Both the position numbers and the translations under genes were made by a program. The notes below the pieces were generated by a model. It ran no database searches, had not been told where the DNA came from, and saw only the letters and a program-made list of their open reading frames with translations. Below are positions 1 to 35,105 of a stretch of DNA of 35,105 nt, in pieces (position 1 is the first letter of the stretch; every line of letters begins with the position of its first letter). Origin of the DNA: Desulfobacterium sp. (GTDB lineage Bacteria; Desulfobacterota; Desulfobacteria; Desulfobacterales; Desulfobacteraceae); assembly GCA_016342325.1 (NCBI GenBank), contig JAEINR010000003.1, positions 1 to 35,105 on the forward strand. The letters are read 5' to 3'.

Positions 1-33
1 GTTAAAACACCGGGCTTGTCCAACAACCGGATA

Positions 34-61
34 AGATCGTGGTTCGTTCCTCACACGATCT
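34..61 (-). terminator. Hairpin downstream of the lutCB operon, possible terminator
   Basis: An 8-bp inverted repeat, AGATCGTG at 34-41 and CACGATCT at 54-61, starts just after the stop codon of the fused iron-sulfur gene. It could end the lutCB transcript. No T-run follows on the minus strand, so intrinsic termination is doubtful. Bases 1-33 hold nothing else I recognise. Confidence 0.3.
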
Positions 62-65
62 ATCC

Positions 66-2204
66 TTATTCGTTAGACATGATCTCAGCCAGGTGCAGCA
101 CCTTGAGATCCTTGCCCTGGCGTTCAGCGCCTCCCCGGAGCTGCATGATGCAGCCCGGGCATTCCGTTACAAGGGTATCGCACCCGGATTTTTCAATGTC
201 CGTCAGTTTATTGTTCAGGATTTCCCGGGACACGGTGGGAAAATTCATGGAAAAACTGCCGCCAAAGCCGCAGCAGGTTTGTTCCTCTTGGGTTTCTACA
301 TAGTTGAATCCCGATTTTTGGATGAGTTCTTTAGGCGCTTCTTCCATGCCCATGCCCCGGCAGAGGTGGCAGGGGGAGTGCCAGGCGGTTTTCTTGTCCG
401 TCTTGGGTTCTCCCTGGCTTTTGATGCCTGCAACCTTTTCCAGGAACATGGAAAAGGTGAGGACCTTGCCGGCAAATTCTTCGGCATCCGTGGGGGCGGT
501 CTCCTTTAAAAGATCGGGCACCCCTTTTTTCAGGTGGGAGGCGCAGGAGGCGCACAGGGAGACGATGTAATCCGCATCACACGTCTTGAACGCCTCAACG
601 TTTTGTAACGCCACATCCTTTGCCGCCTCCTTTTCTCCCATCATCAGGGCGGGAAGACCACAGCAGGACTGCTCCATGGGAAATTCCACCGAAGCCCCGG
701 CCTTGACAAGCACGTCAAGTCCGGCCTTGAGCTGTTCGGGGTAGACAAAATCCTGGGCACATCCGCCAAAGATCGCCACCTTGAACTTGGGTTTCTCCGC
801 CCGGGTCTTGAGGCGCTTCCATTCTTCCCTGAAGGGGTGTTTTGCAATGGCGGGCAGGGTCCGGTAGTTGTGATCCTTGGAAAAGATCATGGGCAGGTGG
901 CGAAGATAGGGGGTACCGCCGGTCACTGGCCGTTGAACGGCCTGGGCCGACCGGAGCAGGGTGTGGAAAAGCTTCCGGTTCTTGAGCACCTTGCCCACCA
1001 GCAGGCTTTTGAGGGGGTGGCCCTGCTCGTCCTGGATCCTTGTGTGGACCTCCTTGATCAGCTTGGGAAGGTTGATGCCGCCGGCGCACACGGTTTTGCA
1101 GGCCCCGCAGTTGGTGCAGTTCTGCACCAGATGCTTTGCCTTGTCCGCCCCATGGAAAAAGTAGGTGGTGATGAGGCCGATGGCGCCGATGTAGACATAA
1201 CCGAGCCTGTGCCCCCCGACCATGCGGTATACCGGACAGACGTTGGCGCAGGCACCGCAGCGCACGCAGCTGAGGATCTGGGAGAATTCGGGATCCTTGG
1301 CCATGGCCCTGCGGCCGTTGTCCAGGAACACCACATGCATCTCCCGTGTCTTTTTCGGGGTAATGGTGCACTCGGAGGGGCCGGTGATCCAGGTGACATA
1401 GGAGGTTATTTTCTGGCCCGTGGCATTCCTGGGAAGGATCTGGTTGACGGTCAGGGCGTCGGCCATGGAGGGGATGAGCTTGTCAAGGCCCACCAGGGCC
1501 ACATGGACCCGGGGGAGGGTGGTCACAAGCCTGGCATTGCCTTCGTTGGTGACAAGTCCCAGGGTGGCGGTGTCGGCCACGGCATAGTTGGCGCCGGTGA
1601 TGCCCATGTCCGCCTGGATGAACTTCTGACGAAGCTCGCTCCGTGCCACCTTGACCAGGGATTCGATCTCCGTGGGTTGGTTTTTCCCTGTGACGTCGGA
1701 GAAAAGGTCCGCCACCTGGTGTCGGGAGAGGTGGATGGCCGGCATGACCATGTGGGAGGGGCCTTCGTGCCTGAGCTGGATGATCCACTCCCCGAGATCG
1801 GTCTCGGTCACCTCATAGTCCCGGTTCTCCAGAAAGGTGTTCAGGTGGGTCTCTTCGGCTGTCATTGACTTGGACTTGACAATGGTCTTTGACCCGGTAT
1901 TCCGGGCGATGTCTGCAATGATCTCGTTGGCTTTTTCTGCCGTTTCCGCCAGGTGCACCTTGACGCCCATGGTTTCAGCCCGTGACTTGAAGTCGTTGAA
2001 CAATCGGTCGTTGTCCCGGGTGGCTGCCGTCTTGATTTCAGCCACCTGCTTTACCAGGCCGTCCAGGTCCATGCCGGCAAAGGCGTTGATCCTGCCGGTG
2101 CGGTAGGCCACGGCAAAGTTGTCCATTGCCGTTCTCAGGAAGTCGTCTTCAAGGGCTGTGTCGATGCGATCTTTGTATTCGTTGAATGTTTCGTTTTGTG
2201 TCAT
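66..2204 (-). CDS. Fused LutB/LutA-type iron-sulfur subunit of L-lactate (2-hydroxyacid) oxidation
   Basis: A 712-residue cytoplasmic iron-sulfur protein expected to carry electrons from lactate oxidation. Residues 1-300 are a LUD (LutB/LldF) domain. Two [4Fe-4S] motifs follow, CVRCGACANVCP and CTNCGACKTVCAGG, near residues 310-380. The C-terminal third has two cysteine-rich CCG domains (GGC...SCCGLP and PCH...TCCGFGGSF) of the kind found in LutA, GlcF and HdrB. It therefore combines what LutB and LutA do as separate Bacillus proteins; the same fusion is known in Desulfovibrio lactate loci. The ATG at 2204 was chosen because an AGGAG-type site sits just upstream inside the end of lutC and because the residues encoded further upstream in this frame look non-coding. 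One base separates it from the lutC stop, so the two are probably translationally coupled. The exact substrate is inferred. Confidence 0.88.
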   Translation of the reverse strand: MTQNETFNEYKDRIDTALEDDFLRTAMDNFAVAYRTGRINAFAGMDLDGLVKQVAEIKTAATRDNDRLFNDFKSRAETMGVKVHLAETAEKANEIIADIARNTGSKTIVKSKSMTAEETHLNTFLENRDYEVTETDLGEWIIQLRHEGPSHMVMPAIHLSRHQVADLFSDVTGKNQPTEIESLVKVARSELRQKFIQADMGITGANYAVADTATLGLVTNEGNARLVTTLPRVHVALVGLDKLIPSMADALTVNQILPRNATGQKITSYVTWITGPSECTITPKKTREMHVVFLDNGRRAMAKDPEFSQILSCVRCGACANVCPVYRMVGGHRLGYVYIGAIGLITTYFFHGADKAKHLVQNCTNCGACKTVCAGGINLPKLIKEVHTRIQDEQGHPLKSLLVGKVLKNRKLFHTLLRSAQAVQRPVTGGTPYLRHLPMIFSKDHNYRTLPAIAKHPFREEWKRLKTRAEKPKFKVAIFGGCAQDFVYPEQLKAGLDVLVKAGASVEFPMEQSCCGLPALMMGEKEAAKDVALQNVEAFKTCDADYIVSLCASCASHLKKGVPDLLKETAPTDAEEFAGKVLTFSMFLEKVAGIKSQGEPKTDKKTAWHSPCHLCRGMGMEEAPKELIQKSGFNYVETQEEQTCCGFGGSFSMNFPTVSREILNNKLTDIEKSGCDTLVTECPGCIMQLRGGAERQGKDLKVLHLAEIMSNE

Positions 2205-2205
2205 T

Positions 2206-2763
2206 TTACTTCTCCAGCAACATGATGTGAAGTTCCAGGGGACCGTGGACCCCGATGGCCAGGACGCGCTCGATATCCGCTGTCCTGCTGGGACCCGTGA
2301 TAAACGCCGTGTAGGAGGACGGGTTTGTCGTGAGCGCCCTGATCTTGTCCGCCATGTCAAGGGCACAAGCGCCTATGTCCGACATCTTGACAACGGCCAC
2401 ATGGATATCGCTCACCATGGTGGCCAGGCGCAGATCCTCGGAATTTGAGCTGACCACCAGTGTTCCTGTCTCTGCAATGCCGAGATCTGCCCGGGTGAAA
2501 CCGATAGCGATTCCGTTGGCATGGTCCCGTAGCCGCTCCTTGATCAGGGTGACGCCCTTGTCTTTGGCCAGGCCCTGAAACCGGGCGAACTCGGATTCTT
2601 CAAACTCCGGGGCCGCAATCATCGATTGTTCGGAATTCGTGGCGGACTTACAAAGGTCCAGGGTCGACTGGAATGCTTCTTCAAGGGAGTTGACCCGGTG
2701 GATGCGGGCCGACGCGGCTGTTGCCGTTTCAATGAATTGGTCAGTAACGCTTGTGTTGTTCAA
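2206..2763 (-). CDS. lutC: LutC/LldG-family LUD-domain protein, lactate utilisation
   Basis: A 185-residue protein of the LUD (DUF162) superfamily. The C-terminal signature ITGPSRTADIE, followed by GVHGPLELHIMLLE, is typical of LutC/LldG, the small subunit of the LutABC-type L-lactate dehydrogenase complex. The start is TTG at 2761-2763, preceded by AGGTGA about five bases upstream; no in-frame ATG competes. It is the first gene of a two-gene operon with the fused LutB/LutA protein. The operon has a strong sigma70-like promoter overlapped by a GntR-type operator, so repression by the FadR-family regulator at 4707 is likely. The role of LutC in the complex is not settled even in model organisms. 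Confidence 0.88.
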   Translation of the reverse strand: MNNTSVTDQFIETATAASARIHRVNSLEEAFQSTLDLCKSATNSEQSMIAAPEFEESEFARFQGLAKDKGVTLIKERLRDHANGIAIGFTRADLGIAETGTLVVSSNSEDLRLATMVSDIHVAVVKMSDIGACALDMADKIRALTTNPSSYTAFITGPSRTADIERVLAIGVHGPLELHIMLLEK

Positions 2764-2812
2764 TGGCTCACCTGTTGTTGTTTAAGGTTGTCATGAAAAC
2801 ATGTTGCTGTTT

Positions 2813-2829
2813 CAATGGTAATACCAATG
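2813..2829. promoter_or_regulatory. GntR/FadR-type operator O1 at the lutCB transcription start
   Basis: CAATGGTAATACCAATG is a near-perfect palindrome (14 of 16 paired positions) with the TGGT-N3-ACCA core known for PdhR and LldR operators. It begins one base after the -10 hexamer of the lutC promoter, so a bound repressor would block transcription initiation. Its sister sites are at 2957 and 3004. Confidence 0.75.
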
Positions 2830-2830
2830 T

Positions 2831-2859
2831 GTGATAAAGAAGATGGCGCGCTTTGTCAA
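2831..2859 (-). promoter_or_regulatory. sigma70-type promoter of lutC-lutB
   Basis: Reading the minus strand, TTGACA (2854-2859) is separated by 17 bases from TATCAC (2831-2836). The start of transcription would fall inside operator O1, about 60 bases upstream of the lutC TTG start. Confidence 0.7.
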
Positions 2860-2956
2860 GGAAAAACATTTAAAATTATTTGAGGTTTTATTGTAATGAT
2901 GACAAGATGTTTGATTGAATAGGGCGGTAAGGTTATTGGTGTTCGGTTCTCCGTCG

Positions 2957-2973
2957 GATGGGTCATACCATTG
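2957..2973. promoter_or_regulatory. GntR/FadR-type operator O2 (weaker)
   Basis: GATGGGTCATACCATTG matches O1 at 12 of 17 positions and keeps the TACCA half-site. It lies mid-way in the divergent intergenic region, 47 bases before O3. It may act as an auxiliary site. Confidence 0.5.
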
Positions 2974-3003
2974 TTGTATTGGTGGACTTAATTGACTGTG
3001 ATG

Positions 3004-3020
3004 GAATGGTATTACCATTG
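3004..3020. promoter_or_regulatory. GntR/FadR-type operator O3
   Basis: GAATGGTATTACCATTG is almost the reverse complement of O1 and equally palindromic. It lies about 65 bases upstream of the -35 hexamer of the plus-strand promoter at 3087, and about 190 bases from O1, which would allow looping between divergent promoters. Confidence 0.7.
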
Positions 3021-3086
3021 ATGGGGTTGCCCGGGTGGCCTTCGTCAAGTATGGACCTGTTCCCGTGATTGAGTTTGCAGTTCCTG

Positions 3087-3114
3087 TTGACGTGGGGGGC
3101 TTTCTTCTTATAAT
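3087..3114 (+). promoter_or_regulatory. sigma70-type promoter for the GlcF-like gene
   Basis: TTGACG (3087-3092), a 16-base spacer and a perfect TATAAT (3109-3114). The start would be near 3121, giving a leader of about 200 bases that contains the long hairpin at 3248-3300. The rest of 2764-3322 holds only the operators and the lutC promoter; a short open frame on the minus strand overlaps them and is judged non-coding. Confidence 0.6.
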
Positions 3115-3247
3115 AGTGGGTGGACATCCTGCCTTGGGTTAAGGACTTTAATACAAAACGCCCTTTGCAGGAATAAATCAGGAATGGAAACGGGTTGAAA
3201 CGGCCAGGCCAGGCCCTTGATCCAGGAAAATATAATCAACCCGGATA

Positions 3248-3300
3248 AGGACCGCAGATGAAATAAGCTATTTCGTTTAGCTTATAAAATTTGCGGTCCT
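3248..3300 (+). promoter_or_regulatory. Long leader hairpin just before the GlcF-like gene
   Basis: AGGACCGCA (3248-3256) pairs perfectly with TGCGGTCCT (3292-3300), and ATAAGCTA (3263-3270) pairs with TAGCTTAT (3278-3285) around a 7-base loop. The bases between the two stems are partly complementary, so the whole forms one long hairpin with a 3-bp internal mismatch. It ends nine bases before the AGGAG ribosome-binding site. It could protect the mRNA 5' end, be a protein-binding site or be a mobile hairpin. No T-run follows, so it is not a standard terminator. Confidence 0.6.
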
Positions 3301-3322
3301 AAGATAACAGGAGTTTGATAGG

Positions 3323-4621
3323 ATGGTTGGAATGAAAGCGCTGGCAATCCGTGTAAATGAACTTGAAGAGCAGCTTGTGATCTGCATTCGCTGCGGCATG
3401 TGCCAGGCGGTTTGCCCTTTGTTTGAGCAGACCCGAAAAGAGGCTGATGTGGCAAGGGGAAAGCTTGCTTTGCTGGACGGCCTGACAAAGAACATGTTTG
3501 AGAATGCCCAGGGGGTGACCGAACGGCTCAACCGCTGTCTGCTGTGCGGCTCCTGTGCGGCAAACTGCCCCAGCGGCGTCAATGCCCTGGAGATCTTCAT
3601 CCGGGCAAGGGCCATTCTCACCGAGTTTCAGGGGCTCTCTCCATTAAAAAAAGCCGTGTTCAGGGGCGTGCTGGCAAAGCCCGCCACCTTCGACCGGATC
3701 ACCGGGTGGGCGGGCCGTTTCCAGGGGCTCTTCACCAGAAAGGATGACAACCCCCAGGGTACCTCCTGTGCCCGGGTGATCTCTCCGTTGCTCAAGGACC
3801 GGCACTTCTTGCCCATGGTACCCAAGCCCTTCCACAACGCCGTTCCCAAGCTTAATACGGACCCCGGCAGATCCGGCTTAAAGGTGGCCTTTTTCACCGG
3901 TTGCCTGGTGGACAAGATTTTTCCCGGCATCGGCTTTGCCACCCTGGAGGTGCTTGATCATTACGGGGTGGGTGTCTACATCCCGGAAACCTTGGGATGC
4001 TGCGGCATTCCGGCCCTTGCCTCCGGAGATACCAAAACCTTTGAGGCCCTGGTTGCCCATAATTTCGAACAGTTGAGGCGGGAGCGGGTTGATGCCATTG
4101 TCACGGCCTGTGCCACCTGCACCTCCACCGTCAAAAAACTCTGGCCGACCTTATACCGACCCAAGGCCAGCAGTTTGACCCGGTATCTCCAGGAGCTTTC
4201 CGAAAAGACCATGGATATCAACGACTTCCTGGTGAACCGAATCGGGCTTGACCCGGAAATGCCGGTAGAGGAGGGTGGTCAAGTGACCTACCACGATCCC
4301 TGCCACCTCAAGAAGTCCCTTGGGGTGACCGAGGAGCCGAGAAAGCTCCTTGGCGCTTCCGGTAAAACCGTGGTGGAGATGGCGGGGGCGGACAAGTGTT
4401 GCGGCATGGGTGGCAGTTTTAACCTGTTTCATTATGACATCTCTTCACAAATCGGGAATTTGAAGCAGCAGGCCATTGTGGATACGGGGTGTTCAACCGT
4501 GGCAACCGGCTGTCCCGCCTGCATGATGCAGATCTCCGACATGCTTGCCAAAAACGGGGTTGAGATGAATGTAAAACATCCCATCGAGATCTATGCCGAG
4601 GCGTTGAAGCAACGCACTTAA
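3323..4621 (+). CDS. GlcF-like iron-sulfur subunit ((Fe-S)-binding, CCG-domain oxidoreductase)
   Basis: A 432-residue iron-sulfur protein that would take electrons from a flavin 2-hydroxyacid dehydrogenase. Near residues 20-90 it has two [4Fe-4S] motifs, CIRCGMCQAVCP and CLLCGSCAANCP. Two CCG domains follow: one with TGCLVDKIFPG and LGCCGIPALASGD (about 190-230), and one with DPCHLKKS, DKCCGMGGSFN and TGCPACMMQ (about 320-410). This is the GlcF/HdrD-like layout. The ATG follows AGGAG by nine bases. The usual FAD partner (GlcD/Dld) is not in this window, so it may lie elsewhere or the protein may work with the divergent LutCB products. In Desulfovibrio lactate loci, a GlcD-GlcF pair and a LutC-LutB fusion occur together. 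Regulation by the GntR protein encoded next is likely. Confidence 0.85.
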   Translation: MVGMKALAIRVNELEEQLVICIRCGMCQAVCPLFEQTRKEADVARGKLALLDGLTKNMFENAQGVTERLNRCLLCGSCAANCPSGVNALEIFIRARAILTEFQGLSPLKKAVFRGVLAKPATFDRITGWAGRFQGLFTRKDDNPQGTSCARVISPLLKDRHFLPMVPKPFHNAVPKLNTDPGRSGLKVAFFTGCLVDKIFPGIGFATLEVLDHYGVGVYIPETLGCCGIPALASGDTKTFEALVAHNFEQLRRERVDAIVTACATCTSTVKKLWPTLYRPKASSLTRYLQELSEKTMDINDFLVNRIGLDPEMPVEEGGQVTYHDPCHLKKSLGVTEEPRKLLGASGKTVVEMAGADKCCGMGGSFNLFHYDISSQIGNLKQQAIVDTGCSTVATGCPACMMQISDMLAKNGVEMNVKHPIEIYAEALKQRT

Positions 4622-4706
4622 CGATGTTTGCACTTGAATTGACACCCAGGAATGGGCTCAATTGCCTAGGCGAGGCGCTAAAAACAATCACCAGAATGCG
4701 AGAAAT

Positions 4707-5414
4707 ATGACTTTACCTATAAAACCAATAAAACCCAAGCGGATATCGGACCTGGTGTTTGATCAGATCAGGGAGCTCATCTTTAAGGGGACGCTCAAGC
4801 CGGGCCAGAAACTCATGCCGGAGCGGGAACTTGCCGAGGCCATGTCCGTGAGCAGGACAACCATCAGGGATGCCATCCAGCGCCTCGCGGCCATGGGGAT
4901 GATTGTCCAGAAACAGGGCCAGGGAACCTTTGTTAAAACCTATGATGGCAGCATGGAGAATAATCCCTTTGCCAAGGCCATGAGGGTCCAGGACGCATCC
5001 ATAGAGGATCTTCTCGAGGTGAGGATGGGGCTTGAGTGCAATGCTGCGGCCCTTGCTGCCCAGCGGGCCGATGGTGCTGATCTTGCCGCCATGGAGCAGA
5101 GTATTCAAGAGATGAAGCAGGAGATCGCCTCGGGCAGGCTCGGTACCGAGGCGGACGTCTCGTTTCATATGGCCGTTGCCTACGGGGCCAAGAATCCCCT
5201 CCAGGTGATCATTATGCACAACTTCCATGATTACCTCTCCCACGGTATCCGGGAGAGCCTTGCTTTTTTGTATGAAGATATGGCAAACATCGAGCAGATC
5301 TTTCTCCAGCATGGGAGTATTGTGGCTGCCATCAAGGGTCGGGATCCCCATAAAGCATACATGGAAATGAAAAAGCACATCACCTTTGTTCTGGATTGTT
5401 ATAAGGCAAGATAG
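4707..5414 (+). CDS. GntR-family (FadR/FCD subfamily) transcription regulator
   Basis: A 235-residue regulator. Residues 8-75 form the GntR winged helix (VFDQIRELIFKGTLKPGQKL, then PERELAEAMSVSRTTIRDAI, then a wing ending GQGTFV). Residues 95-225 look like an FCD ligand-binding domain, with ASIEDLLEVRMGLECNAA near its start. This is the LldR/PdhR branch, whose members usually repress lactate or pyruvate genes until bound by the acid. The ATG at 4707 is preferred over a TTG 45 bases upstream because the FadR fold starts right after it. It stands 85 bases downstream of the GlcF-like gene and probably shares its transcript. The TGGT-ACCA operators at 2813-3020 match the consensus for this family, so control of both divergent units is inferred. 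Confidence 0.88.
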   Translation: MTLPIKPIKPKRISDLVFDQIRELIFKGTLKPGQKLMPERELAEAMSVSRTTIRDAIQRLAAMGMIVQKQGQGTFVKTYDGSMENNPFAKAMRVQDASIEDLLEVRMGLECNAAALAAQRADGADLAAMEQSIQEMKQEIASGRLGTEADVSFHMAVAYGAKNPLQVIIMHNFHDYLSHGIRESLAFLYEDMANIEQIFLQHGSIVAAIKGRDPHKAYMEMKKHITFVLDCYKAR

Positions 5415-5470
5415 GGGGAGCCCCTTTTTAAACCAATCCACGTTACTATTCAAGCACGCCAAGGAAATAT

Positions 5471-6148
5471 ATGAAATACCATACCGTATCAACATCAAAA
5501 TCAGGCCATGGCGCCGTTTTTACCAATGCCAAGGATGCCAAAGAGTACCAGAAGAATCATTTGGGGAGCGCTTATCAGGTCTTTGACCGGATGCCCGGGA
5601 AAATACCTCCCCTGGGCGCTGTTGAGCTGGAAAAGCCCGTTGCCATAGAAAAGCGTGTCGGGGCACCGTCAGAGGGTATCCAGATTTACACGGATGGGTC
5701 TGCCTTGAACAACCCGGGTCCGGGAGGGTATGGGGTTATCTTGATGATAGACGGTGAATACACCGAACTGGCCCAGGGGTACCAGCATACCACCAATAAT
5801 CGAATGGAGATGATGGCTGTCATAACGGCATTGGAGGGGATCGAGGGGGCTGACAGGAAAAGATCCATCGTGGTTCACAGTGATTCCCAGTATACCATCA
5901 ATGGCATCACCAAGGGATGGGCAAAGAACTGGCGAAGAAAGGGGTGGAAGAAAGCCGATGGCAAGCCGGCCCTGAACCCTGATTTGTGGAAACGGATGCT
6001 TGAGATCGCCGAAGAATTGCCCAAATTGAGCTTTAAGTGGGTCAAGGGGCATGCAGGTGACCCCCTCAACGAAAGGGCCGATGAGCTGGCAAATGGTGCC
6101 GCCCAGGGGGTAGATGGCATGCGGGTGGATGAGGGATACGTGAACTGA
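5471..6148 (+). CDS. rnhA: Ribonuclease HI with N-terminal extension
   Basis: Ribonuclease HI cuts the RNA strand of RNA-DNA hybrids. Residues 70-210 are the catalytic domain. The acidic residues are visible: D75 in YTDGS, E113 in NRMEMMA, D138 in HSDSQY and D204 in ERADELA. H194 in KGHAGDP is the likely flexible-loop histidine. Residues 1-45 (KYHTVSTSKSGHGAVF, then KDAKEY and GSAYQVF) resemble a degenerate RNA-hybrid-binding domain as found in eukaryotic and some bacterial RNase H1. At 225 residues it is longer than E. coli RNase HI for this reason. AAGGAA precedes the ATG. It is not obviously linked to the lactate genes. Confidence 0.93.
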   Translation: MKYHTVSTSKSGHGAVFTNAKDAKEYQKNHLGSAYQVFDRMPGKIPPLGAVELEKPVAIEKRVGAPSEGIQIYTDGSALNNPGPGGYGVILMIDGEYTELAQGYQHTTNNRMEMMAVITALEGIEGADRKRSIVVHSDSQYTINGITKGWAKNWRRKGWKKADGKPALNPDLWKRMLEIAEELPKLSFKWVKGHAGDPLNERADELANGAAQGVDGMRVDEGYVN

Positions 6149-6214
6149 TGGGATCTTCCCCCTTTAGGTTACAACCTCTATCACTCTATATCCCGGGATA
6201 AGAGCCTCGCAATA

Positions 6215-6223
6215 GGGGGGGGG
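6215..6223. repeat. Run of nine G between rnhA and the pentapeptide gene
   Basis: Nine consecutive G residues lie in the 86-base gap between two converging genes, 12 bases beyond the stop of the pentapeptide gene. Such runs change length readily. No coding frame is affected. Confidence 0.6.
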
Positions 6224-6234
6224 TCAGCCTTTGT

Positions 6235-6819
6235 TTACTGAATCTTAATCTCAAAGGTATTGAGTAATGTTAATGCTTCCGGTAAAGAGAATTCCGCTTT
6301 TCTTATATTGTTTTTAAGTGGGTCGATATTGTAGTTGATGCACTTTGTTAAATTTGCCTTAAATAGATTTGTGTTGTGGAAGAGTGATCCTGAAAAATCC
6401 GATTGGGACAGGTCGGTTTCGGACAGGTCTGTATTTACAAAATCACATTCGATTACAGCGGATTTGTATAGAAAGCATTTTTTAAGGCAGAGATCAGAAA
6501 AAATGCAGCTTTTTACATTGCACTCTTTTATGGAAAAATCGATCATGAGTGTGTCGCATTTTGTGAAATCGATGCCCATTATTTTGCAATTGGTAAACGT
6601 GACACCTCTGATTTGTGTCTTACGCATTTGGGATAAAGAAAAATTGCAATTAAAAAATGAGCAGTCCTCGAAAAGGCATGATTCAAAATTGGTATATGAA
6701 AAATTGCAATTTTGAAACTCGCAGTTGAAAAAAAGTTTGTTTGTAAGCTTCTGATCTTCTAAGCTTACATTTTTAAAAACGGCATCCTGGAATTCGTTTG
6801 AGTTGCCAAATGATTTCAT
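6235..6819 (-). CDS. Pentapeptide-repeat protein, cysteine-rich
   Basis: A 194-residue protein built almost entirely of five-residue repeats with Phe or Leu at the centre (CEFQN CNFSY TNFES CLFED CSFFN style; later CDFVN TDLSE TDLSQ SDFSG). These fold as a right-handed quadrilateral beta-helix. The C-terminal tail after the repeats (NYNIDPLKNNIRKAEFSLPE) resembles the capping helix region of Qnr-type proteins, which mimic DNA and protect gyrase. The function cannot be assigned from repeats alone. AGGAT precedes the ATG. The gene is markedly AT-richer than its neighbours and lies directly beside a tRNA gene used as an integration site, so it may have been acquired horizontally. Confidence 0.85.
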   Translation of the reverse strand: MKSFGNSNEFQDAVFKNVSLEDQKLTNKLFFNCEFQNCNFSYTNFESCLFEDCSFFNCNFSLSQMRKTQIRGVTFTNCKIMGIDFTKCDTLMIDFSIKECNVKSCIFSDLCLKKCFLYKSAVIECDFVNTDLSETDLSQSDFSGSLFHNTNLFKANLTKCINYNIDPLKNNIRKAEFSLPEALTLLNTFEIKIQ

Positions 6820-6856
6820 TGGTATCCTGCCAAGAAGTGAACGAAGTCTATGGAAA

Positions 6857-6882
6857 CAAAAAAGCCCCCTGGAAAGGGGGCT
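6857..6882 (-). terminator. Intrinsic terminator of the left tRNA-Met gene
   Basis: On the minus strand, an 8-bp stem AGCCCCCT/AGGGGGCT with a 4-base loop (6863-6882) is followed by six T (6858-6863). It lies 11 bases past the CCA end of the tRNA. Confidence 0.9.
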
Positions 6883-6892
6883 CTCGTATTAC

Positions 6893-6970
6893 TTGGTAGC
6901 GATGCAGGGAATCGAACCCCGGACACCACGGATATGAGCCGTGTGCTCTAACCATCTGAGCTACATCGCC
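6893..6970. repeat. attL: 78-bp direct repeat
   Basis: Identical to 14491-14568 over 78 bases; the match breaks at 6971 (A versus G) and at 6892. The block spans a whole tRNA gene plus one base. Confidence 0.85.
6894..6970 (-). tRNA. tRNA-Met(CAT), left copy (attL)
   Basis: A 77-nt cloverleaf including an encoded CCA. The acceptor strands are GGCGATG and CATCGCT, the D arm is GCTCAGATGGTTAGAGC, the anticodon loop CTCATAT gives anticodon CAT, and the T loop is TTCGATT. The anticodon stem lacks the three G-C pairs of an initiator, so it is an elongator tRNA-Met or a tRNA-Ile2 whose C34 becomes lysidine. Its sequence is identical to the copy at 14492. It keeps the chromosomal terminator on its 3' side, while its promoter side is element DNA. 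Confidence 0.95.
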
Positions 6971-6996
6971 ATGCAATCTGTCTCAAAAACAGCGTC

Positions 6997-7025
6997 GTTA
7001 TAGTCGATCGGGCTTTCCGTGTCAA
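6997..7025 (-). promoter_or_regulatory. Element-borne promoter of the left tRNA-Met copy
   Basis: On the minus strand, TTGACA (7020-7025), 17 bases, TATAAC (6997-7002), ending 26 bases before the tRNA 5' end. It is near consensus. Because it lies inside the element, the element appears to carry its own promoter for the tRNA gene it rebuilds. Confidence 0.8.
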
Positions 7026-7084
7026 CTAAAAAATCATCTATGCTGCTTTTCGGCCCTTTTTCTGCGAGCGCTTCAACTTTTGCC

Positions 7085-7094
7085 GATTAGTACC
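7085..7094. repeat. Candidate left arm-type integrase site
   Basis: GATTAGTACC, identical to 14430-14439 at the other end; TTAGTACC recurs at 14419-14426. It lies 115 bases inside the left tRNA copy. Short repeats present at both ends of an element and near the integrase gene are the usual look of arm-binding sites. Confidence 0.5.
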
Positions 7095-7190
7095 CCGAGT
7101 CTGGACCCCATGTCAAGGCATGATTTCGGCACTCCTGCAAATTTGGCCTAAAAATGCGAGACCCTATATTATACGTTACCATGTACGTTT

Positions 7191-7201
7191 CCCCCCCCCC
7201 C
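7191..7201. repeat. Run of eleven C
   Basis: Eleven consecutive C residues in the 510-base non-coding left end of the element (6971-7529). Apart from the tRNA promoter, the arm site, this run, a 10-bp inverted repeat at 7358-7389 and the promoter at 7450, I see nothing else in that stretch. Confidence 0.7.
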
Positions 7202-7357
7202 ATGCCCATCGTTTAGCCTCCTACAGGTGATTGAAGGGGTCCCAGGCATCGTTCTTTTGTCCTTGGCATCAGTCTGCCGTGTTACCCTGCGGAGGATTCA
7301 ATGGGGATCTCCGTTGCCCTGGTCGACACCTTCTGTCCCCGGCAATTTACCGAATCA

Positions 7358-7389
7358 ACTTGCTAACTTTAACGTAATAGTTGGCGAGT
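7358..7389. repeat. Inverted repeat upstream of the short recombinase gene
   Basis: ACTTGCTAAC (7358-7367) can pair with GTTGGCGAGT (7380-7389) over ten positions, two of them G-U. A related ACTTGCTAAG recurs at 7467-7476 across the promoter -10 region. These may be binding sites of a regulator or recombinase. Confidence 0.4.
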
Positions 7390-7449
7390 GGTGAATCCTC
7401 TGTATTTCACTAATGCCAACGGTCTTCACTGATTTTCCCAATATTATTC

Positions 7450-7478
7450 TTGACTCCTCGATTTTCACTTGCTAAGTT
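7450..7478 (+). promoter_or_regulatory. Promoter of the short recombinase gene
   Basis: TTGACT (7450-7455), 17 bases, TAAGTT (7473-7478), 51 bases before the ATG at 7530. An ACTTGCTAAG repeat overlaps the -10 hexamer. Confidence 0.45.
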
Positions 7479-7529
7479 TGGGTGTTTATTTCAACAATAC
7501 TTAACGACTCTCAAGGAGGCCATCCCATC

Positions 7530-8123
7530 ATGAGCAACGGCAACGTGAACCACCCCAAGAAGGGCAGTCAGATAGCAGTGGAACCCATAAAGGCCATGAA
7601 GGATATCAAGGCAATCAAAAAGCTCCTCAGCGACAAGCCACGGGACCTGTGCCTGTTCACCCTGGGAATTAATACAAACCTCAGGGCAATCGACCTACTG
7701 AACATAAAGGTGGGGCTGGTGGCCTCCCTTGAGCCTGGGGACGAGTTTACGCTGAAGGAGCGGAAAACCTGCAAGGCGAGACGGATTACAATCAATAGGG
7801 CTGTCCATGAAACCATCCAGGGGCTATTCAAGGTTACAGCCTATGAATCCGGTGATTACCTTTTTCGGTCTCAGCGAGGAGCCGTGTTGACCGTTCCTTC
7901 ATTGTCCAGGCTGGTTAAAATGTGGTGCAAGATGATCCATCTCAAGGGCAATTATGCGAGCCACACGCTCCGTAAAACCTGGGGGTATCACCAACGAGTA
8001 TCCTTCAATGTCGGCATACCTGAGCTTATGGTGTGCTTCAATCATAGCAGCCAAAGGCAAACACTGGATTATCTTTGCATCCAGCCCGAAGAAATCAAAA
8101 ACGTTTATCTCAATGAACTGTAA
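7530..8123 (+). CDS. Short tyrosine recombinase (catalytic domain only)
   Basis: A 197-residue tyrosine-recombinase-family protein lacking the N-terminal core-binding and arm-binding domains of normal integrases. Catalytic-type residues are visible: Arg in INTNLRAIDLLNI (near residue 50), the box HTLRKTWGYHQ (near 145), His in FNHSSQRQ (near 172) and Tyr in TLDYL about eight residues later. The ATG at 7530 has AAGGAGG ten bases upstream, better than a start 48 bases earlier. It is a second recombinase besides the integrase at the other end. It could be a regulator of excision, a resolver of multimers or an invertase. Proteins of this small type are common in proteobacterial mobile elements, but their roles are mostly untested. 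Confidence 0.85.
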   Translation: MSNGNVNHPKKGSQIAVEPIKAMKDIKAIKKLLSDKPRDLCLFTLGINTNLRAIDLLNIKVGLVASLEPGDEFTLKERKTCKARRITINRAVHETIQGLFKVTAYESGDYLFRSQRGAVLTVPSLSRLVKMWCKMIHLKGNYASHTLRKTWGYHQRVSFNVGIPELMVCFNHSSQRQTLDYLCIQPEEIKNVYLNEL

Positions 8124-8334
8124 ATGGCCGGGAGGGGATGATTTGAATCCCTGTCTCCTTCTGTCCGCAAAAGCTACACTGTAGAATCCATTCTAACGGC
8201 CTTTCGGCTCCTGTCCTACATTGTGGCCTCCATTAAGTGAAACTCCTCTTAAAACGAGTGTTTCGGCCCGTGCTTCCTCACCTCCCATGAATCCGATTTA
8301 AGGGGGACCGTTTGCGTTCCTGCGAGTTATCCCC
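8124..8334. other. Non-coding gap with a tRNA-like inverted segment
   Basis: The 211 bases between the recombinase and the Rha gene have no convincing gene. On the minus strand, about 8125-8201 has the ends GGCCG...CGGCC followed by an A, a GGGAT/ATCCC stem with 7-base loop and a CTACA/TGTAG stem, vaguely like a decayed tRNA. The D arm and anticodon arm do not fit, so no RNA gene is called. Confidence 0.25.
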
Positions 8335-8752
8335 ATGGGCCACCAGCTTGTAACAGTCAGCGATGTCAACACCCCGGTAACCACCAGCTTGAAGATAGCG
8401 GAGACGTTCGGAAAACGACACGACAATGTGATGCGAAATATTGCGACCATCCTCCGGCAATCCAAGGGCCTTAAAGGAGGACGCCTCAATTTTGAGGAGT
8501 CTAACTATCTGAACAGACAAGAAAAATCCCAACCCATGTTCGAAATGGACCGTGACGCATTCATGCTGGTTGTCATGGGATTTACCGGGGAAACCGATGA
8601 TGCCATTTACAGGGAGTGGAGCGAATGCACAGGCAATTCATGTCCTAATATCCCCCCTGATACCCGAGATACAAGCCGAGCTTCTTAAGATCCAGGCAGA
8701 GGCCGAGGGGCTTATTCGAGGTGTTTTTTTGCCTAATAAAACAGAGAGTTAG
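8335..8752 (+). pseudogene. Rha-family phage regulatory protein, probably frameshifted
   Basis: The first 80 residues match the Rha family of phage regulators: TTSLKIAETFGKRHDNVMRNI, then a region ending FEMDRDAFMLVVMGFTGE. The open frame ends at 8688 (117 residues). From the C6 run at 8652-8657, the +1 frame continues with IPEIQAELLKIQAEAEGL to a stop at 8752, a coil-like tail that reads better than the last 15 residues of the original frame. One extra C would explain this. It could be a real inactivating mutation, slippage or a sequencing error. No good ribosome-binding site precedes the ATG. Rha proteins affect phage development; the exact role is unclear. Confidence 0.65.
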
Positions 8753-8810
8753 TGGAGGGGACAGTATATAGAGGAAAAGCAGCATTTTTCCATCACATCA
8801 TATACCAACG

Positions 8811-8854
8811 GGAAAGCCGCCAGGATCATGGGATTCGGCGGCTTTCCTTGTTTT
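8811..8854 (+). terminator. Strong intrinsic terminator after the Rha gene
   Basis: GGAAAGCCGCC (8811-8821) pairs perfectly with GGCGGCTTTCC (8837-8847) around a 15-base loop, followed by TTGTTTT. It lies 58 bases after the second-frame stop and 19 bases before the next gene, so it separates the two units or acts as a leader attenuator. Confidence 0.75.
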
Positions 8855-8872
8855 AGGGATAGGAGACCAAAG

Positions 8873-9142
8873 ATGTTTAGCAACAATTACCGGGAGATTG
8901 ACCCGTCAGTCCCTGATGGACTTATTGAACGGATGGTCGACTATGGGTTCGTGGTAGCACATCCCAAGAAGCCACGGTGGATAAAGGCGACTCCGAAGCT
9001 GGAGACGTCTGTAATCAAAGGAATAGGGAGAGAAGTACGTAAATCGAGAATAGACACCATAGCCATTTATCAGGGCTATCCGGTGATGAACTATGTAAGG
9101 CGAGACCCATCGTGCTGCATAATGTGTTGGACGAGTCCATGA
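8873..9142 (+). CDS. Small winged-helix-like protein upstream of the polymerase-like gene
   Basis: An 89-residue protein of unknown function. Residues 14-46 (DGLIERMVDYGFVVAHP, then a stretch ending WIKATPKLE) closely echo a segment of the next gene (VDQMEAHGYLEQRKG ... MATPKLMEAM), which looks like the second helix and wing of a winged helix. AGGAG at 8861 and ATG at 8873 make a sound start. The last residues (SCCIMCWTSP) overlap the start of the next gene by 31 bases and look unnatural. It may therefore be a truncated N-terminal copy, or the 5' part of one gene broken by a frameshift. I do not recognise a wider family. Confidence 0.5.
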   Translation: MFSNNYREIDPSVPDGLIERMVDYGFVVAHPKKPRWIKATPKLETSVIKGIGREVRKSRIDTIAIYQGYPVMNYVRRDPSCCIMCWTSP

Positions 9143-10248
9143 AGGTGGCTGTCTTGGAAGCACTATGCGATGAGATGGGCATGAAGCCAGGGCGCAACGG
9201 GGTTAATCTAAGGAATCTGGAGGTGCTCTGCGCCAATCTGAGAGATGGAAGGGTAAGGTCTATGAGCCGCCGCAAAAAATATTGGTCGGGCATTCCGAGC
9301 GAATACAACCCGGTGGGAGTCAGTTATAAAATGGTTCCGTGCGTGGATCAGATGGAGGCACATGGATATCTCGAACAGCGCAAAGGCTTCCAAGATCCCA
9401 GGACGGGTAAGGGTTTCAACACGAGGTTGATGGCGACACCTAAGCTCATGGAGGCCATGGAGGGGGTCACGGTATGCAAACACCCCGATGCTCCACTGTT
9501 GATCCTCAAGGATGCCGAAAAAAGAATGGTCAGCTACCAGGAGACAGGAAACACCAGGGCCATGAAGGCGCAACTAAGGAGATATAATAAACTCCTTGCT
9601 GATACCGTTGTGGAGCTTGGAGGTGCCGTTCTCGGGCCGGGTGATAAATTTGTGTATCGGGTATTCAATCAAGGCAAATGGTCCCTTGGAGGCCGATTCT
9701 ATGGCGCTGCATGGCACACCTGTGAAAAGGAGCTGAGAGACACCATCCTCATCAACGGTGAACCCACGGTTGAACCGGATTATAGCAGTTTACATCCTTG
9801 TATAATGTACGCCCTGGCCAGATTGAAGATGCCTGGTGGGGATATGTACGACCTCCCCGGCATCGAAGACCGAAAATATGGAAAGATTGCGCTGCTGATA
9901 ATGGTCAATGCTGAGAACCGGAAGGCCGCAACAGGCGCATTTAACGAGAAATTCAAGGCTGATTCCGACAGGCCCAAGGCAGCGGAAGTGTTCGCCAAGA
10001 TTCTCGATAAACACCCACCGGAGATCCAGAACATGTTCTTTAGTGGAATAGGTCTGAAGCTCCAGGGGCTGGACAGTAGGCTTGCCGACACCATCATTGA
10101 TAAATTAACCAGGGAGGACATTCCGAGTCTATCGGTGCATGATTCATTCCGAGTGCAGGAGAAACACGGAGGACGGCTGATAGAGCTTATGAATTTGACG
10201 TTCCGGGATCAATGGGGAGACCAAGTCACACCGCCCAAAGTCCACTGA
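9112..10248 (+). CDS. Compact protein with motifs like the palm of single-subunit polymerases
   Basis: A 378-residue protein not assignable to a named family by eye. Residues 68-116 look like a winged helix. The C-terminal half has, in order: GGRFYG (193-198); EPDYSSLHPCIMYA (221-234), like motif A with candidate Asp223; R254-x3-K258-x7-N266, like motif B of family A and T7-like polymerases (R-x3-K-x7-Y); and SVHDSF (341-346), like motif C, where T7 RNA polymerase has HDSFG and family A DNA polymerases have VHDE. Motifs A to C span only about 120 residues, so the palm would be very small. The start is GTG at 9112 with AAGG eight bases before it; ATG at 9139 is possible. I recall similar uncharacterised proteins in proteobacterial prophages. 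Polymerase or primase activity is inference. Confidence 0.7.
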   Translation: MLHNVLDESMKVAVLEALCDEMGMKPGRNGVNLRNLEVLCANLRDGRVRSMSRRKKYWSGIPSEYNPVGVSYKMVPCVDQMEAHGYLEQRKGFQDPRTGKGFNTRLMATPKLMEAMEGVTVCKHPDAPLLILKDAEKRMVSYQETGNTRAMKAQLRRYNKLLADTVVELGGAVLGPGDKFVYRVFNQGKWSLGGRFYGAAWHTCEKELRDTILINGEPTVEPDYSSLHPCIMYALARLKMPGGDMYDLPGIEDRKYGKIALLIMVNAENRKAATGAFNEKFKADSDRPKAAEVFAKILDKHPPEIQNMFFSGIGLKLQGLDSRLADTIIDKLTREDIPSLSVHDSFRVQEKHGGRLIELMNLTFRDQWGDQVTPPKVH

Positions 10249-10478
10249 AGCCCGAAACAGATAGTAAGAGAGAGATAAGATAGAGAGAAATACCGTAGGA
10301 CAGACAGAAGATAACAGAAAGTAATAATCTTAAGAGACCATTAGTTACCATTACTGATACCTGAAACGATCAAAAACGCCCAAGACTCCCGTCAATAAGG
10401 CCTTTCAGGAAATGCCAAAATCCATTTTTCATCCAAACATTTAATCAAGTGGGGCCATTGGGGCACCCATATCCCGAG
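10249..10478. other. Non-coding region with a purine-rich tract
   Basis: Between the polymerase-like gene and the phased repeats lies a non-coding stretch. Bases 10255-10325 are strongly purine-rich, with repeated AGATAG/GATAAGATAGAGAG-type words. No gene or clear terminator is seen. A purine-rich tract beside phased repeats would suit an origin region, but nothing proves it. Confidence 0.4.
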
Positions 10479-10536
10479 GTAACGTTGTAACAATCACCTC
10501 ATTACAACGCAACACTACTGATATTACAACGCAACA
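10479..10536. repeat. 22-bp-phased repeats upstream of the ribbon-helix-helix gene
   Basis: ATTACAACGCAACA occurs at 10501-10514 and again at 10523-10536, exactly 22 bases apart. A diverged copy, GTAACGTTGTAACA, sits at 10479-10492 in the same phase. The core TTAC-AAC-GYAA is a short palindrome. The last copy touches the ribosome-binding site. They are candidate operators of the next gene product, or iterons. Confidence 0.7.
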
Positions 10537-10547
10537 AGGAAAATATA

Positions 10548-10883
10548 ATGAATTCAACACAAAGAGTAGCAGCGCACCGGGAACGACAGAAGGCAGAAGG
10601 TGTCAAGACCGTGTCTATTACCATGACAACCGAGACTCATCAGGCCCTGAAGGAGGCCAGGGCGACCACCAGCAAGACTTATCAGACAATAGTCGAGGAG
10701 GCGTTGCGGTCCCCACTCATCAGCGAGGATCACATGGAATTTCTTCATGCAAGGGCGGACCAGGCCGGAGAACCCGTCAAGGATGTCCTGAGCGGGATCA
10801 TCCAGGGAGCCTGGGATGAACTCAAGGGACGTTTGGAAGATCCGCTGGAGCCTAAGGACGAGTTCGACCCAAGCAACTTTTGA
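10548..10883 (+). CDS. Ribbon-helix-helix (CopG-like) DNA-binding protein
   Basis: A 111-residue protein. Residues 17-52 fit a ribbon-helix-helix fold: a strand VKTVSITM, then helix THQALKEARA, a turn TTSK and helix TYQTIVEEAL. The basic N-terminus (RVAAHRERQK) is typical of plasmid and mobile-element CopG-like proteins. The acidic C-terminal half (70-111) may mediate dimer or partner contacts. AAGGA precedes the ATG at the right distance. Phased repeats lie on both sides of the gene, the upstream set reaching the ribosome-binding site, so autoregulation is likely. A role in copy control or partition of an excised circle is possible but inferred. Confidence 0.8.
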   Translation: MNSTQRVAAHRERQKAEGVKTVSITMTTETHQALKEARATTSKTYQTIVEEALRSPLISEDHMEFLHARADQAGEPVKDVLSGIIQGAWDELKGRLEDPLEPKDEFDPSNF

Positions 10884-10919
10884 GTAACAACGTAACATTA
10901 CTATGATTACAACGTAACA
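10884..10919. repeat. 22-bp-phased repeats downstream of the ribbon-helix-helix gene
   Basis: GTAACAACGTAACA (10884-10897) and ATTACAACGTAACA (10906-10919) are spaced 22 bases apart, like the upstream set, and share the ACAACGYAACA core with it. The first copy begins immediately after the stop codon. The following 130 bases to 11049 hold no gene I can support. Confidence 0.7.
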
Positions 10920-11049
10920 CAATGAATAGGACGGAGAGGACCATGAGGGACTGCACATCCCACAAGGTTTTCTCCTCCACCCTTTTTGTTTCTATGTACC
11001 AGTACGGGTCTGGTTGGTGTCTGTTTGTATCTGTCTTTTTCGTTGCTAT

Positions 11050-11763
11050 TCAGGAACGTGATGGTTCCCCCTTGACAGCCTTCTCCGGGGACGGTGTATG
11101 CTCAACCTGTTTAGGATCTTGGGTGGTCCCATCAGTGGCATCCCCAGCGATTTGGCGAGAATCTTTCAATTCCTTGAGAATCTGGGCTATATCGTTGAGG
11201 GCCTGGATGGTTTTGTCTGCCTGCTTGTCATAGGTGGCCTGAGAGGCCAGGAGAGATTTATCAATGGCATTCGAGATATCATTCAGCGCCTGGAGGGTAA
11301 TTAGATTTTTTTGGTGCTCATAGGCGGCCTGGGTTGTCTGGACGGAGTACTTGATGGAGGCAATTTGTTCTGGATTGATTGTCACAGGGGTCTGGAGTTG
11401 CTTATATCCGATACCGATGGAAACGAGTAGGGTTAAAAAAGATATCCCCACGGCAGCGAAAGCGGTACAAATTGCAATCTTGGACGCTTTACGGGCTTCT
11501 TGGAGAGATCGATGTGCAACCAAAAGGGAATGGTATTCACCCTTCATTACATGTGCTTGGCTGTATTTTTTAGCCTTGGGGTTGATAAGAACAAAGGCTT
11601 CTTTTATCCATGACTGAAGGAAATCCCAATGGAAAGCGTGATTGCCTTCAGTAGCGATCCCTCTTTTGCGTGCCCAGCCTTCAAACCCGTCATGCCCAAT
11701 CGCCATTAGCCCTGCTTCTTCGCCATATTCCAGAAGCTCAATAAACTTGATTGGCTTATCCAT
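11050..11763 (-). CDS. Membrane protein with repeated coiled-coil segment, unknown function
   Basis: A 237-residue protein of no family I recognise. Residues 1-90 are a soluble, partly helical domain containing a Trp-rich stretch (FEGWARKRG, FHWDFLQSWIKEAF). Residues 94-118 form one transmembrane helix (AICTAFAAVGISFLTLLVSI). After it come two related segments, QAAYEHQKNLITLQALNDIS and SQATYDKQADKTIQALNDIA, about 30 residues apart, which look like a duplicated coiled-coil unit. The tail is hydrophilic (HTPSPEKAVKGEPSRS). The ATG at 11763 has GAGGAG upstream and is preferred to an earlier start without one. It is encoded against the surrounding element genes. It could be an exclusion or anchoring protein; this is a guess from topology only. 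Confidence 0.7.
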   Translation of the reverse strand: MDKPIKFIELLEYGEEAGLMAIGHDGFEGWARKRGIATEGNHAFHWDFLQSWIKEAFVLINPKAKKYSQAHVMKGEYHSLLVAHRSLQEARKASKIAICTAFAAVGISFLTLLVSIGIGYKQLQTPVTINPEQIASIKYSVQTTQAAYEHQKNLITLQALNDISNAIDKSLLASQATYDKQADKTIQALNDIAQILKELKDSRQIAGDATDGTTQDPKQVEHTPSPEKAVKGEPSRS

Positions 11764-11960
11764 AAATGTCTCCTCTCGTATTGAATGCAAGGTTAACCCC
11801 GTATGGGTCTGTACAACCATATGGCGCATTAATCAATCTCCACACTGCAATTATGGTCCGGGTGGTATCCTCCATTGAGGCCAGATTTGTGAGACCTCAT
11901 GTCTTTACATGGGATCCGTTACGGCCTTCCCCCGTGATGGCATCGTCCACCTTGAGACCT

Positions 11961-12038
11961 TTACAGTTCCGGCATAACCCACTTGGAACCCGTCAGATGA
12001 CCTTGGACTACGGAGTAGACCAGGTGCTTATTACCCAT
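11961..12038 (-). pseudogene. Decayed C-terminal fragment of a second integrase
   Basis: The last 25 codons of an integrase-like frame. It ends GHLTGSKWVMPEL, against GHLRGSKWVRPGL at the end of the intact integrase at 12691; over the last 22 residues, 13 are identical by eye. Nothing upstream continues the match. The rest of 11764-12149 contains a perfect 12-bp palindrome, TTCCATATGGAA, at 12091-12102 and otherwise nothing recognisable. Confidence 0.7.
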
Positions 12039-12149
12039 GGTGGTTGACAAGCTGAGAATAATGCGGTTTAAAGTGGAGGGTATCAAATGCTTCCATATGG
12101 AAACACCCCCTCCTATAGTTTTTAATATTTATAATACGGAGGAGTAGTT

Positions 12150-12623
12150 ATGAAAACGATTGAAATTACTGACAAACAGTATGAACGTCTTGTTTCGCAT
12201 GTCAATGACCATGAATTACCCGACTCGGTTACCATCGAAAGAATCCTAAATTCTTATGAGGAACATAAGGGTGGTAATGGCCCGTCTGTTGTGTTAAAAA
12301 CCGAAGATCCTCAAGTTGTGATTCCCTCTGCATGTAAGCAGAATGAACGTTTTCAGCCTACAATGAGAAGAATAATGCAGCCCGTTAAGTTTGTTTTTTT
12401 CCCTGACAATGAAGAGACCTTCAAACAGAGTTTGCTCAAGAAAAGAAAGGCTTATATTCGAATTTATAAAGCCGATGGTAGTGTGGTGGACGAAATGTGG
12501 AATGCTTTAAGAATCACTAAAGCATCTAAGATAAAATCGTGTCTGCGCACTAAGTTTGGGAAATGGGGAATAACAGGTATTGTTAAAGTTGTGGCTTCAA
12601 CAAATCCAGACGATTTATCATAG
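12150..12623 (+). CDS. Small protein with SeqA-N-like N-terminus, unknown function
   Basis: A 157-residue protein. Residues 1-36 (MKTIEITDKQYERLVSH, then SVTIERIL) resemble the N-terminal dimerisation domain of SeqA (which begins MKTIEVDDELY and has SH at the same place). The C-terminal part is unlike SeqA's GATC-binding domain. It reads as a compact beta-rich domain (KKRKAYIRIYKADGSVVDEMW, then a basic stretch and GITGIVKVV) seen in various uncharacterised bacterial proteins. GGAGGAG lies six bases before the ATG, an excellent start. The gene is AT-richer than the rest of the element. It converges on the integrase gene. A DNA-binding role in replication or gene control is only inferred. Confidence 0.7.
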   Translation: MKTIEITDKQYERLVSHVNDHELPDSVTIERILNSYEEHKGGNGPSVVLKTEDPQVVIPSACKQNERFQPTMRRIMQPVKFVFFPDNEETFKQSLLKKRKAYIRIYKADGSVVDEMWNALRITKASKIKSCLRTKFGKWGITGIVKVVASTNPDDLS

Positions 12624-12634
12624 AATCTGATTGA

Positions 12635-12678
12635 GGATCTGCGAGGTCTTTTATCGTTCAGTATGGCCTCGCAGATCC
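12635..12678. terminator. Hairpin between convergent genes, probable bidirectional terminator
   Basis: GGATCTGCGAGG (12635-12646) pairs perfectly with CCTCGCAGATCC (12667-12678), extended by two more pairs, with a loop of about 16 bases. It sits between the stop codons of the SeqA-N-like gene and the integrase. T-runs are poor on both sides, so termination efficiency is uncertain. Confidence 0.55.
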
Positions 12679-12690
12679 CCATGACGTTCT

Positions 12691-14394
12691 TTACAATCCA
12701 GGCCGAACCCACTTAGACCCCCTCAGATGTCCCAGGTCCACCCCGTAATCAAGCTTCAGAACGGCCTCATCATACAGCACCCTGACCGAATAACGCTTCC
12801 CGTATCGGCCCATGGTCTCCCCCTGCAAAGCATGGCCCGTCAGTTCATCGATCAGTGTCTCATTGATGAGTTGCTGTTTCAGGTTGTCGGTCAAGGTGTG
12901 CCGAAAGGAATGGAAGACCAGCAGCTTATCATCGAGGCCGCATTTTTTCTTGAACGTGCCAAACCACTTGGATGCCTGATGGGCGTAGCTGCCGTTCCGG
13001 TATAGCAGTTCCGGGAACAGGCGTGTCTCCCCCTTTGCCTTGATGTGGTCGACGTAACCCTTGAAATTAAGCTCGTCTGTGACAAACGGGTGTAAGGGTA
13101 TGGCTCTGTGTGATGCGGCGTTTTTGAGGCTTATAGTGCGGTCTGAGGGGTCTTCCTGCAAGACAAGGCTCAGGATACCGTCAATGGTCTGGATATCCTT
13201 GATTCTTAATTGGCAAAGCTCGTTGATCCGTGCGCCCGTGTAGAGGCCCAAGATAGGTAACCAGAACTGAAAAGGTTTCTTATGGGTGTCCTCAAGATAT
13301 CCGGGGGTCTGGAACATTTTGGTCAGATTGTCCGGGCTGAAGGCGTGGCGCTGTTCGTCTGGCCTCTTCTGCTTATTGTTTTTTATCTTCATGCCGTCAG
13401 CATAGTTGGTGGACATGTAACCTTGTCCCATGCACCATTTGAAAAATGCTCCCAGGGTTATAATATACCCGTTGATCGATGATGTGCTAAGGGTGTCTAT
13501 GCCCTGATCCTTGGCAATGCTGATAACCTCATCAATACTCTTGCCGTTGAAGACTTTCTTCTTGTTCATGCCGGACGGGATGTCCTGAAGAGTTTTCTTG
13601 AGATCCCGGATGGTGCCGTGGTCAATGGAATCAATCGGGGTGTCGTCTCCCATGATTTGCAACAGGATGGTGAATTGGCCTGTATATTTCTTGATTGACT
13701 TTGGCTTCCAAAGGTCGGCACCTGTGCTTTCATCGACCCATTCATCGACCAGGGCTTTGATTGTGGGGCCTTTGGGAGGCTCAGGAGCAAGGGGCATGGT
13801 GGTGGCCACGGTAGGCGGCATGGCGGCGGCAACAGGTGGTTGTTCGTCTAAGTAGTCTCCCCGCTCTCTCTTCTGCTTGATGTCATAGATATGGGCCTCA
13901 GCCTTGAAAAATTCATGACACAGCTTTTTATATTCGAACGATTCCTTGTCGGCCTTTATGCCTTTGGCTGTGAGAAGGTTGTCGACAGACTCCTCCACAA
14001 ACGCAATGTTTTTGGTGGCACGATGTTGCTGCATAAGTACTCTCGTCATGCCAAGGATTTTTACGTGGTCCTTGTGGTATTCAGGATCAAAGGGGGTATC
14101 GTCCATAATGCGTGCTTTTTCGTCCTCTTCCAGGGCATTCCGGTGGTACTGATTGGTTATATCATTTATCTGTTCAGCCTGTAACTGCGCCATGTTTTCG
14201 CCTTTACGTAGGGTCCTAATTAACATTTGCACCTGTCCTGCTATCATCCTTGACCTGGATTTTGCAAGACCTAATTCACGGGTGCGGAGGGAGAATTTGA
14301 TTTCCGATTTGCCCACGAGGGGCTTGATATCACGGGGGATTTGGTATCGGAAGTAGTGGCCGGACGGCTTGGAAATTACGTAGGTGGCTGCCAA
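12691..14394 (-). CDS. int: Tyrosine integrase of the tRNA-Met element
   Basis: A 567-residue phage-type site-specific recombinase. Residues 1-60 match the N-terminal domain found in many long tRNA integrases (PLVGKSEIKFSLRTRELGLAKSR). A core-binding domain lies at about 200-335. The catalytic domain shows Arg in TGARINELCQLR, the box HSFRH, His in LTGHA and the nucleophile Tyr in RVLYDEAV near the C-terminus. The start is TTG at 14392-14394 with AAGGAG 11 bases upstream; no better start is seen. It lies 97 bases from the right tRNA copy and reads away from it, so it may be transcribed from the tRNA promoter. It most likely carries out integration into, and with a helper excision from, the tRNA gene. 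Confidence 0.95.
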   Translation of the reverse strand: MAATYVISKPSGHYFRYQIPRDIKPLVGKSEIKFSLRTRELGLAKSRSRMIAGQVQMLIRTLRKGENMAQLQAEQINDITNQYHRNALEEDEKARIMDDTPFDPEYHKDHVKILGMTRVLMQQHRATKNIAFVEESVDNLLTAKGIKADKESFEYKKLCHEFFKAEAHIYDIKQKRERGDYLDEQPPVAAAMPPTVATTMPLAPEPPKGPTIKALVDEWVDESTGADLWKPKSIKKYTGQFTILLQIMGDDTPIDSIDHGTIRDLKKTLQDIPSGMNKKKVFNGKSIDEVISIAKDQGIDTLSTSSINGYIITLGAFFKWCMGQGYMSTNYADGMKIKNNKQKRPDEQRHAFSPDNLTKMFQTPGYLEDTHKKPFQFWLPILGLYTGARINELCQLRIKDIQTIDGILSLVLQEDPSDRTISLKNAASHRAIPLHPFVTDELNFKGYVDHIKAKGETRLFPELLYRNGSYAHQASKWFGTFKKKCGLDDKLLVFHSFRHTLTDNLKQQLINETLIDELTGHALQGETMGRYGKRYSVRVLYDEAVLKLDYGVDLGHLRGSKWVRPGL

Positions 14395-14418
14395 AATAAA
14401 AAAGCTCCTTCATCTGTG

Positions 14419-14439
14419 TTAGTACCATTGATTAGTACC
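14419..14439. repeat. Candidate right arm-type integrase sites
   Basis: TTAGTACC at 14419-14426 and GATTAGTACC at 14430-14439, thirteen bases apart, between the integrase start and the right tRNA copy. The longer form is identical to 7085-7094 at the left end. Confidence 0.5.
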
Positions 14440-14490
14440 GCGCAGAAAAAAAGAGCCTTAATTGCATCTAAGTATCTGAAATAATTAGAT

Positions 14491-14568
14491 TTGGTAGCGA
14501 TGCAGGGAATCGAACCCCGGACACCACGGATATGAGCCGTGTGCTCTAACCATCTGAGCTACATCGCC
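14491..14568. repeat. attR: 78-bp direct repeat
   Basis: Identical to 6893-6970. Together they define the element ends. Confidence 0.85.
14492..14568 (-). tRNA. tRNA-Met(CAT), right copy (attR)
   Basis: Identical in all 77 bases to the tRNA at 6894, with anticodon CAT and encoded CCA. Its promoter side is chromosomal, while its 3' side is element DNA leading to the integrase. Downstream there is only a run of seven or more T near 14445 without a good stem, so readthrough into the integrase gene is plausible. Confidence 0.95.
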
Positions 14569-14582
14569 GTAAAAACCACGAC

Positions 14583-14612
14583 TATATAGCACCGAGAATA
14601 ACGATCTGTCAA
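14583..14612 (-). promoter_or_regulatory. Chromosomal promoter of the right tRNA-Met copy
   Basis: On the minus strand, TTGACA (14607-14612), 18 bases, TATATA (14583-14588), ending 14 bases before the tRNA. The sequence differs from the left copy's promoter, which shows the two arose separately. Confidence 0.75.
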
Positions 14613-14620
14613 CAACTAAA

Positions 14621-16390
14621 TCAATTTTCCTGATTTTTTCTTTCAAAGCCGGCCACATTTACCGTGAAATTCTCAAGATTGTCGGGCAGATCCGAGAACA
14701 CGATCATGAACGGGACCGCTCGGCCCGGTTCGATGTTGATGTTGGATTGATTGTTTCCCGTTATCTTTGCAAACTGGGTGTCCATGGTTGTCATTTCAAG
14801 GGTTTTTAGCTGATCCTCGGGAATGAGGTTGCCACAGTATACGGTTTTCTCCCTTGCCTTGACCTTCTCCTTGGTGATGAGGGTTCCCTTGATTTTGATG
14901 TGGCTGCAGAGCGCCTCCGAGGTGTTTACCACCCTGCCGGTGATGACAAAGAGGGTGCCAGCGGATGTGTTTGTTACGAATCGGCCAGTGACGCTCTTTT
15001 TCTCAGGGGCGAGCCGTATGGGCGGGGCTGGAGGGGGGGGAGGGGCCAGGTAGTCGCTCAAAAAGGGAACCTTGATGGTTGAGAGGTAGGGGATCTCAAT
15101 TCCATACATGATGCAGGCGCTGTAGCCGCCAAGGGCCATAATGGCCAGCAATAGAATGACCAGCACGGGTTTTCCGATCTTTATCGGCTTCTTAAAGTCC
15201 TCGTCAATGCCGTAATCAAGGGGAGGTGGTGTTTCAATCTCTACCTTCTCTGTGGGGGCTTGCTCTTCGGTAAGGGGGGCTGTGTCTTGCTTTTCCCCTG
15301 GGGCCTCAAGTTCGACGGTTTCTTCCGTGTCTGGCTCCGGAACATCGGTGGCTCTGGGACGATCGGTTTCTGGTTCCGGGAGTTCTTCCTGCCCTTGAAA
15401 CGCTTCCTGTTCTTCAAGCATCTCGTCAAATTCGGCGAGATCGAGTTCTTCGTCCGGTTCTGCAGTCTCGGCCATTGGCTCGATGACGTCCGGTTCCTGG
15501 GGGTCCAGGTCCAGGTTCAGATCCAGATCCACGTCGAGTTCGAGGTTAAACTCTGAATCATCTGCCGCGGTTTTATCCGCACCAGGCGTTTCCAGTGTTG
15601 AGAGGTCTAACTCGTCGTCTTCCAATTCAAACTCGAGTTCTTCATATAATTCAAGGTCTTCATCCTGTTCAGGGTCTGCCAGGCCGGCGTCGTCGATGGG
15701 TTCGAAATCGTCCCCAAGGTCGAGTTCAAGGTCTGGTTCTGTGTCGGTTGGTGCCTCCTCAAGGTCGAGCTCGAGATCGTCCCCAAGGTCGAATTCAAGG
15801 TCGAGTTCATCCGGTTCCTGTGCTTCCTCAAGATCGAGTTCAAGGTCTGGTTCTGTGTCGGTTGGCGTCTCCTCAAGGTCGAGTTCGAGATCGTCCCCAA
15901 GGTCGAATTCAAGGTCGAGTTCATCCGGTTCCTGTGCTTCCTTAAGATCGAGTTCAAGGCCTGGTTCTGTGTCGGTTGGTGTCTCCCCAAGGTCGAGTTC
16001 GAGATCGTCCCCAAGGTCGAATTCAAAGTCGAGTCCATCCGGTTCCTGCGCTTCCTCAAGATCGAGTTCAAGGTCGGGTTCCGTGGCGGTTGGTTTCTCC
16101 CCAAGGTCGAGTTCACCCGGTTCGAGCGCGTCGTCAAAGTCATCATCGAGCCGGAATTCTTCTAATTCCTCGGTTTCGTCAAGACCAAGGTCTTGATCAA
16201 GCTGGAGATCATCCGGCTCCATGGCTTCCTTGCTGTCATCACCAAGATCAAGGGAGGGGATGGAAGGGGCAAGGGGGTAGGCTATAAACACGTGTTTGCA
16301 CTGGCTGCAGCGAACCTTGGACCCCTCTTTATTCAGAAGGGATTCGTCAAGATTGAACCGTATTGAGCACTTTTCACAGGTGATAACCAT
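14621..16390 (-). CDS. Zinc-ribbon / DUF3426 membrane protein with long acidic repeats
   Basis: A 589-residue protein. Residues 1-38 are an MJ0042-type zinc ribbon with C5-x2-C8 and C28-x2-C31. Residues about 45-330 are extremely acidic, dominated by ELDL, DLGDD and TEPD words, and include 38-residue tandem repeats. A single transmembrane helix (VLVILLLAIMALGGYSACIM) lies near residue 410. After a proline-rich linker, the last 140 residues form a DUF3426-type beta domain that would be outside the cytoplasmic membrane. Such proteins are common in Desulfobacterota and related groups; their function is unknown, though cell-envelope or protein-handling roles are suspected. It is the first chromosomal gene beyond the element and follows hpt by 17 bases, so it may be in the hpt operon. 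Confidence 0.85.
   Translation of the reverse strand: MVITCEKCSIRFNLDESLLNKEGSKVRCSQCKHVFIAYPLAPSIPSLDLGDDSKEAMEPDDLQLDQDLGLDETEELEEFRLDDDFDDALEPGELDLGEKPTATEPDLELDLEEAQEPDGLDFEFDLGDDLELDLGETPTDTEPGLELDLKEAQEPDELDLEFDLGDDLELDLEETPTDTEPDLELDLEEAQEPDELDLEFDLGDDLELDLEEAPTDTEPDLELDLGDDFEPIDDAGLADPEQDEDLELYEELEFELEDDELDLSTLETPGADKTAADDSEFNLELDVDLDLNLDLDPQEPDVIEPMAETAEPDEELDLAEFDEMLEEQEAFQGQEELPEPETDRPRATDVPEPDTEETVELEAPGEKQDTAPLTEEQAPTEKVEIETPPPLDYGIDEDFKKPIKIGKPVLVILLLAIMALGGYSACIMYGIEIPYLSTIKVPFLSDYLAPPPPPAPPIRLAPEKKSVTGRFVTNTSAGTLFVITGRVVNTSEALCSHIKIKGTLITKEKVKAREKTVYCGNLIPEDQLKTLEMTTMDTQFAKITGNNQSNINIEPGRAVPFMIVFSDLPDNLENFTVNVAGFERKNQEN
15708..16120. repeat. 114-bp tandem repeats inside the zinc-ribbon gene
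   Basis: The word GGTTCYGTG-GTCGGTTGG-type start recurs at 15735, 15849, 15963 and 16077, spaced exactly 114 bases (38 codons). About three and a half copies are present with few differences, so recent expansion is likely. Confidence 0.85.
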
Positions 16391-16407
16391 GGTTTTCCCC
16401 TTGTTTG

Positions 16408-16923
16408 CTATAGTTTCAGATCAAAGATTGCTGGAAGGTTTCTATAGAGTTCGTTGTAGTCGAGTCCGTAGCCGACAATGAATCCCTTTTCAAGTGTGAA
16501 GCATGAGTACGCCACATCGATTTCTGTTTCCCGGCGTTCATGCTTGTTGATCAGGGTGCATATTTTTATGGATGCAGGGTTCAGGGTGTTGATATATTTC
16601 AGGAGTGCAGAAAGCGTATTTCCCGTATCAACAATGTCTTCAACCAACAGAACATCCTTGCCCTCAAGGTTTATGTCGGGTTTTTTGGTGAATGTTATCT
16701 CTCCTGTTGACGATGTCCCAGAGTAACTGGATGCACCGATCAGGTCAATCTCATGGTCAATGGTGATTTCTCTTGTCAGGTCGGCAAGAAAAATAAAGGC
16801 GCCTTTGAGGACTCCGGCAAGTACGAGTTTTTTACCCTCGTAATCAGCGGATATCCGGCGACCTGTCTTTTGTACCTGGGTTTTTATCTCTTTTTGGGAG
16901 ATCATTGGGATAAGTTGTGTCAT
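16408..16923 (-). CDS. hpt: Hypoxanthine phosphoribosyltransferase
   Basis: A 171-residue purine-salvage enzyme that makes IMP or GMP from hypoxanthine or guanine and PRPP. The PRPP-binding loop is clear: VLLVEDIVDTGNTL at about residues 90-104. Earlier, VLKGAFIFLADL and DLIGASSYSGTSSTGE form the expected core and flexible loop. Near the end, GYGLDYNELYRNLPAI is the conserved base- and metal-binding region. The length is normal for bacterial Hpt. It starts eight bases after the dnaJ-like gene stop, so the two are probably co-transcribed with dnaJ first. Confidence 0.95.
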   Translation of the reverse strand: MTQLIPMISQKEIKTQVQKTGRRISADYEGKKLVLAGVLKGAFIFLADLTREITIDHEIDLIGASSYSGTSSTGEITFTKKPDINLEGKDVLLVEDIVDTGNTLSALLKYINTLNPASIKICTLINKHERRETEIDVAYSCFTLEKGFIVGYGLDYNELYRNLPAIFDLKL

Positions 16924-16931
16924 AGATTGAT

Positions 16932-17840
16932 TTATAATCCGGTTTGAGCCATTTTTTCAACTAATTTTTTCTGATCGTCATCCAACTGCCTGGGCATTTC
17001 GACCTGGATTTCAACAAAGAGATCACCACAGCTCCCTCCACTTATCTGGGGGATGCCTTGGCCGGCAAGACGCATCTTTGCCTTGTGCCTTGTTCCCTGG
17101 GGGATATTGAGGCTGATGTTTTTTTCCAGGGGCGTTTTGATTTCGATCTTTGTTCCCAGCAGGGCCTGGGTTAGTTTTATTTCCTTTGTCGTGTAGATGT
17201 CGTTGCCGTCGATTCTAAATCCCGGGGTGACCATGGGTCTTGACTTGATGAATAGATCACCGGACTGGCCACCATAGGGGCTGGCCTCTCCCTTGCCGGA
17301 AACCCGGATTTTTTTGCCCTGGGTCATTCCCTTGGGAATCTTGACGTTGATGGTGTCGGTGGTGTTGCCCCGGTTGATGTTGATGGTCTTGCTTGTGCCT
17401 GTGATCATCTCTTCCAGGGTCAGGGCAGCTTCATATTCAAGGTCGTTTCCCTTCATCTGCCGGGCCCTTCCCTGGCGGCCACCCATGCCTTGGCCAAATG
17501 GGTTGCCACCCATTCCGCCCCTGCCGCCACATCCACCGCCACCGCCAAAGCCGAACTCCCTAAGGATGTCGCCAACGTCGAAGTTGCTGAAGATGTCCTC
17601 CTGGGAGAATCGCTGCTGGAAATCCGCGGATCCGTAAGTGTCGTACTGGTGGCGTTTCTCCTTGTCGCTCAAAACGGCGTAGGCCTCGCTGATCTCGTTG
17701 AATTTTGCCTCAAAGGCCTTGTTGCCGTTGGCCTTGTCTGGGTGATATTTCAGTGCTAATTTTCGATAGGCTTTTTTGATTTCAACGTCAGAGGCTGTTT
17801 TGTCGACGCCGAGCATTTTATAATAATCGGTTTCTGGCAT
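16932..17840 (-). CDS. DnaJ-class co-chaperone of the CbpA type (no zinc finger)
   Basis: A 302-residue Hsp40. Residues 5-70 are the J domain with the HPD motif at 33-35, which stimulates the ATPase of DnaK. A glycine-rich linker containing [14 protein letters not shown] follows (about 95-125). The C-terminal half has the two beta-barrel substrate-binding domains ([20 protein letters not shown] and [20 protein letters not shown]). The four CxxCxGxG zinc-finger repeats of true DnaJ are absent, so it belongs to the CbpA/DjlA-like class. It is the first gene of a probable operon with hpt. The genomic dnaJ beside dnaK would be elsewhere. Confidence 0.92.
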
Positions 17841-17915
17841 TCTTTAGTTGTTCCTTTGTTAAAAATTGGTGTCCCGGTATCTATGGTATAGAAAATAATT
17901 AACATCCCATCAAAG

Positions 17916-19799
17916 TCAAGTGGCTGACCGACGCTCCATTGCCGTTATGGCAACCATGACCACCGACAGGGCGGCAGGGGTCATGCCGTCTATTCTCGAC
18001 GCCTGACCAAGGGAGTCGGGCATTACATTGGCAAGCTTCTCCTTTAGCTCATTGGATAGCCCATGGATCGATCTAAAGTCGATGTTTTTAGGGATCTTGA
18101 TCCGTTCCATATCTTTGAACTTCTTGATTTCGTTGAGCTGGCGGGCGATATATCCCTCGTACTTGAGTTCAATTTCCACCTGCTGGCGTACCCTTGGTGA
18201 CACCGGAGGCTGTGGTGGGGAAAAGAGGTCCACCGCCGAGTAGTCGATACCGGCCCGCTTGAGAAGCTGGTCAAGCTTCAGCCCGGTGGTGATGGGGCTT
18301 GACCCGGCAGCCGTGAGCCAGTCATTGGTATGGGTGTCGGGTTTGATGATAACGTTTCGTATCCGTGAGATCTCACCTGCGGTGCACGCTTTGATCTCCT
18401 TGGCCCGGGCAAGGGTTGCATCGTCCACCAGGCCAAGTTCATGCCCCTTTTGTGCAAGCCTTAGGTCTGCGTTATCTTCCCTGAGCATCAGTCTGTACTC
18501 GGCCCTGGAGGTGAACATCCTGTAGGGCTCGTTGGTTCCCCGGGTCACAAGGTCGTCGATCATCACACCCATGTACGCTTCCGAGCGGTCCAGGATGAAG
18601 GGTTTGCGCTTTTGGATCATGCAGGCGGCGTTGATTCCCGCCCACAATCCTTGGGCAGCGGCTTCTTCATAACCGGAGGTGCCGTTGATCTGACCGGACA
18701 GGAAGAGTCCCTTGACCCGTTTTGTCTCCAGGGTCGGATTGAGTTCCAGGGGGTTGATGTAGTCGTATTCGATGGCATAGGCGGGCCGCATGATCTCGGC
18801 CTGCTCAAGTCCTTTGACCGATCGAACGAACGCAATCTGGATCTCCACGGGAAGGGAGTTGCCAAGGCCGGAGGCGTAGATCTCTTCGGTGGCAAGGCCC
18901 TCGTGCTCAAGGATGATCTGGTGTCGCTCCCGTTCCGGGAACTTGACGATTTTGTCTTCAAAAGAGGGACAGTACCGGGCGGACTTGCCGATGATGCTGC
19001 CACTGTAAAGGGCCGAGTGCTTTAGGTTGCGCTCCACAAGGTCGTGGGTTTGTTTGTTGGTATGTCCGATATAACTTGGCAACATGGGGGTTGTGACCGA
19101 TTCCGTGGAATAGGAGAAAGGGGTCGGCTTTGGGTCGGACTCCTGGCGGGCGAATTGGGAAAAATCGATGGTTGCCCGGGCAAGTCTCGGAGGGGTGCCG
19201 GTCTTCATTCTGCCCAGGGTAAACCCTGCCTTGGCAAGGGAGGCGGCAAGACCAATGGATGAAAACTCACCCGCCCTTCCTGCATTGATCCTGGAAGCGC
19301 CGATGTGAACCACCCCCTTGAGAAAGGTGCCCGTGGCAAGGACCACCGCGTCTGCAGAATAACCGAATCCGGTTCCTTCGACGATGCCGACCACCCGGTT
19401 GTCCTCGATGATCAACTCTTCCACCATCATCTGCTTGAAATCGAGTCCTGGGGTGGTCTCTATGATCGATTTCATGGCCTGCTGATACTGGACCTTGTCG
19501 TTCTGGGTCCGGGTCGAGTGGACGGCCGGGCCTTTTCGCGTGTTCAGAGTATGGTACTGGATGGCCGAGGCATCGGATACCTTCGCCATCTGGCCCCCCA
19601 GGGCATCAACCTCCTTGACAAGCTGGCCCTTTGCCATGCCGCCGATGGAGGGGCTGCAAGGCATGGCTGCGACCTTGTCGAGATCAATGGCGGCAAGGAG
19701 CGTTTGGCAACCCATGTTGGCTGCGGCAATGGCTGCTTCACAGCCGGCATGGCCAGCTCCCACAACAATGACGTCATATTTTTTTCTGTATAATTTCAT
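17916..19799 (-). CDS. mnmG: tRNA uridine-5-carboxymethylaminomethyl modification enzyme MnmG
   Basis: A 627-residue FAD enzyme that with MnmE modifies the wobble uridine of several tRNAs. The FAD-binding Rossmann motif is [14 protein letters not shown] near residues 10-23. The GidA family signature [17 protein letters not shown] follows near 90-110, and a second signature region with [17 protein letters not shown] lies near 370. The C-terminal part ([12 protein letters not shown], then [10 protein letters not shown]) is the MnmE-binding helical domain. The length is typical. It is divergent from the radical SAM gene at 19878 with a 78-base shared promoter region. No mnmE is in the window. 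Confidence 0.97.
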
Positions 19800-19877
19800 G
19801 GGAATGTAATATATATCCGGTTTCCGCCTGGGTCAAGACAAGAAGAGATCAGGCGACAACAAAGGGACTATTTTTAG

Positions 19878-20798
19878 ATGAGTATTGAGCGGCGTTATTC
19901 AGACTACAACAAATATCTTCGATCAATCTACGGACAGCGGGTCCAGAAGATCACCGTGGATACGGGCTTAGGATGCCCCAACCGGGACGGAACCCTTGCC
20001 TCGGGGGGGTGTATTTACTGCAACAGCAGGGGATCCGGGTCAGGGCTTTTCAATAAGGGGCTGTCCATCAATGAGCAGATTGAGATGGGCCGAAGGGCCA
20101 TGATACGGCGCTACAAGGCGAGCAAATTCCTTGTTTACTTTCAGTCCTATACCAATACCTATACCAGTTGTGACAACATGAAGCGGATGTACGACGAGGC
20201 CCTTTCTGTTCCCGGAATGGTCGGCATGGCCATCGGCACCCGGTCCGACTGTGTTGATGAAGAAAAACTCGACCTCATTGCCGCCTATGCCAGGGAATAT
20301 CTCGTCTGGGTGGAGTATGGGTTGCAGTCGGTCCACGATTCAACCTTGAAGCGTATCAACCGGGGTCACGATTTTGAAAGTTTTAAGACGGCGGCTGCCT
20401 TGTCCCGGGAAAGGGGAATCAATGTGTGCGCCCATGTGATCCTGGGGCTGCCCGGGGAGGACCGTGCCATGATGCTTGAAACCGCCAGGGTGCTGGGAGA
20501 ACTCGGCATTGATGGGGTGAAGCTTCACCTGCTCTATGTCGTCAAGGGCACCCCCCTTGAAGTGATGTGGAAAAATGGAGCGTATCATTGCCTTGAACAA
20601 CGGGAGTATGTGGACATTTTATGCGATTTCCTGGAGCTTCTTCCCAAGTCGGTGATCATCCAGCGGGTTACCGGGGATCCCCATCCTGAAGAGCTTGCGG
20701 CGCCCGCCTGGTCCATGGAGAGAAACGAAACGTTTAAGATGATCCAGGAGACCATGGCGTCAAGGGATTCGTTCCAGGGAAAACGGTTTTCAAAATAG
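19878..20798 (+). CDS. Radical SAM protein of the YhcC family (TIGR01212)
   Basis: A 306-residue radical SAM protein. The cluster-binding cysteines lie in GLGCPNRDGTLASGGCIYCN (C-x11-C-x2-C, near residues 33-48), which is the spaced pattern of the YhcC/TIGR01212 family rather than the usual CxxxCxxC. Other conserved parts are VYFQSYTNTY, GTRSDC, WVEYGLQS, HVILGLPGE and KLHLLYVVKGT. Family members are widespread. Their substrate was long unknown, and a role in tRNA modification or another small-molecule reaction is not decided here. Next to mnmG, a tRNA-modification link is attractive but inferred. Confidence 0.9.
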   Translation: MSIERRYSDYNKYLRSIYGQRVQKITVDTGLGCPNRDGTLASGGCIYCNSRGSGSGLFNKGLSINEQIEMGRRAMIRRYKASKFLVYFQSYTNTYTSCDNMKRMYDEALSVPGMVGMAIGTRSDCVDEEKLDLIAAYAREYLVWVEYGLQSVHDSTLKRINRGHDFESFKTAAALSRERGINVCAHVILGLPGEDRAMMLETARVLGELGIDGVKLHLLYVVKGTPLEVMWKNGAYHCLEQREYVDILCDFLELLPKSVIIQRVTGDPHPEELAAPAWSMERNETFKMIQETMASRDSFQGKRFSK

Positions 20799-20879
20799 AG
20801 GCTTTTGCCTCCTAGGTCATGGGGCCATTGGGTCTATTTTGTTTTTTGGTGATCCTTGGGGTGGTAAAGACGGTGAGCC

Positions 20880-21947
20880 TTATTGAGAATTTGGAAAATG
20901 GTCCGAGGGCCAGTCCATGAAGGTGCCGTCTTTTTTCCTTACGACAATGAGGCATTCCACCGTGTCGAGCTGGTTGACGAGTCGGACGCCTTTTTCCGGG
21001 GGCATCACCATCAGGGCGGTTGCCAGTCCGTCTGCAAAGGTGCAGTTTGTTGCAATCACCGAAGCACTCACCACGCCCGTGTCAACCGGATATCCCGTGG
21101 TGGGATCGATGATGTGGGAATAGGATTTGTTGTCGATGGTGACAAAATTTCTGTAATCTCCGCTTGTGGCAAGGGCCATGTCTTTGAGCTGGATCGACCG
21201 GTGCAGGCTGCCGACGGCGGTGCCTTTTTCAGGCCTTGAGATGCCCACGGTCCAGGGCAGGTTGCCGGGTTTGGTGCCCCTGGCATAAACCTCTCCCCCG
21301 ATTTCAACAATAAAACGCGAAACGCCGGTTTCCTCGATCAGCCGGGCCACGGCATCCACCCCGAAGCCCTTGGCAATGGAGCCCAAGTCCAGGGTGACCG
21401 AGGCCACCTTTTTTTGAAGGGCGTTTTCAAGGATATCGATCTTATTAAATCCGGTCTGAGCCAGCAGGCCGTCGATCTGGTCCGGGGCGGGCAGTTGGGT
21501 GATCGCCCCTTTTGTGCCAAAACCCCAGAAATCCACCAGGGGTTTCAGGGTGCCGTCCCAGGCCCCGCCCGTCAGGCCATGGAGTTGATTTGCCTGGCCA
21601 ATCACCCATGCAAAATCAGGGGAAATGGGGAATAGCGCATTTTTTTTGGACCTGTTGAACAGCGAGATCTCGCTTGTGGGTGAGAAGATGGACATGCTTT
21701 TGTTGACCATGGCAAGTCTTGAATCGATGCGTTTTTTCAACAGGCCGGCATCAACGCTTCTGTCTCCCATCACCGTGACGGCATAGGTCGTTCCCATGGT
21801 AAAGCCGGTGAGTTTGTGTTTTTTAAGGGCGCTGGCTTCAACCGAAGGACCTTCTGCCAGAAGCGTCAGGGCGGACAGAAACACAAGGGAGAATACTATC
21901 TTTTTAAAATGGGTCATGGAATTATTTATCTTTGTGACGGGGTCCAT
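20880..21947 (-). CDS. apbE: FAD:protein FMN transferase ApbE
   Basis: A 355-residue enzyme that moves FMN from FAD to a threonine of target proteins such as RnfG, outside the cytoplasmic membrane. An N-terminal signal peptide (KKIVFSLVFLSALTLLAEG) is present; no lipobox cysteine is seen. Family motifs are GFTMGTTYAVTV, LDLGSIAKGFGVDAVA, IVEIGGEVYARG and HIIDPTTGYPV. The first ATG (21947) and a second one ten codons later (21917) both lack a good ribosome-binding site; the second places the signal peptide at the very N-terminus. It is the last gene of the rnf operon region, which fits its job of flavinylating RnfG. A strong hairpin separates it from the preceding gene. Confidence 0.93.
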   Translation of the reverse strand: MDPVTKINNSMTHFKKIVFSLVFLSALTLLAEGPSVEASALKKHKLTGFTMGTTYAVTVMGDRSVDAGLLKKRIDSRLAMVNKSMSIFSPTSEISLFNRSKKNALFPISPDFAWVIGQANQLHGLTGGAWDGTLKPLVDFWGFGTKGAITQLPAPDQIDGLLAQTGFNKIDILENALQKKVASVTLDLGSIAKGFGVDAVARLIEETGVSRFIVEIGGEVYARGTKPGNLPWTVGISRPEKGTAVGSLHRSIQLKDMALATSGDYRNFVTIDNKSYSHIIDPTTGYPVDTGVVSASVIATNCTFADGLATALMVMPPEKGVRLVNQLDTVECLIVVRKKDGTFMDWPSDHFPNSQ

Positions 21948-21954
21948 AAATTAG

Positions 21955-21992
21955 GAAGGCAGAGGACCTGAAACAACAGGTCCTCTGCCTTC
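21955..21992 (-). terminator. Perfect 16-bp hairpin between the cyclic-nucleotide-domain gene and apbE
   Basis: GAAGGCAGAGGACCTG (21955-21970) pairs with CAGGTCCTCTGCCTTC (21977-21992), with a loop of six. On the minus strand it is followed by CTAATTTAT rather than a clean T-run. It could partly terminate the rnf transcript, or stabilise a processed mRNA end. Confidence 0.6.
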
Positions 21993-22010
21993 TTGTCCCG
22001 GTTAGGAGGG

Positions 22011-22508
22011 TTACCAGGAGTTCATCATGTTAATGCCCATGAATTTTACTACTTCGTCCTGGAACTGTTTTGATCTGAAACTCACCACCTGGAGCAAATA
22101 TTTCATTATCTTGAAGCCGATGGCAGTGTCGCTCTCCATGAGGTTGTTCAACGCGGTTCTGTTGATCTTTACCACGGCGCATTTCCTTGAGGTGCAAAAG
22201 GCGGAGAGCCGCATTTTGTACGGCGATATGAAGCAGGACCAGCCGAACACCTGGGATTCGGGAATCACGTGGTCATGGGAGCTGATGGTGGAATCGTCCG
22301 TGGGGCGCGTTGCCATGGGCATTTCAAATCTCAGGTCAACCTTTCCCTGGGTGACGATCCACATGTGCCTTGCGGGTTCACCCTCAGCAAACAGCCGTTC
22401 ATCCCGCTGGAACTCCTCTTCGGAGCAAAGCTCCTGAATTTTTACCAGCTCCTCGTCGGTGAAATCCTTAAATATCTCAATGCTTTCGAGTGTTTCAAGA
22501 CTTGTCAT
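22011..22508 (-). CDS. Cyclic-nucleotide-binding-domain protein without output domain
   Basis: A 165-residue protein consisting of one cNMP-binding beta-roll domain (residues 8-130: IEIFKDFTDEELVKIQEL, RLFAEGEPARHMWIVTQGKVDL, then VFGWSCFISPYKM) and a short helix. It lacks the C-terminal helix-turn-helix of CRP/FNR regulators. The phosphate-binding cassette, normally GE(L/I)-x-RAA-x, reads FGWSCFISPYKMRLSAF, with the usual Gly-Glu and Arg-Ala changed, so nucleotide binding is uncertain. GGAGGT precedes the ATG. It lies 27 bases after rnfB and so is probably transcribed with the Rnf genes. It may be a small sensor or partner of the complex; nothing more can be said. Confidence 0.82.
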   Translation of the reverse strand: MTSLETLESIEIFKDFTDEELVKIQELCSEEEFQRDERLFAEGEPARHMWIVTQGKVDLRFEMPMATRPTDDSTISSHDHVIPESQVFGWSCFISPYKMRLSAFCTSRKCAVVKINRTALNNLMESDTAIGFKIMKYLLQVVSFRSKQFQDEVVKFMGINMMNSW

Positions 22509-22535
22509 GGTGTTACCTCCTTTTGAAAACAGCTG

Positions 22536-24608
22536 TTATGCGGTTTTGATGTCAGGGTTGTAACAGAGCCTGCAGCAGCTGAGACATCGGTTTGCCTCTT
22601 TGAGTGCCTGGTCCTCGGGAAGCACAAGATCCACCTCCACAAAAGAATCGAGCCGGCTGTCAACCGTGAGTTCCGGCATTTTTGCCCGTTTCCTGGGGGT
22701 GATGCCCTTGACCGTGGTGAAAATGGACTCTTTGATTCGTCGATGCTGGAGGGAATCTACCACGGGTTCTACCTTCTCGCCCTTGAGAAAGAGATCAATG
22801 GATCTGGCTGCCCTTCGTCCGCCTCCGATTGCGTCAACGACCAGGGAGGGACCTGTTGCGGCATCCCCTGCCGTAAACACGTAGGGAATAGTGGATTGAA
22901 GGGTCTCGGGGTCGTTTTCAATGGTGTTCCACCGGGTGAGCTCCAGCTCCGCCATCCTGGGATGGGGATCCTGCTTAAAACTGGCTTCCGGGGACTGGCC
23001 GATGGCCGTGACAATGGTGTCTACCTCAAGAAGGGTCTCTGAGCCTTCGATGGGCTCGGGCCTGCGACGGCCTGAGGCATCGGGTTCGCCAAGCTGCATC
23101 TGAAGGTATTCCAGATGGGTGACATGGCCGTCATCGTTGCCGACCACCTTTGTGGGAGCGGCAAGGAAAACAAATTCAACGCCCTCTTCCTCGGAGGCGA
23201 CAATCTCAACCTCGTTGGCCGGCATCTCTTTTCGGGTTCGTCTGTAGACCATGTAGACCTTTTCAAGACCAAGTCTGAGCATGGTCCTTGCACAGTCCAC
23301 CGCCGTGTTGCCACCGCCGATGACGGCTGCGGTTTTTCCAAGATCCAGCACTTCACCGCCAGCTCTTCTGGAAAGCATGTCGATACCGGTAAAGCATCCT
23401 TCAAGGTCTTCTCCGGGGATGCCCAGTTCATAATCCTTCCAGGCGCCGACACCGAGGAATACCGCGCTGTAGCCAGCCGCCATCAGGGAGCCAAGGCCAA
23501 AGTCCACACCGAATTTTACGTGGTTATAGCTCTTGATGCCAAGGTTGAGGATGCCCTCGATCTCCCAGTCCAGTACATCGTCCGGCAGTCGGTACTCTGG
23601 GATACCGTAGCGGATCATTCCACCCAGTTTCGGCATGCTCTCGAAGATGGAGACCTCATGGCCTATCCGTCTCAGAAAATAGGCACAGGAGAGGCCCGAG
23701 GGACCGGAGCCTACAACGGCCACCTTTTTACCGGTATCCGGTGCGCACTTGATGGGGATTCTGGCACCTGAGAACATCTCATAGTCGGCAACGAATCGCT
23801 TGAGTTGGTTGATGGAAACCGGCTCATCTTCAATGCCTCTGCGGCATTCGGATTCACAGGGATGGGGGCATACGCGGCCGCAGGAGAGCAGCAGCGGGTT
23901 TCGCATGCGGATGGTCTGGACCGCCCCCAGGTAATCGCCGCGTTTGATCTGGTTGATGTACATGGGGATGTTTATTTCGGCAGGGCAGGTCTGGGCGCAG
24001 GGGGCCAGGGGGTCGTGTTTCTGGTTGAACTTGAGCAGTTTTTCAGACATGCTCTTGACCTCGATGATGTCCTTGGGGCATGCCTTCTGGCAGGCGCCGC
24101 AGCCCACACACTTGTTGTCGTCCACAACCGGATGTCCGTGACTGCCCATGGTAACAGCGCCGAACTTGCACGACTTGACACAGTCACCCAGTCCGATGCA
24201 TCCAATGTGGCAGTCGCGCATTCCACCAAATACTACGGACATGGCCTTGCAGGAGGTGACGCCCATGTAGTGGTATTTATCTGTGGCCCGGGTACCGCCT
24301 TCACACATGTTGTATGCCTGATGGGGCTCAGCAGTTCCGGGATCCATGCCCATGACGGCGGCAACATTGGAAATGCCTTCCGGGCTGGAGATTACGCATA
24401 CGCTTGGCGGTGCCTTACCGGTGACAACGGCTTCGGCAGCGGCACTGCATCCGGCATAGCCGCATCCGCCGCAGTTGGCTGCGGCAAGATTCTCCTCCAC
24501 CAGCGCAATTCGGGGATCTTCATAAACATAAAATATCTTGGAGGCAAAGCTGAGGACGATACCGCAAGCTCCGCCAAGGCCTAACATGAACAATAGTGCT
24601 TCCGTCAT
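22536..24608 (-). CDS. rnfB: RnfB fused to a GltD-like NAD(P)H oxidoreductase
   Basis: A 690-residue protein. Residues 1-190 are RnfB: an N-terminal membrane helix, the cluster motif NCGGCGYAGC with a distant Cys, and a two-[4Fe-4S] ferredoxin part (CVKSC; CVGCGACQKACP). Residues 200-650 are a GltD/NfnB-like flavoprotein: Cys-rich CAQTCPAEINIP and CGRVCPHPCESECRR, FAD site VAVVGSGPSGLSCAYFL, NAD(P) site AAVIGGGNTAVDCART, and TAGDAATGPSLVVDAIGGG. The tail has two more cysteines close together (CLSCCRLC). RnfB is the ferredoxin-side subunit of the ion-pumping Rnf complex, so the fused domain would add a direct NAD(P)H or second electron entry site on the cytoplasmic face. It follows rnfA by 57 bases. 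Confidence 0.93.
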   Translation of the reverse strand: MTEALLFMLGLGGACGIVLSFASKIFYVYEDPRIALVEENLAAANCGGCGYAGCSAAAEAVVTGKAPPSVCVISSPEGISNVAAVMGMDPGTAEPHQAYNMCEGGTRATDKYHYMGVTSCKAMSVVFGGMRDCHIGCIGLGDCVKSCKFGAVTMGSHGHPVVDDNKCVGCGACQKACPKDIIEVKSMSEKLLKFNQKHDPLAPCAQTCPAEINIPMYINQIKRGDYLGAVQTIRMRNPLLLSCGRVCPHPCESECRRGIEDEPVSINQLKRFVADYEMFSGARIPIKCAPDTGKKVAVVGSGPSGLSCAYFLRRIGHEVSIFESMPKLGGMIRYGIPEYRLPDDVLDWEIEGILNLGIKSYNHVKFGVDFGLGSLMAAGYSAVFLGVGAWKDYELGIPGEDLEGCFTGIDMLSRRAGGEVLDLGKTAAVIGGGNTAVDCARTMLRLGLEKVYMVYRRTRKEMPANEVEIVASEEEGVEFVFLAAPTKVVGNDDGHVTHLEYLQMQLGEPDASGRRRPEPIEGSETLLEVDTIVTAIGQSPEASFKQDPHPRMAELELTRWNTIENDPETLQSTIPYVFTAGDAATGPSLVVDAIGGGRRAARSIDLFLKGEKVEPVVDSLQHRRIKESIFTTVKGITPRKRAKMPELTVDSRLDSFVEVDLVLPEDQALKEANRCLSCCRLCYNPDIKTA

Positions 24609-24665
24609 AATGACCTCGTCGTATCAAAGGTTTTTTTATATTATATACCATATGATGCTTTAAAT

Positions 24666-25241
24666 CTAAACCATCCCTTTGAATGCATAGAACGAAAGGG
24701 CGATTATTCCTGCGGTCACAAGGCCCAGGGATGTATCCTGTAGTGGTTGGGGTACCCGTGCGATGTTGATTCTCTCCCTAAGGCCTGCAAAAAGCACCAG
24801 GGCAAGGCCGAATCCGATGGCGTAGGTGAAGGACGCTACCACGGCCTGGAGAAAGGTGTACTCCTCCTTGATGTTGATGAGGCAGGCGCCCATGACCGCA
24901 CAGTTGGTCGTGATCAGGGGCAGGAAGATGCCAAGGCCTGCGTAGAGGCCCGGGATGCTCTTTTTAAGGAACATCTCAACAAACTGCACCAGGGAAGCGA
25001 TGACCAGGATAAAGGAAAGGGTTCGCAGAAATTCGATGTTCAACGGTTTCAAAAGATAGGTGTCGGTCATCCAGGTGATGATCCCGGCCATGACCAGTAC
25101 GAACACAACGGCCATGCTCATACCCACGGCTGTCTCCATCTTCTTGGAGGTGCCGAGGAAGGGGCAGTTGCCGAGGAACTGGGCAAGGAGAATGTTGTTT
25201 ACAAATATGCAGCTTATGGCAAGAACAAAAAAGTCAGTCAT
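24666..25241 (-). CDS. rnfA: Rnf complex membrane subunit RnfA
   Basis: A 191-residue integral membrane protein with six predicted helices. The start (TDFFVLAISCIFVNNILLAQFLG, with NCPFLG next) is the RnfA/NqrE signature, including the Cys of NCPFLG that helps bind the intramembrane cluster with RnfE. A second signature, LPLITTNCAVMGACL, lies near residue 110. It is paralogous to RnfE, with inverted topology in the membrane. Its start follows the rnfE stop by 11 bases. RnfA is one of the two subunits that form the ion-translocating core. Confidence 0.95.
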   Translation of the reverse strand: MTDFFVLAISCIFVNNILLAQFLGNCPFLGTSKKMETAVGMSMAVVFVLVMAGIITWMTDTYLLKPLNIEFLRTLSFILVIASLVQFVEMFLKKSIPGLYAGLGIFLPLITTNCAVMGACLINIKEEYTFLQAVVASFTYAIGFGLALVLFAGLRERINIARVPQPLQDTSLGLVTAGIIALSFYAFKGMV

Positions 25242-25252
25242 TGCAAGGCTCC

Positions 25253-25846
25253 TTATTTTTTACCTATGAGGTTCATCATGCAGAGCATGAGCCCAAGGCA
25301 GACAAAGGCGCCAGGCGCCTGAACCATGAAGGTGAAGGGTTGAAAATCGGGCCCGAACAGGGGGGTTCCGAGGATGGTTCCGGCTCCCAGGCTCTCCCGG
25401 ACAGCGCCCAGGGCGCCAAGGGACAGGGTGAATCCGATGCCCATGCCAAGTCCGTCGGCAATGGCCATGTGGGGTGCGTTTTTTCCTGCAAACGCTTCGG
25501 ACCGGCCCAGCACGAGGCAGTTAACAACGATGAGGGGGATGAAGATGCCGAGTTTGAGAAACAGCTCGTAGACATAGGCCTGCATCAACAGTTCCACGAT
25601 GGTTACAAAGGTAGCGATGATGACGATGTAACAGGCGATCCTCACCTTTGCGGGAATGATATTTCTCAACAGACTGACAAGGAAATTTGAGCAGATAAGT
25701 ACAAAGGTCGTTGCCAGCCCCATTCCGATTCCGTTTTCAACACTCTGTGTTACCGCAAGCACAGGGCAGAGCCCCAGGACCAGTTTGAACGGGGGGAGCT
25801 CGGCCCAGAGCCCTTTTGTGAATTCTTTTGCTATGGATTGAGCCAT
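25253..25846 (-). CDS. rnfE: Rnf complex membrane subunit RnfE
   Basis: A 197-residue integral membrane protein of the RnfE/NqrD family. Conserved features are LVLGLCPVLAVTQSVENGIGMG near residue 25 and the paralogous signature IPLIVVNCLVLGRSEAFA near 110. About six transmembrane helices are apparent. It pairs with RnfA around a membrane [2Fe-2S] cluster bound by the Cys residues in LCPVLA and VNCLVLG. It lies between rnfG (12 bases) and rnfA (11 bases) in the operon. Confidence 0.95.
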   Translation of the reverse strand: MAQSIAKEFTKGLWAELPPFKLVLGLCPVLAVTQSVENGIGMGLATTFVLICSNFLVSLLRNIIPAKVRIACYIVIIATFVTIVELLMQAYVYELFLKLGIFIPLIVVNCLVLGRSEAFAGKNAPHMAIADGLGMGIGFTLSLGALGAVRESLGAGTILGTPLFGPDFQPFTFMVQAPGAFVCLGLMLCMMNLIGKK

Positions 25847-25858
25847 GACTATTGTCTC

Positions 25859-26452
25859 CTAATTGGCCAAGTTTGTGATCTGGTTGGTGATCTCAGGTTT
25901 CAGCTTTACATAGAGCTCCTGGGCCTTTGTTGCCGCGATGCAGACCCCCTTGGAGGTGATGGTGGCGCCGGACAGGGCGTCAATGGCGCCGTCGTCACTC
26001 TTGACTGAAAAACCGTTTTCAAGGGACTGGCCTTCGAACTGGGCGGCAAAGGAGGGATCATCCTTGGCCCTGGAACCTACCCCGGGTGTTTCGCTGTGGG
26101 TGGTTACCCTTACGCCGATGATGGTGTCGGTCTCAAGGTCAATGCCGACCATGAGGCCGATGGCGCCTTCAAACCCCTTACCCTTTGTCTCAAAGGCGAC
26201 GGACGTGGCTTTTCCGTCCTGTTTGCCTACGAAAAAGGTGTCTTCAACACCGTCGGTGGTGAGTTTGAAACGATCCTGGAGCGGATCATTGGAAACGTCG
26301 CTGAGGATGGCCTTGATGGCTGGCGCTTTCTGAAACTTGAGAACCTGGTTTTCAATTTGATCCTGTGTGCTGCTTCTGACCGTGGCAAGCAAGCCGCCTG
26401 AAAAAGCGCTTAGAACCGTCAGAACAACAACCATGCTTATCATTTCACGCAT
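25859..26452 (-). CDS. rnfG: Rnf complex FMN-binding subunit RnfG
   Basis: A 197-residue subunit with one N-terminal membrane helix (ISMVVVLTVLSAFSGGLLA) and an FMN-binding domain outside the membrane. The covalent flavin site is intact: DALSGATITSKGV at 158-170, with Thr164 the residue that ApbE modifies. THSETPGVG (118-126) is the second conserved loop. It overlaps rnfD by eight bases. ApbE, which adds the FMN, is encoded at the end of the same gene string. Confidence 0.95.
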   Translation of the reverse strand: MREMISMVVVLTVLSAFSGGLLATVRSSTQDQIENQVLKFQKAPAIKAILSDVSNDPLQDRFKLTTDGVEDTFFVGKQDGKATSVAFETKGKGFEGAIGLMVGIDLETDTIIGVRVTTHSETPGVGSRAKDDPSFAAQFEGQSLENGFSVKSDDGAIDALSGATITSKGVCIAATKAQELYVKLKPEITNQITNLAN

Positions 26453-27413
26453 TGTTCACACCCTTTCCCAGAGCTTGGGGCCTGATTCTGTCGATGAGGG
26501 GGTTAATAAGGTTTATCAAGAGAATCGCAAACACGGTGCCATCCGCATAGGAACCGACGTTTCTGATGAGAATTGTCATCACCCCGCCCATGGCTCCGTA
26601 GATGATCATGGCTGTCAGGTTAACCGGCGAAGATGAATTTTCCGGTGCAAGGAAAAACGCGCCCAGGAGGGTATACCCGGTAAACAGGTGGAACAGGGGA
26701 GAGGCGTAGAGATCCGGATTGACGAGCCTGAAAAGGAAGGCGGTGATCAGTATGCCGGCCACGTAGGACAGGGATATTTCCCATCTGATGTAGCCTCTTA
26801 ATATAAGGTAGATGCCGCCAAGGATGATGCCTGCCCCAAATACGGTGCCGATGGAACCCACCTGGTTTCCCATGGCCAATTCCTTAATCTGGAACAGGTC
26901 CATGGCGGCAACGCCCTGGTGTTTGAGGGCGCCCAGGGGGGCCAGGGCGGTGAAACCGAATTCATAGTTGAGCAGGGCTGCGTCAAAGTCAAAAATCGCA
27001 TTCCACGAGACCAGGAGCACCGAAATACCGACCACTGCGGGATTAAAGGGGTTTCCTCCGATACCGCCGTAAATCATCTTACCCATCACAACGGCTATCA
27101 ATGTTCCGATGAGGACAATCCACCAGGGGGCTGTCGCCGGAAGCATCATACCGACAAGCAGGCCGATGGCTGCTGAATCGTAGTCGGCGATGGTGATTTC
27201 CCGTTTTGAGATGAAATTAAAGGCAAGCTCCCATAGCATGGCCGTGGATACTGCCAGGGCGAGGACGCCAAGGGCTGGCGCACCAAATTTGAGAATACCG
27301 AAAATCGCTGCAGGCAGTGCTGCCAGGATGATATTCTGGTTCAGTGTTGTTACGGTGTCGCCATCATGCCAGAACGGGGCGTGGGATACGGTATATTTGT
27401 TCTGTTTATGCAT
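26445..27413 (-). CDS. rnfD: Rnf complex membrane subunit RnfD
   Basis: A 322-residue integral membrane protein of the RnfD/NqrB family, about nine helices. GGIGGNPFNPAVVG near residues 116-129 is the family signature. The place where RnfD normally has SGATPL, whose Thr carries a covalent FMN, reads TALAPL here (155-160), followed by GALKHQG, so the acceptor Thr appears to be Ala158. The protein is otherwise full length and well preserved. It overlaps rnfC by eight bases and rnfG by eight bases, which suggests translational coupling. Confidence 0.93.
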   Translation of the reverse strand: MHKQNKYTVSHAPFWHDGDTVTTLNQNIILAALPAAIFGILKFGAPALGVLALAVSTAMLWELAFNFISKREITIADYDSAAIGLLVGMMLPATAPWWIVLIGTLIAVVMGKMIYGGIGGNPFNPAVVGISVLLVSWNAIFDFDAALLNYEFGFTALAPLGALKHQGVAAMDLFQIKELAMGNQVGSIGTVFGAGIILGGIYLILRGYIRWEISLSYVAGILITAFLFRLVNPDLYASPLFHLFTGYTLLGAFFLAPENSSSPVNLTAMIIYGAMGGVMTILIRNVGSYADGTVFAILLINLINPLIDRIRPQALGKGVNNA

Positions 27414-28686
27414 TGTTTGCCTCCGTTTCCAGTTCTATCAGCTGGTGTTTTCCAAGTTGAATGTATTGAAACAGAGGAATTCTTGCGGTACAGACATAAC
27501 TGCACAGTCCGCATTCAATGCAGGACTGAAGGTCAAAATTGTCGGCAGCCTCTTCATACAAGTCCGCTTCAAGGTATCGAACCAGCAGGTTGACAGGTAC
27601 ATTGGCAGGGCAGACCCGGACACATTTTCCGCAGTTGATGCAGGGGTAGTCGGATACATAGGGAATCGCATCCCTGTCCTGGATCTGGACGGTATCCGTG
27701 TCCGGTCCCACCGGATGGTAGAGGGTGTAGGCGGCGTGTCCCATCATGGGACCACCGACAATGATTCTGTCCCGCTCATTGGTCTGGAGTTTGAACTGCT
27801 TGAAAATTCTGTGGAGGGGAGTTCCGATAACTGCTTTTACCCGGTGCCGGGTTCCATCCTTGGCGATAACCGTGAGGACTTTTTCGAAAACAGGTTCTTT
27901 TTGAGCATAGGCCTTGGCCAGGGAGATGACCGCCTCAATGCTCATGAAGGTGACCCCTTGATCTTCACAGGTGGCGCCTGGAACCGGTATGATTTCCAGG
28001 TGGTCCTGCATGATCATCTGGGGCAGGGCCTTGGGGTAGACCTGGGAGATCTTAAAGACCTGTACCCCTTCTGCCGACAGATCATCGCTTGCGTTCTCGG
28101 GCACGGTGATGGCGATCTTTGCGACCCCGGTCATCTGCCTGAGAATCTGTATACCGCGTTTGATCTCTTCTTTTGATGTCGCCAGCAGGTACTGCCGGGT
28201 GGTGGACATGAGGTCTGAATCGGTTCCCTCGATCACCAGGGTGTTGATTTTGCAGTCCGGGTCGGTGAAGCGAGACAGGGGTGGGGCGCCGGGCAGGGAG
28301 CGGAGAAAACTGTCAGCGGATTTGAGGTTGGGTGTGTCAGCTATTTCTGCAAATCCGTTGGATGGGGTGTCTTTCTCATCCCGTTCGACGATGAAGTAAG
28401 TAGCAATGGTGCCGAAGTCTCCTGTGTAGGAGGCGATGGAGGTTATGGTACCGGAAACGGGTGATACGGCGTACTCGGTGCTCTCTTTGTAGAGAAAGAG
28501 TCGCTCTCCCCTTTTGACCGTGTCTCCCTTTTTTATGAGGGTTTCCCGGGTGCTGTCCAAGGGCTCATGGAGCAGGAGCACTAATCTTGGGGGGATTGGA
28601 ATTGTTTCCGGTTTCTTGGGATCAGGTTCGACTTGATCGCACAAGAGCCTGGGGCCAGTTAATTTGATAAATGATCTCTTAATCAT
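27406..28686 (-). CDS. rnfC: Rnf complex NADH-side subunit RnfC
   Basis: A 426-residue peripheral subunit. The N-terminal region (LLLHEPLD, KKGDTVKRGERL, VSPVSGTITSI) is the RnfC biotinyl-like hammerhead. A Rossmann-type domain follows, with VGGPMMGHAAY near residue 310 in the region that binds NADH and FMN in this family. Two [4Fe-4S] motifs close the protein: CINCGKCVRVCP near 350 and CIECGLCSYVCT near 390. RnfC connects to NAD(H) in the cytoplasm. Here, with a cytochrome encoded directly upstream, other electron partners are possible. It is the first of six overlapping or tightly spaced rnf genes. Confidence 0.95.
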   Translation of the reverse strand: MIKRSFIKLTGPRLLCDQVEPDPKKPETIPIPPRLVLLLHEPLDSTRETLIKKGDTVKRGERLFLYKESTEYAVSPVSGTITSIASYTGDFGTIATYFIVERDEKDTPSNGFAEIADTPNLKSADSFLRSLPGAPPLSRFTDPDCKINTLVIEGTDSDLMSTTRQYLLATSKEEIKRGIQILRQMTGVAKIAITVPENASDDLSAEGVQVFKISQVYPKALPQMIMQDHLEIIPVPGATCEDQGVTFMSIEAVISLAKAYAQKEPVFEKVLTVIAKDGTRHRVKAVIGTPLHRIFKQFKLQTNERDRIIVGGPMMGHAAYTLYHPVGPDTDTVQIQDRDAIPYVSDYPCINCGKCVRVCPANVPVNLLVRYLEADLYEEAADNFDLQSCIECGLCSYVCTARIPLFQYIQLGKHQLIELETEANNA

Positions 28687-28757
28687 AACAAACCTTTATC
28701 TGGTAATGATGAATCATGCGTGGAGTCGGTGAAACAGCGGTCAGGCCGGGTTATCGA

Positions 28758-29123
28758 CTAGATCGCATGACATGAGTTACACTCCACGGGGCCGGCGCCT
28801 GCATCTTCGTGACATCCCTTGCACTGGGCATGGAATGCGTCTGCCCTGCCGGGCATGTCCTCGTCACCGGTGGCTTCATGGCACTCGCTGCAGTTGTAAA
28901 CCTCATCATCCTCGATATTGTGGTGACAATCCACACAAGATAGATCATAGTCAGACTTGTGGGTCATGTGACCGAACAAAACCTTCCCAGCGGCATTTTG
29001 AAACATGAGCCGGACGGGTTCCTCCGGTGCTGGTGGGGGGAATGAGGCATAGCAGACAATGCCGGTGATCAGAAGTACGCTCGCAAGGAGCAGGGTAATC
29101 TTTAGGTCTTTCTTCAGGGTCAT
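28758..29123 (-). CDS. Tetrahaem cytochrome c linked to the Rnf operon
   Basis: A 121-residue exported cytochrome with an N-terminal membrane anchor or signal (residues 8-25) and four CxxCH haem sites: C63-H67, C78-H82, C101-H105 and C115-H119. Spare histidines (H52, H55, H68, H98) can serve as second axial ligands, as in cytochrome c3/c7-type proteins. The position directly before rnfC matches the multihaem-cytochrome-Rnf arrangement known in Methanosarcina acetivorans and in several sulfate reducers. There the cytochrome connects Rnf to periplasmic or membrane electron carriers. GAGGG precedes the ATG. The region 29124-29267 upstream is AT-rich and probably holds the operon promoter, but no hexamer pair stands out. 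Confidence 0.92.
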   Translation of the reverse strand: MTLKKDLKITLLLASVLLITGIVCYASFPPPAPEEPVRLMFQNAAGKVLFGHMTHKSDYDLSCVDCHHNIEDDEVYNCSECHEATGDEDMPGRADAFHAQCKGCHEDAGAGPVECNSCHAI

Positions 29124-29267
29124 GTTGTTTTGCCCTCATCGTCTAAAAATCGTTAGTAAAAATCGAACGACAAAACGAAAAAAAAACTTTGATTCATTTA
29201 TCGCAGAACCAGCCAAGTTACAAGCAAAAATTAAATTTTTTTAATGAATACCCATTAATGGCGGGGG

Positions 29268-29711
29268 TCAGGAATCCTTTTTCCTAGAAATTCTGATAAG
29301 GAACGGCTTGAATTCCTTGTTGTTGGAGAGGCTGTTGCTTATTCTCCTTATAATGACAAAGGCCAGGGCAAAGCATGTAAGGCCTGCCAAAAGGGAGGTG
29401 ATGGATGGGTCTGTTCCGAATCGGGGGGCAAGGGTCTGGCCGGTGGCCGCCCCTGCAATGAGAAGGATGATCGGAAAAATGTAGAGCATGAAGGTCAGTT
29501 TGAGCAGGGGGGCGGTATTGAACCCGATAACAACACGATCTCCTTTTTTGGCGTTTATCGTGTTGCTCAGCTGGACAATCTGTTCTTTGCTCTTGTCGTT
29601 TGATTCGCATGAGTCGCACGCGTCACATGACTCACATGACTTGGATCGTACTGTCTTTACCCATGCCGTTGATCTGTTGGTGCCGGTGATGATACCTTCT
29701 TCTGTAAACAT
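29268..29711 (-). CDS. rseC: RseC/RsxC-associated (SoxR-reducing system) family protein
   Basis: A 147-residue protein of the RseC family. Residues 1-60 form a small cytoplasmic domain with four closely spaced cysteines (SCESCDACDSCES, near 25-37) and a GDRVVIGF strand. Two transmembrane helices follow (TFMLYIFPIILLIAGAATG, then a helix near 100-122). In enterobacteria, RseC belongs to the SoxR-reducing system built on an Rnf-like complex, and homologues often lie beside rnf genes. The location 145 bases upstream of the rnf operon fits that pattern. The cysteines may bind a cluster. Its own function is poorly known. Confidence 0.85.
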   Translation of the reverse strand: MFTEEGIITGTNRSTAWVKTVRSKSCESCDACDSCESNDKSKEQIVQLSNTINAKKGDRVVIGFNTAPLLKLTFMLYIFPIILLIAGAATGQTLAPRFGTDPSITSLLAGLTCFALAFVIIRRISNSLSNNKEFKPFLIRISRKKDS

Positions 29712-29780
29712 AGATTGGATCTTTCAATTCTAAAATTAAAATTCGATGAAAACCGTAGCGGATTTCAGGCTCAAGTGTGT

Positions 29781-30092
29781 TCAGGCATAAAGGTTTATGC
29801 CCATGGATCTCTTTTTCTGTACATAGCTCCGTTCGAGTCGCAGGCGTTCCTGCTGGTACTCTGTTTCTAATTGCTGTTTTCTTGCGTCGTGCTTCTGTTT
29901 CAGTACCTCCTGTTTGCCGACATGCTCCCTTTGAAGCGTTCGGGCTTTTTGTGAAAGCTCAAGGTCGTAGCTCGATTGCTGGGTCTCTTTTTCATCTTTT
30001 TGCGGGTCAGGGGAGGTGAGAGGGGGTATTGACCGCATCTTGCCGTACCTTTGGTTCTGTAATGCTTCCATGCCGGAGACTACGGTCGGCAT
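29781..30092 (-). CDS. Small coiled-coil protein, unknown function
   Basis: A 103-residue hydrophilic protein. Residues 40-95 form a charged coiled coil (SQKARTLQREHVGKQEVLKQ, then KHDARKQQLETEYQQERLRL). There is no signal peptide or membrane segment. AAGGAGG lies seven bases before the ATG. It follows another small gene by 33 bases on the same strand, so the two are likely one operon. I do not recognise a family. Confidence 0.65.
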   Translation of the reverse strand: MPTVVSGMEALQNQRYGKMRSIPPLTSPDPQKDEKETQQSSYDLELSQKARTLQREHVGKQEVLKQKHDARKQQLETEYQQERLRLERSYVQKKRSMGINLYA

Positions 30093-30125
30093 TGTTCCCT
30101 CCTCCTTGCTCTACGGCGACCGAGG

Positions 30126-30422
30126 TCAGGCTACCAGGTCGACGATTCTTGTGGTACCCTGATCCTGCCCTGGGGCTTGGTTGCTGGGTGGTGGTGACTC
30201 AGAGGCCAGCGGTGGTTCCTGGGATGCCTGCTCTGCCCTAAGCGCTTCCCGCCCCTGGTCGGTGATGGAAACCTGGAACGCCTGGCTTGAAAGATCTGAA
30301 TCCCTTTGGTTCGTGGATGGATCCGGGGGCTGCTCTTTTACCGGGGGGGGTGCAGGCCTTGTCGCCTCAAGGTTTTGTGTCTGAGAATAATGATTTGAGC
30401 CGGATACGCTATTGATTGTCAT
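30126..30422 (-). CDS. Small proline- and glutamine-rich protein, unknown function
   Basis: A 98-residue protein of low complexity. The middle has PAPPPVKEQPPDPS and a later stretch rich in Pro and Ser; between these, FQVSITDQGREAL looks like a short ordered segment. No signal peptide, membrane helix or known motif is seen. GGGAGG precedes the ATG at a normal distance. Together with the coiled-coil gene downstream it may form a two-gene unit. The coding call rests on the ribosome-binding site and codon pattern only. Confidence 0.6.
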   Translation of the reverse strand: MTINSVSGSNHYSQTQNLEATRPAPPPVKEQPPDPSTNQRDSDLSSQAFQVSITDQGREALRAEQASQEPPLASESPPPSNQAPGQDQGTTRIVDLVA

Positions 30423-30508
30423 TATTAACCTCCCGAGTTCTTGGTTGCTTCATCTATATAGAGAATATACCGTTGAAATTGCCAAAGTCAAATTTTTTAT
30501 TTTTTATG

Positions 30509-30537
30509 TTGACAAGGGGGGCGGGTCGGGGTATAAG
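30509..30537 (+). promoter_or_regulatory. Promoter of the tandem tRNA-Asn genes
   Basis: TTGACA (30509-30514), 17 bases, TATAAG (30532-30537). A G-rich spacer follows an AT-rich upstream stretch (ATTTTTTATTTTTTATG), which could act as an UP element. The tRNA begins 33 bases later. Confidence 0.85.
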
Positions 30538-30570
30538 TCTCGAGTCTTTCGGGAACGAGAGGCGTTCTGC

Positions 30571-30646
30571 TCCCCAGTAGCTCAGTTGGCAGAGCGAGTG
30601 GCTGTTAACCACTTTGTCCGCGGTTCAAATCCGTGCTGGGGAGCCA
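30571..30646 (+). tRNA. tRNA-Asn(GTT), first copy
   Basis: A 76-nt cloverleaf with encoded CCA. The acceptor is TCCCCAG/CTGGGGA, the D arm GCTCAGTTGGCAGAGC, the anticodon loop CTGTTAA with anticodon GTT, and the T loop TTCAAAT. Identical to the second copy 159 bases downstream. Confidence 0.97.
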
Positions 30647-30682
30647 TTAAAAAGATAACTCATTAAGGGTTTGAATATTGAC

Positions 30683-30709
30683 GGGCCTTGGGGCAAAACT
30701 CCAGGGCCC
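30683..30709 (+). terminator. Hairpin between the tRNA-Asn copies
   Basis: GGGCCTTGG (30683-30691) pairs with CCAGGGCCC (30701-30709), with one G-U pair. No T-run follows, so it may be a processing signal or a weak terminator. It is the diverged counterpart of the hairpin at 30840. Confidence 0.45.
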
Positions 30710-30729
30710 TGATAGATTAGAAGTTCTGC

Positions 30730-30805
30730 TCCCCAGTAGCTCAGTTGGCAGAGCGAGTGGCTGTTAACCACTTTGTCCGCGGTTCAAATCCGTGCTGGGG
30801 AGCCA
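30730..30805 (+). tRNA. tRNA-Asn(GTT), second copy
   Basis: Identical in all 76 bases to the copy at 30571. The flanking bases, including the TTCTGC before it and the AAAAGATA and TCGTTAAG after it, also resemble those of the first copy, which marks a tandem duplication of about 159 bases. No separate promoter is visible, so it is probably co-transcribed. Confidence 0.97.
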
Positions 30806-30839
30806 CTAAAAAGATAGCTCGTTAAGCGTTTGAATAATG

Positions 30840-30870
30840 CAGGGCCTTGGGGCTAAGTCCCAAGGCCCTG
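30840..30870 (+). terminator. Terminator after the tRNA-Asn pair
   Basis: CAGGGCCTTGGG (30840-30851) pairs perfectly with CCCAAGGCCCTG (30859-30870), with a loop of seven; a modest T-rich stretch (CTGTATTTC) follows. Confidence 0.7.
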
Positions 30871-31012
30871 CTGTATTTCAGGCTTATTCCCTTGACAGCA
30901 AGCCTTGTTTCAGAATATCCTTCCACCCATGACCACTATAAAGATGAAACTTTAAATCTCAACCTCCCCTCAACCGTGGATGAGATCATGGAAACTCCCA
31001 GGAGCCCGCAAC

Positions 31013-33013
31013 TTGGATCTTAAAAACAGCAGCAAGATTCTAACCATTGACGATGAAGCCTATATTCGAAACAGCATACGGAACTACCTGGAAGACTACG
31101 GCTTTCAGGTTGTTGAGGCTGACACCGGACAAGAGGGGATCGATGTTTTTGACAGGGAGGAACCGGATCTGGTCCTTCTGGACCTCAGGATGCCTGAAAT
31201 GGACGGTTTGCAGGTTCTGAAAATTCTCCGAAAACGGTCTCCGGAAACGCCCCTTATCGTGGCATCCGGTACGGGCAATATTTCGGCCGTGGTCGAGGCG
31301 CTTCACTTGGGTGCGTGGGACTATATCTTGAAACCTGTCCAGGATATGACCGTTCTGTTCCATTCGGTGACAAAATGTCTCAAGGAGAGCCGCCTTCAGA
31401 AGGAGAACAAGGAATACCAGGATCGTCTGGAAGATCTGGTGCGGGAGAGGACCCGGAAGCTTGAGGCGAGTGAGCAGGAGTATAAGGCCGTTTTCGAGTG
31501 CACCGGCACCGCCACCGCCATACTGGAAAACGACCAGACCATTTCCATGGTAAACAGCAGGTTTGAGGCGTTGACGGGATCGCCGCGGCAACAGATTATT
31601 GGCCGGAAAAAATGGTCGGATTTTGTCGCTCCTGCTGATCTGGAAAAGATGAAACGCTACCATGAACAGCGTAGAAACAAAGAAAATAAATTCTCGCCAC
31701 CGGAACAGTACGAGTTTATGTTTGTCAGAACCAATGGTGAGGAACGCTGTATCCTGGTGGATGTGGGTGTGATACCCGGCTCGGATCGATCCGTTGCCTC
31801 GCTCCTGGACATCACCAAAAGAAAACAGGCGGAACAGCACGGGAAGAGTCTGGAAAAGCAGCTCAGAAAATCCCAGAAGATGGAGGCCATCGGTACCCTT
31901 GCCGGTGGCATCGCCCACGACCTGAACAACATCCTGAGTCCGGTGCTCGGTTACGCCGATATGATTATGAGAGCCTCGGACCCCGGAGGAACGACCTTTG
32001 CGCGGAGTGAGAAAATTCAAAAAGCCGCCCTTCGTGCAGCAGACCTGGTCAGCCAGATCCTGTCATTCAGCCGCAGGGACGAGGAGGGAAAGCGGGCTGT
32101 GAAGATCCATCCCGTTGTCAACGAGGTCGTCAGGTTGCTGAGGGGAACCATTCCTTCCACCATCAGGATCATCGATCGGATCGACAGGACTTGCGGCCTT
32201 GTGGAGGCCGATCCCACCCAGATTCACCAGGTGATCATGAATCTGTGCACCAATGCCTACCACGCCATGGAGGCGACGGGGGGAGAGCTTGTGGTGTCGT
32301 TGGACCCGGTTGAGATCCCTGGGGAGGGATCTGCTGATCACCCGGGGCTTGCACCTGGACATTTCCTCTGTCTCCGTGTCGAGGATACCGGATGCGGTAT
32401 GCCTGAAGCGCTTCTGGAGAGGATTTTTGATCCCTACTATACAACCAAGGAGGAGGGAAAGGGAACCGGGCTTGGGCTTTCCACCGTCTATAGTATCGTT
32501 AAGAGCTACCAGGGGGAGATCAACGTCAAGAGCACCCCGGGACAGGGATCCTGTTTTGCGGTGATGCTTCCCGTGGTTGAGATGGTGCCCGGGAGTGAGA
32601 CCATGAAGCAGCACGGTGACGCTTCCGGACAGGCGCATGGCGAGCGACTCGTTGTGGTGGATGATGACAGGGAAATTGCCGACATGTGTAAGGAGGGATT
32701 TGAGGCCCTTGGTTACGCGGTGTCTGTTTTCTACTCCCCTGTCGACGCGCTGGATTACTTTAAAAAGAACCAGGGGAACATCGATCTTGTGGTCACCGAC
32801 CAGACCATGCTTCATATGACCGGGTTTGAGCTTGCCCGGGAGATGCTCTCCATCCGGGGGGACATCCCCGTGATCCTCTGCAGTGGCTACTCCGGAGAAG
32901 TCAATGAAACCATCGTCGTGGATGCGGGGATCCGGCGGTTTATCATGAAACCCGTTACGGTGGATGACCTGTCAAGGGAGATCCAGCAGGTGCTGAAGGT
33001 TGAAGATCGCTGA
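31013..33013 (+). CDS. Hybrid histidine kinase: REC-PAS-HisKA-HATPase-REC
   Basis: A soluble 666-residue signalling protein. A receiver domain comes first (LTIDDE, phospho-Asp in LVLLDLRMPEMDG, Lys in ILKPVQD), then a coiled coil, a PAS domain (YKAVFECTGTATAILEND onward) and the kinase core: His in GGIAHDLNN, N-box NLCTNAYHA, DTGCGM and GTGLGL. A second receiver closes it (VVDDDRE, Asp in LVVTDQT, Lys in IMKPVT). There is no membrane segment or DNA-binding domain. I prefer the TTG at 31013, which has AGGAG eight bases upstream and aligns with the start of its paralogue at 33433. An ATG at 30980 in frame has no ribosome-binding site. It probably passes phosphate to the stand-alone receiver encoded next. 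Confidence 0.88.
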   Translation: MDLKNSSKILTIDDEAYIRNSIRNYLEDYGFQVVEADTGQEGIDVFDREEPDLVLLDLRMPEMDGLQVLKILRKRSPETPLIVASGTGNISAVVEALHLGAWDYILKPVQDMTVLFHSVTKCLKESRLQKENKEYQDRLEDLVRERTRKLEASEQEYKAVFECTGTATAILENDQTISMVNSRFEALTGSPRQQIIGRKKWSDFVAPADLEKMKRYHEQRRNKENKFSPPEQYEFMFVRTNGEERCILVDVGVIPGSDRSVASLLDITKRKQAEQHGKSLEKQLRKSQKMEAIGTLAGGIAHDLNNILSPVLGYADMIMRASDPGGTTFARSEKIQKAALRAADLVSQILSFSRRDEEGKRAVKIHPVVNEVVRLLRGTIPSTIRIIDRIDRTCGLVEADPTQIHQVIMNLCTNAYHAMEATGGELVVSLDPVEIPGEGSADHPGLAPGHFLCLRVEDTGCGMPEALLERIFDPYYTTKEEGKGTGLGLSTVYSIVKSYQGEINVKSTPGQGSCFAVMLPVVEMVPGSETMKQHGDASGQAHGERLVVVDDDREIADMCKEGFEALGYAVSVFYSPVDALDYFKKNQGNIDLVVTDQTMLHMTGFELAREMLSIRGDIPVILCSGYSGEVNETIVVDAGIRRFIMKPVTVDDLSREIQQVLKVEDR

Positions 33014-33044
33014 TCATTTAGTCTCGTCGGGTAAAGGAGAGATC

Positions 33045-33416
33045 ATGCCTGAAAAAACGGTAAATGTTCTTGTGTTGGACGATGAGGAAAGCATTCGTCA
33101 CAGCATTGCCGCCTATTTTGAAGATGAGGGATTTACCGTGTTTGAGGCGGCCAGCGGGGAGGATGCCCTGGAACTGTTGGAATCCAGGCGTGTGGATGCG
33201 GCCATTGTCGATATCAGGCTTCCGGGAATGGACGGCAACACCTTCATGACCAAGGCCTGTAAAATAGATTCAACCATTCGGTTTGTGGTGCATACGGGCT
33301 CTGCGGATTATGTGCTGCCTGACTCCTTGAAGTCCGCTGGAGTGCGTGTCGAGGCAGTTTTTATCAAACCTGTTCACGACTTGAATGTCCTGATCACGGC
33401 TTTAAAGCCTCTCTAG
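33045..33416 (+). CDS. Stand-alone response-regulator receiver protein
   Basis: A 123-residue single REC domain (CheY-like). The acidic pair is in VLVLDDEE, the phospho-Asp in AAIVDIRLPGMDG, the switch Thr in VVHTG and the Lys in FIKPVHD. No output domain follows, so it must act through another protein or as a phosphate carrier. The ATG at 33045 follows AAGGAGAG by a normal distance; an earlier in-frame TTG overlaps the upstream stop and is less likely. It lies between two REC-kinase genes and is probably co-transcribed. Confidence 0.92.
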   Translation: MPEKTVNVLVLDDEESIRHSIAAYFEDEGFTVFEAASGEDALELLESRRVDAAIVDIRLPGMDGNTFMTKACKIDSTIRFVVHTGSADYVLPDSLKSAGVRVEAVFIKPVHDLNVLITALKPL

Positions 33417-33432
33417 TTCCCAGGAGAACGCC

Positions 33433-34647
33433 ATGGATGATAACACTGGTATTAAAATTTTGACCATTGATGATGAACCCTATATCAGGGACAGCGTTAA
33501 GAGTTTCCTGGAGGACTACGGCTTTGAGGTGATCGAGGCTGGAGACGGTCGCCAGGGGCTTGAGGCGTTTCAACGACAAAAGCCCGATCTTGTGCTGTGC
33601 GACCTTCGAATGCCTGAAATGGACGGGTTGGAGGTGCTGGGGGCCGTCACCGAGCGCTCTCCTGAAACGCCGATCATCGTTGTCTCCGGCGCTGGAAACA
33701 TCGGGGACACCGTGCAGGCCTTGCGGCTTGGGGCATGGGACTACATCATCAAACCCATCCAGGACATGAACGTGCTCTACCATTCGGTGAACAAGGGGCT
33801 TGAACGGGCCCGGTTCATCCGGGATAAGAATAAGTATCAGAAGGATCTGGAAAACGCCAATACCCAGTTGCAAGCTTCCCTGGACGACCTTAAGCGAACC
33901 CGGGACCAATTGGTTCAGTCCGAGAAGATGGCGGCTTTGGGAGGGCTTGTTGCAGGGGTCGCCCACGAGATCAACACCCCCATTGGGGTCGGCGTGACCG
34001 CAGCATCGTTTCTGCAGACAAAGACAGAGGAGCTTCAGAAACTCTACCACGAAGACGAGCTGAAACGAAGCAACCTTGAAGTCTATCTTTCCACCATTGA
34101 TGAGGTGGCCCGGTCGATTTTAATCAATATGGAGCGCGCAGCCGAATTGATCTCAAGCTTCAAGCAAGTGGCCGTAGACCAGTCCAGTGAAGAGAAGCGA
34201 TTTTTCAATCTTGAGGAGTATATCGGCGAGGTGCTGTTGAGCCTCAGGCCCAGGTACAAGAAAACCGGCCATGGGATCGAAGTTAACTGTTCCAGTGATC
34301 TGGAGATCTTTTCCTATCCCGGTGCCTATTCCCAGATTGTGGGCAATCTTGTGATCAACTCCCTGGTCCACGGGTTTGAGGGGGTGGAAAACGGGAAGAT
34401 GATTTTCGATATCAGCCGGGAAGATAAGACGGTTGTGTTTGTCTACAGGGACACGGGCGTGGGCATGACCGAAGAGCAGATCTCAAAGGTGTTTGATCCT
34501 TTTTATACGACCAAGCGGGGTAAGGGGGGGACAGGGCTTGGCATGTCCATCGTCTTCAACCTCGTGACCCAGACCCTTGAAGGGTCTATCACGTGTAAGA
34601 GTACCCAGGGCAAGGGTGTTGAATTTACCATGACGTTACCGGTCTGA
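33433..34647 (+). CDS. REC-histidine kinase hybrid (soluble)
   Basis: A 404-residue protein: a receiver domain (residues 5-125; LTIDDEPYIR, Asp in LVLCDLRMPEMDG, Lys in IIKPIQD), a coiled coil (130-165), then a kinase core with the phospho-His in GVAHEINTP (near 185), the N-box NLVINSLVHGF, DTGVGM and GGTGLGM. Its receiver is very close to that of the kinase at 31013, including YIR-S, SPETP, GAGNI/GTGNI and LGAWDYI-KP-QDM, so the two arose by duplication. There is no transmembrane segment. AGGAG precedes the ATG. Being receiver-first, it may be switched by an upstream kinase. Confidence 0.92.
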   Translation: MDDNTGIKILTIDDEPYIRDSVKSFLEDYGFEVIEAGDGRQGLEAFQRQKPDLVLCDLRMPEMDGLEVLGAVTERSPETPIIVVSGAGNIGDTVQALRLGAWDYIIKPIQDMNVLYHSVNKGLERARFIRDKNKYQKDLENANTQLQASLDDLKRTRDQLVQSEKMAALGGLVAGVAHEINTPIGVGVTAASFLQTKTEELQKLYHEDELKRSNLEVYLSTIDEVARSILINMERAAELISSFKQVAVDQSSEEKRFFNLEEYIGEVLLSLRPRYKKTGHGIEVNCSSDLEIFSYPGAYSQIVGNLVINSLVHGFEGVENGKMIFDISREDKTVVFVYRDTGVGMTEEQISKVFDPFYTTKRGKGGTGLGMSIVFNLVTQTLEGSITCKSTQGKGVEFTMTLPV

Positions 34648-34660
34648 GAACGATATAACC

Positions 34661-35105
34661 GTGCAAATACAAACCACATCCAAATGGTATCTCCATCCTG
34701 TTTTCATCTTTGCCTGCTCCATTCTTGCTCTCGCAGGCTCCCTTGTCATCACCGTCTCCTGGTACATGGAGATCACTGCGGCCCTCGAGGTTATCATCAA
34801 GAAGTTCCATCTCGATCCGGGCCAGATTTTTCCCTCAAAGAGCGGGATGATCTTCCTGGTCCTGACCCTGCTTGTCACCGTGGTCATGGCCGGAATCCTT
34901 CTGGCTTTCATCTACTACCAGCGTACGGTAAGGCTATTCAGGCTCCAGCATAATTTTATTTACAACTTCACCCATGAGCTCAAGACGCCGGTCACCTCTC
35001 TGAAGATATATCTTGAAACCTTCATGCGTCATACCCTGGAGCCCAAGGATATCCGGAAATATTCCGGATACATGCTGGAAGATGTGAGCCGCCTCATCGA
35101 AAATA
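34661..35105 (+). CDS. Membrane histidine kinase, N-terminal part (cut by window end)
   Basis: The first 148 codons of a sensor kinase that runs off the window. It begins with GTG at 34661, 13 bases after the previous stop; the ribosome-binding site is weak (GAGAACGA). Two transmembrane helices (about 12-34 and 63-86) flank a short outside loop of about 28 residues, too small for a classical ligand pocket. The HisKA domain starts at 95, with the phospho-His at 105 in YNFTHELKTPVTSLK. The frame has no stop up to the window end. It is the only membrane-bound kinase of the cluster and a likely input for it. Confidence 0.85.
   Translation, partial: MQIQTTSKWYLHPVFIFACSILALAGSLVITVSWYMEITAALEVIIKKFHLDPGQIFPSKSGMIFLVLTLLVTVVMAGILLAFIYYQRTVRLFRLQHNFIYNFTHELKTPVTSLKIYLETFMRHTLEPKDIRKYSGYMLEDVSRLIEN

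What the first reader, a model, noticed from the sequence alone, without database searches (positions are those of the whole stretch)
9112..10248. Compact polymerase-like protein in a small integrative element
The 378-residue protein shows, in the right order, an EPDYSSLHP motif (like motif A), R-x3-K-x7-N (like motif B, R-x3-K-x7-Y, of family A DNA and T7-like RNA polymerases) and SVHDSF (like motif C; T7 RNA polymerase has HDSFG). A GGRFYG motif precedes motif A. Motifs A to C span only about 120 residues, much shorter than in known members, and a winged helix replaces the thumb/exonuclease side. If real, it is a minimal single-subunit nucleotidyl transferase, perhaps the element's own primase, replicase or transcriptase.
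Basis: partly seen in the sequence, partly recalled or inferred. Interest (0 to 1): 0.82.

Follow-up and report, generated by a model that had tools for sequence, protein, structure and literature searches.

The report
Compact polymerase in a mobile element
A small piece of mobile DNA in a bacterial genome carries a very compact DNA-polymerase-like enzyme; it belongs to a widespread but almost unstudied family already glimpsed in transposons and phages, and this unusually short member would be a convenient one to test.

Summary
The 378-aa protein at 9112-10248 (+) is a family-A (DNA polymerase I / T7-RNA-polymerase-like) palm enzyme. A 61-row alignment gives a confident model (pLDDT 94.8) whose best solved matches are DNA polymerase I structures, with mitochondrial RNA polymerase behind. 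In 136 aligned rows the two catalytic aspartates, the R-x3-K of motif B and the hairpin arginine never vary, apart from two cut rows. A probably winged-helix N-terminal domain stands where polymerase I has thumb and exonuclease. The protein lies in a ~7.5-kb element between two tRNA-Met genes that are 80 bp apart, without the element, in a same-genus genome.

It is not a new kind. Homologs include the published phage 'divPolA2' proteins (2024); anatomy and setting fit 'TV-Pol' (2008), predicted primase-polymerases of mobile elements, among which CcPol has been tested. Additions here: phage divPolA2 looks like one branch of a larger bacterial mobile-element family; motif A carries usually His where polymerase I has Glu and T7-like RNA polymerases (recalled) have Gly. 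I favour a DNA-making primase-polymerase of the element; activity is untested.

The parts
9112..10248 (+). divPolA2/TV-Pol-like polymerase gene, 378 aa (start codon uncertain)
   Evidence: (PHROG 4756, E 2e-52)
9193..9435 (+). probable winged-helix part of the N-terminal domain (residues 28-108)
   Evidence: DSSP of the models; Foldseek of residues 1-168 lists several winged-helix proteins (TFE-alpha, NadR, VanR, PadR, TFIIE, RTP) at E 0.05-0.8, none at 0.001 or better: weak
9688..9705 (+). GGRFYG, T/DxxGR-type hairpin with R195
   Evidence: R195 kept in 135 of 135 rows with the column
9772..9798 (+). motif A EPDYSSLHP: D223 (metal ligand), H228 at the sugar-gate position
   Evidence: D223 135 of 135; position 228 is H in 124 of 135, never G
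9871..9909 (+). motif B R254-x3-K258-x7-N266 (fingers O helix)
   Evidence: R254, K258 136 of 136; N266 128 of 136; aligned to the PolA O helix
10132..10149 (+). motif C SVHDSF: H343, D344 (metal ligand)
   Evidence: D344 135 of 135, H343 129 of 135
6971..14491 (.). integrated element, about 7.5 kb, between two tRNA-Met genes
   Evidence: absent from the syntenic place in same-genus genome G576 (L135), where the two tRNA-Met genes are 80 bp apart and the main flanking matches are 81-90% identical
14492..14568 (-). tRNA-Met (CAT), copy on the integrase side
6894..6970 (-). tRNA-Met (CAT), copy at the other end
12691..14394 (-). tyrosine integrase with DUF6538 N-terminal domain, next to the tRNA
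   Evidence: Pfam DUF6538 9e-12, Phage_integrase 3e-11; PHROG integrase
7482..8123 (+). second, short tyrosine recombinase (213 aa)
   Evidence: Phage_integrase 3e-11, PHROG 216
8335..8688 (+). Rha-family phage regulator, short form
   Evidence: Phage_pRha 5e-22; PHROG Rha-like
10548..10883 (+). small ribbon-helix-helix-like regulator
   Evidence: PHROG 536 'transcriptional regulator' 2e-5; weak Pfam
11050..11829 (-). 259-aa ORF of unknown function
   Evidence: no Pfam family over its cut-off; best PHROG E 0.003, unknown function
12150..12623 (+). 157-aa ORF of unknown function
   Evidence: no Pfam family over its cut-off; best PHROG E 0.011, unknown function

Best explanation
It is an A-family polymerase cut down to palm and short fingers, with a probable winged-helix DNA-binding domain in place of thumb and exonuclease: the divPolA2 / TV-Pol kind. 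Shown here by computation: the fold, the motifs and their invariance, the homology to published divPolA2 proteins, and the seat in an element beside tRNA genes. Inferred: D223 and D344 bind the two metal ions; R254 and K258 handle the incoming nucleotide; R195 contacts the template; the residue at position 228 fills the place of the PolA gate glutamate and favours dNTPs; the winged helix holds element DNA or the nascent duplex; and the enzyme starts and/or extends DNA on the element's single strands when it is excised or transferred, i.e. it is the element's own primase-polymerase, working with host helicase and SSB. The identity is about 0.93 likely, the DNA-making primase-polymerase role about 0.5.
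For: Model pLDDT 94.8, pTM 0.90; DNA polymerase I is the best PDB match; against viral models the first 11 rows (E 7e-26 to 8e-19, TM-score by query length up to 0.83) stand apart and include the divPolA2 of Rheinheimera phage Barba31A. Motifs fixed in 136 rows. Profile alignment to PolA in correct register; score above all 60 shuffles for each of the two alignments tested. Position 228: H 124, N 2, Q 2, Y 2, A, W, E, F, L 1 each of 135, never G; the host PolA has E there. Element with integrase, absent in a sister genome. Integrase or resolvase homologs in 30 of 80 relatives' loci (25 of 51 loci of 12 kb or more), and none in ~93 kb of control sequence that was not matched for kind of locus. 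CcPol, counted in TV-Pol, polymerises DNA, and with its partner MP primes DNA de novo; both activities need the two aspartates (PMC7581432, passages).
Against: I found no measured activity for divPolA2 or a close relative (papers). None of the seven element ORFs scanned is a recognisable helicase, initiator or OB-fold partner, and CcPol alone could not prime without MP (PMC7581432, passages). In 4 of 5 phage records tested a separate PF00476 polymerase exists, so there this enzyme is not the sole polymerase. The gate argument compares aligned positions only; 3 of 135 rows have a small residue there (N 2, A 1). The profile missed the likely TV-Pol of phage Ma-LMM01 in a whole-record search. By sequence profile the best PDB hits are Taq polymerase at E 2.4-3 with A2 and none with A5 (one unrelated chain, E 2); hhalign probabilities to PolA are 35% and 6%.
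Confidence: 0.55

Rival explanations
1. It is a single-subunit RNA polymerase that transcribes the element or phage genes, as proposed as one option for divPolA2 in PMC11348598.
For: Mitochondrial RNA polymerase appears among PDB matches (3spa E 1.5e-3, 7pzp and 7pzr 1.8e-3), and RNA polymerases among BFVD matches. Motif C is HDS here; T7 RNA polymerase also has HDS (recalled). In phages it is an extra enzyme beside another polymerase in 4 of 5 records.
Against: DNA polymerase I matches better. The sugar-gate position is H in 124 of 135 rows and never the Gly recalled for T7-like RNA polymerases; K+4 is L in 41 of 61 and never the Tyr recalled for RNA polymerases. No N-terminal promoter-binding domain is recognised; 378 aa against about 880 (recalled).
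Confidence: 0.13
2. It is a repair, gap-filling or lesion-bypass DNA polymerase carried as an accessory gene, not used to replicate the element.
For: Phages carry it beside a regular polymerase (4 of 5 records), in two places in one of five records, and in varying neighbourhoods. No nuclease domain and no PolA-type thumb suggest low processivity. One bacterial neighbour (L034) has a below-cut-off match to uracil-DNA glycosylases (E 0.004). PMC11348598 names repair as an option (section read).
Against: No consistent link to repair genes among 142 nearest bacterial neighbours as far as listed: the leading families are integrases, DUF6538, DNA methylases and resolvases (25 of 89 families shown).
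Confidence: 0.2
3. It is a defence or conflict polymerase, making DNA that harms or blocks a competing phage or plasmid.
For: Some relatives lie by restriction-modification genes: N6_N4 methylase 4, type III methylation subunit 3 of 142 neighbours.
Against: No PADLOC model matches the protein up to E 10; phages carry it themselves; methylases are common cargo of genomic islands (general knowledge).
Confidence: 0.07
4. A catalytically dead palm fold used as a scaffold or regulator.
For: Palm proteins that have lost catalytic aspartates are reported in similar neighbourhoods (PMC10061031, first part of Results read: 5 RRM-only examples).
Against: The catalytic positions are invariant across very divergent members.
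Confidence: 0.04

Closest known systems
divPolA2 (Yutin et al. 2024, Virol J 21:200, PMC11348598; example AUR84708 of Vibrio phage 1.063.O, and barbaviruses)
   Same: Homologous by sequence (BLASTP E 2e-7 with AUR84708 in a single comparison; 115 Rheinheimera phage records among 230 tblastn hits); palm with catalytic residues, no PolA thumb, no exonuclease, own N-terminal domain; accompanies a regular polymerase in phages.
   Different: Encoded by a small bacterial integrative element, not a phage; about 50 residues shorter than AUR84708 (378 vs 430 aa); AUR84708 keeps PolA-like E at the gate and FDE in motif C, this protein has H and HDS.
TV-Pol (Iyer, Abhiman, Aravind 2008, Biol Direct 3:39, PMC2579912)
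   Same: Minimal A-family core with hairpin arginine, two aspartates, fingers with conserved Asp and RxxxK; extra N-terminal domain in a subset; mobile elements with integrase or resolvase; many Alphaproteobacteria, some Desulfobacterota; an element with a Bro-N-type gene is described (the nearest relative L033 has one downstream; the window has Rha).
   Different: No D5 helicase recognised here; the N-terminal domain reads as winged helix, the paper predicts an all-helical fold; the bi-helical thumb is not evident; direct homology to the 2008 sequences could not be settled.
CcPol-MP primase of SCC elements (Bebel et al. 2020, PMC7581432; Rice 2023, PMC10061031)
   Same: A-family catalytic core used by mobile elements; two catalytic Asp; counted in TV-Pol by the 2008 paper.
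   Different: CcPol has an SSB-like partner and a helicase in its operon; none recognised here. CcPol's aspartates are 155 residues apart (D169, D324), here 121.
DNA polymerase I (PF00476)
   Same: Palm fold and motif order.
   Different: Not matched by the Pfam model; shorter fingers, no exonuclease; gate residue H instead of E.

Membership tests
A-family (PolA/T7-like) polymerase fold | RRM-type palm with two metal-binding Asp in motifs A and C | tested here: met
   Foldseek to DNA pol I E 9.8e-5; D223 135/135, D344 135/135
A-family (PolA/T7-like) polymerase fold | R-x3-K on the fingers O helix and hairpin Arg (T/DxxGR) | tested here: met
   R254, K258 136/136; R195 135/135; in register with PolA
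A-family (PolA/T7-like) polymerase fold | detected by the PF00476 model | tested here: not met
   no Pfam match up to E 10; the PF00476 place listed in each of 4 matching phage records is elsewhere than the divPolA2 gene
divPolA2 | sequence homology to AUR84708 and barbavirus proteins | tested here: met
   BLASTP 2e-7; tblastn 115 Rheinheimera records, Barba31A E 3e-5; BFVD hit Barba31A E 4e-22
divPolA2 | no PolA-type thumb or exonuclease, unrelated N-terminal domain | tested here: met
   model of residues 1-168: no PolA among the 50 rows listed; weak winged-helix matches
divPolA2 | carried beside a regular polymerase in phages | tested here: met
   PF00476 gene elsewhere in 4 of 5 phage records; none found in the fifth, Barba31A, whose group has PolB per PMC11348598
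TV-Pol | hairpin Arg, two Asp, fingers with conserved Asp and RxxxK | tested here: met
   position 244 is D in 126 and E in 5 of 135
TV-Pol | bi-helical anti-parallel thumb | tested here: inconclusive
   only one long helix (146-163) directly precedes the hairpin in the DSSP string; coordinates were not inspected
TV-Pol | mobile-element neighbourhood with integrase/resolvase | tested here: met
   window integrase; 30 of 80 relatives' loci
TV-Pol | link to D5-type helicase (in a subset of the family) | tested here: not met
   no helicase among the seven element ORFs scanned; defines only part of TV-Pol
TV-Pol | direct sequence relation to the 2008 members | tested here: inconclusive
   their alignment is in a supplement that could not be read; the profile missed phage Ma-LMM01, whose likely TV-Pol aligns in register at motif A and the motif B Lys but weakly (E 0.048 and 0.035)
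T7-like RNA polymerase | small residue (Gly) at the motif A gate and Tyr in motif B (recalled) | tested here: not met
   gate never G in 135; K+4 L in 41 of 61, never Y
CcPol-MP primase | OB-fold partner gene and helicase next to the polymerase | tested here: not met
   no such family among the seven element ORFs scanned; an OB fold without sequence similarity cannot be excluded
primase-polymerase | de novo primer synthesis | not testable with these tools
   needs purified protein

The most novel reading that the evidence does not exclude
This family is a catalytic variant of A-family polymerases: a mostly histidine gate in motif A (D-x4-H), K-x7-N in the O helix, and a winged helix serving as thumb and origin binder, which lets a single ~380-residue chain start and extend DNA without an OB-fold partner. 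The phage divPolA2 proteins would be a later offshoot of this bacterial mobile-element enzyme.
Probability: 0.25. Interest if true: 0.75.

Novelty: new member of a known kind. Interest (0 to 1): 0.42.

Why it matters
Whether TV-Pol and divPolA2 enzymes make DNA or RNA, and whether they prime, has been open since 2008; in the papers found here only CcPol-MP has been tested. This member is short, predicted with high confidence and free of extra recognised domains, so it could be expressed and assayed directly. Linking phage divPolA2 to a large bacterial mobile-element family widens the set to which results would apply, and a histidine gate, if it works, would be an unusual solution to sugar selection in this superfamily.

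Tried and rejected
Rejected: ORF 8828-9142 as a second, stand-alone copy of the winged-helix domain (it has an ATPKL stretch like the polymerase): it does not appear among the rows shown of the N-terminal profile search, all of which are shuffles of it, and BLASTP to the polymerase gives only seven aligned residues, E 1.2. Rejected: the two tRNA-Met copies as proof of att duplication: a same-genus genome without the element also has two tandem copies, so the repeat alone proves nothing; absence of the element there does. Not supported: an element-borne promoter in front of the tRNA-Met copy (TTGACA...TATAAC seen by eye): the scan finds none at its threshold and spacing.

Led nowhere: Pfam, NCBIfam and PADLOC for the protein; PDB by sequence (one unrelated hit, E 0.4); first IMG/VR scan with the single protein (none); profile A5 against PDB (one unrelated hit, E 2); with A2 the only hits were Taq polymerase at E 2.4-3. 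Pfam on the 19 members of A2 gave 13 families, none of them a polymerase and each in one member. The first shuffle control ran hhalign with an unsuited option and was repeated. A search for Bro-N relatives at the 80 loci found only the query's own locus, and Rha none, so the Bro-N/Rha link rests on the window, L033 and the 2008 paper. All phage and plasmid counts are from the named collections only.

Full report
OBSERVATION. The ORF 9112-10248 (+) encodes 378 aa. The start is unsettled (ribosome sites judged by eye). Pfam, NCBIfam and PADLOC have no match up to E 10; PHROGs gives one family of unknown function, phrog_4756, E 2e-52.

FAMILY. tblastn finds 230 phage records (115 Rheinheimera, 86 Vibrio including ICP1, 14 Aeromonas, others; best identity under 60% in all) and 3 plasmids. 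The PHROG model matches 6 of 297 genomes of the phylum, the window's own included, and 0 of 14 control genomes; the protein matches 23 of 291 genomes of the order, its own included. A pattern scan of one genome per species gave 226 pattern matches, 209 of them relatives, of which the best 80 were kept; by title most are Alphaproteobacteria, with Desulfobacterota, Beta- and Gammaproteobacteria, Bacteroidota, Chloroflexota and Neomarinimicrobiota, several of these being metagenome bins. IMG/VR gave 26 relatives among 51 pattern matches.

CONSERVATION. Alignment A5 holds 61 rows chosen by hand for diversity from the 98 loci with a profile match. A broader alignment of 136 rows was made: the window; 96 of 97 genome loci, the missing one being the window's own copy, which I left out; 26 of 26 IMG/VR loci; 13 of 13 phage and plasmid loci. 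L022 and L033 are probably one protein counted twice. R195, R209 and D223 are kept in 135 of 135, R254 and K258 in 136 of 136, D344 in 135 of 135; the missing cells are rows L160 and L099, which lack those columns. H343 is H in 129, Y in 4, F in 2. Position 228 is H in 124 of 135, otherwise N 2, Q 2, Y 2, A, W, E, F or L 1 each, never G.

STRUCTURE. AlphaFold2 on A5: pLDDT 94.8, pTM 0.90. Foldseek against the PDB: 20 matches at E 0.001 or better, led by Taq and Bacillus DNA polymerase I; the 50 rows shown are A-family DNA polymerases (one of them polymerase theta) and three mitochondrial RNA polymerases. TM-scores are low (0.21-0.42 by query length), as a shared core in larger enzymes would give. 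Against viral models the first 11 rows (E 7e-26 to 8e-19; three have names: Aeromonas phages 4L372D and 2L372X and Rheinheimera phage Barba31A) stand apart from the next (8e-8); TM-score by query length up to 0.83. Profile-profile alignment with the PolA of 11 genomes of the same order puts GGR on TGR, D223 on the D of DYSQIELR and R254/K258 on the O-helix R/K (with A5 the alignment stops after motif A). Scores 38.4 (A2) and 29.9 (A5) stand against best shuffles of 24.6 and 21.4, 60 shuffles each. The hhalign probabilities are low (35% and 6%): sequence alone would not prove it; the fold does.

N-TERMINAL DOMAIN. Residues 1-168 modelled alone: pLDDT 93.0. Foldseek gives no match at E 0.001; several of the leading rows are winged-helix proteins (TFE-alpha, NadR, VanR, PadR, TFIIE, replication terminator protein; classes recalled), E 0.05 to 0.8, with unrelated folds mixed in. 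So 'winged helix' is likely, not proven. PMC11348598 (section read) reported no detectable similarity for this domain of divPolA2.

SETTING. The element lies between identical tRNA-Met genes 6894-6970 and 14492-14568. In same-genus genome G576 the main flanking matches are 81-90% identical, the two tRNA-Met genes lie 80 bp apart and there is no element. Genes: DUF6538 integrase, a second short recombinase, a Rha-type regulator, the polymerase, an RHH-like regulator, two longer unknown ORFs and a small one at 8828-9142; no helicase, SSB or initiator was recognised. Around relatives, 142 neighbours (the nearest ORF of 110-900 aa on each side, within four ORFs) gave Phage_integrase 8, DUF6538 6, N6_N4 methylase 4, resolvase 3, type III methylation subunit 3 (25 of 89 families listed; ORFs called by a crude picker, and L085 dropped because its gene was not recovered). 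The window integrase or a relative's resolvase has homologs in 30 of 80 loci, 25 of 51 loci of 12 kb or more. The nearest relative has a Bro-N gene downstream.

TREE. In a 75-row tree (74 different) the window protein pairs with Desulfobotulus (100/88). Nine of ten phage proteins form one branch within the bacterial spread, with weak support (90/45); ICP1 falls outside on a very long branch, and the program warns of long branches meeting. This suggests, without proving, that phage divPolA2 is an offshoot of a bacterial mobile-element family.

FUNCTION. Shown: fold, motifs, family, element. Inferred: catalysis, dNTP use, priming. For DNA: the gate position is mostly His and K+4 is not Tyr (RNA polymerase residues recalled); DNA polymerase I matches best. 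For priming: TV-Pols were predicted primase-polymerases from context (PMC2579912, main text read), and CcPol with MP primes DNA de novo (PMC7581432, passages). Against: no partner recognised here, and phages carry the enzyme beside a PF00476 polymerase in 4 of 5 records; ICP1 is said to have a Pol-I type polymerase and a helicase-primase (PMC7145576, passages).

LITERATURE. 'TV-Pol' occurs in 8 held papers, 6 of them on polymerases, one being a preprint of another (listing); 'divPolA2' in 2, a paper and its preprint (listing). In the one section of PMC11348598 that I read in full, no link between divPolA2 and TV-Pol or bacterial elements is made; the rest was seen only in passages. PMC10061031: abstract and outline, first part of Results, and passages. 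Absence from these searches is not proof that nobody has linked them.

VERDICT.

Noticed in passing
L046:4080-14106: In a Desulfovibrio assembly the polymerase relative (7893-9242) lies directly upstream of a run that looks like Cas9, Cas1 and Cas2 (by recalled start motifs and sizes), with a homolog of the window integrase and a resolvase-like ORF on the other side.
   Followed up: no
L085:7671-15212: Two members of the family stand on either side of one DUF6538 integrase, facing each other.
   Followed up: no
L005:6609-6929; L015:26886-27200; L020:1048-1368: Genes annotated as acyl-carrier-protein or acyl-carrier-protein-like lie near the divPolA2 gene in three vibriophages.
   Followed up: no
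L015:25472-26761 (AUR84708): The published divPolA2 example keeps PolA-like residues (E at the gate, Y at K+8, FDE in motif C), unlike nearly all other members: a possible intermediate; it sits on a long branch.
   Followed up: partly
L113:22746-24266: Cyanophage Ma-LMM01 ORF beside a transposase has D-x4-H, K-x7-N-G and an HDG, likely the TV-Pol cited in 2008; it lacks the R of R-x3-K.
   Followed up: partly
window 6235-6819 (-) and 14621-16390 (-): The element's chromosomal neighbours are a pentapeptide-repeat protein and a protein with long acidic repeats; the repeat region aligns to the sister genome in several overlapping pieces.
   Followed up: no
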